A program made the position numbers and the translations under genes. Shown here one piece after another: positions 1 to 64,000 of a stretch of 64,000 nucleotides of DNA. This DNA is from an uncultured Roseburia sp. (GTDB lineage Bacteria; Bacillota; Clostridia; Lachnospirales; Lachnospiraceae), in the NCBI GenBank assembly GCA_947062675.1, contig CAMSQM010000001.1, positions 62,001 to 126,000 on the forward strand, given 5' to 3'. Under the pieces are notes generated by a model, which did not search any database, was not told the origin of the DNA, and saw only the letters and a list, made by a program, of their open reading frames with translations. The first letter of the stretch is position 1. Each line of letters begins with the position of its first letter.

Positions 1-40
1 GTTCTAAATGCTATTAAGAAATTATACAGGAGGATTTGGG

Positions 41-358
41 ATGGTATCAATTTTGGCGACAGACCCTGCCGCAGCTGCGAGCTGGGGCGGAATGCTTCTC
101 TGGCTGGTAGTGATGTTCGGGTTTCTCTATTTTTTCATGATTCGTCCGCAGAAGAAGGAGGCACAGAAAAAGAGTGCGATGCTTGCGGAGCTTGTGGTCG
201 GAGATACAGTGCTGACAACGAGCGGCTTTTACGGGACAATTATTGATATTTCGGAGGACGATGTCATTGTGGAGTTCGGGAGCAATAAAAACTGCCGTAT
301 CCCGATGCAGAAAGCGGCGATCTCCGCGGTGGAGAAGCCGGATCAAGCGGCAGAATAA
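41..358 (+). CDS. yajC: YajC, preprotein translocase accessory subunit
   Basis: Small single-pass membrane protein that associates with the SecDF-YajC complex and supports Sec-dependent export. The protein (105 aa from this start) begins with a short outside segment, then one hydrophobic helix at about residues 16-34 ending in the family hallmark FFMIRPQKK, then the conserved cytoplasmic domain with GDTVLTTSGFYGTI. I chose ATG 41 rather than an in-frame ATG at 8 because an ACAGGAGG ribosome binding site lies at 26-33, 7 nt before it. The usual neighbours (tgt, secDF) would lie to the left, outside the window. Identification rests on motif and length and is firm. Confidence 0.93.
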   Translation: MVSILATDPAAAASWGGMLLWLVVMFGFLYFFMIRPQKKEAQKKSAMLAELVVGDTVLTTSGFYGTIIDISEDDVIVEFGSNKNCRIPMQKAAISAVEKPDQAAE

Positions 359-512
359 CCAGAGTTATGCGAAAAGGAGCCTGTTATGTGATGGAATACA
401 TGACAGGCTTTTTGACGGCTGTGTGGCAGGAAATGCGCGTCGGCAGGGGTGTTAAGGACACGGGAAAAGAGTATGTTTTGAAAAAAAGAAAGAAAAGAGC
501 AGGGCGGAGGAT

Positions 513-1868
513 ATGGAACATAACAGAGAAACAAAATTACTATCAGGTTCCATCGCGAAGGGGATTGTGTCGTTTGCAATTCCTCTTTTTCTCGGGAATC
601 TGTTTCAGCAGATGTATAATACGGTCGATTCACTGATTGTTGGGAATTTTCTGGGCAGCGATGCGCTGGCGGCTGTGAGTTCCTCGGGCAGTCTGATTTT
701 CCTGCTGGTGGGTTTTTTCAACGGGATTGCGATGGGAGCCGGGGTTCTGATCTCAAAGCATTTCGGGGCGGAGGATGATGAGGGACTGAAAAAAGCGGTA
801 CATACGGATGTGGCATTTGGACTGGCGGCGGGAGCCGCGCTTACGGTCGTGGGAATGTTTCTGGCACCTCAGATTCTGGTGCTTATGGGAACGCCGGAAA
901 CAGTTCTGCCCAATTCGATTGTCTATTTCCGGACTTATTTTGCAGGTTCTCTGGCGTTTGTTATGTACAATATCGTGATGGGAATTCTGCAGGCGGTGGG
1001 GGACAGCAGACACCCGCTTTATTACCTGATCTTTTCTTCCCTTGTAAATGTGGTTCTGGACCTGCTGTTTGTCGGGGTGTTTCACTGGGGAGTCGGTGCA
1101 GCGGCGCTTGCGACCGTTATTTCCCAGGCGTCGAGTGCTCTGCTCTGTTTTATCCGCCTGGTACATTCACAGGATGTCTACCGCGTCACAATCCGGGAGA
1201 TTCGTTTTTATCCGTCATTTCTCAGACAGATTATCAGTATCGGACTGCCGTCGGGACTGCAGAACTCTATTATTTCCATCGCCAATATCGTAGTGCAGGC
1301 CAATATCAATGCGTTTGGTGTGATGGCGGTAGCAGGCTGTGGCGTATATTCCAAGATTGAGGGCTTTGCATTTCTGCCTATTACCTGCTTCGCAATGTCG
1401 CTGACGACATTTATTGGTCAGAATCTCGGCGCAAGGCAGTATGAGCGGGCGAAAAAGGGGGCTCAATTCGGCATTCTCTGTTCCGTGCTTCTGGCAGAAA
1501 TGGTGGGTGTCGTCGTATATTTTCTGATTCCGTATTTTGCGTCGGCATTTGATTCCGGCGCCGATGTGGTGGCAATTGCAACGCGGCAGGCACACACGGA
1601 GGCATTGTTTTACTGTTTTCTGGCATTTTCCCACTGCATTGCGGGGATTATGCGCGGGGCCGGAAAATCTTCCGTTCCGATGTTTGTTATGCTGCTTTCA
1701 TGGTGCATTATCCGCATCAGTTATATCACTGTCACAGTGCATTTTATACCGAAAATCCAGGTTATATTCTGGGCCTATCCGCTGACATGGTCCATCAGTT
1801 CGGTTATTTTCCTGATCTATTTTGTGAAAGCAGACTGGCTGCACAGTTTTGAGAAGAAGCAGCGTTAG
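513..1868 (+). CDS. MATE family multidrug/Na+ antiporter
   Basis: Twelve-helix inner-membrane exporter of the MATE family, expected to expel cationic drugs or metabolites in exchange for Na+ or H+. The 451-aa product has the family length, an amphipathic start, and the typical opening IPLFLGNLFQQMYNTVDSLIVG followed by two six-helix halves. AGGGCGGAGG at about 500-509 precedes ATG 513. It is the first of two MATE genes here (see 40146-41507); they differ clearly in sequence and are not a recent duplication. Substrate cannot be inferred. The last codons form the first unit of a 55-bp repeat that continues beyond the stop codon. Confidence 0.93.
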   Translation: MEHNRETKLLSGSIAKGIVSFAIPLFLGNLFQQMYNTVDSLIVGNFLGSDALAAVSSSGSLIFLLVGFFNGIAMGAGVLISKHFGAEDDEGLKKAVHTDVAFGLAAGAALTVVGMFLAPQILVLMGTPETVLPNSIVYFRTYFAGSLAFVMYNIVMGILQAVGDSRHPLYYLIFSSLVNVVLDLLFVGVFHWGVGAAALATVISQASSALLCFIRLVHSQDVYRVTIREIRFYPSFLRQIISIGLPSGLQNSIISIANIVVQANINAFGVMAVAGCGVYSKIEGFAFLPITCFAMSLTTFIGQNLGARQYERAKKGAQFGILCSVLLAEMVGVVVYFLIPYFASAFDSGADVVAIATRQAHTEALFYCFLAFSHCIAGIMRGAGKSSVPMFVMLLSWCIIRISYITVTVHFIPKIQVIFWAYPLTWSISSVIFLIYFVKADWLHSFEKKQR

Positions 1869-1995
1869 AAAGCCGGACTGCTCAGTGACCGGCTGGCACG
1901 GTTTTGAGAAGAAGCGGCGTTAGAAAGCCGGACTGCCTGGTGATGAGTCTGCACAGCCTGGAGAGGGAAACAGCAATAAAAGCCGGACTGCGCGG
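1833..1995 (+). repeat. Three imperfect 55-bp tandem copies of the MATE gene 3' end
   Basis: The last 36 bases of the MATE gene plus the following bases recur twice downstream. The anchor GCCGGACTG occurs at 1872, 1927 and 1982, exactly 55 bp apart, and the preceding GAGAAGAAGC(A/G)GCGTTAG is almost unchanged in unit 2 and degraded in unit 3. The first unit carries the real stop codon, so units 2 and 3 are untranslated. The rest of the gap to 2145 shows nothing else I recognise. Confidence 0.85.
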
Positions 1996-2145
1996 CTCCG
2001 GGTGCAGGTGACGTGATTCTGAAAACGGGCGGGAGACATGGGACCGGATGCTGTCTGGAAAATGATGCAGGGCAGGGAGACTGGAGTATCACACATTTTT
2101 TTCAGAGTGCCGGGACGGCAGGGTATCTGACAGAGGGGGAATGTT

Positions 2146-3108
2146 ATGCAACAGTTTGTAATCGGCAAAAATGAGGCGGGGCAGCGTTTTGACAGGTATT
2201 TAAAAAAGCTGCTCGGCAGGGCGCCGGACAGTTTTCTGTATAAAATGCTCCGGAAAAAAAATATTACTTTAAATGGAAAAAAGGCCGGCGGAGCCGAACA
2301 GCTTTCCGTCGGCGATGAGGTGCGATTGTTTTTTTCCGATGAGACGTTTGAGAAATTTTCCAGCCCGTCCGTTCGCGGTCTCTCTCCGGTCAGAGAGCTG
2401 CCGTTTCCGGTGGTCTATGAGGATACGGATATTCTGATTGTAAATAAGCCTTCCGGAATGCTTTCGCAGAAAGCAGCGCCGGATGATCTTTCCGCCAATG
2501 AGTATATTATATCTTATCTGCTGGGTAAGGAAGAGCTGACGGAGGAAATGCTCTGTACCTTCCGCCCTTCTGTCTGTAACCGCCTGGACCGCAACACCTC
2601 GGGGCTTCTGGCCGCCGGAAAGACTTTAAGAGGTCTTCAGGAGCTCTCGGAGGCCTTCCGGGAGCGCGCGATACGGAAATATTACCGCTGTATTGTGAAA
2701 GGAGAGGCCGGAGAGACCGTCCACATCAAAGGCTGGCTTGTAAAAGATGAAAAGACCAACAGGGTGCAGATTTTTCCGGAGAATCCGCACAATCTGTCTG
2801 CGCAGGAAATTGAAACGGAATACCGGCCTGTGAGAGTGGAAAACGGGTATTCGGAGCTGGAAGTTCATCTGATTACAGGGCGGACTCATCAGATACGGGC
2901 GCACCTGGCATCTGACGGGCATCCGGTAATCGGGGATTCCAAATACGGGGACCGGGCGGAGAACGGGATATTTCTGCGGGAGGCTGGGATTCGTTTTCAG
3001 CTGCTTCACGCATGCCGGATGGAGTTTGCAGATGGAAGAGTGGTGGCAGCGGACTGCGGGGAGGAGTTTTTTCGCGCGTGGGAACTGATCTGCCGCAGGG
3101 AAAAATGA
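2146..3108 (+). CDS. RluA-family 23S rRNA/tRNA pseudouridine synthase
   Basis: Isomerises uridine to pseudouridine in structured RNA, most likely 23S rRNA (RluC/RluD class). The 320-aa protein has an N-terminal S4 RNA-binding domain (about residues 13-65) and a catalytic domain containing the family motif RLDRNTSGLL, in which Asp148 is the expected nucleophile, and later TGRTHQIRAHL. Start ATG 2146 has a GGGGG stretch upstream. It stands alone between the MATE repeat tail and the extended -10 promoter of the next operon. Which uridine it modifies cannot be told from sequence, so no specific symbol is given. Confidence 0.9.
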   Translation: MQQFVIGKNEAGQRFDRYLKKLLGRAPDSFLYKMLRKKNITLNGKKAGGAEQLSVGDEVRLFFSDETFEKFSSPSVRGLSPVRELPFPVVYEDTDILIVNKPSGMLSQKAAPDDLSANEYIISYLLGKEELTEEMLCTFRPSVCNRLDRNTSGLLAAGKTLRGLQELSEAFRERAIRKYYRCIVKGEAGETVHIKGWLVKDEKTNRVQIFPENPHNLSAQEIETEYRPVRVENGYSELEVHLITGRTHQIRAHLASDGHPVIGDSKYGDRAENGIFLREAGIRFQLLHACRMEFADGRVVAADCGEEFFRAWELICRREK

Positions 3109-3128
3109 TATCCATTTTCTTCCGGCTG

Positions 3129-3137
3129 TGCTATACT
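3129..3137 (+). promoter_or_regulatory. Extended -10 promoter (TGC-TATACT) for the fusion oxidoreductase operon
   Basis: TG at 3129-3130, one base, then TATACT at 3132-3137, 40 nt before the AGAAGGAGG ribosome binding site of the next gene. No good -35 hexamer is visible at the right spacing, which fits an extended -10 promoter. Confidence 0.5.
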
Positions 3138-3177
3138 GTAATTATTAATATTTTCAAAGCGCAGAAGGAGGAATCAC

Positions 3178-5760
3178 ATGAACGTACTGGTGATTGGCGG
3201 AGTTGCCGCCGGGACGAAGACGGCGGCAAAATTAAAAAGGGAAGACAGAAGCGCACGGATTACGCTGCTCACAAAAAGCAGGGATATATCCTACGCCGGC
3301 TGCGGACTTCCATATTATGTGGGCGGTCTGATTGAGACGCCGGAGGAGCTGATCGTAAATACGCCGGAGAAATATGCCGCGCTCACGGGCGTGGAAGTTC
3401 TGACGGGAAAGGAGGCCACCGGACTGAATGCGGAGGAGAAATCCGTACAGGTAAAAGATGTGGCGACGGGGCAGGAAGAGACGTATTGCTATGACCGGCT
3501 TGTGATCGCGACCGGTGCGTCTCCCGTGATTCCTCCGGTGAGCGGAATGGAACTCGAAGGAGTCTTTACGATCCGCACACCGCAGGACGCGATCGGCGTG
3601 CGCGCCTATGCGGAGGAAAACGGGGTAAAAAAAGCGGTGGTTGTGGGCGCAGGTTTTATCGGTCTTGAGATGGCGGAAAATCTGCAGCAGAAAGGCGTAT
3701 CAGTCACGGTCATTGATTTTGCGCCGCAGATTCTGCCGAATATTCTCGATCCGGAAATGGCCGCATACGTCAGAAAACACCTGCAGAAACAGGGCATCCG
3801 CGTGATTACGGGAACAAAGGCGCAGGAGATCACGGGCGACGGAAGGGTCGCGGCGGTAAAGACCACGGCGGGGACGTTAAGCTGCGGTCTGCTGGTGATG
3901 GCGGCAGGGATCCGCCCGAATACGGAGTTCCTTCAGGGGAGCGGAATCGCGATGAACCGTGGCACGATCGTGGTGGACAAAGCAATGAGAACCAGTCTGC
4001 CGGATGTCTATGCCGCGGGCGACTGTGTGCAGGTTATAAACCGCATCACGGGAGAGCCCTGCTGGTCCCCGATGGGATCTTCCGCGAATCTGGAGGGACG
4101 CACGCTTGCTCAGATTCTTAATGGGGCGGATAAAGAGTATCCCGGGGTGTCAGGCACGGGAGTGGTGAAGCTTCCGGGGCTTAACTGCGGGCGCACCGGG
4201 CTGACGGAAGAGGCCGCGCGGGCAGCGGGATACGCGGTGGAGACCGTGCTCGCGGTCACGGACGATAAGGCGCATTATTATCCGGATGCGGCGTTTTTTG
4301 CCACAAAGCTGATCGCGGAGAAAGAGAGCCACCGGCTGCTTGGTATCCAGGTGCTCGGTCCGGGTGCCGTCGATAAGATGGTCGATATCGCTGTGACGGG
4401 AATCAGTATGGGCGCGAAGCTGGAAGATTTTGAAAATGCAGATTACGCCTACGCGCCGCCGTTTTCGACAGCCATTCATCCTTTTGTGCAGGCTGTCTAT
4501 GTGCTGTTAAACAAGCTGAACGGGACCATGGTCAGTATGACCCCGGCGGAGTACGCGGCGGGGAAAGCGGAGGGGTACCGGGTGATCGACGTCGCGCCGG
4601 CTCCTGCAATACGGGGCGCGGACTATGTCGATCTCACGAAAGTCACGGGGGAGCTCCCGGGAATCGGCAGAGAAGAAAAGCTGCTTTTAGTCTGTGTGAA
4701 AGGAAAACGCGCTTATTTTCTGCAGAACCGTCTGCGCTTTTACGGTTATCAGAATACGGTGGTGCTGGAGGGAGCAACATTTTTCAATGATGTGAAAGTG
4801 AAAGGCGGCAGCGGCGGCGTGTCCAAGGAGGAGGAGACGCGGGTGAAGGCGCTCGGGTTTCTGAAAGATAAGCGGACTCCGGATAAGTTTAACGGCCGCG
4901 TGATCACAAGAAACGGCAAGATCACGGCGGAGGAGGCCAGAGCCATCGCGGAGGCAGCGGAGCTCTTTGGCAGCGGTGAGGTGACGATGACGTCGCGCCT
5001 GACCATGGAGATTCAGGGGGTTCCGTATGATAATATCGATGCGCTCCGGGCGCACCTGGCGGAGGCAGGACTTGAGACGGGCGGCACGGGCTCAAAGGTA
5101 CGTCCGGTTGTATCCTGCAAGGGAACAACCTGCCAGTACGGGCTGACGGATACCTTTGCCCTCTCCGAAGAGATTCATGAGCGTTTTTTCCACGGCTATG
5201 CGTCGGTGAAGCTGCCGCACAAATTTAAGATTGCGGTGGGCGGCTGCCCGAATAACTGTGTGAAGCCCGATTTAAATGATCTTGGTATCATCGGCCAGCG
5301 GATTCCGCAGATGAATCCTGAGAAATGCCGGGGCTGCAAAGTATGCCAGGTAGAGCAGAGCTGTCCGGTTCAGACGGCTTCGCTGGCTGAGGGAAAGCTT
5401 GTCATCGATGAAAATGCGTGTAATCACTGCGGGCGCTGTGTTGGAAAATGTCCGTTCGGCGTCATTGAGGATTCAGTCAGCGGATACCGCGTGTACATAG
5501 GCGGGCGCTGGGGTAAGAAGGTCGCTCAGGGCAGATACCTGGAGAAAGTATTTACAGAGAAGGAAGAGGTTCTGCTCATCGTGGAAAAGGCGATTCTCCT
5601 GTTCCGCGAGCAGGGCGTGACGGGAGAGCGGTTTGCAGATACCGTCGCGCGCATCGGTTTTGAGGAAGTGCAAAAGCAGCTGCTCTCAGATGATCTATTG
5701 GCGCGCAAACAGGAAAATATTGCGGCGGAGAAGCACATGAAAGGCGGGGCGACCTGTTAG
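3178..5760 (+). CDS. CoA-disulfide-reductase-like / rhodanese / siroheme-type reductase / ferredoxin fusion protein
   Basis: An 860-aa redox fusion. Residues 1-440 are a pyridine nucleotide-disulfide oxidoreductase (FAD motif VIGGVAAG, second GAGFIGLEMAE, AAGDCVQV) with the single redox cysteine Cys42 in SYAGCGLPYY, as in CoA-disulfide reductase and NADH oxidase. Residues 450-560 are a rhodanese domain with active loop Cys506-VKGKR. Residues 575-700 resemble a nitrite/sulfite reductase half domain with C647-X5-C652 and C690-X3-C694, the siroheme-[4Fe-4S] pattern. The end has two ferredoxin clusters (C717, C720, C723, C729 and C748, C751, C754, C758). CoA-disulfide reductase-rhodanese fusions are known. 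The added siroheme and ferredoxin parts suggest handling of sulfane sulfur, sulfite or nitrite with NAD(P)H; the actual substrate is inference. xylB starts 2 nt after its stop. Confidence 0.85.
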   Translation: MNVLVIGGVAAGTKTAAKLKREDRSARITLLTKSRDISYAGCGLPYYVGGLIETPEELIVNTPEKYAALTGVEVLTGKEATGLNAEEKSVQVKDVATGQEETYCYDRLVIATGASPVIPPVSGMELEGVFTIRTPQDAIGVRAYAEENGVKKAVVVGAGFIGLEMAENLQQKGVSVTVIDFAPQILPNILDPEMAAYVRKHLQKQGIRVITGTKAQEITGDGRVAAVKTTAGTLSCGLLVMAAGIRPNTEFLQGSGIAMNRGTIVVDKAMRTSLPDVYAAGDCVQVINRITGEPCWSPMGSSANLEGRTLAQILNGADKEYPGVSGTGVVKLPGLNCGRTGLTEEAARAAGYAVETVLAVTDDKAHYYPDAAFFATKLIAEKESHRLLGIQVLGPGAVDKMVDIAVTGISMGAKLEDFENADYAYAPPFSTAIHPFVQAVYVLLNKLNGTMVSMTPAEYAAGKAEGYRVIDVAPAPAIRGADYVDLTKVTGELPGIGREEKLLLVCVKGKRAYFLQNRLRFYGYQNTVVLEGATFFNDVKVKGGSGGVSKEEETRVKALGFLKDKRTPDKFNGRVITRNGKITAEEARAIAEAAELFGSGEVTMTSRLTMEIQGVPYDNIDALRAHLAEAGLETGGTGSKVRPVVSCKGTTCQYGLTDTFALSEEIHERFFHGYASVKLPHKFKIAVGGCPNNCVKPDLNDLGIIGQRIPQMNPEKCRGCKVCQVEQSCPVQTASLAEGKLVIDENACNHCGRCVGKCPFGVIEDSVSGYRVYIGGRWGKKVAQGRYLEKVFTEKEEVLLIVEKAILLFREQGVTGERFADTVARIGFEEVQKQLLSDDLLARKQENIAAEKHMKGGATC

Positions 5761-5762
5761 GC

Positions 5763-7256
5763 ATGGACTGTATACTGGGAATTGATCTTGGGACATCGTC
5801 TGTAAAGGCGATGCTCCTGGACGCCCGGGAGGGCGTTATCGGCGTTGAGGCACAGGGGTATGATGTGTCAGTACCGCGCGCGGGATATGCGGAACAGTCT
5901 CCGCATGAGTGGTGGGATGGTGTCTGCCGCATTCTCGCAGCGCTCAGAAATAAATATCCGGCAGCGTTTTCAAATATCCGTTCCATTGGCCTGTCAGGGC
6001 AGATGCACGGACTGGTGATGGTGGACGGAAGGGGCGCGCCGCTGTCCGGGGCGATTCTCTGGCCTGATCAGCGCTCGGAGCCGGAGTGTGTCCGGATACG
6101 TGAGCGTGCGCGCGCGGAGGGCTGGGATGCTGTTCTGAAAAACCGCGTTATGCCCGGCTACGCGTTTCCCTCCCTGCTCTGGGTCCGCGAACATCGAAAT
6201 GATCTTTATAATAACACTGCAAAGATTATGCAGCCCAAAGACTATCTCCGGTTCCGTCTGACGGGAGAGACTGGCGCGGAAGTCACGGATGCGTCTTCCA
6301 CACTGATGTTTGACGTCAGCCGGAGGGACTGGGCGTTTCAGGTCACGGACGCGTTCGGGATCCGGCGGGATATTTTTCCGGAATGTCATGAGTCGCTGGA
6401 AGTGGCGGGCTGCGTGACGGCTGCTGCTCAGGAGGAGACAGGGCTTTCTGCCGGGATCCCCGTAATCTACGGTGCGGGCGACCAGCAGTGTCAGAGTATC
6501 GGAAACGGTGTGTACGGGGAGGGCACGGTCATCTGCAATATCGGGACCGGCGGGCAGATCTCTGTTTTTTCGGAGACGGACTGGTACGACAGACAGCTGC
6601 GGACAAATACGTTCTGCCACTGCACCGGAGGGGCATACACGGTCTATGGCGCGGTGCTCAGTGCCGGGATGGCGCTGAAATGGCTGAAAGATAATATCCT
6701 GCACGGGGAAAGCTATGAGAGTCTCAGCCGCAAAGCTGCCGGGACGGCCCGTGGGAGTGAGGGGCTCTGGTTTCTTCCTTATCTGGCCGGAGAGCGGACG
6801 CCGCACATGAATCCTGCGGCAAAAGGCATGTTTTTCGGGCTGCAGCTGTGTCATACCGAAAAGCATCTGGCGCGTGCGGTCATGGAGGGCGTAACATATG
6901 CGCTCTGTGATTCGCTTGATATTCTTACGGAACAGGGAGCAGAGTGCGGGCAGATAACGGCGTCCGGCGGCGCGGCGAACAGTCCGGTGTGGCTGCAGAT
7001 GCAGGCAGATATTTTTGACAGGGCAGTAAAAGTGTGTGCGGTGCGGGAGCAGGCCTGCCTTGGGGCCTGCATCCTCGCGGGCGTCGGAACGGGGATGTTT
7101 AAGAATCTGCGGGAAGCATGTGAGCGGTTTGTGCGGTATGAGGAAGCCGTATATCTGCCGGATTCCGGCGCTGTCCGTGAGTATGCAGCGTACCGCGGAA
7201 TATTCCGCGCGCTGTATGAAAAAAACAGGGAACTGTTTCTTTCCCCCGGTGTATGA
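5763..7256 (+). CDS. xylB: Xylulokinase (FGGY family carbohydrate kinase)
   Basis: Phosphorylates D-xylulose to xylulose 5-phosphate with ATP, feeding the pentose phosphate pathway. The 497-aa length and the order of motifs fit XylB: ILGIDLGTSSVKAMLLD at the start, SGQMHGLV, WPDQR, GAGDQQCQSIGNGV, GTGGQISVF, and the ATP-binding ASGGAANSPVW near residue 400. It begins 2 nt after the upstream fusion gene, so the two are co-transcribed. No xylose isomerase or sugar transporter lies nearby, so another ketose substrate in the FGGY family remains possible. Confidence 0.82.
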   Translation: MDCILGIDLGTSSVKAMLLDAREGVIGVEAQGYDVSVPRAGYAEQSPHEWWDGVCRILAALRNKYPAAFSNIRSIGLSGQMHGLVMVDGRGAPLSGAILWPDQRSEPECVRIRERARAEGWDAVLKNRVMPGYAFPSLLWVREHRNDLYNNTAKIMQPKDYLRFRLTGETGAEVTDASSTLMFDVSRRDWAFQVTDAFGIRRDIFPECHESLEVAGCVTAAAQEETGLSAGIPVIYGAGDQQCQSIGNGVYGEGTVICNIGTGGQISVFSETDWYDRQLRTNTFCHCTGGAYTVYGAVLSAGMALKWLKDNILHGESYESLSRKAAGTARGSEGLWFLPYLAGERTPHMNPAAKGMFFGLQLCHTEKHLARAVMEGVTYALCDSLDILTEQGAECGQITASGGAANSPVWLQMQADIFDRAVKVCAVREQACLGACILAGVGTGMFKNLREACERFVRYEEAVYLPDSGAVREYAAYRGIFRALYEKNRELFLSPGV

Positions 7257-7313
7257 TTCTGATAAAAAGAATACCGGTTACCGGCACGCAGTCCACAGAA
7301 AAGGAGTACAGGA

Positions 7314-8453
7314 ATGGTTTATAAGAATTTTCAGGATCTGAAATTATCAGCGCTCGGCCTGGGCGCAATGCGTCTGCCGGTCATTGACGGGGATGACGGG
7401 AAAATCGATGAGGAAAAGGCGCAGGAAATGGTTGCCTGTGCGATGGAACATGGTATCAACTATTACGATACAGCCTGGGGGTATCATAACGGCAGTTCAG
7501 AGACGGTGCTCGGGAGAGCGCTGCGGAAATATCCGCGCGGGCGCTATTACCTTGCGACCAAGTTTCCGGGATATGATCTCTCAAATATGGATAAAGTGGA
7601 GACAATCTTTGAAAAACAGCTGGAAAAATGCGGCGTGGATTACTTTGACTTTTACCTGTTTCACAATGTCTGTGAGATGAACATTGATGCCTATCTGGAT
7701 GAAAAATATGGTATTTATGAGTACCTGATCAGGCAGAGAGAGTGTGGGCGCATCCGTCATCTCGGTTTTTCCGCGCACGGAAGCACTGAGGTGATGAGGC
7801 GTTTTCTTGAGGCATATGGAAAACAGATGGAGTTCTGTCAGATTCAGATGAACTGGGTGGACTGGACGTTCCAGGATGCAAAGGGAAAAGCGGAGCTGCT
7901 GAAAGAGTATGGCCTGCCGGTGTGGGTGATGGAGCCGCTGCGGGGCGGGAAGCTGGCTTCCCTGCCGGAAGATCAGGCGCAAAAGCTCGCAGAGCTCCGG
8001 CCCGGCGAGGCGGTGCCCGCATGGGCGTTCCGCTTCCTGCAGACGATACCGGAAGTTGCCGTGACGCTTTCCGGCATGTCGGATATGGATCAGCTTCAGG
8101 AGAATATCCGCACATTTGAGGAGGAAAGACCGCTGAATGAACAGGAGCTTGCGGCGCTTTTGTCGGTGGCTGACGGCATGCTGGAGGGTACGATTCCGTG
8201 TACGGCCTGCCGCTACTGTGTCAGCCACTGTCCGAAGGGACTGGATATCCCGTCGCTGCTGGAGCTTTACAGGGAACATTCCTTTACCGGAGGCGGATTT
8301 ATCGCGCCGATGGCGCTGATGGCGGTGGAAAAAGAAAAACATTCGGATGCCTGTATCGGGTGCAGGAGCTGCGAGGCAGTCTGTCCGCAGCAGATTAAAA
8401 TATCAGAGGCGATGGCGGATTTTGCCGGAAAGCTCGGACAGGGCGCTGGGTGA
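7314..8453 (+). CDS. Aldo/keto reductase with C-terminal 2[4Fe-4S] ferredoxin domain
   Basis: A TIM-barrel NADPH-type aldo/keto reductase (about residues 1-270) with catalytic tetrad candidates in YYDTAWGY, the Lys of ATKFPG and the His of YLFHNV. It is followed by an iron-sulfur tail with C-X2-C-X2-C-X3-CP (CTACRYCVSHCPKG) and a second set CIGCRSCEAVCPQ. The 379-aa length matches the anaerobic AKR-ferredoxin subfamily common in Clostridia, where ferredoxin may replace or feed the nicotinamide. The ribosome binding site is AAAGGAG before ATG 7314. It is separated from xylB by 57 nt and followed closely by the HAD gene. Substrate unknown. Confidence 0.88.
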   Translation: MVYKNFQDLKLSALGLGAMRLPVIDGDDGKIDEEKAQEMVACAMEHGINYYDTAWGYHNGSSETVLGRALRKYPRGRYYLATKFPGYDLSNMDKVETIFEKQLEKCGVDYFDFYLFHNVCEMNIDAYLDEKYGIYEYLIRQRECGRIRHLGFSAHGSTEVMRRFLEAYGKQMEFCQIQMNWVDWTFQDAKGKAELLKEYGLPVWVMEPLRGGKLASLPEDQAQKLAELRPGEAVPAWAFRFLQTIPEVAVTLSGMSDMDQLQENIRTFEEERPLNEQELAALLSVADGMLEGTIPCTACRYCVSHCPKGLDIPSLLELYREHSFTGGGFIAPMALMAVEKEKHSDACIGCRSCEAVCPQQIKISEAMADFAGKLGQGAG

Positions 8454-8467
8454 GCCGGGGAGGATTT

Positions 8468-9250
8468 ATGAAAAAAGCGGTATTTTTTGACATAGACGGC
8501 ACACTCTGGGATGACGATATGCGCATCCCGGAGAGCACGGTTGCGTCGATACGCGCGCTGCGGGAGAGAGGCAGCTATGCATTTCTCTGCAGCGGCCGGA
8601 GCCGTGTGAACATCTGCAGTGAGGAGCTGCTGGGGATCGGATTTGACGGGGTGGTGGCTTCCTGCGGCGCGCATATTGATTTTCAGGGGGAGAAAATATT
8701 TGAAAAACTGCTCTCCAGGGAAGAAGTTGCGCATGCACTCGGCGTGATGGAGAGCCGTCGCGCCCTGATTGTGCTGGAGGGGCCGGAATATGCATATGTA
8801 AATCTGGAAGATTTCGGCGACAATCCGTATGTGTCTTATCTGAGACGCGAGCTGGGCGAAAGCCTGAAAAATCTCAGGGAATATACGGAATATGAGATCA
8901 ATAAGCTGAGCGTGGAGATCAGCGACGGCAGCACGGCGGATATTCCGGAAGCGCTGGGTGACCGGTTTGACGTGATTTTTCACAATGAGTGCCTGATGGA
9001 GATTGTGCCGAAAGGTTTTTCGAAGGCGTCAGGGATTGAAAAAGTGTGCGGCCTGCTGGGAATCGCCCGCGGGGATACCTATGCGTTCGGGGACAGCGCG
9101 AATGACCTGGAAATGCTAAAGTATGTCGCGCACGGGATTGCGATGGGAAACGGCACGGCAGCGGCAAAAGAAGCGGCGGAGTATGTGACGACGGATATCC
9201 GGGAAAACGGTATTGAAAACGGCCTGCGCCATTACGGGCTGATCGTATAA
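8468..9250 (+). CDS. Cof-type HAD phosphatase
   Basis: Haloacid dehalogenase superfamily phosphatase of the Cof subfamily, expected to act on sugar phosphates or similar small metabolites in the cytoplasm. The protein has motif I FFDIDGTLWDDD (nucleophile Asp and general acid Asp), motif II LCSGRS, a cap domain in the middle, and motif IV FGDSANDLEML. ATG 8468 is preferred over an in-frame GTG at 8450 because GGGGAGGA (8456-8463) sits correctly for 8468 and the HAD motif then starts at residue 4. It overlaps the operon of the aldo/keto reductase (15 nt gap). Exact substrate unknown. Confidence 0.88.
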   Translation: MKKAVFFDIDGTLWDDDMRIPESTVASIRALRERGSYAFLCSGRSRVNICSEELLGIGFDGVVASCGAHIDFQGEKIFEKLLSREEVAHALGVMESRRALIVLEGPEYAYVNLEDFGDNPYVSYLRRELGESLKNLREYTEYEINKLSVEISDGSTADIPEALGDRFDVIFHNECLMEIVPKGFSKASGIEKVCGLLGIARGDTYAFGDSANDLEMLKYVAHGIAMGNGTAAAKEAAEYVTTDIRENGIENGLRHYGLIV

Positions 9251-9261
9251 GGGGGACGGAT

Positions 9262-10389
9262 ATGGGAAATCTGATGGATTACCTGGACTGGCGGGGAGAT
9301 CTGCCGTTTCAGGCGGACGGTTTTAACGAGGTGGACAGCCTCATTCTGACACAGCTTATCTACGTGGACTTCGGCGGGATTGTGGAGGGACCGGAGAGCG
9401 GCGCCGCGGTGAGCCTGAAAGAGGCGTCCGCGCGGTTCTGGAATACACATACGGAAGAGGAAATCCTTGCAAAGGTGTCGATGACAAAGTCGGCGCCTTT
9501 TGTCATGCGCAGGATGGCGGAGACAAAGCGTTTCGGGGAGATCGCGCTCTCGCGGTATGTCAACGAGATCAGCGAGGAGGAGCAGTCCCAGTTTTCGGTC
9601 GCCTGTATGAGACTGCCCGACGCGGGGCTTTACGTGGCCTTTTGCGGGACAGATGATACGATCGTCGGCTGGCGGGAAAATTTTAATATGGGGTATCTCG
9701 CGGAAACGCCAGGGCAGCGCAAGGCTGTGGAGTATTTAAGCCGCGTTCTGGCGCAGGAGCAGGAAAAGGTGCGCGTGGGAGGTCACTCCAAAGGGGGAAA
9801 TCTGGCGGTCTATGCGTCGGTAAAATGCGAGCTGCAGCTGCAGGAGAAAATCGCGGCGGTCTACAGCAACGACGGACCCGGATTTTCCAGGGAAGTGATT
9901 GAAAGCGAATCGTACCGGAGGATACTTCCGAAAATCCGCACGATTCTGCCTGAGTCGTCGATTGTGGGGCTTCTTCTGGAACACCAGGGGGCCTGCGAGG
10001 TCGTGAAAAGCTCCCAGAACGGAGTGATGCAGCACGACGCTCTTTCATGGGAGGTGCTTGGCGCGCGCTTTATCCGCACCGCGCATGTGGCGGCGGAGAG
10101 CGTTCTTCTCGACGAGACAATGAAGTCCTGGATTTACCAGCTGAGCGGGGATGAGCGGGAACAGATTGTGGAAACCATATTTTCCATGCTGGAAGACGCG
10201 GGAATAAAAACTGTCGATGATTTTTACGGGAGTCCCTGGAAGATGATGCAGGAGCTCTTAAAAGCACGGAGCAGGCTTTCCAGCGAATCGCAGAAACTGC
10301 TGTCAAGGGCCCTGAAGCTGCTCTGGAATGAGGGAAACAGGGCGTTGCGCAGGGCGGTAAAAGAGCGGAAACAGAGTTCTGAGGGATGA
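9262..10389 (+). CDS. Mbeg1-like / DUF2974 alpha/beta hydrolase
   Basis: 375-aa protein with a lipase-class nucleophile elbow VGGHSKGGNLAVYAS (Gly-His-Ser-Lys-Gly) near residue 175 and the N-terminal block typical of DUF2974 (Mbeg1-like) proteins of Firmicutes: NLMDYLDWRGDLPF and FNEVDSLILTQLIYVDF. The family is predicted to be hydrolytic, but no reaction is established. No signal peptide or membrane helix is visible, so it is likely cytoplasmic. It starts 12 nt after the HAD gene and is the last gene of the run beginning at 3178. Confidence 0.85.
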   Translation: MGNLMDYLDWRGDLPFQADGFNEVDSLILTQLIYVDFGGIVEGPESGAAVSLKEASARFWNTHTEEEILAKVSMTKSAPFVMRRMAETKRFGEIALSRYVNEISEEEQSQFSVACMRLPDAGLYVAFCGTDDTIVGWRENFNMGYLAETPGQRKAVEYLSRVLAQEQEKVRVGGHSKGGNLAVYASVKCELQLQEKIAAVYSNDGPGFSREVIESESYRRILPKIRTILPESSIVGLLLEHQGACEVVKSSQNGVMQHDALSWEVLGARFIRTAHVAAESVLLDETMKSWIYQLSGDEREQIVETIFSMLEDAGIKTVDDFYGSPWKMMQELLKARSRLSSESQKLLSRALKLLWNEGNRALRRAVKERKQSSEG

Positions 10390-10545
10390 AAGCGCTCCCG
10401 CGGGGATCGCACTGAGGCGCTGAAGCCTTATTTTATAAAAAAAGTATAAAATTGAAGAAATTGGAAAAAATAAGAAAAAGAAAGAAAAGCGGAGAAAAAT
10501 ATAGTAAAATCATTAAAAAATGGGAATAAACAGAAATATATCCGG

Positions 10546-10574
10546 TTGCAGATTACAGAGCAAATCTCTATTAT
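10546..10574 (+). promoter_or_regulatory. Sigma-A promoter of groES-groEL
   Basis: TTGCAG at 10546-10551, 17-nt spacer, TATTAT at 10569-10574. Transcription would start a few bases before or in the CIRCE operator. The 150 nt upstream are very A-rich, like an UP element. Confidence 0.75.
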
Positions 10575-10585
10575 ATGTCTAGCAG

Positions 10586-12621
<2,036 letters not shown>

Positions 12622-12684
12622 AACGTCCGGCTGTGGCCCGGGCCGGGAGAACCCGCAGGGACCGGGCGGAACAGGAACGATCAG

Positions 12685-12723
12685 ACTCCGCAGGACAGAT
12701 ATCATCTGTCCTGCGGAGTTTTT
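12685..12723 (+). terminator. Intrinsic terminator of groES-groEL
   Basis: A 16-bp perfect stem (ACTCCGCAGGACAGAT and its complement) around a 3-nt loop, followed by a T run, 64 nt after the groEL stop. Confidence 0.93.
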
Positions 12724-12807
12724 GTGATGGCAGACCTGTGATGATAAATTTGTGATGGCAGACCTGTGATGGCAGATTTGTGATGGCAGATTTGTGCGGG
12801 CAGCGAA
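12724..12807 (+). repeat. Six 14-bp tandem repeats after groEL
   Basis: Units start at 12724, 12738, 12752, 12766, 12780 and 12794, exactly 14 bp apart. The main form is GTGATGGCAGA(CC/TT)T; unit 2 and unit 6 are diverged. It lies between the groEL terminator and the M23 gene, and no open frame supports coding. Confidence 0.85.
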
Positions 12808-12937
12808 CGGGGGTGCAGCCTGTATTGTGAATGGATGTCGGGGAAGTGTGAATACCGGCGGTCAGGGCACGTCGGGCGCGAGGTTCTTTCACGCCGGAAA
12901 ATTCATATAATAGGAAAAAACGACAGAATGGCGGCAT

Positions 12938-13603
12938 ATGCAGACAGAATTCAGGCAGGTTCCGGTTTGGGCAAAAGAAAAGGGCAGGTATGGCAGAATA
13001 AAGGCGGCGATTGTGCTGGAGGCGGCAGTACTTCTGGCCGTCTGTGTGATTTTTTTCGGGGAAGAAATTTTAAAGGACAACGGTACGGTGGAGGTGACAG
13101 GGGATGGTCTGATCAAATGGGTGGATTTTAACGTCACGTATGAGGCGCTCTGCCGGGCGTATCAGTATGACGTGGATACTTACGGGAAGGATGTGCACCT
13201 TGACTGGATTGAGCTGCTGGCATATGCCGCGGCAAAATGCGGAGGAGATTTCGGTGTAAATACGGTGGAGGATATCCGCAGGATCGCGGAGCAGCTGATT
13301 TCCGGGGAGACGACGATGGAGAAGGCAGCCGCGGATATGAAGTATTACGGGTATTATAAGGAAGCGTACACTGCTGTCCTTGGCGGTTTTGTCGGAGAAT
13401 ATGAGATACAGGAAAAAGAGGACGGGGAATTTGTCGGAAAATACGGGCTGAAAGCATTTTCGCCGGTGGCGAAGGGATTTGAGTACAGCGACTATGATGA
13501 TGACTCTGTTACAGCAGGACTAAATATGCGCGCTTACCCAGGGGCGCTCGCCGCGCCGTCTGGTCTTAAGATGGTCTGCGGGCCGTCAGGAGCAGGAGAA
13601 TGA
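12938..13603 (+). CDS. 5' half of a split M23 metallopeptidase gene, reading into element 1
   Basis: The first 188 codons (to 13501) encode the membrane-anchored front of an M23-type cell-wall peptidase: a basic start, one hydrophobic helix at about residues 22-42, then a helical outside domain (LDWIELLAYAAAKCGG, VEDIRRIAEQL, KYYGYYKEAYTAVL) and the linker GLKAFSPVAKGFEYSDYDD. No zinc ligands are present. From 13502 the frame runs 33 codons into the element and stops at TGA 13601-13603, overlapping the ATG of the first recombinase (ATGA). The missing catalytic half is at 21332-21853. Joining 12938-13501 to 21332-21853 gives one 361-aa frame. A TATAAT-like box (12906-12911, within CATATAATA) lies upstream but no clear -35 is visible. 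Part of the interval 12622-12937 is covered by the terminator and repeats. Confidence 0.85.
   Translation: MQTEFRQVPVWAKEKGRYGRIKAAIVLEAAVLLAVCVIFFGEEILKDNGTVEVTGDGLIKWVDFNVTYEALCRAYQYDVDTYGKDVHLDWIELLAYAAAKCGGDFGVNTVEDIRRIAEQLISGETTMEKAAADMKYYGYYKEAYTAVLGGFVGEYEIQEKEDGEFVGKYGLKAFSPVAKGFEYSDYDDDSVTAGLNMRAYPGALAAPSGLKMVCGPSGAGE
13498..13520 (+). other. attL of element 1
   Basis: Core TGAT at 13498-13501 joins the host gene on the left to the element arm GACTCTGTTACAGCAGGAC (13502-13520) on the right. The core is shared with 21328-21331. The arm is an inverted partner of the right-hand arm at 21309-21327 (see attR). Exact crossover bases are inferred to be the central GA. Confidence 0.72.
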
Positions 13604-15249
13604 GCGGCAATGGAATGGCATCCCGGCCGCCCAGGGTGTGGAATGTCTGCGGATATGTGCGCCTTTCACGGGAGGACGGCGCCGTCCCGGATGCCGGCGG
13701 CAATCCCTGCCGAGGCGCCGGGAGGGAGAGCAACAGCGTCACGGGACAAAAAGAGCTGATCCGTGATTACTTAAGCGGTCATCCGGAACTTGTGGAGTGC
13801 GATATGAAAGTGGACGACGGGTATTCCGGCCTGAGCTTTGAGCGGCCCGCTTTCCGGGAAATGATGGACGCCGTAAAAGAGGGAAAGATCAACTGTATTA
13901 TTGTGAAAGATTTATCGAGATTCGGCAGGAATTATCTTGAAGCGGGGGAATATATCGAGCGGATTTTTCCGTTTCTGGGAGTGCGCTTTATAGCAATCAA
14001 CGACCATTATGACAGCCTGTACAAAAAAACGGAGTCCGAAGCGCTTCTGATTCCGTTTAAAAATCTGATCAATGAAGCATACTGCCGTGATATATCCGTA
14101 AAAATCCGCAGCCAGCTGGCGGTGCGGCGCAGGAGGGGGGATTTTACGGGTTCTTTTGCCGTTTACGGGTACTTAAAAGATCCGCAAAACAGAAATCATC
14201 TGGTGAAGGACGAATTTGCAGCCGGTGTGGTGCGCGATCTTTTCCGCTGGAAGCTGGAAGGAATGAGTGCCGGGGATATCGCGGACCGCCTGAACCGGGA
14301 GGGCGTTTCCTCCCCGCTGGATTATAAGAAATCACAGGGCCTGCGCTTTTTTACCCCGTTCGGGGGATGCGGACGTTCCCTGTGGAATGCCACCACTGTT
14401 TTGCGTATTCTGAAAAATCCCGTCTATACAGGGGTGCTGGAACAGGGGAAGAGCACCGCTGTGTGCCTGAAAGTAAAACGCCGTGTGGCAAAGCCGCGCA
14501 GCGGGTGGGATATTGTGGAGGGGACGCACGAGGCGCTGGTGGGACGGGATGAATTTACGGCCGTTCAGAGGGTGCTGGCGCGGGATATACGCACAGGGCC
14601 GGGGAATCCGGTTGCGGACCGCCTCTCAGGGATGGTGTACTGCGGGGAATGCGGGGCGGCAATGGTGCGAAAGACGGTACCCTCCGGAAAAAAGAAATAC
14701 ATATATTATGTCTGTGCGGCGCACAAAAATAAGAAGTCCTGCTCTGCGCACAGTGTGCGGGACAGTGTGCTGGAGGAGATTGTGCTTAAGTCCGTACAAA
14801 AACAGATGGAGAGTGTGATCGGCGCGGAACGCCTCGCGGAACTCTCAGACGCCGTCTTTGCGCCGGACGATAGCGCCGGGAAGCTGCGGGAGCGTCTGGA
14901 TCGGAAGAACGGGGAGATCAGCCGCTTTCAGCGACTGCTGGATTCCCTGTATGAGAACCTGGAGGATGGGATCATCAGCCGGGAGGAATACACAGGCCTG
15001 AAAAAGAAATACGGCCTGCTCCTCGCACAGGCGAAAGAGCAGGCCGGAGAACTCTGTCTGGAAAAAGAATGCGCGCCTGCCGGCGGCACCGGAAGCCGGG
15101 CCGGAAACAGAAAATACCAAAAGCTCACGGAGCCGGACCGGGCCGCTGTGGTGATCCTTCTGGAGCGCATTCTTGTGTACAGAGACAAACGGGTGGAAAT
15201 CATCTGTGACTGGAAGGATCAGATGCCGGCTGCCGCGGACAAAAAATGA
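13600..15249 (+). CDS. Large serine recombinase 1 of element 1
   Basis: 549-aa site-specific recombinase of the resolvase/integrase large-serine class. The catalytic domain has CGYVRLSRED (the Ser is the nucleophile), the GYSGLSFERPAFREMMD block and IIVKDLSRFGRNYLEAGEYIE; then the recombinase DNA-binding domain (GMSAGDIADRLNREGVSSP), the zinc ribbon CGECGAAMVRKT ending ...KKSC, and a C-terminal coiled coil (about residues 425-490). ATG 13600 overlaps the stop of the truncated M23 frame as ATGA, with AGGAGCAGGAG before it, so translation is coupled to the host gene fragment. It differs strongly from recombinases 2 and 3. Confidence 0.93.
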   Translation: MSGNGMASRPPRVWNVCGYVRLSREDGAVPDAGGNPCRGAGRESNSVTGQKELIRDYLSGHPELVECDMKVDDGYSGLSFERPAFREMMDAVKEGKINCIIVKDLSRFGRNYLEAGEYIERIFPFLGVRFIAINDHYDSLYKKTESEALLIPFKNLINEAYCRDISVKIRSQLAVRRRRGDFTGSFAVYGYLKDPQNRNHLVKDEFAAGVVRDLFRWKLEGMSAGDIADRLNREGVSSPLDYKKSQGLRFFTPFGGCGRSLWNATTVLRILKNPVYTGVLEQGKSTAVCLKVKRRVAKPRSGWDIVEGTHEALVGRDEFTAVQRVLARDIRTGPGNPVADRLSGMVYCGECGAAMVRKTVPSGKKKYIYYVCAAHKNKKSCSAHSVRDSVLEEIVLKSVQKQMESVIGAERLAELSDAVFAPDDSAGKLRERLDRKNGEISRFQRLLDSLYENLEDGIISREEYTGLKKKYGLLLAQAKEQAGELCLEKECAPAGGTGSRAGNRKYQKLTEPDRAAVVILLERILVYRDKRVEIICDWKDQMPAAADKK

Positions 15250-15272
15250 AATGCGTCCAGCCGGCATAAAAA

Positions 15273-17306
15273 TTATGAGCAGAGTTCAAATTTCTGCACC
15301 ATTTTATTCAGAAGTTCAGCCTGGGAAGCCAGTTCCTCCGAGGTTGCGGAGGTTTCCTGGGAAGCTGCGGAATTATCCTGAATGCCGTGATTGATCTCGT
15401 CGATCCGTTTGCGGAGCTGCTTCATATTTTCGGCCTGGATGGCTGCATTTTCCGCAGTCTCCTGAATCATTCCGTTTACATAGTCCACAGAGTTCACGGA
15501 TTCCCTGAGAGAATCCATGGCGCCGGAGGCGATGGAATTTCCCCTGTTAATTTCTTCCATTGAGATTTCAATCAGTTCCCTTGTGGTATTTGCAGCTTTG
15601 GAACTTTCCAGAGCCAGCTTTCCGATTTCATCGGCGACAACCGCAAAACCTCTTCCGGCCTCCCCTGCGCGTGCTGCCTCAATGGAAGCGTTCAGTGACA
15701 GAAGATTTGTCTGTGATGCGATGTCCTCGATGGTCTGAATAATGCCGACAACCTGCCGGGAAGTCTCGCGGATTTTGCTCATGGCGTCCATCATCAGCTT
15801 CATTTTTTCCTGATTCTGCTCGATCATGGAGGCGGCCTGTGCTGTGGCTTTCGCGGAAGCTTCCGCTTCCCTGCGGCTGCTTTCAACCTGATCTGCAACG
15901 GTATTGGTGGTCGCCGCAAGCTGTTCGATGGAAGCGGCCTGCACTTCCGCGCCCTCCGCCAGAACCTGCGAGGCGGAGGCAAGTTCATTGGCGCCGACGG
16001 ACACGCGCTCAGAACTTTCATTGATTCCCAGCATTACCTGATTCATGGAACCGGAGATATTGAGCAGCGCGGTTTTGATTTTCTGAAATTCGCCCGCATA
16101 ATCATTTTTCAGCTGAATTTTTAGTCTGCCGTCAGCAATCTGTGCCAGGACTTCTGCCGTCTCATCTATATATACAATATACTCTTTGAGCCGGTTGACT
16201 GTCTTCTGAAAGGATTCGCCCAGCTCACCGATCTCATTTTCACATGTGATGCTCAGATCCACGTCCAGGTTTCCGGCGGCGAGCTGCTGCGCGGTGTGGC
16301 TGAGCTCCAGGATCGGTCTGGACAGGCTGGCGGCGCTTTTGCGGATCCGGACCGCAATCAGCAGAATACCCGCCGCAAAGATGATAACCAGCCCGATGAT
16401 CATTGCAGACAGCATGGAATAGTATTCAGACAGAGGCAGGCTGCTCAGAACAATATAACCGGTATCGCCGGCATGCTGCAGAAAGCCATACTGTGCGACA
16501 CTGCCTGTCTTATATCTCAGAAAGAGATCCTTATCTGAGAGGAGCGTGTCCGCGACATTCTGTGACATTCCGGCTTCGCTGATATTTTTCTGAATGAGAT
16601 CGCTCTGCGGGTGATAGAGGATGGTGCCGTTAACGGATATTAACTGGATATATCCGTTGCGGCCGATCCGGTATCCGCTCATAATGTCAGTCATGTGATC
16701 GAGAGCGATGTCCATGCCGGCGGCGCCGAGAATCTCCCCTGTCGCATCATCAAACACCGGAGCTGCGGAGCTTATAATCATTTTACCCGTTGAGGAATCT
16801 ATGTAAGGCTCTGTGAGAACGGGCTTCCCTGTCTCAATGCAGCCGTACCATCCGCGGCCGGTGATATCCCATCCCTCCCCGCTGACATAACCGTCGGACT
16901 GTATCAGCGCGCTGGCGTCCAGGTCAGAGATCCAGACGGCCATGAGATTTTCGGAATCAGTTTCTGCGATGTGGACGAGGTTGTCCATCACCGTGTCCAT
17001 TTTTTCAGCCTGACGGATATCATCGCCGGCCTGTGTCTCCAGCATCACCTGTTTAATTTCCGGATTGACGGCGAGCTGTCCGGCGCTCCTGGTGTACTGC
17101 TCCAGAAATCCGGTCAGCTGGCTGGCAGCTGTATTGGATTCCTGTGTCAGCTCCTTTTTTCCGGATGTGATCGTCAGCCATCCCACCATACAGATTGCGA
17201 CGGCGGCGATAAGGAGAAGTACAAAAATGACGCTTCCGCCGATCTGATACAGAATTTCATCCGCAATTTTTTTTCCGGATCTGTTTTTTTTCTGTTGTTT
17301 TTTCAT
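15273..17306 (-). CDS. Methyl-accepting chemotaxis protein with dCache sensor (cargo of element 1)
   Basis: 677-aa membrane chemoreceptor. Order seen: basic start, helix at about 22-46, extracellular dCache-type sensor (about 47-285, with ...WDITGRGWY...[13 protein letters not shown] and [12 protein letters not shown]), second helix at about 290-315, HAMP region, then the methyl-accepting coiled coil with the hairpin tip [34 protein letters not shown]. It would signal through CheW/CheA; the ligand is unknown, though dCache domains often bind amino acids or other small molecules. GGGAGG precedes the ATG. It is transcribed against the recombinases from its own promoter and lies 23 nt beyond the recombinase 1 stop. 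Confidence 0.93.
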
Positions 17307-17343
17307 GGTAAACCTCCCTGTATATCATTATCCCTTCCCTGAT

Positions 17344-17372
17344 ATTGTAGCGCTGTTTTTTGGTCAATACAA
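17344..17372 (-). promoter_or_regulatory. Sigma-A promoter of the element 1 chemoreceptor
   Basis: On the minus strand TTGTAT (17372-17367), 17-nt spacer, TACAAT (17349-17344), 38 nt before the start codon. No sigma-D chemotaxis consensus is visible here, unlike the second receptor. Confidence 0.65.
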
Positions 17373-17483
17373 TAAAAAGTTTGATTTTTCCCACGGCGGG
17401 AAAAGAGGCGCTTTGTATATTGTATGCCGGGCGGGGAATGTAGGAGGATTTGCGGGAAGGGGATAGCGCGGAGGGGGAAGATA

Positions 17484-17492
17484 TGTTATACT
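17484..17492 (+). promoter_or_regulatory. Extended -10 promoter for the small genes of element 1
   Basis: TG-T-TATACT (17484-17492) lies 47 nt before the GTG start of the next gene. No convincing -35 box. Confidence 0.5.
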
Positions 17493-17538
17493 GGTATGAA
17501 AAGAGGAGCATGCCGGAAACAGAATGGAGGGTAAGTTA

Positions 17539-17865
17539 GTGAAACAGTTTGATACGGATTACAGAATGCTTGCGGCGATGTACAGGGACGGATATTTTCC
17601 GGATTTCCTGGTGGACAGGATAAAGGTATTGCTGGAGGATGTCATTGCTTTTCTGGAGACAGGGGAGCGGGATCCGCAGAAAGTACAGGAAAAATTTGAC
17701 AAAATGACGCTTGCGATCAATGATCTCCAGGAAGAATTTGAAGAAAATGACAGTGAGATTGAGACGGAGGCCAGGGAGAGCATCGCGGAGACCGTGGGAT
17801 ACATTCTGCAGTGGTTTGAGATTGACATGGATGTAGAGGACGCGATCGGGGAGCGCGAGTGGTGA
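17539..17865 (+). CDS. DUF5713-like small acidic protein
   Basis: 108 aa from GTG 17539, preferred over ATG 17524 because GGAGGG (17526-17531) is correctly placed for the GTG and lies inside the longer frame. The sequence MLAAMYRDGYFPDFLVDRIKVLLEDVIAFLE resembles the DUF5713 family from memory; the rest is helical and very acidic (EEFEENDSEIETEARESIAETVG). No signal peptide or membrane segment. Function unknown. First of three small genes lying between the chemoreceptor and recombinase 2 within element 1. Confidence 0.7.
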   Translation: MKQFDTDYRMLAAMYRDGYFPDFLVDRIKVLLEDVIAFLETGERDPQKVQEKFDKMTLAINDLQEEFEENDSEIETEARESIAETVGYILQWFEIDMDVEDAIGEREW

Positions 17866-17906
17866 GGTAATATAACGGCAGGGAATGCAGGAAAGGAGTC
17901 GGGAAG

Positions 17907-18401
17907 ATGGGATTATTTTCGAGGAAACCCAGGATAGACCTGGAGGAGGCGCAGAAAAATAAAGTCAGAATGCGTGAGCTGTTTCGTCAGGCTGTGGCTG
18001 ACGGGGATTCATATCAGATCCTTTATGCAAGCACAGGTTCGACCTGGAAGGAGAGCGGCATATTGTCAGATACCAGAGTGTACCAGATTATCAGCCTTGT
18101 GTTCGGTTACCGGGAATCAGATTTTAAGATTGCCGCTGTCCCGGTAAATACAGAACTGACGGAGTATTCGGAGCCGCTTGAGATTGGCATCGGGGAAGTA
18201 AAGACCATTAAGTACAGAAAAAGGGAGGATACCCTGGAAATGACCTTTGTCGAGAGAGGGAGAAACTCCATATATTTTTCCTTCAGCGATGTGGAAAAAG
18301 ATTCCAAAAGTTTTGTGTCGAATGTCAGTCAGGAAGAGGAGCGGCAGAAGGTTATGGCGTTTCTGGAAAAATACCGGGCAGGAATGCAGTCCGCGCGCTA
18401 A
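17907..18401 (+). CDS. Hypothetical 164-aa protein, element 1
   Basis: Good ribosome binding site (GAAAGGAG) before ATG 17907. The protein starts with a basic stretch GLFSRKPRIDLEEAQKNK, continues with a mixed alpha/beta region (YQILYASTGSTWK, YQIISLVFGYRESDFKIAAVPVNTEL) and ends in a charged helix. No membrane helix, metal motif or known catalytic signature is visible. It follows the DUF5713-like gene by 41 nt and is probably co-transcribed. I do not recognise the family. Confidence 0.7.
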   Translation: MGLFSRKPRIDLEEAQKNKVRMRELFRQAVADGDSYQILYASTGSTWKESGILSDTRVYQIISLVFGYRESDFKIAAVPVNTELTEYSEPLEIGIGEVKTIKYRKREDTLEMTFVERGRNSIYFSFSDVEKDSKSFVSNVSQEEERQKVMAFLEKYRAGMQSAR

Positions 18402-18474
18402 TAAGGGAAAATGCGGTACATAGGGACAAACACAGAGGGCATAAACTGAAAAAAAGAAGGAGTCCCGGACAGAT

Positions 18475-18741
18475 ATGGATTTAGTGTCCCTGACAGGTGC
18501 AGATGTCGAAAAAATGCGGGAGGCCGATATAAAAACGGTCGATCCGGATACTTTAAGAGATATCCGGGAAGTGAGGATTGACGCAAAACTGCCGGAACCG
18601 GACCGGATGCAGGAGTATGTGCGCCGGATCGGAAATCCGTATTGTTACCGCCATGGCAGATACACCGTGAAAATCAGTTTTACCGGAACGGACGTCACGC
18701 TTGAGGAGAAGCTGATCTCCAGACTCCGGATGGAAGGCTGA
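18475..18741 (+). CDS. DUF6870-like small protein upstream of recombinase 2
   Basis: 88-aa protein with the pattern IKTVDPDTLRDIREVRID...MQEYVRRIGNPYC followed by a basic residue and VKISFTGTDVTLEEKL. Small proteins of this type (DUF6870, from memory) are typically found in Clostridial mobile elements next to serine recombinases. AGAAGGAG (18455-18462) precedes ATG 18475. The stop lies 7 nt before recombinase 2, so it belongs to the recombinase operon. A role as recombinase accessory or directionality factor is possible but is inference from position and size only. Confidence 0.72.
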   Translation: MDLVSLTGADVEKMREADIKTVDPDTLRDIREVRIDAKLPEPDRMQEYVRRIGNPYCYRHGRYTVKISFTGTDVTLEEKLISRLRMEG

Positions 18742-18748
18742 AGCGGGG

Positions 18749-19744
18749 ATGCAGACAGGTATGAATGCGGCAGAGCCGGAGGGAAAACAGGCATGGAAGC
18801 TGCCGGAACCGGAACTTTCGGGCCGGCGTATTTACCGCGCGGGAGGCTATGTGCGTCTTTCCGTGGAGGACGGCGGCAGACCGGGGACGGATACGGCGGA
18901 GCTCCAGAAAGATCTGCTCAGGGCATATATCGCCGGACAGGAGGATATGGAGCTTCGGGAAATCTACTGTGATAACGGGCGGACGGGGACGGATTTTGAA
19001 CGTCCGGAGTTTGCGCGTCTTATGGAGGATGTCAGGCACGGAAGAATTGACTGTATTGTCGTGAAAGATCTGTCGCGCTTCGGGCGCAATTACCTGGATG
19101 CGGGAAATTATCTGGAGAGGATTTTTCCGCTTCTGGGGGTGCGGTTTGTGGCGGTGGCAGACCATTTTGACACAGACGGGCGCAGAGACGCTGCGGACGG
19201 ATATCTGGTACCGCTTCAGAATATCATTAACGAGGCGTACAGCAGGGATCTGTCAGAAAAAGTCGGTTCGGCTTACCGGGTCAGACAGCGCAACGGAGAA
19301 TTTACCGGCACATGGGCGTCCTATGGTTACCGCAGGTGCGCCGCGGACCCCCACCGGATTGAGCCGGATGAAAAGGCGGCCCCGGTGGTGCGCGCGATTT
19401 TCCGCTGGCGGCTGTCGGGGATGGGCTGCACACAGATCGCCAGGGAGCTGAACCGGCGGGACATCGCCTCTCCGTCACGCTATCACTATTTAAGGGGAGA
19501 TGCAAAGTGTGAGCGCTATGCACATGCAGAATGGAGCGCGGCCACTGTGCGGCGGATTCTTTCCAGCGAGGTATATCTCGGTCATATGGTGCAGGGAAGA
19601 AAGCGGCAGTCTTTTCGTGAGGGGATCCGCCAGAAGCGGCTTCCGGAGGCGGAGTGGACAGTGGTCCGCAACTGTCACGAACCGCTTATCGACGAGGAAA
19701 CATTTCTGGCTGTGCAGAAAGCGGGGAGGGAGGCGTGTGGATGA
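18749..19744 (+). CDS. Serine recombinase 2 of element 1 (short form without zinc ribbon)
   Basis: 331 aa. Catalytic domain with GGYVRLSVED (nucleophile Ser), GRTGTDFERPEFARLMED and IVVKDLSRFGRNYLDAGNYLE, then the recombinase domain (GMGCTQIARELNRRDIASP ... VRRILSSEVYLGHMVQGR ... CHEPLIDEETFLAVQKA). The protein ends where the zinc ribbon and coiled coil of full-length large serine recombinases would begin. It ends in an ATGA overlap with recombinase 3, so the two are probably made together and may act as a hetero-oligomer. The truncation could also be a degenerated copy; the conserved ATGA junction argues against recent decay. Confidence 0.88.
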   Translation: MQTGMNAAEPEGKQAWKLPEPELSGRRIYRAGGYVRLSVEDGGRPGTDTAELQKDLLRAYIAGQEDMELREIYCDNGRTGTDFERPEFARLMEDVRHGRIDCIVVKDLSRFGRNYLDAGNYLERIFPLLGVRFVAVADHFDTDGRRDAADGYLVPLQNIINEAYSRDLSEKVGSAYRVRQRNGEFTGTWASYGYRRCAADPHRIEPDEKAAPVVRAIFRWRLSGMGCTQIARELNRRDIASPSRYHYLRGDAKCERYAHAEWSAATVRRILSSEVYLGHMVQGRKRQSFREGIRQKRLPEAEWTVVRNCHEPLIDEETFLAVQKAGREACG

Positions 19745-21309
19745 CCGGCATTACGGTCGCGCGATATCTGCGCATTTCCGATGAAGATGACGACAGGGAA
19801 GAAAGCGGAAAAGCGGAGTCGGAGAGCATATCCGGTCAGCGCAGGCTGCTGGAAGAGTACATTGCCAGTCAGCCGGAGTTTGCGGGGGCGTCTGTCGTGG
19901 AATTCTGCGACGATGGGTGGAGCGGGAAGGATTTCAGGCGTCCCGCATTCCTGGAAATGATGGATCAGGTAAAACATGGCATGATCCAGTGCATTGTGGT
20001 AAAGGATCTGTCGCGCTTCGGGCGCGATTATCTGACGGTGGGCAATTATATTTCACGTGTGTTTCCATTTCTGGGGATCCGGTTTATCGCGGTCAACGAT
20101 GGCTTTGACAATATCCGTCCGGATGACGCGGACAGTCTTCAGACAGCTTTTCAGACCCTGGTGTATGATTTCTACAGCCGGGATCTGTCCCGGAAAGTGA
20201 GAAGTGCCAGAGAGGTGCGGGCGCAGAGAGGGGAGTGTCTCTCGCCTCTGGCGCCGTACGGGTATGCAAAAGACGCTGGCAGCAGGAATCATCTTGTGGC
20301 GGATCCGGAGGCGGCCGGGATTGTGCGCCGTATCTTCCGGATGGCTGCGGACGGGTGGCGCCCGGCGCGGATTGCCGGAAAGCTCAACCGGGAGCGGATT
20401 CTGACCCCGATGCGGTATAAACAGGCTGCGGGCTGCCGGCGCACCTGGCCGTGTGTGCGTGAAGAAAATTTCTGGACAGGCGGTACAGTGGCAAAAATTC
20501 TGCGCGATGAGCGGTATACGGGTAGAGCGGTATACGGGAAAAAAAAGCGTGAGGGGACGGGGAGCAGCCGCGCGGTGAAGGCGGGCCGCGCGGACTGGAT
20601 CACAGTGGATGACGCCCACGAGGGAATTATAACGCGCGGGGAATTTGACCTCGCGCAGAAGGCGCTCCGCAGATACGGGGAGCGGGCGGCTTCCGTTTCC
20701 GGGAAGAAGAGGCTTCTGGATGGAAAGGTGCGATGCGGTGTCTGCGGGCATATTATGACGAGGGTCAGCGCAAAGCAGCCCTGCTATGTGTGCAATGTCC
20801 CGCGCCTGACAGACGCGTATGCCTGTGCGGGGGAACGGCTTGCGGAGAGCCGTCTTCTCGAAATTATACGGGACGGGCTGCGCGCCCTGATTTTCTGTCT
20901 GGTGGAACCGGATCATATCCGGGAGGAAGAACTGCGCAGACTGCAGAGGACAGCGTGCGATGCCGCGAAAGCCCTTGCCGGCCGCAGGGAGGAATGCGCC
21001 GTGCTGAGAGAACGTCTCCCGGGGCTCTATGAGAAGTATGTGTTCGGGGAGACCTGCAGGGAGGAATATCTTAAGGAGAAGGAGACGGTTGCCGGAAAGA
21101 TTAAGGATGCCGCGGAAGAGATCGGGGAGCTGGAGGAGGAGCTGCGCGCTGCCGTCGCCGCTGCCGGAGAGAAAAAGTGCTGTAAAAACCGTCCGTGGAG
21201 CGCGGAAGAGGCCGGGGAGCTGGCAGAAGGGATAGCGGCGGATGTGCTGGGAGAGGTCCTGGTGTATCCGGACTGCAGAATACAGATTGTCTGGGATTTT
21301 GCTTTTTAG
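19741..21309 (+). CDS. Large serine recombinase 3 of element 1
   Basis: 522 aa from ATG 19741 (GGGAGGGAGG just upstream, ATGA overlap with recombinase 2). Catalytic domain VARYLRISDEDDD (Ser nucleophile), WSGKDFRRPAFLEMMD, IVVKDLSRFGRDYLTVGNYI; recombinase domain; zinc ribbon CGVCGHIMTR ... CYVC; coiled coil (about residues 405-470). The TAG stop ends at 21309, where the right attP arm begins, and the core TGAT starts 18 nt later. Serine integrase genes often sit beside their attP, so this protein is the best candidate for the excisionase/integrase. Confidence 0.93.
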   Translation: MTGITVARYLRISDEDDDREESGKAESESISGQRRLLEEYIASQPEFAGASVVEFCDDGWSGKDFRRPAFLEMMDQVKHGMIQCIVVKDLSRFGRDYLTVGNYISRVFPFLGIRFIAVNDGFDNIRPDDADSLQTAFQTLVYDFYSRDLSRKVRSAREVRAQRGECLSPLAPYGYAKDAGSRNHLVADPEAAGIVRRIFRMAADGWRPARIAGKLNRERILTPMRYKQAAGCRRTWPCVREENFWTGGTVAKILRDERYTGRAVYGKKKREGTGSSRAVKAGRADWITVDDAHEGIITRGEFDLAQKALRRYGERAASVSGKKRLLDGKVRCGVCGHIMTRVSAKQPCYVCNVPRLTDAYACAGERLAESRLLEIIRDGLRALIFCLVEPDHIREEELRRLQRTACDAAKALAGRREECAVLRERLPGLYEKYVFGETCREEYLKEKETVAGKIKDAAEEIGELEEELRAAVAAAGEKKCCKNRPWSAEEAGELAEGIAADVLGEVLVYPDCRIQIVWDFAF

Positions 21310-21331
21310 TCCGTGCCGGACAGAAGCTGAT
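21309..21331 (+). other. attR of element 1
   Basis: Element arm GTCCGTGCCGGACAGAAGC (21309-21327) followed by core TGAT (21328-21331), then host M23 sequence TTTGGCGTATCG. Read against the reverse complement of the left arm (13520-13502, GTCCTGCTGTAACAGAGTC) the two 19-nt arms share GTCC and ACAGA at identical positions, centred on the core dinucleotide GA. This is the shape of a serine integrase attP. Confidence 0.72.
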
Positions 21332-21853
21332 TTTGGCGTATCGAGAAGCTACGGCTACCGCAGGCAGCATCTCGGGCATGATATGATGGGGCAGGTGGGC
21401 ACGCCGATTATCGCGGTCGAGTCCGGATATGTCGAGGCACTGGGCTGGAACCAGTACGGAGGATGGCGGATCGGAATCCGCAGTTTTGACGGAAAGAGGT
21501 ATTATTATTACGCTCATCTGCGCCAGAATTATCCGTATCAGGAAAAATTAAAAGAGGGCGACACCGTGACGGCCGGGGATGTTATCGGCTACATGGGGCA
21601 CACCGGATACAGTACAACTGAAAATGTAAATAATATCGACACGGTACATCTTCATTTCGGTCTGCAGCTGATTTTTGACGAGTCCCAGAAGGAAGGGAAC
21701 AACGAAATCTGGGTGGACTGCTATAATCTGACACGTTTTCTCTATAAGAACCGTTCCGAGGTACATAAGGTGGAGGGCACGAAAGAGTGGAAGAGGACCT
21801 TTCAGATGAAGGAAAAACAAAAAAATACATCGGAAAAACATAAAAAACATTGA
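21332..21853 (+). CDS. 3' half of the split M23 metallopeptidase gene (catalytic domain)
   Basis: 173 codons with the complete LytM/M23 zinc site. Numbered in the restored 361-aa protein these are His201 and Asp205 (RQHLGHD), His250 (YYAHL) and His294-Leu-His296 (TVHLHFGL). The core fold motifs GTPIIAVESGYVEALGW and GDTVTAGDVIGYMGHTG are intact. There is no start codon or ribosome binding site of its own at the junction; the frame upstream (from 21242) lies inside recombinase 3. As placed, it is unlikely to be translated or exported, because the membrane anchor is encoded 7.8 kb away at 12938. Expected role of the rejoined protein: cutting peptide bridges of peptidoglycan outside the membrane. 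Confidence 0.87.
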   Translation, partial: FGVSRSYGYRRQHLGHDMMGQVGTPIIAVESGYVEALGWNQYGGWRIGIRSFDGKRYYYYAHLRQNYPYQEKLKEGDTVTAGDVIGYMGHTGYSTTENVNNIDTVHLHFGLQLIFDESQKEGNNEIWVDCYNLTRFLYKNRSEVHKVEGTKEWKRTFQMKEKQKNTSEKHKKH

Positions 21854-21867
21854 CAAAGGGCCGATTA
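21841..21867 (+). promoter_or_regulatory. Sigma-D (sigma-28) flagellar/chemotaxis promoter
   Basis: TAAA (21841-21844), 15-nt spacer, GCCGATTA (21860-21867): agrees with the sigma-28 consensus TAAA-N15-GCCGATAA at 11 of 12 positions. It overlaps the last codons of the M23 fragment and drives the chemoreceptor that follows. Confidence 0.85.
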
Positions 21868-21934
21868 TGATAAAAAATAGATAGAGTGGGATAATTATAC
21901 ATTGCGAACAATTTACTGGAAGAGGTTAATGAGC

Positions 21935-23296
21935 ATGGGACTTGGATGGAACAATAAGAAGCTTGTAAAGTCAGTTGCAGAATTAAAGGACGCGGATTAT
22001 TCCCGCGAACCGGAACTGGCTGAGGTTTACCAGAGACTGCTTAAAGGCAGAAAGCAGTTTGAGGATGTCCTGGAAAAGAACATCCGGGCAGTCATGCAGA
22101 TCAGTTCGCTTGACCTGACGCTGCAGCATGAGACGGATAAAATCCTGGAGATCTCCCGCAATGTGGCGAAAGCGACTGCGATGATGTTCGGATCGGGTTC
22201 GGACACAACAGGGGCGGGAGGACACAACCCGCATGAGGAGCTGACCAATACGATAATCAGGGCTTCCGAGCAGACAGAGGAAGTATATAAGAAGATTGAA
22301 TCTGGACAGAATGAACTGACCAATATCAAGGAGCTTTCTGCCCAGGCGATTGAAATCTCCCGCGAGATGCAAAAGGACATGGATGAACTGTTTGAGGTGA
22401 TCGACCGCATGAACGAGGTGATCGGCGGGATCAATTCGATTTCCCTCCAGACCAATCTTCTGGCGCTCAACGCTTCGATTGAGGCTGCACGCGCGGGGGA
22501 GGCCGGAAGAGGGTTCGCCGTTGTGGCGGATGAGATACGCGGTCTCGCGGAGGAGACCCAGAAGCTGACAAACAGCATGGGCGAGTTTGTGGAAGGTATC
22601 CGGGAAGCGTCGCAGAAGAGCGGAAAGAGCGCGGCGAGCACGGTGGATGCGCTGGGGACCATGACAGGAAAGATCGGGACGGTCTGGGAGTTAAACGACG
22701 AGAACCAGCGCCATGTGTCAAAGGTTAACGAGTCGATCAGTTCCCTGGCGGCGGTCAGCGAGGAGATCAGCAGCTCGATGACGGAGATGGAGAATCAGAT
22801 CCGGGATAACACAGTCTTTATGCGCAATGTCAGCAATGAGATGAAAAAAGCCATACAGCCGGTAGAGGAGATTGAGAAGACGCTTGACGATGCCCTCAAG
22901 GAGATGGGAGTGATGACAGACGACCCGTTTTTCCGCCTGGAGGCCACGGAGTTTTCGCGATATGTCAATAATGCGATCACGGCGCATCGCACCTGGCTTG
23001 ACAACCTCCGGAGAATGGTTTCGGAGCGGATGGTGCTTCCGCTTCAGCTGAATGCGACAAAATGCGGGTTCGGGCATTTTTACTATGCCATGACACCGCG
23101 CAATCCGAAGGTGCGGCCTATCTGGGACGGACTGGGAGAAAAACATAAGCGTTTTCACAGCTATGGCTCTGATGTGATTAAGGCATTGTACGACGAGGAT
23201 TATGTGAAGGCGGAGAAGGTCTGCCGCGAGGCGGAGGACTACTCCAGGGAGCTGATCTCTGATCTCGAAAAAATGCTGCAGATCTGGAGGGGTTAG
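21935..23296 (+). CDS. Soluble methyl-accepting chemotaxis protein with C-terminal CZB zinc domain
   Basis: 453 aa from ATG 21935 (GGAAGAGG at 21918-21925). No membrane helix. A helical N-terminal region leads to the signalling coiled coil with tip [38 protein letters not shown], and a CZB (chemoreceptor zinc-binding) domain follows: His in [11 protein letters not shown], Cys and His in [11 protein letters not shown] and His in [12 protein letters not shown] receptors sense zinc or oxidants such as hypochlorite at a Cys-zinc site. Transcribed from a sigma-D promoter, so it belongs to the motility regulon and implies flagella elsewhere in the genome. Confidence 0.93.
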
Positions 23297-23356
23297 AGCG
23301 GCTGCGGAGAGATATTACATCGCTTCTGCAGATACATTTATATGATGTTACAGACA

Positions 23357-23389
23357 AAAATAAGAGGGATATCCCCTCTTATTTTTTTA
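23357..23389. terminator. Bidirectional terminator between the chemoreceptor and typA
   Basis: AAATAAGAGGGGATAT-type stem-loop (AATAAGAGG pairing with CCTCTTATT) with an A run on the left and a T run on the right, between two convergent genes. Confidence 0.85.
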
Positions 23390-23400
23390 ACCGGACTGTT

Positions 23401-25239
23401 TTATTTTTTCATTGCGGCGCGTTTGCGCAGCGTCGGGTCGAGAATCCGCTTGCGGATGCGCAGACTTTCCGGCGTGACTTCCAGAAGCTCGTCCACATCG
23501 ATAAAATCAAGAGCCTGCTCGAGGCTTAAGATTCTCGGCGGGGTTAAAGTCAGCGCCTCGTCGGCGGAGGAAGATCTCGTATTTGTCAGATGTTTCTTTT
23601 TACAGACGTTGAGCTCGATATCCTCCGGTCTTGAGGAGGAGCCGATTACCATTCCGGCGTAGACTTTTTCGCCCGGTCCGATAAACAGGGAGCCCCGGTC
23701 CTGTGCGGAAAACAGGCCGTAGGCGACGGATTCCCCGGTCTCAAAGGCGATCAGGGAGCCGAGCTTGCGGTAGGCGATATCCCCCCTGTACGGCGCATAG
23801 CCGTTGAATATGGTGTTGATGATACCGTTTCCCCTGGTGTCTGTCAGAAATTCACCGCGGTAGCCGATCAGGCCACGTGAAGGGATTGAAAACTCCAGTC
23901 TGGTATAGCCTCCCGTGATCGGCTTCATATTTGTCATTTCACCTTTGCGCTGGCTTAATTTTTCGATGACGGAACCGGTGAACTCGTCCGGAACATCGAC
24001 ATAGGCCAGCTCCATGGGCTCTGTTTTTTTCCCGTCCTCATTCGTGTGGTAGAGCACTTCCGCCTTGCTGACGGCGAACTCATACCCCTCACGGCGCATA
24101 TTCTCAATCAGCACGGACAGATGCAGCTCCCCGCGGCCGGAAACCTTGAAGGAATCAGGGCTGTCCGTCTCTTCAACGCGCAGGGAGACATCTGTATTCA
24201 GCTCCCGGAACAGGCGGTCCCGAAGATGGCGGGAGGTCACAAACTTTCCCTCGCGTCCGGCGAACGGACTGTCGTTGACAATAAAATTCATCGAGAGCGT
24301 CGGCTCGGAAATCTTCTGGAACGGGAGCGCTGCCGGAGAGTCCGGCGCGCAGATCGTATCCCCGATATGGATATCCGCAATGCCGGAAACAGCGACGATG
24401 GAGCCGGCCTTTGCCTTTGCCACATCCACTTTATTCAGACCGTCAAACTCATATAATTTGCTGATGCGCACTTTCCGCTGGCGGCCCCGATCATGATGAT
24501 TCACGACGACGGCCTCCTGATTGATGGTCAGACAGCCGTTGTCCACTTTCCCGATGCCGATGCGGCCCACATATTCGTTGTAGTCGATCGTGCTGATCAG
24601 AACCTGGGTGCCCGCGTCCGGGTCGCCGGCGGGTGCGGGAATATAGTTCAGAATAGTCTCAAACAGGGGAGTCATTGTCTTGCCCTCCTGATTCAGGTCG
24701 GCTAAGTCATTTACGGCATAGCCGTCTCTTGCGGACGCGAAGACAAAGGGGCAGTCCAGCTGCTCGTCGGAAGCGTCGAGATCTAAAAACAGCTCAAGAA
24801 CCTCATCCACGACTTCCTCCGGGCGCGCTTCCGGCCGGTCAATTTTGTTGACGCAGACGATGACGGGAAGGGCCAGTTCCAGCGCTTTCATCAGCACAAA
24901 CTTTGTCTGCGGCATCACACCCTCGAAGGCATCGACAACGAGAACCACGCCGTCTACCATCTTAAGGACGCGCTCCACCTCGCCGCCGAAATCCGCGTGG
25001 CCCGGGGTGTCGATGATATTGATTTTGACGTCGTTGTAAGTGATTGCTGTATTTTTGGAGAGAATCGTGATTCCGCGTTCCCTCTCGATATCGTTCGAGT
25101 CCATCACACGCTCTCTGATTTCCTGATTTTCCCGGAATACCCCGCTCTGTTTTAAGAGCTCGTCAACCAGAGTGGTCTTGCCGTGATCGACGTGGGCGAT
25201 AATGGCAATGTTTCGGACATCTTTTCGTTCTGTTCTCAT
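23401..25239 (-). CDS. typA: Ribosome-associated GTPase TypA/BipA
   Basis: 612-aa translational GTPase of the EF-G family, involved in 50S assembly and stress or cold adaptation. G1 is AHVDHGKTTLVDEL, the switch region RERGITILSKNTAI, G3 DTPGHADFGGEVER, G4 NKIDRPEARP; domain V and the TypA-specific C-terminal domain follow (GLFSAQDRGSLFIGPGEKVYAGMVIG, NVCKKKHLTNTRSS). The start at 25239 (MRTERKDVRN) is chosen because CCGGAGGATT precedes it and the family begins here; further upstream codons have no ribosome binding site. Confidence 0.97.
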   Translation of the reverse strand: MRTERKDVRNIAIIAHVDHGKTTLVDELLKQSGVFRENQEIRERVMDSNDIERERGITILSKNTAITYNDVKINIIDTPGHADFGGEVERVLKMVDGVVLVVDAFEGVMPQTKFVLMKALELALPVIVCVNKIDRPEARPEEVVDEVLELFLDLDASDEQLDCPFVFASARDGYAVNDLADLNQEGKTMTPLFETILNYIPAPAGDPDAGTQVLISTIDYNEYVGRIGIGKVDNGCLTINQEAVVVNHHDRGRQRKVRISKLYEFDGLNKVDVAKAKAGSIVAVSGIADIHIGDTICAPDSPAALPFQKISEPTLSMNFIVNDSPFAGREGKFVTSRHLRDRLFRELNTDVSLRVEETDSPDSFKVSGRGELHLSVLIENMRREGYEFAVSKAEVLYHTNEDGKKTEPMELAYVDVPDEFTGSVIEKLSQRKGEMTNMKPITGGYTRLEFSIPSRGLIGYRGEFLTDTRGNGIINTIFNGYAPYRGDIAYRKLGSLIAFETGESVAYGLFSAQDRGSLFIGPGEKVYAGMVIGSSSRPEDIELNVCKKKHLTNTRSSSADEALTLTPPRILSLEQALDFIDVDELLEVTPESLRIRKRILDPTLRKRAAMKK

Positions 25240-25580
25240 AAAATAAATCCTCCGGATTCTGACAATTACTGTAAGCTTACTTATTCTATCACATTCAGGA
25301 AAATGCGCAAGCATTTCTTTCCGCCTGCCGGCGTTACTCTTTCAGGGAGCTCACACTGATCCATGCAGGGTCCCGTCTGCCGGCGTTTTTTCATGCATGC
25401 GAAAAAGACCGTCCTGGGCAGAGTCCGGACGACAAAATCTCCCATTTCATTCATTTTCTTATCGACATGTTGCATGAAAATTCTGGAGAGAGGGATGGTA
25501 AAAATAGTGTTGTCAGGCATGCCGCACCGCTGAAAAAATCACAAGAGAGTGCGCGGCGTAAGAGGAAGGGAGAAAAATTC
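25240..25580. other. Intergenic region between divergent typA and ssb
   Basis: About 340 nt. Apart from an 11-bp direct repeat CTGCCGGCGTT (25324 and 25377) I see no gene, RNA or strong promoter. An open frame upstream of ssb in the same phase lacks a ribosome binding site. Confidence 0.5.
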
Positions 25581-26210
25581 ATGGCAGATAAAATTTTTGA
25601 AAACAACCAGGTATCAATTGTGGGGGAGATTGTCTCTGATTTCAGATTCAGTCACGAAGTCTATGGAGAGGGATTCTATATGGTGGATGTCGCAGTGAAC
25701 CGCCTGAGCAACTATATGGACTATATACCGCTGATGATTTCCGAGAGACTGATTGACGTGACAGCTGATTACAGCGGGCAGAATATCTGCGTCACGGGAC
25801 AGTTCCGCTCCTTCAATCAGCACGAGGAAAAGAAAAACCGTCTGGTTCTCTCAGTTTTTGCGAGGGAAATCGAATTTTTAGACGAGGTACAGGAAGATGT
25901 CAGAAGCAATCAGATCTTTCTGGACGGTTATATCTGTAAGGAGCCGATCTACCGGAAGACGCCGCTGGGGCGCGAAATCGCGGATCTTCTGATCGCGGTC
26001 AACCGCTCATACGGAAAGTCGGATTATATTCCGTGTATCTGCTGGGGCAGAAATGCGCGGTTTGCGTCGGGGTTTGAGGTCGGTGGTCATGTGCAGGTCT
26101 GGGGAAGGATTCAGAGCAGAGAGTACATAAAGAAGCTTTCCGAGACGGAGACGGAAAAGAGGGTCGCCTATGAGGTGTCCGTGAGTAAGGTGGATTTTAT
26201 TGAAGAGTGA
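25581..26210 (+). CDS. Single-stranded DNA-binding protein with two OB folds
   Basis: 209 aa from ATG 25581 (GGAAGGGAG upstream). Two successive OB-type halves: residues about 8-100 (VSIVGEIVSDFRFSHEVYGEGFYMVDVAVNR ... ICVTGQFRSF) and 110-205 (IFLDGYICKEPIYRKTPLGREIADLLIAVNRSYGKSDYIPCICWGRNARFA ... VQVWGRIQSREY). The second half carries the SSB-like signature LLIAVNR..KSDYIPCICWG. It lacks the acidic DDDIPF-like tail of the main SSB, so it is a paralogue of the two-domain kind seen in Clostridia rather than the replication SSB. Confidence 0.8.
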   Translation: MADKIFENNQVSIVGEIVSDFRFSHEVYGEGFYMVDVAVNRLSNYMDYIPLMISERLIDVTADYSGQNICVTGQFRSFNQHEEKKNRLVLSVFAREIEFLDEVQEDVRSNQIFLDGYICKEPIYRKTPLGREIADLLIAVNRSYGKSDYIPCICWGRNARFASGFEVGGHVQVWGRIQSREYIKKLSETETEKRVAYEVSVSKVDFIEE

Positions 26211-26287
26211 GACAGACCGGCGCGACGCGGGGAACAGCCTTCTGTGGTGCATCCGCGGTCAGGCCGGATTTTAATCGGAGAATAAGG

Positions 26288-26316
26288 TTGACAAGCGGAA
26301 CATGGAATGTTATGCT
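26288..26316 (+). promoter_or_regulatory. Sigma-A promoter of the lysine riboswitch-dapA unit
   Basis: TTGACA (26288-26293), 17-nt spacer, TATGCT (26311-26316), placing the transcript start about 40 nt before the riboswitch. Confidence 0.82.
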
Positions 26317-26360
26317 GTGAAAAAGCAGTACTATTTTTCTGTAAAATCATATAGCCAGAG

Positions 26361-26530
26361 GATAGAGGATGCGTTCTTTAAGAGTAGTTTTCCGGATGCG
26401 GCAGGCGCAGGGGACGGGGGACGAAAGGAAAGAACGCCGAAGGGGAAGGGAGCCTGAGATCCGGTTCCCCTGGGCATAGGGCGAAGAGCTTTATGACTGT
26501 CATCTGCGTTGTGGCAGATGGGGAGCTATC
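26361..26530 (+). ncRNA. Lysine riboswitch (L box)
   Basis: The conserved blocks of the L box appear in order: GATAGAGGATGCG (26361), AAGAGTAGT, GAAAGG, the hallmark CGCCGAAGGGG, CTGGGCATAGGG, GACTGTCATC, and closing GGAGCTATC (26522-26530). P1 pairs GATAG (26361-26365) with CTATC (26526-26530). An intrinsic terminator follows and dapA is next, so lysine binding is expected to stop transcription of diaminopimelate/lysine synthesis. Confidence 0.95.
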
Positions 26531-26575
26531 GGTTTTTCTGCGTATGTGTAGTGGATGATGTGCATGACGAACAGG

Positions 26576-26603
26576 AACCGGCTCACCGTGAGCCGGTTTT
26601 TTT
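26576..26603 (+). terminator. Riboswitch-controlled intrinsic terminator
   Basis: AACCGGCTCAC and its complement GTGAGCCGGTT followed by TTTTT, 45 nt after the L box. It is the expected OFF structure of the lysine riboswitch. Confidence 0.9.
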
Positions 26604-26700
26604 ATCTTTAGGAAACATTGTCTCCTGAAGATAAAAACCTTCGGGGGATTGTACTGTGACGGAAAGGAATTATGTCGCTTATGCGACCCGCCGCAGGCGG

Positions 26701-26727
26701 AGAATCCCGCTGTGCAGGATTCTTTTT
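26701..26727 (+). terminator. Second terminator-like hairpin in the dapA leader
   Basis: AGAATCC (26701-26707), 9-nt loop, GGATTCT (26717-26723), then TTTT. It lies between the riboswitch terminator and dapA, in a 285-nt leader that also holds two smaller hairpins (TCTTTAGGA...TCCTGAAGA at about 26604-26636 and GTCGC-TTAT-GCGAC at 26673-26686). Confidence 0.55.
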
Positions 26728-26888
26728 CATGCGCGGACCCGCACCCGGAATGCGGGCTGTGAGGGCGGTATGCGGGGATGGGAGATTCCCCGGACGCGTG
26801 CAGTGCCGGAATTCCGGAAGAAACGCGTGTGGTGACATGCACAGACCCGCCCGCGGCAGCGTATCATGAGTTCAGGAGGAATTTTGCG

Positions 26889-27779
26889 ATGTCAATTTTT
26901 AAAGGTGCCGGTGTGGCCATCGTCACACCGATGAAAGACAATGACGAGGTAAATTATGACAAACTGGAGGAACTGATCGACTGGCAGGTGGATCAGGGAA
27001 CGGACTGTATTATCATCGCGGGAACGACAGGGGAGAGTTCGACGCTCACGCCGGAAGAGCATATCCGGGTGATCCGCGCTGCCGTGGAGTTCACAAAGCA
27101 CAGGGTTCCCGTTGTGGCCGGCACGGGTTCGAACTGTACGCGGGAGGCCGTACATCTGTCCGTGGAGGCGCAGGAGGCGGGGGCAGACGGGCTGCTGGCC
27201 GTGACCCCGTACTACAATAAGGCGACCCAGGAAGGCCTGAAGGAATATTACACCCGGATTGCGGAGGCCGTAAAGCTTCCTGTCATCATGTACAATGTGC
27301 CGGGCCGGACGGGATGCAATATCCTTCCGGGGACAGCGGCTGACCTGTTTAAGAACGTCGAAAATATCGTGGCCATCAAGGAGGCGTCCGGGAGTGTGTC
27401 GCAGGCGGTGAAGACGATGAACCTGACGGACGGAAAGCTGGATCTTTATTCCGGCGAGGACGGGATCGTTGTGCCCCTGATGGCGATCGGCGCGATCGGT
27501 GTGATCTCTGTCTGGTCGAACATTGCGCCGCGGGATGTGCATGAGATGTGTATGAATTTTGCCAGCGGGGATGTGGCGGCGGCCATGAAAATGCAGATTC
27601 AGGCGCAGCCGCTGGTGGAGGCGCTTTTCTGCGAGGTGAGTCCGATTCCGGTCAAGCGGGCGCTCAACCTGATGGGGAAAGCGGTCGGCGGGCTCCGCTC
27701 TCCGCTCACGGAGATGACGCCTGAGGGGACACAGCGGCTCGCGCAGGCAATGCGGGAATACGGGATTGCGCTGGCCTGA
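26889..27779 (+). CDS. dapA: 4-hydroxy-tetrahydrodipicolinate synthase
   Basis: Condenses pyruvate with aspartate semialdehyde in the first committed step to diaminopimelate and lysine, and in spore formers also to dipicolinate. 296 aa; motifs GTTGESSTLTPEEH, YYNKATQEGL, YNVPGRTGCNI (Tyr and Arg of the active site) and IVAIKEASG with the Schiff-base Lys. ATG 26889 follows AGGAGG and begins MSIFKGAGVAIVTPM. Controlled by the lysine riboswitch upstream; dapB follows. Confidence 0.97.
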   Translation: MSIFKGAGVAIVTPMKDNDEVNYDKLEELIDWQVDQGTDCIIIAGTTGESSTLTPEEHIRVIRAAVEFTKHRVPVVAGTGSNCTREAVHLSVEAQEAGADGLLAVTPYYNKATQEGLKEYYTRIAEAVKLPVIMYNVPGRTGCNILPGTAADLFKNVENIVAIKEASGSVSQAVKTMNLTDGKLDLYSGEDGIVVPLMAIGAIGVISVWSNIAPRDVHEMCMNFASGDVAAAMKMQIQAQPLVEALFCEVSPIPVKRALNLMGKAVGGLRSPLTEMTPEGTQRLAQAMREYGIALA

Positions 27780-27856
27780 GAGGAATAAGCTTTCGATCTG
27801 AAATGGCCGGCCTGTCTGCGGGCAGGCAGACCGGAATATAAGCATGGGAGAGAATC

Positions 27857-27879
27857 AGGGGAGCCGGGGAGGCTCCCCT
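27857..27879 (+). other. Stable hairpin between dapA and dapB
   Basis: AGGGGAGCC, loop of 5, GGCTCCCCT: a perfect 9-bp stem without a T run, in the 196-nt gap. It may adjust dapB expression or protect the mRNA; it does not look like a terminator. Confidence 0.5.
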
Positions 27880-27975
27880 GGCGGCGCTGGGGCAGATATT
27901 TTTCGAAAACCGTTGCGTGAATGCGGACGGGCAGTTACAATAAGGAATATCCAGACAGAAAGGACGAGAGATAAA

Positions 27976-28761
27976 ATGGTCAGGGCAATTATAAACGGAT
28001 GTAATGGGAGAATGGGGCAGGTTATCACTGCAATCTGCCGTGAGGACGACGGGATTGAGGTTGTGGCCGGTGTGGATGTGTACGACGGGATTGCGAATGA
28101 TTATCCGGTGTTTCCGAATATCTCCGTCTGCGATGTGAAAGCAGATGTCATCCTGGACTTTTCAACGGCGAAAGCGGTGGACGATCTTCTGATTTACAGC
28201 GCGGACAAGCAGCTCCCGGTGGTGCTGTGCACGACCGGACTTGACAGTGAGCAGCTGGCTGGGGTAGAAAAGCTTTCCGGGCAGGTGGCGGTGCTGAAAT
28301 CGGCCAATATGTCTCTCGGCATCAATCTGCTGATGGAGCTGTTAAAACAGGCGGCGCCCGTGCTGGCCGGGGCCGGTTTTGATATAGAAATTGTGGAAAA
28401 GCACCACAACCAGAAGCTTGACGCTCCGAGCGGTACGGCTCTGGCGCTTGCGGATTCCATGCAGGGGGCGCTTGCAAAAGAGTATACGTACAGGTATGAC
28501 AGAAGCGGGGAGCGGAAGAAGCGTGATCCGCACGAGATTGGTATTTCGGCGGTCCGCGGCGGCAGTATCGTGGGGCAGCACGAGGTGATTTTTGCCGGGG
28601 CTGACGAGGTGATCACGTTTGAACACACAGCATACTCGAGGAGTGTGTTCGGCCGGGGGGCTGTGGAGGCGGCTAAATTTCTGGCGGGACAGCCTGCGGG
28701 GCTGTATGATATGGGAGATGTCGTCCGGGCCGGCGGGGACTTTCCGGGAAGCAGAAAATAA
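27976..28761 (+). CDS. dapB: 4-hydroxy-tetrahydrodipicolinate reductase
   Basis: 261-aa NAD(P)H-dependent reductase, second step of the dap pathway. Nucleotide-binding start VRAIINGCNGRMGQVI, catalytic region EKHHNQKLDAPSGTAL (His-His and Lys residues), and the family's RGGSIVGQHEVIFAG. ATG 27976 is chosen because the homologous N-terminus starts there; an open frame to 27844 upstream contains the intergenic hairpin and is not coding. Its stop codon overlaps the first ATG considered for fbp by one base. Confidence 0.96.
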   Translation: MVRAIINGCNGRMGQVITAICREDDGIEVVAGVDVYDGIANDYPVFPNISVCDVKADVILDFSTAKAVDDLLIYSADKQLPVVLCTTGLDSEQLAGVEKLSGQVAVLKSANMSLGINLLMELLKQAAPVLAGAGFDIEIVEKHHNQKLDAPSGTALALADSMQGALAKEYTYRYDRSGERKKRDPHEIGISAVRGGSIVGQHEVIFAGADEVITFEHTAYSRSVFGRGAVEAAKFLAGQPAGLYDMGDVVRAGGDFPGSRK

Positions 28762-28772
28762 TGGAGGGGAAT

Positions 28773-30740
28773 ATGGAGAAGGTGGATTTACGGTACTTAA
28801 AAAGTCTGACGAATCAGTATCCGACCGTTGCGGCGGCGGCCACGGAGATCGTCAATCAGCAGGCGATTTTAAGTCTTCCGAAGGGGACAGAGCATTTTAT
28901 CACGGATATTCACGGGGAGTATGATCAGTTTCAGCATGTGATCCGGAACGGTTCGGGGGCGATCAAGCGCAAGATTGAGCAGGAATTCGGCAATGCGATC
29001 AGCGCGGTGGAGAAAAAGGCGATTGCGACTCTTATATACTACCCGGAGCAGAAGATGGAGCAGGTGCTGAAGGCGGAGGAGAATATGGAGGACTGGTATA
29101 AGGTCACACTGTACCGTCTGATACGCATCTGCAAGAGCGCCTCCTCCAAATATACCCGCTCAAAGGTCCGCAAGGCGCTGCCGAAGGACTTTGCCTATGT
29201 GGTGGAGGAGCTTCTGACCGGCAGACCGGATGTGTCCGACCAGGAGGCATATTATAATGAGATTATCAATTCGGTTATTCACACCGGGCGCGCGTCGGAG
29301 CTTGTGATCGCCTTCTGCAATCTGATACGGCGCCTGGTCGTCGATCATCTGCACGTGGTAGGGGATATTTTTGACCGCGGTCCGCATCCGAACCTGATTA
29401 TGGACACACTGATGAAGCATCATTCTGTGGATATCCAGTGGGGGAATCATGACGTATACTGGATGGGCGCTGCGGCGGGGAGTCAGGCGTGCATCTGCAA
29501 TGTCATCCGTATTTCCGCGAAATACGGCAATCTGAACCTGCTGGAAGACGGCTACGGGATTAATCTGGTTCCCCTTGCGCGGCTTGCGATGAGCAGTTAT
29601 GAGAAGGACGCGTGCACCTGCTTTAAGCTGGATTACCGGGAGGATGAATATGACGTCCGCGACGCGATGCTCGATGAAAAAATGCACAAGGCGATCACGG
29701 TGATCCAGTTTAAGCTGGAAGGGCAGCTGATTAAGCGCCATCCCGAATATGACATGGAGGACCGTCTGCTGCTCGATAAGATGGATATCGAAAAAAAGAG
29801 CGTGCGCATCGGGGAAAAAGAATATCCTCTGAAGGATACCAATTTTCCGACCGTGGACTGGAATGATCCGTATCAGCTCTCCCCGGAGGAGGCGGATGTG
29901 ATGGACCGGCTGACCATGGCGTTTATGAACTGTGAGAAGCTTCAGAAACACGTGCGTTTCCTGTTCACCCAGGGAAGTCTCTACAAGGTACATAACGGCA
30001 ATCTGCTCTATCACGGCTGTGTTCCGATGAACGAGGACGGGACATTTACGAGTGTGGAGGTGTACGGGAAAAAATATACCGGGAAAGCGCTCTACGATGT
30101 GCTCGAGAACTATGCGAGAAAGGGCTATTACGCGATAGACCCCGATGAGAAGCGAAAAGGGCTCGACACTCTCTGGTTTATCTGGGAAAATCAGAATTCC
30201 CCTGTTTTTGGCAAGGCGAAAATGACGACATTCGAGCGCTATTTTGTCGCGGACAAATCCACCTATGACGAGCCGAAGAATCCGTATTACCAGCTGCTGG
30301 AAAACGAGGACGTTGTAAATCACATACTGGAGGAATTTGGTTTAAACAGCGATGAGGCGCATATTATCAACGGGCATATTCCGATTGAGGCGAAGCGGGG
30401 AGAGTCGCCGGTAAAATGCAACGGCAAGCTTCTGATTATTGACGGCGGTTTTTCAAAAGCTTATTATTCCAAGACCGGAATCGCGGGATATACGCTGATC
30501 TACAATTCCTACGGGCTGCTTCTGGCCGCGCATCAGCCGTTTGAGTCGGTGGAAAAGGCGGTTCAGGAGGGGAGCGATATTGTCTCGCACACGGTGCTGG
30601 TCGAGCACACCGCAAGGCGCAGGACCGTGGCTGATACGGATATCGGAAAAAGCCTAAAAGAGTCGATCGGGGATCTCGAGGCTCTGCTTCTGGCGTACCG
30701 CGACGGTGTTCTGGTGGAAAAAAATCAGCTGGATGACTGA
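28773..30740 (+). CDS. fbp: Fructose-1,6-bisphosphatase, class III
   Basis: 655-aa gluconeogenic phosphatase of the Firmicutes-specific class III (metallophosphoesterase fold). Metal-binding motifs TDIHGEYDQF, VVGDIFDRGPHP and WGNHDVYWMGAA are present, and the C-terminus has NGHIPIEAKRGESPV and IDGGFSKAYY. ATG 28773 has GGAGGGG (28763-28769) upstream; an ATG at 28761 would lie before that site. It lies directly after dapB and may share its transcript. Confidence 0.96.
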   Translation: MEKVDLRYLKSLTNQYPTVAAAATEIVNQQAILSLPKGTEHFITDIHGEYDQFQHVIRNGSGAIKRKIEQEFGNAISAVEKKAIATLIYYPEQKMEQVLKAEENMEDWYKVTLYRLIRICKSASSKYTRSKVRKALPKDFAYVVEELLTGRPDVSDQEAYYNEIINSVIHTGRASELVIAFCNLIRRLVVDHLHVVGDIFDRGPHPNLIMDTLMKHHSVDIQWGNHDVYWMGAAAGSQACICNVIRISAKYGNLNLLEDGYGINLVPLARLAMSSYEKDACTCFKLDYREDEYDVRDAMLDEKMHKAITVIQFKLEGQLIKRHPEYDMEDRLLLDKMDIEKKSVRIGEKEYPLKDTNFPTVDWNDPYQLSPEEADVMDRLTMAFMNCEKLQKHVRFLFTQGSLYKVHNGNLLYHGCVPMNEDGTFTSVEVYGKKYTGKALYDVLENYARKGYYAIDPDEKRKGLDTLWFIWENQNSPVFGKAKMTTFERYFVADKSTYDEPKNPYYQLLENEDVVNHILEEFGLNSDEAHIINGHIPIEAKRGESPVKCNGKLLIIDGGFSKAYYSKTGIAGYTLIYNSYGLLLAAHQPFESVEKAVQEGSDIVSHTVLVEHTARRRTVADTDIGKSLKESIGDLEALLLAYRDGVLVEKNQLDD

Positions 30741-30771
30741 GCAGAAAACCAGCGGAAAGGGGACCGGAGTT

Positions 30772-31650
30772 ATGGAAGGGACGGGGATACGGATCGGAAA
30801 TCATCTTTCATCCTCGCGGGGTTATGCGGCGATGGGGCGCGCCGCGGTAAAACTGGGCGCGGATACATTTGCCTTTTTTACGAGAAATCCGCGGGGCGGG
30901 GCCGCAAAGGCAGTCGTCCCTGAGGATGTAAAAAAATTTCTTGATATCGCAGAAAAGGAGAATTTCGGGAAACTGGTCGCCCACGCGCCTTACACAATGA
31001 ATCTGTGCGCTGCGCGGGAGGAAGTCCGCAGTTTTTCACTGGAAATGATCGGGGACGATTTAAGGCGGATGGAATATATTCCCGGAAATTATTATAATTT
31101 TCATCCGGGTTCCCATGTGGGACAGGGGACAAAGGCCGGGATCGCGGGGATTGCGGACGCCCTGAATAAGGTGCTGAAAAAAGAGCAGACCACGACCGTG
31201 CTGCTGGAGACGATGGCGGGAAAGGGCAGCGAGGTCGGCGGGAACTTCGCGGAACTGCGGGAGATTCTCGACCGCGTGGAACAGAGAGACAAACTGGGAG
31301 TCTGTTTTGACACCTGCCATGTCTGGGACAGCGGCTACGACATTGCCGGCAGGCTGGACGAGGTGCTGGAGGAATTTGACCGCATTATCGGTCTTGAGCG
31401 GCTCTGCGCCGTCCATTTCAATGACAGTATGAATCCGTGCGGTTCCCGCAGGGACCGCCATGCCAGAATCGGGGAGGGCTGCATCGGTGCGGAGGCAATG
31501 CGCCGCGTGGCGCAGCATCCGCTTCTGACCGGCCGGCCTTTTATCCTGGAGACCCCGAACGACGACGAGGGGTACCGGAGGGAGATTGCGCTGGTGCGCG
31601 CGTGGACACGGACAGAAAACAAACCTGTGTTCCCTGACGGCCTGTGTTGA
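30772..31650 (+). CDS. nfo: Deoxyribonuclease IV (endonuclease IV)
   Basis: 292-aa AP endonuclease that incises DNA at abasic sites in base excision repair. Zinc-site motifs seen: YNFHPGSHVGQG, LLETMAGKGSEVG, GVCFDTCHVWDSGYD, CAVHFNDS, GSRRDRHARIGEG and ILETPNDD. ATG 30772 (GGGACCGGAG upstream) gives the family N-terminus RIGNHLSSSRGY. It begins 31 nt after fbp; ruvA follows, forming a small DNA-repair group. Confidence 0.95.
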   Translation: MEGTGIRIGNHLSSSRGYAAMGRAAVKLGADTFAFFTRNPRGGAAKAVVPEDVKKFLDIAEKENFGKLVAHAPYTMNLCAAREEVRSFSLEMIGDDLRRMEYIPGNYYNFHPGSHVGQGTKAGIAGIADALNKVLKKEQTTTVLLETMAGKGSEVGGNFAELREILDRVEQRDKLGVCFDTCHVWDSGYDIAGRLDEVLEEFDRIIGLERLCAVHFNDSMNPCGSRRDRHARIGEGCIGAEAMRRVAQHPLLTGRPFILETPNDDEGYRREIALVRAWTRTENKPVFPDGLC

Positions 31651-31746
31651 AATAGGAAAAAGAAAAAGGGACCTGTCCGGCACTGCTCAGGCCGGGAAAT
31701 CCGGCCATGACAGAAAGCTGCGACAGGGAGAACCGGAGGTAAGGCG

Positions 31747-32355
31747 ATGTATGCATATATCAGGGGGATACTGGCAGAGACGGAGGAGGATGCCGTTGTG
31801 GTGGAGGCAGGCGGCATCGGTTACCGTATTTACACGACAGGGCAGACGTACGGGGCGCTGCCGCCCGTCGGCGGGACAGTCAGAATTTATACGTATCAGC
31901 AGGTCAGGGAAGATGCTGTCCTGCTGTTCGGTTTTCTGACAAAAGATGAACTGCGGATTTTTAAGCTGTTAATCGGCGTCAGCGGCATCGGGCCCAAAGG
32001 GGCGCTTGCGATACTCTCGGTGATGACGACGGATGACCTGCGCTTTGCGGTGCTCGGGGAGGACGCAAAAGCGATTGCCAGAGCGCCGGGCGTCGGGGTG
32101 AAGACGGCGCAGCGCCTGATACTCGAGCTGAGAGATAAGCTGAATATGGATGACGCCGCTCCGCAGGGCAGCGCGGCGCAGCCTGTGCCGCAGGCCGGTG
32201 CAAAAGGAGCGAAAAGCGAGGCGGTGCAGGCCCTGACGGCTCTGGGGTATTCTTCTTCCGAAGCGCTTAAGGCGGTAAATGAGGCTGAGGTCACGGATGA
32301 GACGGACGTGGAAGAGATTCTTAAGGCGGCCCTTAAGAATATGGCGCTTTTGTGA
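31747..32355 (+). CDS. ruvA: Holliday junction branch-migration protein RuvA
   Basis: 202-aa junction-binding subunit of the RuvAB complex. N-terminal OB fold (MYAYIRGILAETEEDAVVVEAGGIGYRIY), helix-hairpin-helix pair (LIGVSGIGPKGALAIL, APGVGVKTAQRLILELRDK), a Gly/Ala/Gln linker, and the RuvB-binding C-terminal domain (VQALTALGYSSSEALKAV). CCGGAGGTAA lies before ATG 31747. Confidence 0.96.
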   Translation: MYAYIRGILAETEEDAVVVEAGGIGYRIYTTGQTYGALPPVGGTVRIYTYQQVREDAVLLFGFLTKDELRIFKLLIGVSGIGPKGALAILSVMTTDDLRFAVLGEDAKAIARAPGVGVKTAQRLILELRDKLNMDDAAPQGSAAQPVPQAGAKGAKSEAVQALTALGYSSSEALKAVNEAEVTDETDVEEILKAALKNMALL

Positions 32356-32414
32356 CCGTATCAGCAGGGCAGCAGCCGGATGGCACAATCATATAACAGT
32401 CGTCAGGAGAGATT

Positions 32415-33416
32415 ATGGAAAAACGTATTATATCCACCCAGGTCCGTGAGGAGGACATAAAAATCGAAAAAAGTCTCCGCCCGCAGACGCTGGAAGATTA
32501 TATCGGTCAGCAGAAGGCGAAGGAAAATTTAAAAATTTATATCGAGGCGGCGAAAGGACGTGGTGAATCCCTCGACCACGTCCTGTTTTACGGCCCGCCC
32601 GGGCTTGGAAAGACCACTCTTGCGGGTATTATTGCCAATGAGATGGGAACTCATATCAAGATTACATCCGGCCCGGCCATCGGCAGGCCCGGGGAGATGG
32701 CGGCGATTCTGAGCAACCTTCAGGAGGGGGATGTTCTCTTTGTGGATGAGATCCACCGTCTCAACCGCCAGGTGGAGGAGGTTCTCTATCCGGCGATGGA
32801 GGATTATGTAATTGATGTTATGATCGGAAAAGGTGCGACGGCCCGGTCCATCCGTCTGGATCTTCCCAAATTCACGCTTGTAGGAGCCACGACGCGCGCC
32901 GGGCTTCTCTCGGCCCCGCTCCGCGACCGGTTCGGCGTTGTCCATCATCTGGAATTTTATACCGTGGAAGAGCTTCAGACTATTCTGGTTCATTCCGCGG
33001 CGACGCTGGGGGTTGAGATAGAGCGGGAAGGCGCCTTTGAGCTGGCGCGCCGCTCCAGGGGCACGCCGCGCCTCGCAAACCGTCTGTTAAAGCGTGTCCG
33101 CGATTTCGCGGAGGTCCGCTACGACGGAAGAATCACAAAGGAGGTCGCCTCATTTGCCCTGGATCTTCTGGAAGTCGATAAAATGGGGCTGGATCAGAAT
33201 GACCGCAATATCTTAAAAATCATGATCGAAAAATTTTCCGGAGGTCCGGTCGGGCTGGATACGCTGGCGGCCGCCATCGGTGAGGACCCTGGGACGATCG
33301 AGGACGTCTATGAGCCGTATCTGGTAAAAAACGGGTTTATCAACCGCACCCCGAAGGGGCGGGTGGTGACGGAGTCCGCCTATGGGCATTTCGGGCTGGA
33401 GCCACGCATTCGCTGA
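32415..33416 (+). CDS. ruvB: Holliday junction helicase motor RuvB
   Basis: 333-aa AAA+ ATPase. Walker [14 protein letters not shown], Walker [11 protein letters not shown], sensor [18 protein letters not shown] with the arginine finger region, and the winged-helix C-terminus ending [18 protein letters not shown]. Follows ruvA by 59 nt, forming the usual operon. Confidence 0.97.
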
Positions 33417-33499
33417 AAGTGGTCGTCATGCCAGGCTGGGCGGATCACGGGAGCTGCAGCGGATTTTCACATAGTCTTCACATTTGTCCAATTTATGGA

Positions 33500-33528
33500 T
33501 TGACATTTCCGTGTCAATATGCTAAATT
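33500..33528 (+). promoter_or_regulatory. Promoter with palindromic operator upstream of secreted paralogue 1
   Basis: TTGACA (33500-33505), 17-nt spacer, TAAATT (33523-33528). The -35 box is itself the left half of a perfect inverted repeat TTGACA-N6-TGTCAA (33500-33517), so a repressor could cover the promoter. A similar arrangement stands before paralogue 2. Confidence 0.7.
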
Positions 33529-33588
33529 GACTATATTGAAGTTTTCCCACTTTAATAATACTTTAAATCATGGAAAGGAATGTGAGTT

Positions 33589-34413
33589 ATGAAGACAAAA
33601 GGGAAGAGAGTATGGAACAGAGTGGTAAGCTTTGCACTCGCGGTAGTACTTATGGCTACGGCATTTGCAGTGACAGTGCCGGAAGAGGTGCAGGCGGCAG
33701 AGAAGAAGTTCAAGAGCACAGGCAAGACGACGTTAACCATTAAGGATTCTGAGAGATACTACGATGATGATCTCAAGCCGGTTGGAAAAGTTACCTGGAT
33801 CAAATATACGGCTACAAAGAACGGCTTTCTCAAGGTTACCGCGGCAAACAGTGCGAAGTCCGATTACACCTATGCGTTAGGTCAGTGGCGGTTATATAAC
33901 AAGACAAAGAAGAAAGCGCTTTCTCCGACCTATACATACAATGCAAATTATTCCAGCGCATTTTATACCACGGATTACTTCGGTGTAAAGAAAGGTACCA
34001 CATATTACCTTCAGCTGAAGCCGGCATGCGGCGTGAAGCTTACAGCCAGCTTTACAGCAGTAACTGACAAGAGCGGAAGCAAACAGGGGAGTGCTTTAAA
34101 TCTTCAGAGAAATAAGAAGACCAACGGTTTAATCACAGCGGGAAGCAAGGCTGCTCACTGGTATAAGTATACACTTTCTTCTGCACAGCCGCTTAAAGTA
34201 TATTTTTCTCCGTATCTGACCAACGATGTCGAGATTACGATCTTTGGGCCGGGCGTACAGACGATGAAGAAGACAGTTAAGATGACCAGCCAGACATGGG
34301 CGCGTGAGATTTCTTACACCACAAACGGAAGCGTGAGAGCTGGTACATATTACGTTGCAATCCGTCCGGTAAGCACAACCTGTACAGGATATTACAAGGT
34401 AAGATGGAACTAA
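33589..34413 (+). CDS. Secreted hypothetical protein, tandem paralogue 1
   Basis: 274 aa with a Sec signal peptide (basic KTKGKRVWNRVV, hydrophobic SFALAVVLMATAFAV, cleavage likely near VQAAEK). The mature part is about 240 residues of beta-rich sequence built as two similar halves: GKVTWIKYTATKNGFLKVT...YYLQLKPACG and AAHWYKYTLSSAQPLKVYF...YYVAIRPVSTTCTGYYKVRW. This resembles the bacterial pre-peptidase C-terminal (PPC-like) beta-sandwich, a carbohydrate- or protein-binding fold, but I do not recognise the family with certainty. GGAAAGGAATGTGAG lies before ATG 33589. Nearly identical to the next gene. Confidence 0.82.
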   Translation: MKTKGKRVWNRVVSFALAVVLMATAFAVTVPEEVQAAEKKFKSTGKTTLTIKDSERYYDDDLKPVGKVTWIKYTATKNGFLKVTAANSAKSDYTYALGQWRLYNKTKKKALSPTYTYNANYSSAFYTTDYFGVKKGTTYYLQLKPACGVKLTASFTAVTDKSGSKQGSALNLQRNKKTNGLITAGSKAAHWYKYTLSSAQPLKVYFSPYLTNDVEITIFGPGVQTMKKTVKMTSQTWAREISYTTNGSVRAGTYYVAIRPVSTTCTGYYKVRWN

Positions 34414-34682
34414 GCAGTTCGGACAGAATTGTTTCTGACAGACAAAAGATGATTCCGGCCTGAGTTGCTAAGTGGACAGAATCATGAAGGGCAGGCAGAG
34501 CGGGCTGTTGTGTATCTGCACAGAGAGCAGATTATGGCAGCCTGGCTGTCCGCCAAAGAAAAGTAATTATAGAAAAATAATGTTTTACAGAAAAGATCCG
34601 GATGGTCGGACATAGATAATCGGTAATATAAAATACATGTTAATACATGGTTCATATTTCTCATATTTCTCCAATTTACAGA

Positions 34683-34711
34683 TTGACATTTTTATGTCGG
34701 TGTGTTAAATT
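34683..34711 (+). promoter_or_regulatory. Promoter of secreted paralogue 2
   Basis: TTGACA (34683-34688), 17-nt spacer, TAAATT (34706-34711). GACA-N6-TGTC is conserved here (34685-34698) although the outer palindrome bases differ from paralogue 1. The gap 34414-34682 before it shows nothing I recognise. Confidence 0.68.
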
Positions 34712-34769
34712 GGCTTTATTAAGGTTGTGCAACTTTAGTATTATTAAATGTGGGAAAGGAATGTGAGTT

Positions 34770-35594
34770 ATGAAGGCAACAGGGAAAAGAGTATGGAGAA
34801 GAGTGGTAAGTTTTGCCCTCGCGGCAGTACTTATGGCCACGGCGTTTGCAGTGACGGTGCCGGAAGAGGTGCAGGCGGCGGAGAAGAAGTTCAAGAGTAC
34901 AGGTAAGACGACGTTAACCATCACGGATTCAGAGAGATACTACGATGATTATCTCAAGCCGGTTGGAAAAGTAACCTGGATCAAATACACGGCTACAAAG
35001 AACGGCTTTCTCAAGGTTACCGCGGCAAACAGTGCGAAGTCCGATTACAGCTATGCGTTAGGGGAATGGCGGTTATACAATAAGACGAAGAAAAAAGCGC
35101 TTTCTCCGAATTATGTATACAATGCAAAGTATTCCAGTGCATTTTACACCACGGACTATTTTGGAGTAAAGAAGGGTACCACCTATTATCTTCAGGTAAA
35201 GCCGGCATGCGGCGTGAAGCTTACAGCCAGCTTTACGGCGGTAAATGACAAGAGCGGAAGCAAACAGGGGAGTGCTTTAAATCTTCAGAGAAATAAGAAG
35301 ACCAGCGGTTTAATCACAGCGGGAAGCAAGGCTGCTCACTGGTATAAGTATACACTTACTTCCGAGAAGCCGCTTAAGGTGTCCTTCACCCCGTATCTGA
35401 CCAACGATGTCGAGATTACGATCTTCGGGCCGGGCGTAGAGGATATGAAGAAGGTGGTCAGTATGACCAGCAAGACATGGGCGCGTGAGATTTCGTATAT
35501 CACAGATGGAAACGTGAGAGCTGGTACATATCATATTGCAATCCGTCCGGTAAGCACGACCTGCACAGGATATTATAAAATAAAATGGAACTGA
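34770..35594 (+). CDS. Secreted hypothetical protein, tandem paralogue 2
   Basis: 274 aa, same length as paralogue 1 and differing at only a small share of positions; differences cluster in the second half (for example AQPLKVYFSP against EKPLKVSFTP). Signal peptide, two-half beta-rich architecture and the C-terminal TTCTGYYKIKWN are kept. The duplication includes the promoter, operator and ribosome binding site, so each copy can be expressed on its own. Exported function unknown. Confidence 0.82.
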   Translation: MKATGKRVWRRVVSFALAAVLMATAFAVTVPEEVQAAEKKFKSTGKTTLTITDSERYYDDYLKPVGKVTWIKYTATKNGFLKVTAANSAKSDYSYALGEWRLYNKTKKKALSPNYVYNAKYSSAFYTTDYFGVKKGTTYYLQVKPACGVKLTASFTAVNDKSGSKQGSALNLQRNKKTSGLITAGSKAAHWYKYTLTSEKPLKVSFTPYLTNDVEITIFGPGVEDMKKVVSMTSKTWAREISYITDGNVRAGTYHIAIRPVSTTCTGYYKIKWN

Positions 35595-35624
35595 TTCGTG
35601 AAGTAATAAGTACATAGCAAAACA

Positions 35625-35661
35625 CACAGGGCGGCAGACGCAGAGATTCTGCCGCCCTGTG
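35625..35661. terminator. Terminator between paralogue 2 and the convergent methyltransferase
   Basis: 13-bp perfect stem CACAGGGCGGCAG / CTGCCGCCCTGTG around an 11-nt loop. The T run is clearer on the minus strand (TGTGTTTTGC). Confidence 0.65.
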
Positions 35662-35721
35662 CGTTCTGGCAATATTCTTAAATTCTGATTTTATAAAATG
35701 CAGGAGACGGTTCCGGTAACT

Positions 35722-36534
35722 TTATGGGGAAAGAGTCTGTTTTGTTCCAATAAACAGAAGATGGTTGCTGCGCCCCAGCAGTTCAGGCTTTTCACAACAA
35801 TAAAAGTGGTATCGGAGATACTGCTTATAGCTGTATTCATCGAGCGCATTGATTTTTTCGGCGAGTAGTTCGCTCATGCCGTCTGAGGCCACCTCTTTTT
35901 CAATTTTTATCCCGCCGTCGCACAGCATTTTTCTGCATTCATCAACTGTAAAGAAAACAAACGGAAAGTCTTCCAGGCGGAGTGTCTGATGATTATAATC
36001 ACCGCTCTTAAAAAAGTCCGGGTTATATCCCATTTCTGTTGCAACCACCATATCGTGCGATATAAATGCAAAGAAGATGGTTCCGTTGTCTTTACACACT
36101 CTTTTCGCCTCTGAGATGCACTTCTGTCTGTCGGCCTCGTGATGAAAATGGTATAAGGGGCCGAAAAGAAGAACGATGTCAAAGCTGCTATCGCGGTAGA
36201 TGGACAGATCCGCGGCGTTTCCCTGGGTTAAGGCGACAGGGCAGTCAGAGGTTATTTTACTTTTAAATGCTTTTATATTACTATCTGCCAGTTCCAGAGC
36301 ACTGACAGAATATCCTTTTTTTGCAAAATAGAGACTGTATTCGCCGGCGCCCGCACCGATGTCGAGAATTGAGGCTCCCGGAGTGAGGTACGGCTCAATA
36401 TACCTGACGGTCGTAAGAAATTCAACCTTTGCAGCGTTGGAATGATTTAATCTGGAATTTTCGTCAAAGATTTCGTATGTCCTGGATATCTGTGTGATTT
36501 CGTCGCTTATTTTCCTGAGATTTGTAAAATCCAA
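35722..36534 (-). CDS. Class I SAM-dependent methyltransferase
   Basis: 270 aa. SAM-binding motif I ILDIGAGAGEYSLYFAKKGY followed by the acidic residue in VSALELADSN, motif II region GNAADLS, and motif III FDIVLLFGPLYHFHHEADR as in UbiE/Methyltransf_11 proteins. No signal for the substrate. It is transcribed towards the secreted paralogues and is divergent from the ABC transporter that follows. Confidence 0.87.
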   Translation of the reverse strand: MDFTNLRKISDEITQISRTYEIFDENSRLNHSNAAKVEFLTTVRYIEPYLTPGASILDIGAGAGEYSLYFAKKGYSVSALELADSNIKAFKSKITSDCPVALTQGNAADLSIYRDSSFDIVLLFGPLYHFHHEADRQKCISEAKRVCKDNGTIFFAFISHDMVVATEMGYNPDFFKSGDYNHQTLRLEDFPFVFFTVDECRKMLCDGGIKIEKEVASDGMSELLAEKINALDEYSYKQYLRYHFYCCEKPELLGRSNHLLFIGTKQTLSP

Positions 36535-36672
36535 TTTTAATTTTCTCCATTTCAGTGCGTTTTTATTATGAAAAGCAGTTCTTTTGGAACTGCAGGTCTG
36601 CCGGACGCAATTATATCATATCAGGCGCTGCGTGTCCATCTTCTTCTGCGAATGAAACCGGACAGACGCAAA

Positions 36673-36700
36673 GTTACAAAAATGTACCTCTGGCGTACCT
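36673..36700 (+). promoter_or_regulatory. Three 11-bp-phased repeats upstream of the ABC transporter
   Basis: GTTAC (36673), GTACC (36684) and GTACC (36695) lie exactly 11 bp apart, with the last two extended to GTACCT. This spacing is typical of OmpR-family response regulator sites. A -10-like TATCGT (36721-36726) without a -35 box follows, as in activator-dependent promoters. AGGAGGAG precedes ATG 36761. Confidence 0.5.
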
Positions 36701-36760
36701 TTATTTTGATATCCGCCTGTTATCGTAAAGACATCGAAAGGTAACAGGAGGAGCTAACGA

Positions 36761-37444
36761 ATGACTATCTTAAACACTTTTAATCTGAAAAAATACTATG
36801 GCAGGGATGAGAGTCTGGTGAAAGCGCTGGACGATGTGAGTGTATCTGTTGAAAACGGGCAGTTTGCCGCGATTATCGGAACATCTGGCAGCGGTAAATC
36901 GACGCTGCTGAATATGCTCGGCGGACTGGACACCCCTGATGCGGGCAGTATCAGCGTCGAGGGAAAGAAACTTGAAAAAATGACGGAAGAACAGCTCACG
37001 GTATTTCGCCGCCGGCGCATCGGTTTTATTTTTCAGAATTATAACCTGATTCCCTATCTCACGGCATATGAGAACATTGTCCTGCCAGTCCGCCTGGACG
37101 GAAAGACCGAGGATCAGAATTTTCTGAATGAAATTGTTCATTTTCTGGAGCTGGACGGAAAACTTCAGAATTTTCCGGGGCATCTTTCGGGCGGACAGCA
37201 GCAGCGGGTGGCGATTGCCCGCGCTCTTGTGTCAAAGCCTGCTATTATTCTGGCGGATGAGCCGACGGGAAATCTTGACAGCCGAACCAGCAGCAAAGTG
37301 ATTGATCTTTTAAAAATGACCAGTCAAAAGTTTCGCCAGACGATTGTTATGATTACACACAATCCCGAAATTGCAGAAAAGGCAGACGTGAGAATCCACA
37401 TTGAGGATGGAAGGATCCGCGCGCAGGAGGGAGGAAGAAAATGA
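36761..37444 (+). CDS. ABC transporter ATP-binding protein (MacB/LolD/BceA type)
   Basis: 227 aa. Walker [10 protein letters not shown] (residues 40-48), Q loop [16 protein letters not shown], signature [15 protein letters not shown], Walker [13 protein letters not shown] and the switch His in [10 protein letters not shown]. Belongs to the subfamily working with FtsX-type permeases. It overlaps the permease start by 4 nt (ATGA), so the two are coupled. Confidence 0.95.
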
Positions 37445-39849
37445 ACGGAAGAAAAGTGACATCAGACATGATATCAAGGATGGCGGTGAGGAGTCTTAAG
37501 GCAGGCCGTCTGCGCAATATTTTTGTAATGATTACGATTGTTCTGGCATCTTCCCTGCTGACGGCGATCCTGATGTTTGCGGCGGGAGGGAGGCAGCAGG
37601 AGAAAAATGCACTTTCACACAGGCATCAGGTTGTCTATTTTAATCTGGACGAAGAACAGGTGCATAAACTTGAAAAGGATGACCGCATCTCATATCAGAT
37701 ACGCGTGAAAACGGGGATTCTTTCCGGGATGGAAGGCTTTGATCTGATGCCGTATTATGTGAGTGAGATGTCAGATCAGATCCGGTTCGCGGAACTGGAG
37801 AGCGGAAGGATGCCGGAATCCGCAAATGAGGTTGCTGTGTACGGGGCGATGCTGGAAAAAATGAATATTGCGCCTGCCATCGGCGGCAGTGTCACCTTTC
37901 AGTTTTATGACGGGAACACAGAAACCTTTCTGGTATCGGGCATCTTAAAAGGAGGAGAAGCGCTGAAACAGTTTTCCGCTTTCTTTTCTGAAAATTATGC
38001 GGAAGATGGAAGCCAGCTGAAAGATGAACCGTATGAAGTATATGCGAAGGTCGGCGGTGCGGCGGAAATGTCTCCGGAGCAGTGCAGGGAAGTGATGTAT
38101 CAGATCGGCAGCGATGCGGGGATTGAGCGGAAATATGTAAATCCGTCAAAATTATTTATGGATTCCCTGTCGCTGGATACACAGTCCGTTGTGCTGTACG
38201 GTATAGTGGGTCTGGTGATTCTGCTCGCGTGTTTTCTCGTCATTTACGGTGTGTTTTATCTGTCGGTGACCGGCAGGATCCATCAGTTCGGGCAGCTTCG
38301 CACCGTTGGCATGACGAAAAAACAGATGAAGAAATTTGTGTTCCGCGAGGGCGGTATTCTGTTTGTGCGCGCGGCGCCCATTGGCGTTCTGACCGGCGGG
38401 ATTGTGGGATATTTTCTGATCCCGGACGGTTTTGACCCATGGAATACGCTTCTGACAGTGGTCTCTGTGTCTGCGGCCGTATATGCGATTACCATGATTT
38501 CCGTGCACAGGCCCGCCCGAATGGCGGCGGCCGTCTCCCCGATGGAAGCGCTGCGCTACATTCCGCAGGAGATTATGAGGAAGAAGGCCCATAAAAAGAT
38601 GTGCCGCAATCTGACGCCGACGGGTCTTGGGATGATGAATTTTTCAAAAAACGGAAAGAAAGCCGTGATTACCATGTTTTCGCTGGCGTTTGGCGGCATT
38701 CTTTTTATGACGGCGGCGACATATATGTCTTCGTTTGACAGGGAAAAATATGCAAGGCAGGGATGGTTTAAAGACGCGGAATTTGATATTCAGTATTCCG
38801 CGGGCGCAATTGAGTTAAATGAATACGGACTGGGCGGTCTGCAGGCGGAGGCGGCGCTTGGCGCCGAAATGGTGCGGGAGATCCTGGCTCTGGACGGCGT
38901 GAGAGAGGTAAAAGAAGTAAAGTCGTTTGGCGTCAGATATGATTATCCTGAAAAAGATGAATATGGAGCGAATGATCAGGTATATCCGCTGACAGAAGCG
39001 GAGATAAATGAGCTCCATAAATACCTGGAGGACGAAAGCATCGATTATGAAAAACTGATGAGCGGCGATTATATCCTTATGGCGGGCAACAGCCTGGCAG
39101 AAGAGATTTACGGATGGAAATTTGAGGCGGGAGAGAGTATTACGCTTCATTATTATGACGGCGGTGAGATGGCGCAAAAAAATGTCACGATACTTGCGAT
39201 TCTGAGCGACAGGTATCTGCTGGACAACGACGGTTTTGAGGGATGGTTCCTGATGCCGGAACAGGCGGTGCTCTCACTTGTGTCCTATGACAGTTTAAAC
39301 AGTCATCTGATTGTCTCAACCGAGGCGGAGCGGGAAGCCGCAATCGGGGAAATCCTCGCGCAGATGACAGAAAAGAGACCGGAACTGACACTTGAAACGC
39401 TTGCAGAGCGACGGATTTATTACGCGCAGATCGTAAACCAGATGTTCGGGGTTATCAGCGGTCTTTCCATTTTTATTATGATGTTCAGCATATTCAGCAT
39501 GATAAACACACTTATTACCAATGTTGTCACGCGCAGACAGGAGCTCGCCGTGCTGGAATCCATCGGGATGGGGAAAGGGCAGATCCGGAAAATGCTTCTT
39601 GGCGAGAGCCTGTTCCTGGTTTTTGTAACGGTGGGCGTGACAATGACCGTCGGTACGGTATGCGGATATATGCTAAGCCGGGTGCTCTATGGTATGGGAG
39701 CCTATTATATGGAGTTCCGCTTTCCCGCAGTTTTGTTCCTGGCCTATGCTGGCGTGCTGATATCTGTACCGCTTGTCATTACCCTTGTGTCTGTGCGGAG
39801 CTTTTCGAAAGAGGCGCTGGTGGAGCGTTTAAGAGGAGCGGAGAACTGA
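37441..39849 (+). CDS. FtsX-type ABC transporter permease
   Basis: 802 aa. One N-terminal helix (about 22-46), a large outside domain, three helices (about 240-345) forming the first FtsX domain, a second single helix near residue 405, a second outside domain, and the last three helices (about 660-790). This 10-helix plan with two FtsX domains fits permeases of peptide-sensing or lipid/lipoprotein-extruding exporters, often answering antimicrobial peptides. No two-component genes lie alongside. The export substrate is unknown. Confidence 0.9.
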   Translation: MNGRKVTSDMISRMAVRSLKAGRLRNIFVMITIVLASSLLTAILMFAAGGRQQEKNALSHRHQVVYFNLDEEQVHKLEKDDRISYQIRVKTGILSGMEGFDLMPYYVSEMSDQIRFAELESGRMPESANEVAVYGAMLEKMNIAPAIGGSVTFQFYDGNTETFLVSGILKGGEALKQFSAFFSENYAEDGSQLKDEPYEVYAKVGGAAEMSPEQCREVMYQIGSDAGIERKYVNPSKLFMDSLSLDTQSVVLYGIVGLVILLACFLVIYGVFYLSVTGRIHQFGQLRTVGMTKKQMKKFVFREGGILFVRAAPIGVLTGGIVGYFLIPDGFDPWNTLLTVVSVSAAVYAITMISVHRPARMAAAVSPMEALRYIPQEIMRKKAHKKMCRNLTPTGLGMMNFSKNGKKAVITMFSLAFGGILFMTAATYMSSFDREKYARQGWFKDAEFDIQYSAGAIELNEYGLGGLQAEAALGAEMVREILALDGVREVKEVKSFGVRYDYPEKDEYGANDQVYPLTEAEINELHKYLEDESIDYEKLMSGDYILMAGNSLAEEIYGWKFEAGESITLHYYDGGEMAQKNVTILAILSDRYLLDNDGFEGWFLMPEQAVLSLVSYDSLNSHLIVSTEAEREAAIGEILAQMTEKRPELTLETLAERRIYYAQIVNQMFGVISGLSIFIMMFSIFSMINTLITNVVTRRQELAVLESIGMGKGQIRKMLLGESLFLVFVTVGVTMTVGTVCGYMLSRVLYGMGAYYMEFRFPAVLFLAYAGVLISVPLVITLVSVRSFSKEALVERLRGAEN

Positions 39850-39892
39850 CGGATATTTACCGGCGGAGAAATCTGACCGGAAGAATTGAAGG

Positions 39893-40000
39893 GCAGGCGG
39901 CAGGTCCGGAAGCGCCGGCAACTGAAAAGCAGGCGGCAGATCCGGAAGCGCCGGTAACTGAAAAGCAGGCGGCAGGTCCGGAAGCGCCGGTAACTGAAAC
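39893..40000 (+). repeat. Three 36-bp tandem repeats after the permease
   Basis: Units start at 39893, 39929 and 39965 and are almost identical (GCAGGCGGCAG(G/A)TCCGGAAG...). 36 bp is 12 codons and one frame would read QAA(G/D)PEAP(A/V)TEK repeats, but that frame begins inside the permease and has no ribosome binding site. No other gene is seen in 39850-40145 apart from the GCACGGAGG site of the next gene. Confidence 0.8.
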
Positions 40001-40145
40001 GCCGGTAGTGGAGAGGAACGGCCGGAGCGGATGAGCGGAGTCCGGGGGTTGCGGGTTAAATGCACAGGATGGCAGATAAAAAACTGTTATCCTGTGCGTT
40101 TTTGTGTTATGATATCTGCACGGCGTTTTTGCACGGAGGAAATAT

Positions 40146-41507
40146 ATGAAACACGGGAGAACACAACAGGAACAATATGAACATATGACAACCGCGCCGG
40201 TGGGGCCGCTGATCCTTTCGCTGGCGGTGCCGAGCATGGTCACGACGCTTGTCACCAGTATTTACAATCTTGCGGACACTTTTTTTGTCGGGAAGACCGG
40301 GACGAGCGCGACGGCGGCGGTGGGCGTTGTTTTTTCGATTATGATGGTGCTGACGGCGCTCGGATTCTGGGTGGGGACGGGTGGGTCCACGCTTGTGTCC
40401 GGTTTTCTGGGGGCGAAGGAGAATCAGAAGGCCGATTCGGTTGTCAGCACAGCGGTTTTTCTCTCCTTTGCGTTCGGAGTGATTGTGGCTGCGTTCGGCC
40501 TTCTGGGCGGGGAGCCCCTGATGCGGCTGCTCGGCGCGACGGATACGATTGTTCCCTATGCGCTGGATTACAGCCGGTTTCTTCTGCCGGCGGCTCCGTT
40601 TGCCGCCAGCAGTCTGGCTCTGAGCCAGTGTCTGCGCGCGGAGGGCAGAAGCAGGGAAAGCATGACCGGGCAGGTGGCCGGAGGCGTTCTCAATATGATA
40701 CTGGATCCCCTTTTTATCTTCGGCCTGCAGATGGGGGTCCGCGGGGCGGCGGTTGCGACAGGGATAAGCCAGGTGATCGCGTGGGCCCTGATGATGCGCT
40801 ATTATGTGCTGGGGGAGACGCAGGTGAGGCTGTCTTTCCGGAATATTGCAAAGAGCCGGGAGGAGTATGTGCGTTTATTTTCGATCGGTTCCCCCAGCCT
40901 GTGCCGCCATGGTTCCAACATGATCGCAAATGTTGTGCTGAATACGGTTGCCGGAAAGTGGGGGGATCCAGCGATCGCAGCGATGAGTATCTGCGGCCGT
41001 CTGATGTATCTGTCGAATGCCGTGTCAAACGGGATGAACCAGGGGAGTCAGCCTGTGATCGGTTATGCCCACGGGATGAAGAATTATGCGCGCGTGAAAG
41101 ATGGGTTTCACTATGCGGTCAGGGTCAGTACAGTCAGTATGTGTCTGTTCGGCGTGTCAGGTATTCTTCTGGCGCCATATCTGGTCGGGATTTTCAGGAA
41201 TGATCCCGAAGTGATCCGCGTGGGGGCGGCTGCGCTGCGGTTTATCTGCCTGACACTGCCTTTTATCAATTATATGCAGAGCGCAAATACGCTGTTTCAG
41301 GTTGTCGGAAAGCCGCTTCCGAGCAGCGTGCTGATTTTCAGCCGCCAGCTGGTGTTTTATATTCCGGCGCTGCTTCTTTTGCCGGAACTTTTCGGTCTGG
41401 CAGGTATGCAGATGGCAGGTCCTGTGGCGGACGTGCTATCGTTTGCGGTGGCTGTGCCGATGGTTTACCGGTACTTCAGCCGCCTCCCGTCTCAGGATCA
41501 GGGATGA
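40146..41507 (+). CDS. MATE family efflux transporter 2
   Basis: 453-aa twelve-helix exporter with the MATE opening GPLILSLAVPSMVTTLVTSIYNLADTFFVGKTGTSATAAVGV and two symmetric halves (second starting near LFSIGSPSLCRHGSNMIANVVLN). CACGGAGGAAAT precedes ATG 40146. It is of a different MATE branch from the one at 513-1868. Substrate unknown. Confidence 0.93.
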   Translation: MKHGRTQQEQYEHMTTAPVGPLILSLAVPSMVTTLVTSIYNLADTFFVGKTGTSATAAVGVVFSIMMVLTALGFWVGTGGSTLVSGFLGAKENQKADSVVSTAVFLSFAFGVIVAAFGLLGGEPLMRLLGATDTIVPYALDYSRFLLPAAPFAASSLALSQCLRAEGRSRESMTGQVAGGVLNMILDPLFIFGLQMGVRGAAVATGISQVIAWALMMRYYVLGETQVRLSFRNIAKSREEYVRLFSIGSPSLCRHGSNMIANVVLNTVAGKWGDPAIAAMSICGRLMYLSNAVSNGMNQGSQPVIGYAHGMKNYARVKDGFHYAVRVSTVSMCLFGVSGILLAPYLVGIFRNDPEVIRVGAAALRFICLTLPFINYMQSANTLFQVVGKPLPSSVLIFSRQLVFYIPALLLLPELFGLAGMQMAGPVADVLSFAVAVPMVYRYFSRLPSQDQG

Positions 41508-41603
41508 GACGGAGGTTCTGGAGAGTGTGTTCTGACAGGCCATCATCGCGCAGGATAATCAGATCGCATCCGGCTGCATAAATTAATAAGAAAAGGCATT
41601 TTT

Positions 41604-42509
41604 ATGAACCGTGTAAAAAAATTAATCCACACGGATTATGCATATAAATCCGGTCTGAGCGGGAGAAAGACGGTGGTGGCGGTGATGGATACCGGCATCG
41701 TCGCACATCCTGATTTTGAGGATCGCATCGTCGCATTTCAGGATTTCTGTAACGGGCGGCGCGGGCTGTATGATGACAACGGGCATGGAACGCATGTTTC
41801 CGGAATTATTGCCGGAAACGGCGGGCAGTCCCGCGACAGGCGGGGAATCTGTGTATACAGCGGGATCGCTCCCAGGGCAGAGATTATTCTTCTGAAGGTT
41901 CTGGATGAGAGGGGGAACGGGAGCACGGCGAAGGTGCTGGAGGGGATTGACTGGCTTCTGCGCAATCACAGAAAGTATCATATCCGTCTGCTGAATATCT
42001 CGGTGGGAATGCTGCCGGACGCCGGAAAGAAAGAGCAGCAGGAGCTGCTTGCGGCGGTGGATGAGGTCTGGGATCACGGGATTCTGGTGGTGGCAGCCGC
42101 CGGAAATAACGGTCCGAAAGAGAATACCGTCACGATTCCCGGAATATCGAGAAAAATCCTGACGGTCGGCAGCAGCGATGACGAGTCGGCGGAGGGAGGA
42201 AGGCTCGGGCGCGGTTACAGCGGCAAGGGGCCGACGGAGTGCTGTATTATTAAGCCGGAAATCCTGGCGCCTGGAACCGGAATTGTGAGCTGTTCCGGAA
42301 CCGGCAGGGGTTATCAGGTCAAGAGCGGGACCTCCATGGCGGCTCCGGTTGTCACGGGTGCGCTGGCGCTTGCTTTTGAGCGTTATCCGCACCTGGAACC
42401 GGCGGAGATGAAGCTGCGGCTGTATGAGCGCGCTTATCCGAGAGGAGAGCAGCTCGGCAAAAAGGCATGGGGAATGATTCATGCCGACAATCTTGTCAGG
42501 GGCTTCTGA
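41604..42509 (+). CDS. Subtilisin-like serine protease (S8), no signal peptide
   Basis: 301 aa. Catalytic triad visible as Asp29 (VVAVMDTGIVAHPDF), His61 (NGHGTHVSGIIAG) and Ser244 (SGTSMAAPVV), with the oxyanion Asn in AAAGNNGPKENTVTIPG. There is no signal peptide, prodomain or membrane anchor, so it resembles intracellular subtilisins of the IspA kind, although the N-terminus is shorter (about 20 residues before the catalytic core). It may degrade cytoplasmic proteins in stationary phase or sporulation; this is family-based inference. Confidence 0.92.
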   Translation: MNRVKKLIHTDYAYKSGLSGRKTVVAVMDTGIVAHPDFEDRIVAFQDFCNGRRGLYDDNGHGTHVSGIIAGNGGQSRDRRGICVYSGIAPRAEIILLKVLDERGNGSTAKVLEGIDWLLRNHRKYHIRLLNISVGMLPDAGKKEQQELLAAVDEVWDHGILVVAAAGNNGPKENTVTIPGISRKILTVGSSDDESAEGGRLGRGYSGKGPTECCIIKPEILAPGTGIVSCSGTGRGYQVKSGTSMAAPVVTGALALAFERYPHLEPAEMKLRLYERAYPRGEQLGKKAWGMIHADNLVRGF

Positions 42510-42530
42510 TCCTGGGGAAGGCAGGCGGCG

Positions 42531-42606
42531 GGAGATTCACGTCAGCCGGAAGAAACGGTGCTGATGCAGACTGCGCCGGCAGGAGATTCACGTCAGCCGG
42601 AAGAAA
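42531..42606 (+). repeat. Two copies of a 25-bp direct repeat
   Basis: GGAGATTCACGTCAGCCGG plus AAGAAA occurs at 42531-42555 and 42582-42606, 51 bp apart, in the gap between the protease and cls. Confidence 0.8.
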
Positions 42607-42691
42607 TTTTCTCCGGCGGTTAAACCGGTGGCAGAAGCGGGAATGAAACCCTGCGTTTACGGAAAAGATAAGATCGGAAGGGATATACGCG

Positions 42692-44227
42692 ATGAAAAAA
42701 GCTGCGAATCTGCTTTTGGGCAGAATGAGTCTTGTGGCAGTGTCCATTATTCTGCAGGTTGCCTGGATGTTTCTGGTACTGTGGCAGTTTTCTTACCAGT
42801 TTACCTATGTCAATCTGGCAATCCGCGTTCTGGCGATTGTCGCAGTGCTTGTGATAGTAAATAAATGGACGAATCCGGCGAATAAGCTTTCCTGGACATT
42901 TCTGCTTCTTCTCTCCCCTGTTTTCGGGCTGCTGATTTACCTGCTTTTTGGGCGTTCGGAGCTGACAAAGCGCACCAGGAGGCGGATGGATGCGATTAAC
43001 CGTGAGGTCGCCGCCTGCCTGGAGCGTGACCGCGCCGCAGAGGAGCGATTGAAGGAGTGTGACAGGGCGGCCTATCTGCAGTCGGAATATATCAGCGACT
43101 GGGCGGGGTTTCCGCTTTACCGCGACACGGCGACAAAGTATTACAGATGTGGGGAAGAGATGTTTCCCGATATGCTGAGGGCCATCGGGGAGGCAGAGCA
43201 CTTTATTTTTCTGGAATATTTTATTATCAAAGAAGGGGAGATGTTCAGGGCGATTGAGGAGCTTCTGGCGAGGAAAGTAAAAGAGGGGGTTGATGTGCGC
43301 CTGATTTATGATGATGTGGGATGTATCAGCACCCTGCCGCCGCGGTATTACAGGAAGCTTCAGGAAAAAGGGATCCGGTGCGCGGCGTTTAATCCGTTCC
43401 GCCCGATGATTTCGGTCGTGATGAACAACCGCGATCACCGGAAGATCCTGGTAGTGGACGGAAAATGTGGGTTTACCGGCGGGATCAATCTCGCGGATGA
43501 ATATATCAACCGGATAGAGCGGTTTGGTTACTGGAAAGACACAGGGCTCCGGATTCAGGGAGAAGGGGTCTGGAGCCTCACGACGATGTTCCTTGAAATG
43601 TGGAATTATATTACGCGCTCCACGGAAGACTACAGTGTTTATATGCCGTCGGTGCACCGGACGGAGCCGTTTGCGGATGACGGTTTTGTGCAGCCTTACG
43701 GTGACAGTCCCTTGGATCATGAGTACGTTGGGGAAAATGTATATCTGAACATCATAAACAGGGCGGAAGATTATGTTTATATTTTTACGCCTTATCTGAT
43801 TATCGACAATGAGATGCTAACGGCTCTGTGCAACGCGGCGAAGTCCGGTGTGGACGTGCGCATTGTCACGCCCGGGATTCCGGATAAAAAAGCTGTGTTT
43901 CTGATGTCCCAGTCCTACTACGAGCCCCTGCTGTGCGCCGGCGTGAAAATTTTTCAGTATACGCCGGGGTTTCTCCACGCAAAATGTTTTGTCAGCGATG
44001 ATAAAATCGCGACGGTGGGCAGCGTAAACCTTGATTTCCGCAGCCTGTTTCTGCACTTTGAGTGCGGTGTGTGGATGTATCGCTCCCGCGCCGTGATGGA
44101 GGTGAAGGAAGACTGTCTGGAAGTCTTTGCCCAGTCCTCGGAGATTTCGCTGGAATTCTGCCGCAGAAGGAATGTCGCGGTCCGCATGCTGCAGAGTCTT
44201 CTGCGGCTGTGCGCGCCGCTGCTGTGA
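42692..44227 (+). CDS. cls: Cardiolipin synthase (phospholipase D family)
   Basis: 511 aa. Two N-terminal membrane helices (about 12-34 and 40-62 plus a short third), then two phospholipase D domains with HKD motifs: NRDHRKILVVDGKCGFTGG and LHAKCFVSDDKIATVGSVNLD. This is the bacterial Cls layout, joining two phosphatidylglycerols into cardiolipin. ATG 42692 is preceded by GGAAGGGATA. Closed by the terminator at 44282. Confidence 0.95.
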   Translation: MKKAANLLLGRMSLVAVSIILQVAWMFLVLWQFSYQFTYVNLAIRVLAIVAVLVIVNKWTNPANKLSWTFLLLLSPVFGLLIYLLFGRSELTKRTRRRMDAINREVAACLERDRAAEERLKECDRAAYLQSEYISDWAGFPLYRDTATKYYRCGEEMFPDMLRAIGEAEHFIFLEYFIIKEGEMFRAIEELLARKVKEGVDVRLIYDDVGCISTLPPRYYRKLQEKGIRCAAFNPFRPMISVVMNNRDHRKILVVDGKCGFTGGINLADEYINRIERFGYWKDTGLRIQGEGVWSLTTMFLEMWNYITRSTEDYSVYMPSVHRTEPFADDGFVQPYGDSPLDHEYVGENVYLNIINRAEDYVYIFTPYLIIDNEMLTALCNAAKSGVDVRIVTPGIPDKKAVFLMSQSYYEPLLCAGVKIFQYTPGFLHAKCFVSDDKIATVGSVNLDFRSLFLHFECGVWMYRSRAVMEVKEDCLEVFAQSSEISLEFCRRRNVAVRMLQSLLRLCAPLL

Positions 44228-44281
44228 CGGGAGTGGGCAGAGTGCGTCTGTTGTGCGTCTGGTGTGAATGGAAAATGTTAC

Positions 44282-44308
44282 GACGGTACGAATGATTCGT
44301 ACCGTCTT
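44282..44308 (+). terminator. Terminator of cls
   Basis: GACGGTACGAAT pairs with ATTCGTACCGTC (44282-44304, nearly no loop base to spare) followed by a short CTTTCT tail. It also lies at the end of the convergent carboxypeptidase fragment. Confidence 0.65.
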
Positions 44309-44329
44309 TCTGAATTCCGGTATGGCCGT

Positions 44330-45120
44330 TTATGTGAGGAAGAACAGCAGTGTTTTCAGGAAATAGTCCTTGTAGGCGGCTTTTTCCACCGAATCCGTGT
44401 ACACGATATCAACGCTGCCGATTTCTTTTCCGTTCAGGGAATAGACGGCCCTCCCCGCGACGTCGCCGCGCTTTACGGGCGCCTCCACGGATTCCGGGAG
44501 CTCGACGGATTTGCTCACTCCGGATAAGTCCGAGCCGTCCGTGGACAGGTACTGAAACGGGCCTGTGTATGCCAGATTTACATGGTCCGCGATTCCCTTT
44601 TCCACCGCGATGGAGGCCGGTTTATCCTCATTCTGGTCGGCATAGACCCGGCAGCGCCCGAACCCGTAGTTTAAGAGGGTGGTCGCATCGGAAAAGCGCA
44701 CTTTGTAATCCGGCGCGGCCATGATGACGGCGATCAGTTTCATGCCGTCTTTTTCCGCCGTGGCGGAGACGCAGTATTTTGCGAGGCTTGTGGAGCCGGT
44801 TTTTAAGCCTGTGGCATACTCATACTGCCGGATCAGTTTGTTGGTGTTGGTGAGCCCGAATTCGCTGGAGCCTTTTGCCGTGGTATGTGTAATATTTTCC
44901 ATCCAGATGGTGCAGTAATTGTGGATCTGGGGGTATTTTGTGATCAGCTCCCTGGACATCAGCGCGACGTCATAGGCGCTGGTCATGTGTCCGTCCACGT
45001 CCAGGCCGCAGCAGTTGACAAAGGAGGTCTCGTTCATTCCAAGCCCTCTGGCGCGCTCGTTCATCATGCGGACAAATTCTGTTTCCGATCCCGAGATATG
45101 TTCTGCCATGGCGACACAGG
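44330..45120 (-). CDS. 3' part of the split D-alanyl-D-alanine carboxypeptidase gene
   Basis: Minus strand, reading from the core at 45120 down to 44330. It encodes the rear of a DacF-like penicillin-binding protein: AMAEHISGSETEFVRMMNERARGLGM, NCCGLDVDGHMTSAYDVALM, the active-site LKTGSTS (Lys280-Thr-Gly282 in the restored protein), and the C-terminal beta domain plus amphipathic tail. The Ser-X-X-Lys and SxN motifs are missing; they lie 3.6 kb away at 48729-49258. An internal ATG at 45109 has no good ribosome binding site, so this part is unlikely to be made alone. Joined to its front half it gives one 436-aa frame. Confidence 0.88.
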
Positions 45121-45141
45121 AAGCATATATGGATAGCAGAC
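45111..45141 (+). other. attL of element 2
   Basis: Core GCGACACAGG (45111-45120), identical to 48729-48738, followed by the element arm ending in ATAGCAGAC (45133-45141). Its reverse complement GTCTGCTAT matches GTCTACTAT at 48712-48720 in 8 of 9 bases. Confidence 0.78.
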
Positions 45142-45580
45142 AAATGGTATGGACAGGAATCCGCTGTCAGCCTGATATAAAATTGAGCAGATGGTATCCA
45201 GGTGGATTTTTCAGAAAAAATTATTAAAATTGTTCAGCCTGTGTCCTGTGCTGGCGATGCCTGTGTCGATTGTGCATCCGGGCGTATCCGGTACTGTTGC
45301 AGTTGAAGCGGCAACAAAGGTTTATTTCTTTTACAAACGCTGAACAGGGGGCTGCATATGGCATTGTGTATGAAGGGGCGACTGACAGGTTTCAGTTTCT
45401 TCATATTTTAGCTGATTCAGTTGCTGCTTCGGCGATGAAAATGTATGTAATCCTTATAAATTGTACACATCAGAAGGTTAAATATTCGGACATTGTCATA
45501 AGCAAATGATCAGCGTGAAAATACTGCCAGCCGTGTGCTTATCTGCAGGAGAGTCTGACTGCAGTCTGTGTCGAAATATG

Positions 45581-45610
45581 TTGAAAAGTGATGCGTCCGC
45601 GGGTTATAAT
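45581..45610 (+). promoter_or_regulatory. Sigma-A promoter of the element 2 cargo gene
   Basis: TTGAAA (45581-45586), 18-nt spacer, consensus TATAAT (45605-45610), then ACGGAGG before ATG 45646. Confidence 0.75.
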
Positions 45611-45645
45611 TATGAAAAATCCTAAATCTACGGAGGACAGCTATT

Positions 45646-46638
45646 ATGGGACTGGTAGCGGCAAAATGTACACAGTGCGGTGCGGATATCGAGGTGGATG
45701 CCTCGAAAGAAGCAGGGATATGCAGATACTGCGGCACTGCGTTTATTACGGAAAAGGCAATAAACAATTATAATGCATATGTCACGAATCACAATAATTT
45801 TGCGGGTGCAAATATTACCATTCAGGGTGGAAGCGAGCTGGAGGAGTTAATAGAGCGCGCTAAAGCGTTTGTAAAACTTGACGATTTCGCTCAGGCCAGG
45901 TATGCTTACGGAAAAGTAACAGCCCTGTATCCAATGGATTACCGTGGCTGGCTGGGCCTGGTTACGTGCGAAACAAAGAATGACAGCATTATAGGTATTT
46001 CAGAATATGCCCATGATAACATATTAAAGTATTTTGAAAATGCTCTAAAGGTTGCCGGTCCGGAAGTTCAGAAGGATATACTGGAGCAGAGAGAGGAATA
46101 TGAGCTGTTATATAAAAATGAAAAAGTCAGACGTGAAACCGGGGAAAACATTGCCTACATATGCAATCAGCATTCCCAGGTCCATGTGGAAAAGGCGCTT
46201 GGCTGTGACTGCGGAGACGCCGACACTTTCGACAGATTTGATTATGTGCTGGGGCATGATGTGGAATATCTGGTTCTGATCAATGGTCATCATTCTGACA
46301 GGAAAACAACCTGTGAGAAGGCTGTGAACATGAGCAATATAGAGGAACTGTTATCCGCATATAAAAAGAAAAAAGAAGGGTGTTACATCGCCACCTGTGT
46401 ATATGGCTCTTATGACTGCCCGCAGGTGTGGACGCTCAGGAGATTCAGGGATCAGACGCTTGGCGGAACATGGTACGGCAGGTTCTTTGTAAAATGCTAT
46501 TATGCAGTTAGTCCCGTTCTTGTGAAGCGGTTTGGCGGACGGGAGTGGTTCAGGTGGTTCTGGAAGTACGGGCTGGATAAAATGGTTTCGGCTCTGAACG
46601 ACAGGGGTGTGGATGATTCACCGTACAGTGACAGATGA
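45646..46638 (+). CDS. Zinc-ribbon, CFI-box CTERM protein (cargo of element 2)
   Basis: 330 aa. N-terminal zinc ribbon CTQCGADIEVD...GICRYCGTAFI (two CxxC pairs), a short beta segment (FAGANITIQGGSE), a TPR-like helical region (AKAFVKLDDFAQARYAYGKVTALYPMDYRGWLGLV), and a C-terminal domain starting CYIATCVYGSYDCPQVWTLRRFRDQTLGGTWYGRFFVKCYY, which matches the CFI-box CTERM pattern. The CFI box is found at the end of many bacterial proteins and may be lipid- or membrane-associating; its role is unknown. Whether the gene serves the element or the host is open. Confidence 0.8.
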   Translation: MGLVAAKCTQCGADIEVDASKEAGICRYCGTAFITEKAINNYNAYVTNHNNFAGANITIQGGSELEELIERAKAFVKLDDFAQARYAYGKVTALYPMDYRGWLGLVTCETKNDSIIGISEYAHDNILKYFENALKVAGPEVQKDILEQREEYELLYKNEKVRRETGENIAYICNQHSQVHVEKALGCDCGDADTFDRFDYVLGHDVEYLVLINGHHSDRKTTCEKAVNMSNIEELLSAYKKKKEGCYIATCVYGSYDCPQVWTLRRFRDQTLGGTWYGRFFVKCYYAVSPVLVKRFGGREWFRWFWKYGLDKMVSALNDRGVDDSPYSDR

Positions 46639-46821
46639 TTTATCGTCTGAGCTGCCGCACATTTTGATTCCGTTCAGACCGGTATTCTTTTCATTATTTC
46701 TGATCCGTGCCGCCGGTTCAGACCGGGTGGTTCTGAAATAAAAAAGTGCAAATCGTCCAGCTTTTGTGGATTTAATTAATAAAAAGCCAGAAGAGTAAAT
46801 ATGCTATGTTATATCAATGTG

Positions 46822-46849
46822 AAGCCGCGAAAAGCGGCTTTATTTTTTT
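46822..46849 (+). terminator. Terminator of the CFI-box gene
   Basis: AAGCCGC, loop GAAAA, GCGGCTT (46822-46840), followed by TATTTTTTTA. Confidence 0.88.
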
Positions 46850-47126
46850 ATTATGTGACAGGCGGATACAGGGGTATGCGGTTAAAATAAGGGATGATAC
46901 AGAGAAAAATTGCCGGTTAATTCTGAATAAGACAGGAAGGAAAAGAATAAAGATAGAATAAAATTATATATCTGAGAGGGCGGAGTTTGAAGCAAAAAAC
47001 GAAAAGAATAAAAGTCAGTGTTGTTTATGGAAACAGGAGACTGACTGACTGTATGAAAAATATCATTGCGAAAAGAACAAAACAATAGAGAGCGGACTTA
47101 ATTAATTGCGACTGGAGCTGAACAGA
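46850..47126 (+). other. AT-rich leader of recombinase 4
   Basis: About 280 nt rich in A and G-poor, with many AAAA stretches, between the terminator and the recombinase. Several weak -10-like boxes are possible; none is convincing. No gene seen. Confidence 0.45.
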
Positions 47127-48710
47127 ATGGATGGAAATCGTGCTGTATTATATCTGAGACTGAGCAAAGAGGATGTCGATAAAGTAAACAAAGGGGATGA
47201 CAGTGCAAGTATTAAAAATCAGAGGCTGCTGCTGACAGACTATGCGCTGGCGCATGAGTTTAAAATTGTGAGTGTGTATTCGGATGATGACGAGAGCGGA
47301 CTGTATGATAACCGGCCGGGTTTCGGGAAAATGATGGTTGATGCAAAACTGGGGCAGTTTGATATAATTATTGCAAAGACGCAGTCGAGATTTTCAAGAA
47401 ATATGGAGCATATCGAGAAATATCTTCACCGTGATCTTCCGAATCTGGGGATCCGGTTTATTGGTGTTGTCGACGGCGTCGATACAGACAATGAGGATAA
47501 TAAGAAAAGCAGACAGATTAACGGACTTGTCAATGAATGGTATTGTGAAGATCTGTCAAAAAATATCCGCAGTTCTTTCAGGGCAAAAATGAAGAACGGT
47601 CAGTTTTTAGGTTCTTCCTGTCCGTATGGCTACAGGAAGGATCCGGAAAATCATAATCATCTGGTGATAGACGAATATGCGGCAAAAGTGGTAAAAAGAA
47701 TTTACAGACTCTATTTATCCGGATATGGCAAGGCAGGAATTGGCGCAATTTTATCATCAGAAGGAATTTTAATTCCGACCCGGTATAAAAGAGAAGTGCT
47801 GGGTGAAAGGTATTATAATTCGAAGGCACTGGATACGACAAAAAACTGGTCATATCAGACAATCCATGTGATTCTGAACAATGAAACATACATGGGACAT
47901 CTGATTCAGAACAGAGTGAATACGCTCTCATATAAGGACAAAAAGAAGAGAAGGCTTCCAAGGGAAAAATGGATTATCGTAAAAAATACCCATGAGGCAA
48001 TCATTGAGCCGGAAGTGTTTGAGATGGTACAGAAGCTGCAGAAAACGCGGACAAGAAATATGGGTTCCGTGGAAGAGAACGGTATTTTTCCGGGAATTTT
48101 GTACTGCGCAGACTGTAAACATGCCATGTCAAAAAAATATGCAAGGCGTGGAAATGGACGGTTTACCGGATATGTGTGCAGAACCTATAAAACGCAGGGA
48201 AAGAGGTTCTGTGAAAGTCACAGTATAGATACAGGTGATCTGGAAGAAGCGGTGCTTTGCTCAGTGAAAGAGGAAGCGAAAAAAATCCTGAAACCGGAAG
48301 ACATCGACGAGCTGAAGAAAATGCATGTTTTCAGTGAAGCTGCAAATGATTGTGAAATGCAGCTGGACAGTATCCGGGAACGCATAAAAAAAATAGAAAA
48401 ATTTAAAAGGAAAACATATGATAACTATATGGAAAATCTGATCTCAAAAGATGATTATATTGAATATGTTTCCGGGTATGAGAAAGAAATAGAAGAATTA
48501 CAGCGGAAGAAGCATACGGTTCAGGACAGATGCCGTTCAGAGCGGGAGCAGGATCATAAGTATGACGAATGGGCAGATGCGTTCAGAGACTACATAAGTG
48601 TAACAGAACTGACAAGGGACATGGTTCTGGAGCTGATAGAACGGATTGAGGTCGGTAGTGACAGTTCTATTACGATCTATTATAAGTTTCAGAATCCATA
48701 TGCGGAGTAA
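47127..48710 (+). CDS. Large serine recombinase of element 2
   Basis: 527 aa from ATG 47127 (GGAG at 47113-47116); a TTG at 47106 in frame is less likely. Catalytic domain AVLYLRLSKEDVDK (Ser nucleophile), DDDESGLYDNRPGFGKMM and IIAKTQSRFSRNMEHIEKYL; recombinase domain (GYGKAGIGAILSSEGILIPTR, NETYMGHLIQNR, THEAIIEPEVFEMVQKLQ); zinc ribbon CADCKHAMSKK ... CRTY ... FC; C-terminal coiled coil (about residues 415-475). Codon use is AT-richer than its neighbours. Its stop lies 18 nt before the attR core, the same distance as in element 1. It is the presumed catalyst for excision and integration of element 2. Confidence 0.94.
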   Translation: MDGNRAVLYLRLSKEDVDKVNKGDDSASIKNQRLLLTDYALAHEFKIVSVYSDDDESGLYDNRPGFGKMMVDAKLGQFDIIIAKTQSRFSRNMEHIEKYLHRDLPNLGIRFIGVVDGVDTDNEDNKKSRQINGLVNEWYCEDLSKNIRSSFRAKMKNGQFLGSSCPYGYRKDPENHNHLVIDEYAAKVVKRIYRLYLSGYGKAGIGAILSSEGILIPTRYKREVLGERYYNSKALDTTKNWSYQTIHVILNNETYMGHLIQNRVNTLSYKDKKKRRLPREKWIIVKNTHEAIIEPEVFEMVQKLQKTRTRNMGSVEENGIFPGILYCADCKHAMSKKYARRGNGRFTGYVCRTYKTQGKRFCESHSIDTGDLEEAVLCSVKEEAKKILKPEDIDELKKMHVFSEAANDCEMQLDSIRERIKKIEKFKRKTYDNYMENLISKDDYIEYVSGYEKEIEELQRKKHTVQDRCRSEREQDHKYDEWADAFRDYISVTELTRDMVLELIERIEVGSDSSITIYYKFQNPYAE

Positions 48711-48711
48711 T

Positions 48712-48738
48712 GTCTACTATATATAAACGCGACACAGG
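48712..48738 (+). other. attR of element 2
   Basis: Element arm GTCTACTATATATAAAC (48712-48728) followed by core GCGACACAGG (48729-48738), then host sequence CATCGTTTGC. Together with the left arm it makes a 48-bp imperfect palindrome whose centre falls on CA within the core. Confidence 0.78.
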
Positions 48739-49258
48739 CATCGTTTGCACTTGCGATGCTGATACATTTCAGCATAGTGTCGACCGTCTGGGTTTCCCCG
48801 GGCTCCAGAAATACCTGGGAACCGCCCATGCTGGCGGCGTGTTCCGAGACGGTCACGGTGTCCTCAGGGGAAATCTGTCCGGCCGCAAGCGCATCGAATA
48901 TCAGGATCATCGTCATGATTTTTGTGATGCTGGCCGGGTGGAGAACTTCGTGGGAATTTTTCTCGTAAACAATGGCTCCGGTCGAAGCCTCCATCAGAAG
49001 TACGCTCGGAGCGGAAATGCTTAAGGCGGCATCCGGGACGTCTTCCTCTGCCCGGATAAGACGCCCTGCCCCGTCGGAGGTCAGCAGCCCGGAGTCCGCC
49101 TCCCGCAAGTGAGAGTCCGCCGCGGAGGTCAGCAGTCCGGAGTCCGCCGCACAGGCCGCGGTCTGTCCCGGGGCCGCCGTCCGGCCCGGCGGGAGTGTAT
49201 AAGCGAGGGAAGAGATAGCCAGATTCATGGTCAGAAAAAGGGAAACAAAATACTTCAA
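48729..49258 (-). CDS. 5' part of the split D-alanyl-D-alanine carboxypeptidase gene
   Basis: Minus strand, TTG start at 49258 with AGGAGG 5 nt upstream. Signal peptide (YFVSLFLTMNLAISSLAY), a low-complexity linker with two copies of ADSGLLTS, then the front of a DacF-like penicillin-binding protein: LMEASTGAIVYEKNSHEVLHPASITKIMT with nucleophile Ser110 and Lys113, and the second motif Ser170-Ala-Asn172 in ISIASANDACVA. After the core the frame goes on for 12 foreign codons to a stop at 48689, overlapping the recombinase end on the other strand. The KTG motif is missing, so this product cannot be an active carboxypeptidase until rejoined to 44330-45120. Confidence 0.9.
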
Positions 49259-49334
49259 TGGTTCCTCCTGAATATGGTTGCAGGTAGCGATTTATTAAAG
49301 TGTAAGAGGAATGCATGTACTTTATGAATTGTTC

Positions 49335-49363
49335 TTGAATTTTCCGGATGGGCAATGTAAAAT
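49335..49363 (+). promoter_or_regulatory. Sigma-A promoter of scpA-scpB
   Basis: TTGAAT (49335-49340), 17-nt spacer, TAAAAT (49358-49363), then TTGGAGGCC before the ATG. The divergent carboxypeptidase promoter must lie in the same 150 nt but I cannot place it. Confidence 0.72.
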
Positions 49364-49411
49364 AGTGTAACCAGATTCTTCCGGTAGAATACTGTTTTTT
49401 GGAGGCCAGGC

Positions 49412-50164
49412 ATGGATATGACTTTCAGGCTGCAGGTGTTTGAGGGGCCGCTGGATCTTCTGCTTCACCTGCTGGAAAAGAATAAAGTAAATATTTATGA
49501 TATTCCCATTGCGGAGATTACGAATCAGTATCTGGAGTATATCGCCGAGATGAAGCGCCAGGATCTGAATATTGTGAGCGAATTTCTGGTGATGGCCGCG
49601 ACACTGATTGATATCAAGTCCAGGATGCTTCTGCCGGCGAAGGAGACGGAGGAGGAGGAAGCGGAGGATCCCAGGGCGGAGCTGGTGCAGCAGCTTCTGG
49701 AGTACAAGATGTACAAGTGTATGGCCAGTGAGCTTCGCGACCGTCAGGTCGATGCGGAGCGGGTGCTGTTCCGGGCGCAGGCGCTTCCGCCGGAGGTGGC
49801 GGATTATGAGCCGCCGGTGGACCTGGACGAGCTGGTGCAGGGGGTGACTCTGGCTAAGCTGAACGAGATTTTCAGGTCGGTCATGAAGAAACAGGTGGAC
49901 CGGACAGATCCTGTCCGCTCAAAGTTCGGAAGGATTGAGAAAGAGGAGGTCTCTCTTTCGGAGAAGATGACCTATCTGGAGCAGTACAGCGCGGCGCATC
50001 ACCGGTTCAGTTTCCGGAATCTTCTCGCGGCGCAGGCCGGAAAAATGGAAGTCATCGTCATGTTTCTGGCGGTTCTCGAGATGATGAAGCTCGGGAAGAT
50101 CTGTATTTTTCAGGAGAGGACATTTGATGAGATTCAGATACAGTCGAAAATGGAGAGCATATGA
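49412..50164 (+). CDS. scpA: Segregation and condensation protein A
   Basis: 250-aa kleisin subunit bridging the SMC heads in the bacterial condensin complex. Characteristic start FRLQVFEGPLDLLLHLLEKNKVNIYDIPIAEITNQYLEYI, then MAATLIDIKSRMLLP, an acidic linker, and the C-terminal winged helix (FLAVLEMMKLGKICIFQERTFDEI). Ends in an ATGA overlap with scpB. Confidence 0.96.
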   Translation: MDMTFRLQVFEGPLDLLLHLLEKNKVNIYDIPIAEITNQYLEYIAEMKRQDLNIVSEFLVMAATLIDIKSRMLLPAKETEEEEAEDPRAELVQQLLEYKMYKCMASELRDRQVDAERVLFRAQALPPEVADYEPPVDLDELVQGVTLAKLNEIFRSVMKKQVDRTDPVRSKFGRIEKEEVSLSEKMTYLEQYSAAHHRFSFRNLLAAQAGKMEVIVMFLAVLEMMKLGKICIFQERTFDEIQIQSKMESI

Positions 50165-50730
50165 GTAGAAAAAAGTATGAGGCGGCCATTGAGGCGATTC
50201 TCTTTACGATGGGGGGGTCTGTGGAGCTCGGGAAGATTGCGGAAGCGCTTGAGCTGGAAAAGGACGAGACAAAAAAGATAATAGACGGCATGATACGGCG
50301 CTGCGGGGACGCCTCCAGCGGAGTGCAGATCATCGAACTTGACGGAGCCTATCAGATGTGCACCAAGGCGGAGCTGTATGAGTATCTGATCAGAATTGCC
50401 AGACAGCCAAAACGCCATGTACTGACCGACGTGCTTCTGGAGACGCTCTCGATAATCGCATACAAGCAGCCCGTCACGAAAATGGAGATCGAAAAAATCC
50501 GGGGGGTCTCCAGCGATCACGCGGTGAACAGGCTTGTGGAGTACAATCTGGTCTGTGAGCTGGGCAGGCTGGACGCGCCGGGCAGGCCTCTTTTGTTCGG
50601 AACGACGGAGGATTTTCTGCGAAGTTTCGGCGTGCAGTCGATCGACGAGCTTCCGGTCCCAAGCAGGGTACAGGTGGAAGAGTTCCGGCAGGAAGCGGAG
50701 GCAGAGATGAACCTTAAGCTGGGTATTTAG
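50161..50730 (+). CDS. scpB: Segregation and condensation protein B
   Basis: 189-aa winged-helix partner of ScpA. Motifs KYEAAIEAILFTMG, GVQIIELDGAYQMCTKAE, LSIIAYKQPVTKMEIEKIRGVSSDHAVNRLVEYNLV and GRPLLFGTTEDFLRSFGV are all typical. Translation is coupled to scpA by the overlap. Confidence 0.96.
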   Translation: MSRKKYEAAIEAILFTMGGSVELGKIAEALELEKDETKKIIDGMIRRCGDASSGVQIIELDGAYQMCTKAELYEYLIRIARQPKRHVLTDVLLETLSIIAYKQPVTKMEIEKIRGVSSDHAVNRLVEYNLVCELGRLDAPGRPLLFGTTEDFLRSFGVQSIDELPVPSRVQVEEFRQEAEAEMNLKLGI

Positions 50731-50785
50731 TTCTCGCCTTCCCTGCCGCGGCATATACATCAGTGAGACAACGATTCGGAGCATT

Positions 50786-51997
50786 ATGTACAGACATTTC
50801 TTATCACTTCTTTTGATTGTTACCATCCTTTTACAGACACAGACAGCGGCGGCGTCCGCGTCCGGGGCGCCGCGGGAATCGGAGCTCTATGCAAAATCCG
50901 CTGTACTGATGGACGCTGCGTCCGGCCGGATTCTCTATGAAAAAAGCGGGCATACGGCGATGGCCAATGCCAGCACCACAAAGATTTTAACCTGCATTCT
51001 GGCACTGGAAACATGCGATACGGGCGCGCAGGTGGAAGTATCTTCCAACGCGGCCTCACAGCCCAGAGTGCGCCTGGGCATGAGGTCAGGGCAGAAATTT
51101 TATTTAAGAGACCTGCTCTATGGTCTGATGCTGGAGTCGTATAATGACTGTGCGGTCGCGATTGCGGAGCATATCGCGGTGACGACGGAGAGTTTTGCGG
51201 AGCTGATGAACGCGAAGGCAAAAGAAATCGGGTGTACTGACAGCCATTTTATCACGCCCAACGGCCTCGATGCCACCGACGCGGAAGGATTTCACCACAC
51301 GACGGCGGCAGATCTGGCGCTGATTATGCGGTACTGTATCGGATTTTCCGAAAAATCCGGTGAATTTCTTGAAATTACGCGGACACAGCAGTATACATTT
51401 TCGGATGTGGATGAAAAAGATACCTACAGCTGCAATAATCACAACGCATTTCTGGGGATGATGGACGGCGCGCTTTCGGGAAAGACCGGATTTACCGGAA
51501 CGGCCGGATACTGCTATGTCGGCGCGCTGAGAAGGGATGACAGAACCTATATTGTGGCGCTGCTTGCCTGCGGGTGGCCCAATAACAAGACTTACAAGTG
51601 GGCGGATACGAAAAAACTGATGAATTACGGGCTGGAGCATTTCACCACGCAGAAGCTGGATGAGCTGCCTCCTGATGCCGCAGAGCTGACGCCCGTTCCG
51701 GTGGAGGACGGGGCGGGAGGAGCGATCGGGGAGAAGACGCTGGTGGAGCCCCGCCTGGAGGAGCCACGTGGAATGGACGCGCTGCTCGTGGCCGAGGGGG
51801 AGGAGATCGCGATACGTTATGAGCTGGCCGCGAAACTGTATGCGCCGGTGAGGGAGGGAGATTATATCGGAAAAATTACTTATTTGCTGGGGGATGAGGT
51901 ACTGCGGGAGTGCAGGGTGAGTGCTGCCGGTTCCGTCGAAAAAATTGATTTTTTCTGGTGCCTTGAGCGGGTGCTTGAGAAGGTGTGGATTGCATAA
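50786..51997 (+). CDS. D-alanyl-D-alanine carboxypeptidase, intact paralogue (PBP5/DacF type)
   Basis: 403-aa exported low-molecular-weight penicillin-binding protein that trims the terminal D-Ala of peptidoglycan stems. Signal peptide YRHFLSLLLIVTILLQTQTAAASA; catalytic Ser63-Thr-Thr-Lys66, SYN in LESYNDCAVAIAEH, and LSGKTGFTG. The C-terminal beta domain and amphipathic end helix are present. It lies just downstream of scpB, a usual place for such genes in Clostridia. It is only moderately similar to the split gene on the other side of scpAB, so it may or may not replace it. Confidence 0.93.
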   Translation: MYRHFLSLLLIVTILLQTQTAAASASGAPRESELYAKSAVLMDAASGRILYEKSGHTAMANASTTKILTCILALETCDTGAQVEVSSNAASQPRVRLGMRSGQKFYLRDLLYGLMLESYNDCAVAIAEHIAVTTESFAELMNAKAKEIGCTDSHFITPNGLDATDAEGFHHTTAADLALIMRYCIGFSEKSGEFLEITRTQQYTFSDVDEKDTYSCNNHNAFLGMMDGALSGKTGFTGTAGYCYVGALRRDDRTYIVALLACGWPNNKTYKWADTKKLMNYGLEHFTTQKLDELPPDAAELTPVPVEDGAGGAIGEKTLVEPRLEEPRGMDALLVAEGEEIAIRYELAAKLYAPVREGDYIGKITYLLGDEVLRECRVSAAGSVEKIDFFWCLERVLEKVWIA

Positions 51998-52054
51998 GGG
52001 TGTTTAGGACCGTCGGCGGAGAAGCAAAAGTAAAAAGGTTTTTTGGAGGAGATT

Positions 52055-52654
52055 ATGGAACCAGAGAGAAGTATGGCGGAAGAGGCGCTGCTTAAAGCCG
52101 CAGAATCCAACCCCGGGGCATGGGTGGACCATTCGCGTTATGTGGCAGAGGCCTGCAGAAATATAGCGTTATCCTGTAAAGATCTGTCTGCGGACCGGGC
52201 ATATATCCTGGGGCTTTTACATGACATCGGGCGATATGCGGGGGTGAGTTCTGAAAAGCATCTGATAGACGGCTATCGTTACTGTATGGAACGGGGCTGG
52301 GAAAAAGCGGGACAGATCTGCATTTCCCACGCATTTATGATACAGGATATCACGACCTCGATCGGCACTTTTGATGTGAGCGGGGAGGATTACCTGTTTA
52401 TGAAAGAGTTTGTCGCGAACGCCGTCTATGATGACTATGACCGTCTTGTGCAGCTGTGCGATTCGCTGGCGCTGCCGACAGGCTTCTGTCTGCTGGAAAA
52501 ACGGTTTGTGGATGTGACCATACGCTACGGGGTTCATCCGGCGACGGTGGACCGCTGGAAAAAGATAATGGAGATCAAAGAATTGTTTGACCGGAAAGCG
52601 GGCTGTTCTGTGTATAGTCTTCTTCCCGGGATTGTGGAAAACAGTCTGCGCTGA
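52055..52654 (+). CDS. HD-domain phosphohydrolase
   Basis: 199 aa from ATG 52055 (GGAGGAG at 52045-52051). HD motif with metal ligands: WVDHSRYVAEACRNIAL, LGLLHDIGRYAG and CISHAFM; the following Asp lies in DDYDRLVQLCDSLAL. Proteins of this kind hydrolyse nucleotides or phosphate esters. The length and pattern fit a generic Clostridial HD protein; substrate unknown. Confidence 0.85.
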   Translation: MEPERSMAEEALLKAAESNPGAWVDHSRYVAEACRNIALSCKDLSADRAYILGLLHDIGRYAGVSSEKHLIDGYRYCMERGWEKAGQICISHAFMIQDITTSIGTFDVSGEDYLFMKEFVANAVYDDYDRLVQLCDSLALPTGFCLLEKRFVDVTIRYGVHPATVDRWKKIMEIKELFDRKAGCSVYSLLPGIVENSLR

Positions 52655-52748
52655 TGCGTCCGCGCCTGTGATGTGAGTGCGCGGCGCATCATGTCCGGGC
52701 GGACATTGCGGAAGCTTTTGTGCAAATGCCGCCCGGCAGCCGCGCCGG

Positions 52749-53681
52749 TCACGATGCTTTCGTCACAGGAACGGGCAGGCTGTTGGACGCACGGCTGGAC
52801 ACTCTGCCGTTTCCGCTCACCTTTGCGTAGGCCACAACGTACACGTAATAGGTCCCCGCGGGGACGTCTTTGAGGGAGAACGTCCCGGATCCTGTATTTT
52901 TTCCGATGGTGGTGCGGTATGCATCGCCGTAATCCGTGGGAACCAGCCAGATGACGTATCCGCTGGCTTTTGTAACTTTTTTCCAGGAGACTTTGAGCGT
53001 ATCTTTTTTACCGGTTTTTGCACTGGTAAGTGTCGGCGCTTTCGGCGTGATGGAGAAAGAGAGCGTCCGCGGGCGCTGGTTTTTGTAAGCGCCTTTAAAG
53101 GTGATTTTTATGGTATAATACCCCATTGCCTTTGGTGTTTTTTTCTTAAAAGTGCCCCCGACGGTCTGGCCGTAAGTGACCGTATACTTTTTGGGGGAGA
53201 CATCCAGGCCGCCTTTTTTTACGGAAACCTTCGGCTTTATGGTTTTTCCCGTGTAGGCATAGGTGGTATTTGCCAGAGATACAAATATGGCTCCGCCGGT
53301 GTCCGCTTCGGCTTCGGTGTCCGCCAGCCGCATCTGCGCCGTGGCGGAAGCATTCTCCTGCGCAGTCGTCGCGAAAGAAGGAGCGTCAGCAGCCGCAAAG
53401 GCCGCTGTGTCCACGGAGTTTTCCTGCGCTGCCGTCGCGAAAGCCGGAGCATCTGCAGCCGTAAAGGCCGCTGTGTTCATGGAGTTCTCCTGCGCTGCCG
53501 ACGCGAAAGCCTTTGCGTCAGCAGCCGCAAAGGCCGCTGTGTGCGCGGGATTCACGGAAACGGCGCTGCCGTCAGGCGCCGCAGCGGCGGACGTCACCGG
53601 CTGAAACAGCATTGCGGCACAGAGCGTGACCGCAGCCAGTCTTTTTCTGAAATTTTTTCTGAAATGGAGATCAGGATTCAT
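52749..53681 (-). CDS. Secreted repeat protein with Ig-like/FN3-like domains
   Basis: 310 aa from the ATG at 53681 (GAGGCG upstream on the minus strand). Signal peptide FRKRLAAVTLCAAMLFQPVTSAAAA; then three 22-residue repeats of the form TAAFAAADAxAFAxAAQENS; then a beta domain (TTYAYTGKTIKPKVSVKKGGLDVSPKKYTVTYG) and a C-terminal fibronectin-III-like domain (KDTLKVSWKKVTKASGYVIWLVP ... LKDVPAGTYYVYVVAYAKVSG). There is no sortase signal or catalytic motif. Probably a surface or extracellular binding protein; function not recognised. Confidence 0.8.
   Translation of the reverse strand: MNPDLHFRKNFRKRLAAVTLCAAMLFQPVTSAAAAPDGSAVSVNPAHTAAFAAADAKAFASAAQENSMNTAAFTAADAPAFATAAQENSVDTAAFAAADAPSFATTAQENASATAQMRLADTEAEADTGGAIFVSLANTTYAYTGKTIKPKVSVKKGGLDVSPKKYTVTYGQTVGGTFKKKTPKAMGYYTIKITFKGAYKNQRPRTLSFSITPKAPTLTSAKTGKKDTLKVSWKKVTKASGYVIWLVPTDYGDAYRTTIGKNTGSGTFSLKDVPAGTYYVYVVAYAKVSGNGRVSSRASNSLPVPVTKAS
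53350..53550 (-). repeat. Three 66-bp tandem repeats inside the secreted protein gene
   Basis: The anchor GCCGCTGTGT occurs at 53401, 53467 and 53533, exactly 66 bp apart, coding the 22-residue Ala-rich repeats. Confidence 0.85.
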
Positions 53682-53753
53682 TTTTCGCCTCATTTCTGCA
53701 CGGTTTTCGTTGTGCAAAGTTCTGTATGTTGATAAAAAACTTCTGACAGATCT

Positions 53754-53783
53754 ATAGTAAAGAATGTGGGGCTGGTCTGTCAA
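53754..53783 (-). promoter_or_regulatory. Sigma-A promoter of the secreted repeat protein
   Basis: Minus strand TTGACA (53783-53778), 18-nt spacer, TACTAT (53759-53754), about 70 nt before the start codon. Confidence 0.7.
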
Positions 53784-53897
53784 TATGCGCATTCATAAAA
53801 TTGTCGCCTTCCGGTTATATTTTTTGCAAAACAGGGAGAAAAGTTACGCGTGGAAAGGGATGAGGATACAGAATCTGTGGATTACCCGGAAAGACTG

Positions 53898-53906
53898 TGC
53901 TAAGAT
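53898..53906 (+). promoter_or_regulatory. Possible extended -10 promoter of the nucleoside phosphorylase
   Basis: TG-C-TAAGAT (53898-53906), about 110 nt before the start codon; the -35 region is poor. The remaining bases of 53784-54018 show nothing clear. Confidence 0.4.
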
Positions 53907-54018
53907 GAATCTGAGGATATTTCAGAAATGACTGACAAAGGCAGAGCCATGAATTTTACAGGGCCAGCCGGAATGATCTGCTTTGCCGGAAAAATATGAG
54001 AAAAAGGGGGATACTTTT

Positions 54019-55323
54019 ATGCGGATGTATGATCTGATTCAGAAAAAGAAAAGAGGGGACGAACTGACCGGGGAGGAAATCCGGTATATGATCGCCGGGT
54101 TTACCGACGGGACGATTCCGGATTATCAGATGTCTGCGATGACGATGGCGATCTGCTTTCAGGGGATGAACAGCCGGGAGACGGCGGATCTGACGCTCGC
54201 AATGAGGGACAGCGGGGATGTTCTGGATCTGTCCGGAATCCGCGGGATCAAGGTGGATAAGCACAGTACCGGCGGCGTGGGGGATAAGACGTCCCTGGCG
54301 CTGACGCCTGTGATCGCGGCGCTGGGCGTTCCGGTTGCCAAAATGTCGGGCAGAGGGCTTGGCCATACCGGCGGGACGATAGACAAGCTGGAATGCTTTC
54401 CAGGGTTTACGGCGGAGATTTCCGGGGAGACATTTATCAGAAATGTCAATGAGACCGGGATTGCGATTGCAGGGCAGACGGGTAATCTGGCTCCGGCTGA
54501 CAGAAAGCTCTACGCGCTGCGGGACGTCACAGGCACGGTTGACTCGCTTCCCCTGATTGCCAGTTCGATTATGAGCAAAAAGCTTGCCTCCGGCAGCGAC
54601 GCGATTGTGCTGGACGTAAAGACCGGAAACGGAGCGTTTATGAAGGAACTGAAAGATTCCAGGGCGCTGGCCGGGGCCATGGTTTCGATCGGCACACTCG
54701 CGGGAAAGAAAACTGCCGCGGTCATTACGGATATGGATCAGCCGCTCGGGTATGCCGTCGGGAATTCTCTGGAGGTGATTGAGGCAATTGAGACGTTACA
54801 GGGCAGAGGGCCGGAGGACTTCCGGCAGGTGGTGTTTGCCCTCGGATCGCTGATGCTTCAGCTCGGAGGCCGCGCTGCGGATGAAAAAGAGGCCGTTGCG
54901 CAGATGGAGAGTGTGATTGCGGACGGGCGTGCGCTTGAGAAATTTGCGCAGTTTATCGCGGCGCAGGGCGGCGATCCGGCGTATGTCCACGATCCCGGGC
55001 GCCTTCCCCTGGCCTCCCGCGTGATCCCTGTGACTGCCACGGAGAGTGGTTATGTGCACAGAATTCTGGCGGAAGAGATTGGCGTTGCGTGCATGATGGC
55101 AGGCGGAGGACGGGAGACAAAGGAGAGCGCGATCGACCTCTCAGTCGGCATTGTATTAAAGAAGAAAAACGGGGATCCGGTGCGCGCCGGGGAGACGCTT
55201 GCCCTTCTCTACAGCAATAATGCCGCGAAGGAGGAAGAAATCTGCAGGAAAATCCGCATGGCCTATGAGACCGGACCGGAAAAAAAGGAGAAAACGCCGG
55301 TCATCCACGGATATATCCTTTGA
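54019..55323 (+). CDS. pdp: Pyrimidine-nucleoside phosphorylase
   Basis: 434-aa enzyme splitting uridine, deoxyuridine and thymidine with phosphate. Motifs of the thymidine/pyrimidine phosphorylase family: [84 protein letters not shown] and the C-terminal lipoyl-like barrel. ATG 54019 follows AAGGGGG (54004-54010) and gives the usual N-terminus; the frame extends 12 codons upstream without a ribosome binding site. Confidence 0.95.
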
Positions 55324-55453
55324 AAAAGAGGTCACGGCGCGCAGGGTTTTCGCTGTGGTTTGTGAAGCGCCGGTGTGGAAGCGAAAGGCAGTGACCGCTG
55401 GGAATATGGGAACTGTGATGAATAAGATTCTGCCGGATTTCATATAGTTATAT

Positions 55454-55741
55454 ATGAAAAGAAATCAGACAATCGAAACCTCATTTCGTGAAAAAGTGAT
55501 AAACAGCCTGGAGCTTCCCAAAGATCTGATGCTCGGGGCCGCCATCCTGACGGTGACGGGACGGCGGGAGGCCCTGATCGCAAATTATAAAGGAATCCTT
55601 GAGTATGAGGATTCCTTTATCCGGGTTCAGACAAAAAACTGCAGGATACTGGTTTCCGGCGCGCATCTTGCAATCGAATATTATACCAATGAGGAGATGA
55701 AGATCACGGGATTTATCGAAACGATTCAGTATGAGAGCTGA
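55454..55741 (+). CDS. yqfC: Sporulation protein YqfC
   Basis: 95-aa YabP/YqfC-family protein expressed in the mother cell in spore formers. It matches the family in LELPKDLMLGAAILTVTGRREALIANYKGILEYEDSFIRVQTKNCRILVSGAHLAIEYYTNEEMKITGFI. No clear ribosome binding site is visible; the start codon sits inside the palindrome TTCATATA-GTTA-TATATGAA (55439-55458). yqfD follows after 4 nt. Confidence 0.9.
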   Translation: MKRNQTIETSFREKVINSLELPKDLMLGAAILTVTGRREALIANYKGILEYEDSFIRVQTKNCRILVSGAHLAIEYYTNEEMKITGFIETIQYES

Positions 55742-55745
55742 ATAA

Positions 55746-56993
55746 ATGCTTTTGTCCGCGATCAAATATGTCAGGGGATACGTTTACGTCCAGCTCACTG
55801 GATATGCGCCGGAACGATTCCTGAACCTTTGCGGCAGCCGCGATATTCTGATCTGGAATCTGACACCGTGCGGGGAAGAGGGGTACCGTTTCTGTATCAG
55901 TGTCGAAGGTTTCCGCAGTTTAAAGCCGATTCTGAAGAAAACAAAGACAAAAATAAAAATACTGAAACGCTGCGGGATGCCGTTTGAAGCTCACCGCTAC
56001 CGGAAACGCAAGGTGTTTGGGGCGGGGATTTTTCTGTGCGGGGCGCTTTTGTACTATCTGTCGGGTTTTGTCTGGAATATCGAGGTCAACGGCAATTCCT
56101 ACCTGTCCGAGGAAGTGATTCTGGATTTCCTGAAAGAGGAAAAGAGCGCTTTCGGTGCAAAAAAGGCGGATATCAGCTGCGCGGAACTGGAGGAAACGCT
56201 GCGCAGCCGTTACAGCGAAGTGATCTGGACCTCGATCAAAATATACGGCACAAAAATGACTGTGGACGTCCAGGAAAATCTGCTTCCGGAGGAGAATTAT
56301 CAGAAGGCAGACGACACGGTCTGCGATATTGTTGCGGCGAAGGACGGTGTGGTGTCGGAAATCGTGACGAGATCCGGAACGCCGCTTGTGACAGCCGGAA
56401 CGGAGGTAAAGCAGGGGGAACTGCTCGTCGGAGGGCGCCTGGAGATCTTAAATGACAGCGGGGAGGTGGCACGTTATCTCTATAACAGCGCGGACGCCGA
56501 TATCCTGGCGGATGTCGTCTACCCCTATGAGGATGTGATTGAGGCGGAATATACCGATGAGGTGCCGACCGGAAATGAAAAAACAGATTACAGTCTCCGG
56601 TTTTTCGGGCATACCATTGAAAATCCGTTTTTCAGGCAGGAATTTGAAACGTATTCGGTCGTGTCGGACACAGGACAGCTGCATCTGACGGATAATTTTT
56701 ATCTTCCCGTTTCCCTGACCAGGAAGACTTATCAGGAGTACCGGAATGTCAGAAAAACACACAGTGAAAAGGAGATACGGCAGATTGCAACAAAGAATCT
56801 TTCGAATTATCTTGCAGATTTGGAAGAAAAAGGTATTCAAATTACGGCAAAAGATGTTATTATAGAGAGAAAGGGCAGGAAATATATTGTAAAAGGGACA
56901 ATCGGTGCGCGTGAATCCATTGTTTCTTATCAGCCCACCGAAATCGTGAATATCACAGGGGAAGAAGGACAGGAAACGAATGAGTCTGACTGA
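55746..56993 (+). CDS. yqfD: Sporulation protein YqfD (SpoIV-associated membrane protein)
   Basis: 415 aa. N-terminal YqfD domain with YVRGYVYVQLTGYAPERFLNLCGSRDILIWNL, one membrane helix at about 92-112 (FGAGIFLCGALLYYLSGFVWNI), then the outside region with WNIEVNGNSYLSEEVILDFLKE and a C-terminal tail (ENPFFRQEFETY). YqfD is made under sigma-E in the mother cell and is needed for late spore development in Clostridia. Overlaps phoH by 14 nt. Confidence 0.92.
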   Translation: MLLSAIKYVRGYVYVQLTGYAPERFLNLCGSRDILIWNLTPCGEEGYRFCISVEGFRSLKPILKKTKTKIKILKRCGMPFEAHRYRKRKVFGAGIFLCGALLYYLSGFVWNIEVNGNSYLSEEVILDFLKEEKSAFGAKKADISCAELEETLRSRYSEVIWTSIKIYGTKMTVDVQENLLPEENYQKADDTVCDIVAAKDGVVSEIVTRSGTPLVTAGTEVKQGELLVGGRLEILNDSGEVARYLYNSADADILADVVYPYEDVIEAEYTDEVPTGNEKTDYSLRFFGHTIENPFFRQEFETYSVVSDTGQLHLTDNFYLPVSLTRKTYQEYRNVRKTHSEKEIRQIATKNLSNYLADLEEKGIQITAKDVIIERKGRKYIVKGTIGARESIVSYQPTEIVNITGEEGQETNESD

Positions 56994-58053
56994 AGTTTCA
57001 TTAAATATACCGGCGGAGCATATCGCCAATATATTCGGCCAGTTTGACGCCCATATCAGAAAGATAGAGCGCGCGCTTAAGGTGACGCTCGTCGTGCGGG
57101 GGGAGAGCGTAAAGCTGCTCGGCGACGAGCGGGGAGTAAAAAATGCGTCGGGCGTATTTTCACAGCTGCTCGAACTCGCAAAACGGGGGAATGTGATCAC
57201 GGAGCAGAATGTGGATTACGCGCTGGCGCTGGTGGCGGAGGAGAAGGAGTCCGCCCTCAGTGTGATCGACAGCGACTGCATCTGTCACACTGTGAACGGG
57301 AAGCCGGTAAAGCCAAAGACGATCGGACAGAAGGCATATGTGGACGCCATCCGGGAAAAGATGATCGTGTTCGGCATGGGACCGGCGGGAACGGGAAAGA
57401 CTTACCTCGCGATGGCCATGGCGATCACGGCGTTTAAAAATGAGGAGGTGGGCAGGATTATCCTGACCCGCCCGGCGATCGAGGCCGGGGAAAAGCTTGG
57501 TTTTCTGCCGGGGGATCTGCAGAGCAAGGTGGATCCCTATCTGCGGCCGCTCTACGATGCGCTGCATCAGATAATGGGGGCGGAGAGCTTTCAGCGAAAT
57601 ATGGAAAAAGGGCTGATCGAGGTTGCGCCGCTCGCGTACATGCGGGGGCGCACGCTCGACAATGCTTTTATTATACTGGACGAGGCGCAGAATACGACGC
57701 CGGCACAGATGAAAATGTTTCTGACCAGAATCGGTTTTGGGTCCAAGGCGGTTGTCACCGGGGACGCCACACAGAAGGATCTGGCGCCCGGGGTATCATC
57801 CGGGCTGGATGTGGCGCTCAAGGTGCTTTCGGGAGTGGAAGAGATCGGTATCTGCAGACTGACAAGCCTTGATGTCGTGCGGCATCCGCTTGTGCAAAAG
57901 ATTGTGAAGGCCTACGAGGATTATGAGAACCGCGGCAGGAAAGGCGGTGCGCGGGGCGGGGACGGCGCGGGTGAGAGAGGCGTAACCCGCGGGCGCAACG
58001 GCGCGGGAAGAAACACTTCGCGGGGTGAAAGACGGGAGAGACACAGGTCATGA
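56980..58053 (+). CDS. phoH: PhoH family ATPase
   Basis: 357 aa. KH-like N-terminal part, then the PhoH P-loop domain: FGMGPAGTGKTYLAMAMAI (Walker A near residue 132-140), LTRPAIEAGEKLGFLPGD, ILDEAQNTTPAQMKMFLTR (Walker B) and VTGDATQKDL. The tail is rich in Gly and Arg (RKGGARGGDGAGERGVTRGRNG), perhaps RNA-binding. PhoH proteins are linked to RNA metabolism. It overlaps yqfD and ends in an ATGA overlap with the next gene. Confidence 0.94.
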   Translation: MSLTEVSLNIPAEHIANIFGQFDAHIRKIERALKVTLVVRGESVKLLGDERGVKNASGVFSQLLELAKRGNVITEQNVDYALALVAEEKESALSVIDSDCICHTVNGKPVKPKTIGQKAYVDAIREKMIVFGMGPAGTGKTYLAMAMAITAFKNEEVGRIILTRPAIEAGEKLGFLPGDLQSKVDPYLRPLYDALHQIMGAESFQRNMEKGLIEVAPLAYMRGRTLDNAFIILDEAQNTTPAQMKMFLTRIGFGSKAVVTGDATQKDLAPGVSSGLDVALKVLSGVEEIGICRLTSLDVVRHPLVQKIVKAYEDYENRGRKGGARGGDGAGERGVTRGRNGAGRNTSRGERRERHRS

Positions 58054-59231
58054 GGGAGCGGTATGTGGCAAAACGGGTGATCAATCTTTTGCTTTTATTT
58101 CTGATTACAGCGGGATTTACGGCTGCACTCTGCCAGCTCCAGGGGCTTTATGCGGATGAGCTCACGGGATATCTGTTTCTCGCACTGATGTTTTTTGTGC
58201 TCTTTGTTTATGTACTGGAATACAGCCGGGCGGAGGGGAAGATTGCGGACAACCGGGAAACGGATTACAGTAAAATCTCAGCGGGATTCTTTGCCTCCGC
58301 GCTGATTATTCTGCTCAGTGTCCGTCTGCCGGAATTTTTAAAGCCCGTGATTCTGGTCGCGCTCATTATGACAGCTCTGGGGTCGCAGATGATTGCGGTC
58401 TGCACAGGTCTGTTTTTATGTGCGCTGATGTGTCTGGCCGGCGGGGGAAGTGCGCAGGAGATGGTACTCTGCTGTCTGGCGCTATTATTTGGCTGTATGC
58501 TTGAGCTGACGGCGGAGCGCGCGCACCTGCGGTACTGGTGCGCGGCCATTGTGTTTGCGCTTGCCGTTATGCTCCCGGGTATTTTCTATTATCTGACTTA
58601 CAGGGAGGTGAAACTGAGCCTGTTTCTTTTCGGGGCGGTGGAGGGAGCGGTGGAAGTGATTTTTCTGCTGCTGGTGATCACACAGCTCGCGGCGGCGAAG
58701 CATGCGGAGGTTTCGGATCTGTTTGCAGATATTCTGGATGAATCGTATCCGATGGCGCGGGAGCTGCTAAAATTTTCCAGAACGGAATACCGGCATGCCA
58801 GACGTGTCTCGCACGCTGCCGCAAAGTGTGCGGAGATTGTGGGCGCGGACAGGAATGTGTGTGCGGCGGCCGGATTTTATTACAGGATCGGGATAATCGA
58901 GGGGGAGCCTCTGGTGGAGAGCGGGATCCGCATTGCCAGAAAAGAGTGCTTTCCGGAGGGCGTGATAGGTGTGATCAGTGAGTATAATGGAGAACTGGCG
59001 CTGCCCTCGACGACGGAATCCGCGATTGTACATATGGTGGACGGGCTGATCAAGAAGCTGGAAGTGCTTGACAGTCAGACGATGTCGAGCGAGTGGAACC
59101 AGGATATGGTCATATACCAGACGCTGAATGATTTTTCCGCCATGGGAATGTACGATAAATCAGGTCTCAGTATGAATATGTTTCTGAAAATCCGGGAATA
59201 TCTGGTAAAAGAGGAGAAATTACTGTTATGA
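58050..59231 (+). CDS. Membrane protein with degenerate HD domain (YqfF/PgpH position)
   Basis: 393 aa. Six or seven hydrophobic helices (about 8-215), then a cytoplasmic domain (ARELLKFSRTEYRHARRVSHAAAKCAEIVGADRNVCAAAGFYYRIGIIEGEPLVE). The position between phoH and ybeY is that of the 7TM-HD cyclic-di-AMP phosphodiesterase PgpH (YqfF), but the metal-binding His-Asp pair of the YYHDIGK motif reads YYRIGII here, and the downstream EHHG-like motif reads SEYNG. The large extracellular domain of PgpH is also absent. Likely non-catalytic; a sensory or scaffolding role is inference. Confidence 0.8.
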   Translation: MRERYVAKRVINLLLLFLITAGFTAALCQLQGLYADELTGYLFLALMFFVLFVYVLEYSRAEGKIADNRETDYSKISAGFFASALIILLSVRLPEFLKPVILVALIMTALGSQMIAVCTGLFLCALMCLAGGGSAQEMVLCCLALLFGCMLELTAERAHLRYWCAAIVFALAVMLPGIFYYLTYREVKLSLFLFGAVEGAVEVIFLLLVITQLAAAKHAEVSDLFADILDESYPMARELLKFSRTEYRHARRVSHAAAKCAEIVGADRNVCAAAGFYYRIGIIEGEPLVESGIRIARKECFPEGVIGVISEYNGELALPSTTESAIVHMVDGLIKKLEVLDSQTMSSEWNQDMVIYQTLNDFSAMGMYDKSGLSMNMFLKIREYLVKEEKLLL

Positions 59232-59728
59232 GTCTGACGATTGAAAAAGAGACGGATATCGCATTTGCGTTTGCATATGAAGAGCTGGCGGAGCGCGTTG
59301 TGGAATTTGCGATAGAGCATGAGGGGTTTCCCTATGATGCGGAGGTGAGTCTGACTTTAACCGGCGACGAGGGAATCCGTGTATTTAACCGGAACTGCCG
59401 CGAGATCGATGCGCCGACCGATGTGCTTTCCTTTCCGCTGATTACCTATGAAAAAGCCGGTGATTTTTCATGTCTGGAAAATCATTACGAGGATAATTTC
59501 AATCCGGATACCGGAGAGATTATGCTGGGCGACATCGTACTTTCCGTGGAGCGGGTAAAAAAGCAGGCGGCGGAATACGGTCACAGTGAGCAGCGGGAAT
59601 TTGCATTCCTGATTCTGCACAGCATGATGCACCTGTTTGGTTACGATCACATGACGCCGGAGGAAGCGGCGGTGATGGAAGAGCGGCAGAATATGATACT
59701 GAACGCGATGCAGATTCTGAGGGAATAA
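59228..59728 (+). CDS. ybeY: Endoribonuclease YbeY
   Basis: 166-aa zinc endoribonuclease that matures 16S rRNA. Zinc motif HSMMHLFGYDHMTPEEAAVME (H-X3-H-X5-H), with IDAPTDVLSFPL and GEIMLGDIVLS upstream. ATGA overlap with the previous gene. This variant has a slightly longer N-terminus than the usual 150-160 aa. Confidence 0.96.
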   Translation: MSLTIEKETDIAFAFAYEELAERVVEFAIEHEGFPYDAEVSLTLTGDEGIRVFNRNCREIDAPTDVLSFPLITYEKAGDFSCLENHYEDNFNPDTGEIMLGDIVLSVERVKKQAAEYGHSEQREFAFLILHSMMHLFGYDHMTPEEAAVMEERQNMILNAMQILRE

Positions 59729-59748
59729 TGGAATGATGAGGGAATTTT

Positions 59749-61407
59749 ATGGCGAAAAAGAAGAAAAAGGGCGGCACAAGTTTTCTGATGCAGGGTTCGA
59801 TTCTGGCCGCGGCCTCCATCATCAGCCGGATTATCGGACTGGTATACCGGATTCCGTTGACAGACATCATCGGGGATACCGGAAATAATTATTACGGGAG
59901 CGCCTACAAAATCTATAATATACTGCTGATCATTTCATCCTACAGTCTGCCTCTCGCGGTCTCAAAGCTCGTCTCGGCGAATATTTCCCAGGGAAAGAGG
60001 CGCAATGTCTACCGCATATTAAAATGCGCGCTGTTGTTTGGCGCCGTATCCGGGACGATCGCGGCGGCAGTACTTTTTTTTGGTGCGGATTTTATCACGG
60101 CCACGCTGATGCGCACACCCTTAAGTATTTTTGCGGTGGAGACGCTTGTGCCGGTTCTTGTGATTGTCGCGGTGCTGGGCGTGATGCGCGGTTTTTATCA
60201 GGGACTTGGCACGATGATGCCGAGTGCGCTCTCACAGATTCTCGAGCAGATTGCGAATGCGGTGATCAGTGTCTGGGCGGCTTATGTGCTGTATTCCTAC
60301 GGGGCAAAAGTGGGGCGTCTTCTCGGAAACGAGGAAAATTACGCCGCGGCTTACGGCGCTGCGGGGGGAACGATCGGGACGGGGGCCGGCGCGCTGGTGG
60401 CCCTTCTTTTTGCGACATTTGTTCTGATTGCTTTTCTCGGCAGATTTAAAAAGACGATGAAGCGGGAGCGCCGCACAAATGTGGATTCCTATGGATCCAT
60501 TATGAAGGTTCTGATCGCCACAATTATTCCGGTTCTCTTAAGCAGTACAATCTACAATTGCAATGCGCTGATTGACGAGGCGGTTTTCAAGAATATCGCA
60601 GTTTTTCAGGGGTATCCGGAGAGCGAATACGGTGTCTGGAACGGCATCTATTCCGGCAAATACCAGGTGCTTATCAATGTGCCGCTTTCCATCGCCTCTG
60701 CGCTTGCGGCCTCCTCGGTTCCGGCGCTCACGGCGGCACTTTCCGCGGGACACAGAAAAGAGGCGAAACATCAGATTGCCACGGCGACCCGTTTTGTCAT
60801 GGTGATTGCGTTTCCCTGTACCGTGGGGATGAGTGTGCTGGCGTCCCCGATTCTGCAGCTTTTGTTCAACGATTCCTCTGAACTTGCGGCCAATATGCTG
60901 ATGGCGGGTTCGTCGGCCATTTTATTTTCCTCGCTGTCCACCCTCTCAAACGGACTCCTGCAGGGGATGAACCGCATGAAGGAGCCGATCAAAAATGCCA
61001 TCATTGCGCTCGTGCTGCACCTGATTGTGCTGGTGGCGCTGATGCTCGGGCTGAAACTGAATATCTATGCCGTGGTTATCGCCAATATCGCGTTTGGCTT
61101 TATCATGTGCGTGTTAAACGCCCGTTCTATCCGCCGCTACAGCGGATACAGGCAGGAAGTACGGCGTACCTTCCTGGTTCCCGCGATCGCCTCTGCGGGG
61201 ATGGGAGGCGTTGTCTGGCTGCTGTACAAACTGTTTCTTTATCTGTTCCGCGTAAATGCGGTCGCTGTATTTCTCTCAATTCTGCTGGGGGCGGTTGTGT
61301 ACGGTGTCCTTCTGCTGTTGTTTAAAGGTCTGAAGGAGGAGGAGATTTTACGGTTTCCGAAGGGGAGGATGCTTGTGGCTCTGGCGAGGAAGATGCGTCT
61401 CTTATAG
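59749..61407 (+). CDS. MurJ/SpoVB-type polysaccharide flippase
   Basis: 552-aa polytopic membrane protein of the MOP superfamily. Basic start KKKKKG, then SFLMQGSILAAASIISRIIGLVYRIPLTDIIGDTGNNYYGSAYKIYNILLIISSYSLPLAVSKLVSANIS, typical of the SpoVB/YtgP branch that moves lipid-linked cell wall precursors, with 14 expected helices. Located after ybeY in the sporulation-linked block. Whether it is the vegetative flippase or the spore-cortex SpoVB cannot be told from this sequence. Confidence 0.9.
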   Translation: MAKKKKKGGTSFLMQGSILAAASIISRIIGLVYRIPLTDIIGDTGNNYYGSAYKIYNILLIISSYSLPLAVSKLVSANISQGKRRNVYRILKCALLFGAVSGTIAAAVLFFGADFITATLMRTPLSIFAVETLVPVLVIVAVLGVMRGFYQGLGTMMPSALSQILEQIANAVISVWAAYVLYSYGAKVGRLLGNEENYAAAYGAAGGTIGTGAGALVALLFATFVLIAFLGRFKKTMKRERRTNVDSYGSIMKVLIATIIPVLLSSTIYNCNALIDEAVFKNIAVFQGYPESEYGVWNGIYSGKYQVLINVPLSIASALAASSVPALTAALSAGHRKEAKHQIATATRFVMVIAFPCTVGMSVLASPILQLLFNDSSELAANMLMAGSSAILFSSLSTLSNGLLQGMNRMKEPIKNAIIALVLHLIVLVALMLGLKLNIYAVVIANIAFGFIMCVLNARSIRRYSGYRQEVRRTFLVPAIASAGMGGVVWLLYKLFLYLFRVNAVAVFLSILLGAVVYGVLLLLFKGLKEEEILRFPKGRMLVALARKMRLL

Positions 61408-61530
61408 AGCGGGGACAGCGTGGACGCCGGAAACTGAAGGTAAAAATGGACAAAACTGAATAATCTGTAAAAAACAGGCAAATACTTTTCGTACAGGAAG
61501 ATCTGACTACCGTTTTCAGGGAGGTTTGAG

Positions 61531-61899
61531 ATGAAAAAGACGACTGGTATCTGCCTGTTTCTGGCACTGCTCCTTGCCTGTGTCACGGGCCTGTTTTTTT
61601 TATATAAGCCGGACCGGGAGAGTCTGCCGGAAGAACCTCCGCAGCTGATGGCCGAGGAGGAGACGGCGGAGCCGGAGGAGCTGGCGCAGAGTATGAGCAT
61701 TCAGGAGCCGTACGCCTATCTGCTCCGGGAGAAAGACGGTTTTCTGGCAGTGTACGGGCAGGACGGGACGACGTTCCTGTTTGAGACGAATATCCGGATG
61801 AGAAGTCTGGACGAGGAGATGCAGGCAAAGGTGGAGGCGGGAATCCCCTTTGCCGACGAGCGTGAACTCTATGATTTTCTGGAGAGTTATTCCAGCTGA
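61531..61899 (+). CDS. BofC-like small exported protein
   Basis: 122 aa with a membrane anchor or signal at residues 5-26 (GICLFLALLLACVTGLFFLY), an acidic linker, and a C-terminal domain PYAYLLREKDGFLAVYGQDGTTFLFETNIRMRSLDEEMQAKVEAGIPFADERELYDFLESYSS, resembling the BofC C-terminal domain of Clostridial spore formers. In Bacillus BofC modulates SpoIVB signalling; here only the similarity is claimed. Overlaps the end of the convergent symporter by 13 nt. Confidence 0.7.
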   Translation: MKKTTGICLFLALLLACVTGLFFLYKPDRESLPEEPPQLMAEEETAEPEELAQSMSIQEPYAYLLREKDGFLAVYGQDGTTFLFETNIRMRSLDEEMQAKVEAGIPFADERELYDFLESYSS

Positions 61900-63206
61900 G
61901 TCTCCCGCGCGATTTTTGATGCGAAGCACCACAGGCATATGAGATTGGGGATGGCCATCAGGGAGTTGAACAGATCGGAGAGCCCCCACACCACATTCAG
62001 GGAAAGCACAGCTCCAAGGTAAACAGAACACATGTACAGCACCTGATAGGCCCGGATTCCGGCTTCACCCCAGAGGTATCGCACGGCGGAGACGCCATAG
62101 ACATTCCAGCCGATGATAGTGGCATATGCGAAGAGCGCCAGGGAGACGGAGAGGATAAGTTCCCCGCAGGGGAGTTCGCCGAAGGCGGCAAAACACAGGG
62201 AATCCGGTGCCAGGTTCCCAAAGGCGGCGGGATTGTCCAGGATGCTGCTGACCAGGGCGATTCCGGTGATGGCGCACATAACGACCGTATCCCAGAACGG
62301 ACCGGTCATGGAGATCAGTCCCTGTCTGACAGGGGAGCTGCAGCCTGCAGAGGCCGCGGCCATCGGTATGGAGCCGAGTCCCGCCTCGTTTGTGAAGAGC
62401 CCCCGCGAGATTCCGGTGCGGATTCCGGTCGCGACGGCGCGCCCGAAGAGGCCGCCTGCGATGGCGCGGGAGGAAAAGGCAGAGTATACGATCACGCGGA
62501 TTGTCCCGGGAAGTACCGCGCGGTGTCTGATCATGAGAAAAAAGCACCCTCCAAGATACAGGATACTCATCACCGGTACCAGCCAGGTACAGACTTTTGC
62601 AATCTGCCGGCTTCCCCCGACGATCACCAGGCCGGCCAGCAATCCCGCTGCGATTCCGGTCAGATGGGGAGAGATGTCCACATGTTTTTCCACTGCGGTG
62701 CGGATGGAATGTGCCTGTACACTGCTCCCGATGCCGAACGATGCGAGCACGGTAAACAGTGCGAAGGCCGCCGCAGCCCCTTTTTTTCCGAGGCCTTCTG
62801 CGAGAACATACATCGGTCCTCCGTATGTGCCGCCGTCCGGGCCGGATACCCTGTATTTTACTGACAGAAAGCATTCCGCATAGCAGGTGGCGATTCCGAG
62901 GAAGCCTGTCAGCCAGCACCAGAATACCGCGCCGGGGCCGCCGATGGCGATTGCGGTGGAGATGCCGATGATGTTTCCGGTTCCGATTGTCGCGGCCAGC
63001 GCTGTCGCGAGGGCGGAGTAGCCGGCGGATGCTCTGCCGTTTTTGTGATCGCGGGCGAAACTGAGCCGGATGGCGGCGGGAAGCCTGCGCTGGATAAAAC
63101 GCAGACGGAAAGTGAAGTACAGATGTGTCCCGAACAGCAGAAAAAGCATCGGGAAGCTCCAGAGATATTCCTGAAATGTGGTGAGGAAGCGCTCAAATGT
63201 GTCCAT
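61887..63206 (-). CDS. Sodium:alanine/glycine symporter (AGCS family)
   Basis: 439 aa, about 10-11 helices, with the family hallmarks ATALAATIGTGNIIGISTAIAIGGPGAVFW (Na+-binding region), YGGPMYVLAEGLG and GISRGLFTNEAGLGSIPMAAASAG. Imports alanine or glycine with Na+. ATG 63206 is preceded directly by a T run and a hairpin (63213-63251); the only purine-rich site, GGGG, lies within that stem. Transcribed after the cytidylate kinase-like gene. Confidence 0.93.
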   Translation of the reverse strand: MDTFERFLTTFQEYLWSFPMLFLLFGTHLYFTFRLRFIQRRLPAAIRLSFARDHKNGRASAGYSALATALAATIGTGNIIGISTAIAIGGPGAVFWCWLTGFLGIATCYAECFLSVKYRVSGPDGGTYGGPMYVLAEGLGKKGAAAAFALFTVLASFGIGSSVQAHSIRTAVEKHVDISPHLTGIAAGLLAGLVIVGGSRQIAKVCTWLVPVMSILYLGGCFFLMIRHRAVLPGTIRVIVYSAFSSRAIAGGLFGRAVATGIRTGISRGLFTNEAGLGSIPMAAASAGCSSPVRQGLISMTGPFWDTVVMCAITGIALVSSILDNPAAFGNLAPDSLCFAAFGELPCGELILSVSLALFAYATIIGWNVYGVSAVRYLWGEAGIRAYQVLYMCSVYLGAVLSLNVVWGLSDLFNSLMAIPNLICLWCFASKIARETQLE

Positions 63207-63251
63207 AAAAATGCCCCGTATCCTTTACGTTTTCTGTAAAGTATATGGGGC
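63207..63251 (-). promoter_or_regulatory. Terminator-like hairpin covering the symporter leader
   Basis: On the minus strand GCCCCATAT and CTTTAC pair with GTAAAG and ATACGGGGC (63251-63243 with 63221-63213, inner stem 63241-63236 with 63228-63223), then CATTTTT and the ATG. It can act as the terminator of the upstream gene and at the same time hide the symporter ribosome binding site. Confidence 0.6.
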
Positions 63252-63278
63252 AGTCCGCCGTTTTATATCTGCTGTTTT

Positions 63279-63881
63279 TTATTTTGCGAGCTTTGCGATG
63301 GCTGTCACGATCTCTTCCACCGATGCGCGCGAGGTATTGATACAGAGGTCATAATTGAGCTTATCGCCCCAGGTCTGTCCGGTGAAAAACTGATAGTATC
63401 TTCCGCGCCTGCGGTCGACATCCTGGATGTGGCGTTTCAGTTCCCTGTCCGTAAAGTTCTCCTGCTCAGGCGCGCGTTTTCTGCAGCGCTCCATTTTGTG
63501 GGGCATCTCGGCGTAGATAAAAAGGCGCAGCGGATCTTTGTCCCGCAGGATGTAGTCCGCGCTTCTGCCGACGATCACACAGTCCGATTTTTCCGCCAGC
63601 TCCTGAACGAGACGGCTCTGTTCCCTGTAGATGACGTTATTCTGCTCAAATACCGGATCCATCCCCATATAGAAAGTCCTGCCGTGCGTCATCGCGCCCA
63701 TCGTTACCGGACCGTTTTCCATAACATGCTGTACGTATCCCTCATCAAACCGGGTGCGCTTTGCGATCTCCGTAATAATTTCGTTGTCATAATAGGCGAT
63801 TCCGAGTTCTTTTGCCAGAAGATTTCCGATCTCGCGGCCTCCGCTTCCAAACTCGCGGCCTATGGTAATAATTTTTGTCAC
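63279..63881 (-). CDS. Cytidylate kinase-like family protein
   Basis: 200 aa from the GTG at 63881 (AAAGGAG upstream on the minus strand). Start TKIITIGREFGSGGREIGNLLAKELGIAYYDNEII has a P-loop-like GREFGSGGREIG, followed by CVIVGRSADYILRD and KPHIM-like lid residues; the fold is that of the CMP-kinase-like Clostridial family (cytidylate_kin2). Basic patches CRKRAPEQENFTDRELKRHIQDVDRRRGRYYQFFTGQTWGD are typical. True substrate unproven. Closed by the hairpin at 63207-63251. No gene is seen in 63882-64000. Confidence 0.85.
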   Translation of the reverse strand: MTKIITIGREFGSGGREIGNLLAKELGIAYYDNEIITEIAKRTRFDEGYVQHVMENGPVTMGAMTHGRTFYMGMDPVFEQNNVIYREQSRLVQELAEKSDCVIVGRSADYILRDKDPLRLFIYAEMPHKMERCRKRAPEQENFTDRELKRHIQDVDRRRGRYYQFFTGQTWGDKLNYDLCINTSRASVEEIVTAIAKLAK

Positions 63882-64000
63882 AGATATCACTCCTTTCCCT
63901 GAAATCATATCATCTTCAAAGGTATTTGTGCAACCGGAAATATACTTTACCGGTCATGGCAGTGTGCGTCTGCTTCTGCGGGAAAGTGAGCGTTCAGAGG

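Follow-up and report, generated by a model that had tools for sequence, protein, structure and literature searches.

A serine recombinase element splits a carboxypeptidase gene in Roseburia: a candidate new target of sporulation-gene intervening elements

The split gene and the element within it

The window analyzed here, a stretch of 64,000 nucleotides from an uncultured Roseburia sp., contains an S11 D-Ala-D-Ala carboxypeptidase gene in two halves, with a mobile element between them (Table 1). The same 10-bp core repeat stands at both junctions, with a spacing of 3,618 bp. When the flanks were joined by script, a single frame of 436 amino acids plus stop was obtained, with SITK at 110-113, SAND at 170-173 and KTG at 280, and reading SANDACVAMAEHIS across the junction; the element cuts the gene between the codons AND and ACVA. 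This in silico rejoining bore out the gene anatomy, core repeat and restored frame given in a preliminary description of the locus, together with its statement that the catalytic motifs are divided, SITK and SAND lying in the front half and KTG in the rear one. Each half has one match to Pfam Peptidase_S11 (profile positions 7-111 and 111-238). In the window genome, only the two halves were found, and the joined form of the gene was not seen. The gene had also been called DacF-like, which is right for an S11 D,D-carboxypeptidase and wrong for the genomic context. In Bacillus subtilis, dacF is linked to the spoIIA operon, while the order here is cls-gene-scpA; DacF proper was therefore rejected, and the name dacF is used loosely for this locus.

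Table 1. Positions in the window of the split gene, the inserted element and neighboring features
Feature	Position	Strand	Remarks
Rear half, S11 carboxypeptidase gene	44330..45110	-	KTG280, PBP5_C domain
Core repeat, rear-half junction	45111..45120	.	GCGACACAGG
Opposite attP arm box	45133..45141	+	ATAGCAGAC, one change from ATAGTAGAC
Cargo protein, 330 aa	45646..46638	+	CFI-box-CTERM domain
Micro-ORF, 33 aa	46987..47088	+	contains IKVSVVYGNRRLTDCMKNII; candidate directionality factor (putative function)
Large serine recombinase (LSR), 527 aa	47127..48710	+	Resolvase, Recombinase, Zn-ribbon, DUF4368
attP arm box, front side of gene	48712..48720	+	GTCTACTAT
Core repeat, front-half junction	48729..48738	.	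GCGACACAGG
Front half, S11 carboxypeptidase gene	48739..49258	-	TTG start; S110xxK113, SAN172
Promoter-like motif upstream of gene	49299..49326	-	conserved in genus
scpA, divergent neighbor	49412..50164	+	alike in 17/18 intact relatives fetched

The LSR, whose start is most likely the ATG at 47127 judging from its relatives, has the Resolvase, Recombinase and Zn-ribbon domains and the symmetric attP (joined in relatives) of a large serine integrase, and its DUF4368 corresponds to PF14287. Of 144 columns that do not vary among 24 relatives, only one is altered, and the recombinase looks intact. On the front side, 7 of 22 split loci have the exact arm box and 15 have it with at most one change; on the rear side, the figures are 11 and 15 of 25. 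In viral contigs, the two boxes flank the joined attP. The cargo protein has a 36%-identical relative that adjoins attP in one of these contigs (L221). Of the window element's ORFs that were scanned (LSR, CFI-box protein and one short ORF), none was a phage structural gene, which discards a prophage proper. An IS607 element or IStron was likewise rejected, with an IS607 model score of 20.3 against a cut-off of 110; no TnpB was found among the element proteins scanned.

By a profile for which 13 of them were seeds, the micro-ORF precedes 22 of the 23 LSRs located within the gene and none of 21 other LSRs. It also accompanies same-clade integrases in viral contigs, and a motif, GAATAAG...GAATAAAAT, lies upstream of it. 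The 33-aa protein probably helps the LSR to excise the element, and would offer a very small candidate directionality factor for study. It was not found upstream of the LSR of genome G039 (L149), which counts against the excision reading; G039 is half of the pair that provides the main constraint case described below (G039/G031).

Repeated use of a single site

The preliminary description had asked for relatives with an intact gene divergent from scpA. The gene is whole, with contiguous halves, in all 18 orthologs fetched from the genus, and 17 of these have the order cls, gene, divergent scpA and scpB, excluding the refuting case of no such relative. A break at the same place was present in 22 of the 27 genomes holding a related LSR, with both halves in 20, the front half alone in one and rear halves alone in one. 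The elements at this shared site span 2.8 to about 52 kb, and their LSRs form one clade. Judged from these relatives, a chance origin of the split reading is excluded. An assembly artefact was also rejected, since the identical break is found in many assemblies; four of those with the break carry isolate names (G158, G161, G163 and G165). The reuse of the same site and the intact state of both halves in relatives suggest that the gene is probably rebuilt by removal of the element. Still, the gene can be lost, as in G025, of the same genus, where it is broken by a frame change and the element is absent from the site. Two further observations count against the excision reading: in G157 the LSR is frameshifted, and in G031 the rear half was found and the front half was not.

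Free forms of these elements also exist. Three viral contigs carry same-clade integrases with a joined attP, and one of them agrees with an integrated copy at either end of the latter (99.8% and 95.5% identity). The joined attP (loci L219, L220, L221 and L033 among the relatives) was also found in genome G155, in which the carboxypeptidase gene is intact. Tail genes precede the integrase in L219, and L221 has a tape-measure-like gene. Temperate phages and other mobile elements share this integrase, and the window element is probably related to them in reduced form.

Selection on the separated halves

SxTK is present in each of the 21 front halves tested and none contains a stop; the 25 rear halves tested are likewise open, and KTG keeps a constant offset in them. 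The main constraint case is that of G039 and G031, two species that share one element. Their rear halves have a dS of 0.49, as have the neighboring cls and the longest cargo gene (values for the three cargo genes, 0.49, 0.51 and 0.28), and a dN/dS of only 0.045. In G164/G166, the front half, in frame, has a dN/dS of 0.037. Neutral drift over the G039/G031 length left about 11 stops, and none of 2,000 simulated runs remained stop free. These substitution patterns show purifying selection acting on the halves. A point against the excision reading is that 8 unique changes fall in the front half on the branch leading to the window, compared with 2 in the nearest intact relative.

These data bear on an alternative, plain parasitism, with phages and islands docking in a conserved gene, their recent insertions often being lost, without programmed excision. 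The halves would then appear intact since few insertions are old. Of 299 genomes, only 7 contain the LSR clade, each in a different genus, the window genome keeps three other S11 genes, and LSR and rear-half distances are uncorrelated (Mantel r 0.09, p 0.28, n 19), indicating that the elements move horizontally; on the same test, the LSR and its host do not share a vertical history overall, a good fit to such descent being seen for G039/G031 only. We nevertheless consider plain parasitism unlikely, given that two species sets have a collinear shared element with constrained halves and that, in G039/G031, dS is equal for the rear half, the neighbor and two of the three cargo genes.

The conservation of both halves, and an ATG near the junction that opens the rear one, could also be expected if they worked as two separate proteins. 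This seems very improbable to us, because the catalytic motifs are divided between them, the front halves read on for 1-53 extra residues, and inspection of the window by eye shows no ribosome site upstream of the rear ATG. The preliminary claim that the enzyme is off until excision agrees with the constraint on the halves and with the joined attP of relatives; excision was not seen in the window genome.

Sporulation and the proposed excision

The carboxypeptidase gene is found mostly in the spore-formers of the family. Among 299 genomes, 191 have both the gene and SpoIVA and 97 neither, with 5 and 6 discordant, although the link is weak in the genus itself, where SpoIVA persists in 19 of the 26 genomes lacking the ortholog. 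It is this co-occurrence, and not expression, that makes it a sporulation gene here. The window genome encodes SpoIVA and SpoIIR, along with two SASP genes. The motif upstream of the gene, read by eye as GCATAAW, 14 bases and NYTAVAAT, has one match each in G000, G034 and G053 and none in G052; the controls gave 0 matches in each of these four genomes. Also by eye, it is like spoIVA promoters in the -35 box and spacing and unlike them in the -10 box. Nor does it resemble the GGSAATA type present at spoIIR of related genomes. No sporulation sigma signature was recognized upstream of the gene, and no clear motif was obtained for SASP promoters.

On balance, we favor an LSR-inserted element in a conserved attB whose excision rebuilds this sporulation-associated gene, most likely in sporulating cells. 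The LSR would insert the 3.6-kb element at the SANDACVA codons, a single conserved attB, and the gene would yield no enzyme while split. The LSR, probably with help from the 33-aa protein, would then act on both junctions, with recombination across the Cys-codon TG, freeing a circle and restoring the gene. As with skin, gin and yin, excision would most likely take place in sporulating cells, so that the germ line would keep the element with the gene still under selection. Among the hallmarks of intervening elements, the locus shows placement within the coding region of a sporulation gene, a frame-restoring direct repeat and a site-specific recombinase of its own; a circle with joined attP was seen for relatives and not for the window element. 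A new target gene for elements of the skin/gin type appears to be the best reading.

Excision could instead be genuine and linked to prophage induction or stress, or random, rather than developmental. Phage insertions in competence genes are excised in such an induction- or stress-linked way. Viral contigs hold same-clade integrases with the micro-ORF, along with the phage-like genes of L219 and L221, and the lack of a recognized sporulation promoter would fit as well. Against this, the target gene tracks SpoIVA across the family and the scanned ORFs of the window element include no phage structural gene, so that we regard it as rather doubtful.

It should be noted that C. difficile dacF belongs to the sigma-G (forespore) regulon (PMC3789822), which counts against skin-type excision: after excision in that compartment, the spore would no longer have the element. 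A broader and tentative possibility is that SANDACVA is a dock common to a whole clade of phages, other mobile elements, cargo islands and mini-elements across Lachnospiraceae, with the protein of ~33 aa as gate. If the gene were made in the forespore, the circle would need to be retained by the spore and inserted again after germination, and the switch would be reversible, unlike one-way mother-cell excision.

The closest parallels to the favored reading are other elements that split sporulation genes. In Bacillus cereus, gin splits gerE, and its excision was tested at the time of sporulation (PMC5595907). As described there, gin is also a non-phage element with serine recombinase, short core repeat and imperfect inverted repeats in a split sporulation gene, and has a helper protein, GirX; it differs in its target gene, in having three recombinases instead of one LSR, and in that cargo varies among the relatives at our site. 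In C. difficile, skinCd splits sigK, which is restored by tested excision with an LSR and a small factor, CD1234 (72 aa), under sigma-E and SpoIIID (PMC5025042), whereas the directionality factor here is a 33-aa candidate known from sequence. The prophage-like yin in yabG of C. botulinum, described as unique to one strain (PMC10747680), resembles the window element's family in the coexistence of circle and integrated form; this family, however, is spread over many species. SP-beta, in the spore-envelope gene spsM of B. subtilis, which is restored during sporulation (PMC4191935), is a full prophage, in contrast to the 3.6 kb found here. For Bacillus and Clostridium-type hosts, five sporulation genes are named as split by such elements (PMC5595907, PMC10747680). 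What the present locus adds is one cell-wall gene site reused across a major gut family, where the halves are constrained and free as well as integrated forms occur in sequence data. Why mobile elements pick sporulation genes becomes testable in cultured commensals, carriers of this kind including Schaedlerella arabinosiphila DSM 106076 and Lachnospiraceae bacterium 3-2. DUF4368, the domain of TndX-like LSRs, is reported in 63% of a multi-targeting clade, as against 0.73% of LSRs that are site-specific (PMC10083194). The window LSR shares it, yet its clade was seen at a single site and offers a case of DUF4368 integrases that keep to one place.

An interrupted carboxypeptidase gene

In the window, the gene for an S11 D-Ala-D-Ala carboxypeptidase (called "dacF" in a loose sense) is divided by an element of 3,618 bp. 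One half covers positions 7-111 of the Pfam Peptidase_S11 profile and the other positions 111-238. Joining the flanks without the 3,618 bp confirmed what the preliminary description had claimed, i.e., the core repeat, a restored single frame of 436 aa and catalytic motifs divided between the halves, with S110xxK113 and SAN172 before the join and K280TG after it. Besides the large serine recombinase (LSR), the element encodes a 330-aa protein with an NCBIfam CFI-box-CTERM domain, and no phage structural genes were detected among its scanned ORFs.

Features of the split gene and its element in the window
Feature	Position	Strand	Remarks
Split S11 D-Ala-D-Ala carboxypeptidase gene, two halves	44330-49258	minus	Pfam Peptidase_S11 matches
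Core repeat GCGACACAGG at the end of the front half	48729-48738		
Core repeat GCGACACAGG at the start of the rear half	45111-45120		
LSR	47127-48710		ATG 47127 most likely start; domains Resolvase, Recombinase, Zn ribbon, DUF4368
33-aa micro-ORF, immediately before the LSR	46987-47088		

The preliminary description had also proposed looking for relatives with an intact gene. The joined protein was searched against 62 genomes of the genus, and in all 18 full-length orthologs fetched the halves are contiguous, 17 of them with the order found in the window (cls, the gene, divergent scpA, scpB). The remaining one (G045), the closest by identity, has no cls, scpA or scpB within the 12 kb fetched. 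The window gene is thus a normal gene in interrupted form. G025 (locus L152), a further member of the genus, has a frame change that disrupts the gene and no element at the site.

Several sporulation genes are known to be split in this way, by skin (sigK), SP-beta (spsM), vfbin (spoVFB), gin (gerE) and yin (yabG), according to the parts consulted of two papers (PMC10747680, PMC5595907). We found no paper on interruption of this carboxypeptidase gene among titles and abstract openings that included few subscription papers, which is not proof of novelty.

Recurrent use of one site by a single integrase clade

Named genomes scanned for the LSR yielded 27 loci. Of the 27 genomes concerned, 22 have the gene interrupted at the same position, with both halves found in 20, only the front half in G148 and two rear halves without a front half in G151; it is intact in four (G155, G167, G168, G171) and was not found in G170. 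The rear halves of G151 (L147, L148) differ from each other, reflecting a mixed bin or two copies. Within the window's genus, the gene is also split in G039, and G031 yielded just its rear half, preceded by an element. Where both halves lie on one contig (9 of the 20 genomes), element sizes are ca. 2.8, 3.8, 4.3, 4.6, 10.8, 11.9, 14.8, 18.4 and 52 kb, and by eye the cargo differs among the eight smaller ones. Same-site cargo in L122, L120/L140, L115 and L121 also looked very diverse by eye, including a set for sugar-acid catabolism and ABC transport, an indolepyruvate oxidoreductase-like gene set, a PIN-toxin-like pair and a large unknown gene set (names by reading, not models). Exact copies of the attP arm box GTCTACTAT occur at 11 of 25 rear-side junctions and 7 of 22 front-side ones (copies within one change at 15 in each set), and the arms have diverged in some elements. 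When each genus was represented by a single genome, an LSR of this clade was found in 7 of 299 genomes. Among the matches listed in the joined-gene search, all span the join except the window's own rear half; split copies would rank among weaker matches, beyond those listed.

The LSR tree included 30 dacF-type and 20 other related sequences, with L123 and L146 left out (their frame began before a stop), and 28 dacF-type LSRs formed a single clade without any outsider (FastTree support 0.89). The window LSR deviates at 1 of 144 columns invariant among 24 relatives, and that of G157 is frameshifted. A survey of LSRs places DUF4368, in the part available to us, mainly within a multi-targeting clade (PMC10083194), whereas the DUF4368 clade described here was observed at a single site.

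Of 23 in-gene LSRs, all but L149 of G039 are preceded by a match to a profile of the micro-ORF (22 LSRs, 13 of which supplied the profile seeds). Such a match also precedes all four LSRs adjoining a joined attP and four of four further clade LSRs (L044, L214, L216, L218), of which L214 adjoins a rear half. Because the profile matched before these clade LSRs and before none of 21 other related ones, we take the micro-ORF product as a candidate directionality factor. Neither Pfam nor PHROGs gave a significant match for the three micro-proteins scanned. Between micro-ORF and LSR, L125, L115, L153, L130 and others have TATAAT surrounded by a long inverted repeat (TTGTATCATGTA...TACATGATACAAGG), which is absent from the window element.

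The orientation of the element body relative to the gene varies within this one clade (L130, L148, L116 and L121 versus the window, L115 and L153), and the core retains the gene's own sense at the junctions whichever way the body lies. The body seems to have been flipped several times relative to attP. In our reading, the palindrome is centred on the TG of the Cys codon at the crossover. In L116 (G153) both junctions carry TCA (Ser) in its place; thus, core and attB changed together.

Free forms and constraint on the halves

A joined site of 48 bp that includes both arm boxes is present in three IMG/VR contigs: L219 (42 kb), L220 (64 kb) and L221 (61 kb). A family scan of L219 and L221 gave a phage tail match for the protein before the integrase region of the former and a tape-measure match for one protein of the latter. 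L221 is 99.8% identical over 1,521 bp to the element beside the front half of G154 and 95.5% over 2,831 bp to that beside its rear half, and the two matches meet at the core, overlapping by 8 bases. The G154 halves are on separate contigs, and we read L221 and G154 as one element in rejoined and integrated states. G155 has the joined site on one contig, with the gene intact.

SxTK is retained, without any stop, in all 21 front halves above the identity limit, among them that of the window; G159 and G162 lay slightly below the limit. All 25 rear halves are open frames of 258-266 aa, with KTG at a constant offset. Distances between front and rear halves correlate (Mantel r 0.79, p 0.0002), whereas those between LSR and rear half do not (r 0.09, p 0.28; 19 genomes in both cases), which argues that horizontally moving elements enter a vertically inherited gene. 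The most informative case is G039 and G031, whose elements are collinear over 3,386 bp at 87.9%. Between them, the rear half and the adjacent gene cls both have a dS of 0.49, and three cargo genes have 0.49, 0.51 and 0.28 (the third from only 117 codons); dN/dS is 0.045 for the rear half versus 0.044 for cls. Simulated neutral drift of that length gave ca. 11 stops in two copies, and none of 2,000 runs was stop-free. In G164 and G166, with collinear cargo and an LSR end only ca. 74% identical, dN/dS is 0.065 (rear) and 0.037 (front), and dS varies from gene to gene (0.81 in the rear half; 0.43, 0.75 and 1.00 in the cargo). The closest intact pair has values of 0.052 (rear) and 0.024 (front), and other intact pairs listed reach 0.20 in the rear part. 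Low dN/dS together with open halves argues against a gene permanently off, since a silent gene should not look like this. Of the columns invariant among intact copies, the window halves deviate at 1 of 95 and 1 of 52, within the spread of the intact copies themselves (0-5 and 0-2). As counter-evidence, the window front half has 8 unique changes versus 2 in the nearest intact relative; in the rear half there are 8 versus 13.

Sporulation and a possible route of excision

With orthologs called at E <= 1e-70 and SpoIVA over its cut-off (a match of G203 below it was dropped), 191 of 299 family genomes have both, 97 neither, and 5 + 6 are discordant (Fisher p 3e-64, in non-independent genomes). This co-occurrence suggests that the carboxypeptidase gene is tied to sporulation. 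Within the window's own genus the link is weak: among 55 genomes, SpoIVA is present in 28 of 29 that have the gene and in 19 of 26 that lack it (p 0.02). Many SpoIVA-positive genus members have no ortholog (e.g., G010-G013 and G015-G017), which differs from the rest of the family. C. difficile dacF, a possible ortholog, is assigned to the sigma-G regulon in the portion consulted of PMC3789822. Upstream of the window gene, no signature of a sporulation sigma factor was recognised. The window genome encodes SpoIVA, SpoIIR and two SASP genes.

An LSR integrase makes the integrated state by itself. The integrase acting alone would give the split state, as stated for skinCd in the part seen of PMC5025042. 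Integrase plus micro-ORF product would recombine the junctions, rebuilding the gene and freeing a circle. To keep the element while selection on the gene continues, excision would have to be largely confined to cells without descendants (the mother cell), or else be followed by reintegration. By analogy with skin and gin, we favour mother-cell excision; if the gene were expressed in the forespore, excision and then reintegration would be needed.

Elsewhere in the window there is a second, distant LSR (13717-15207, 32% identity to the first), and the open frames at 52749-53792 and 39660-40034 contain imperfect repeated segments.
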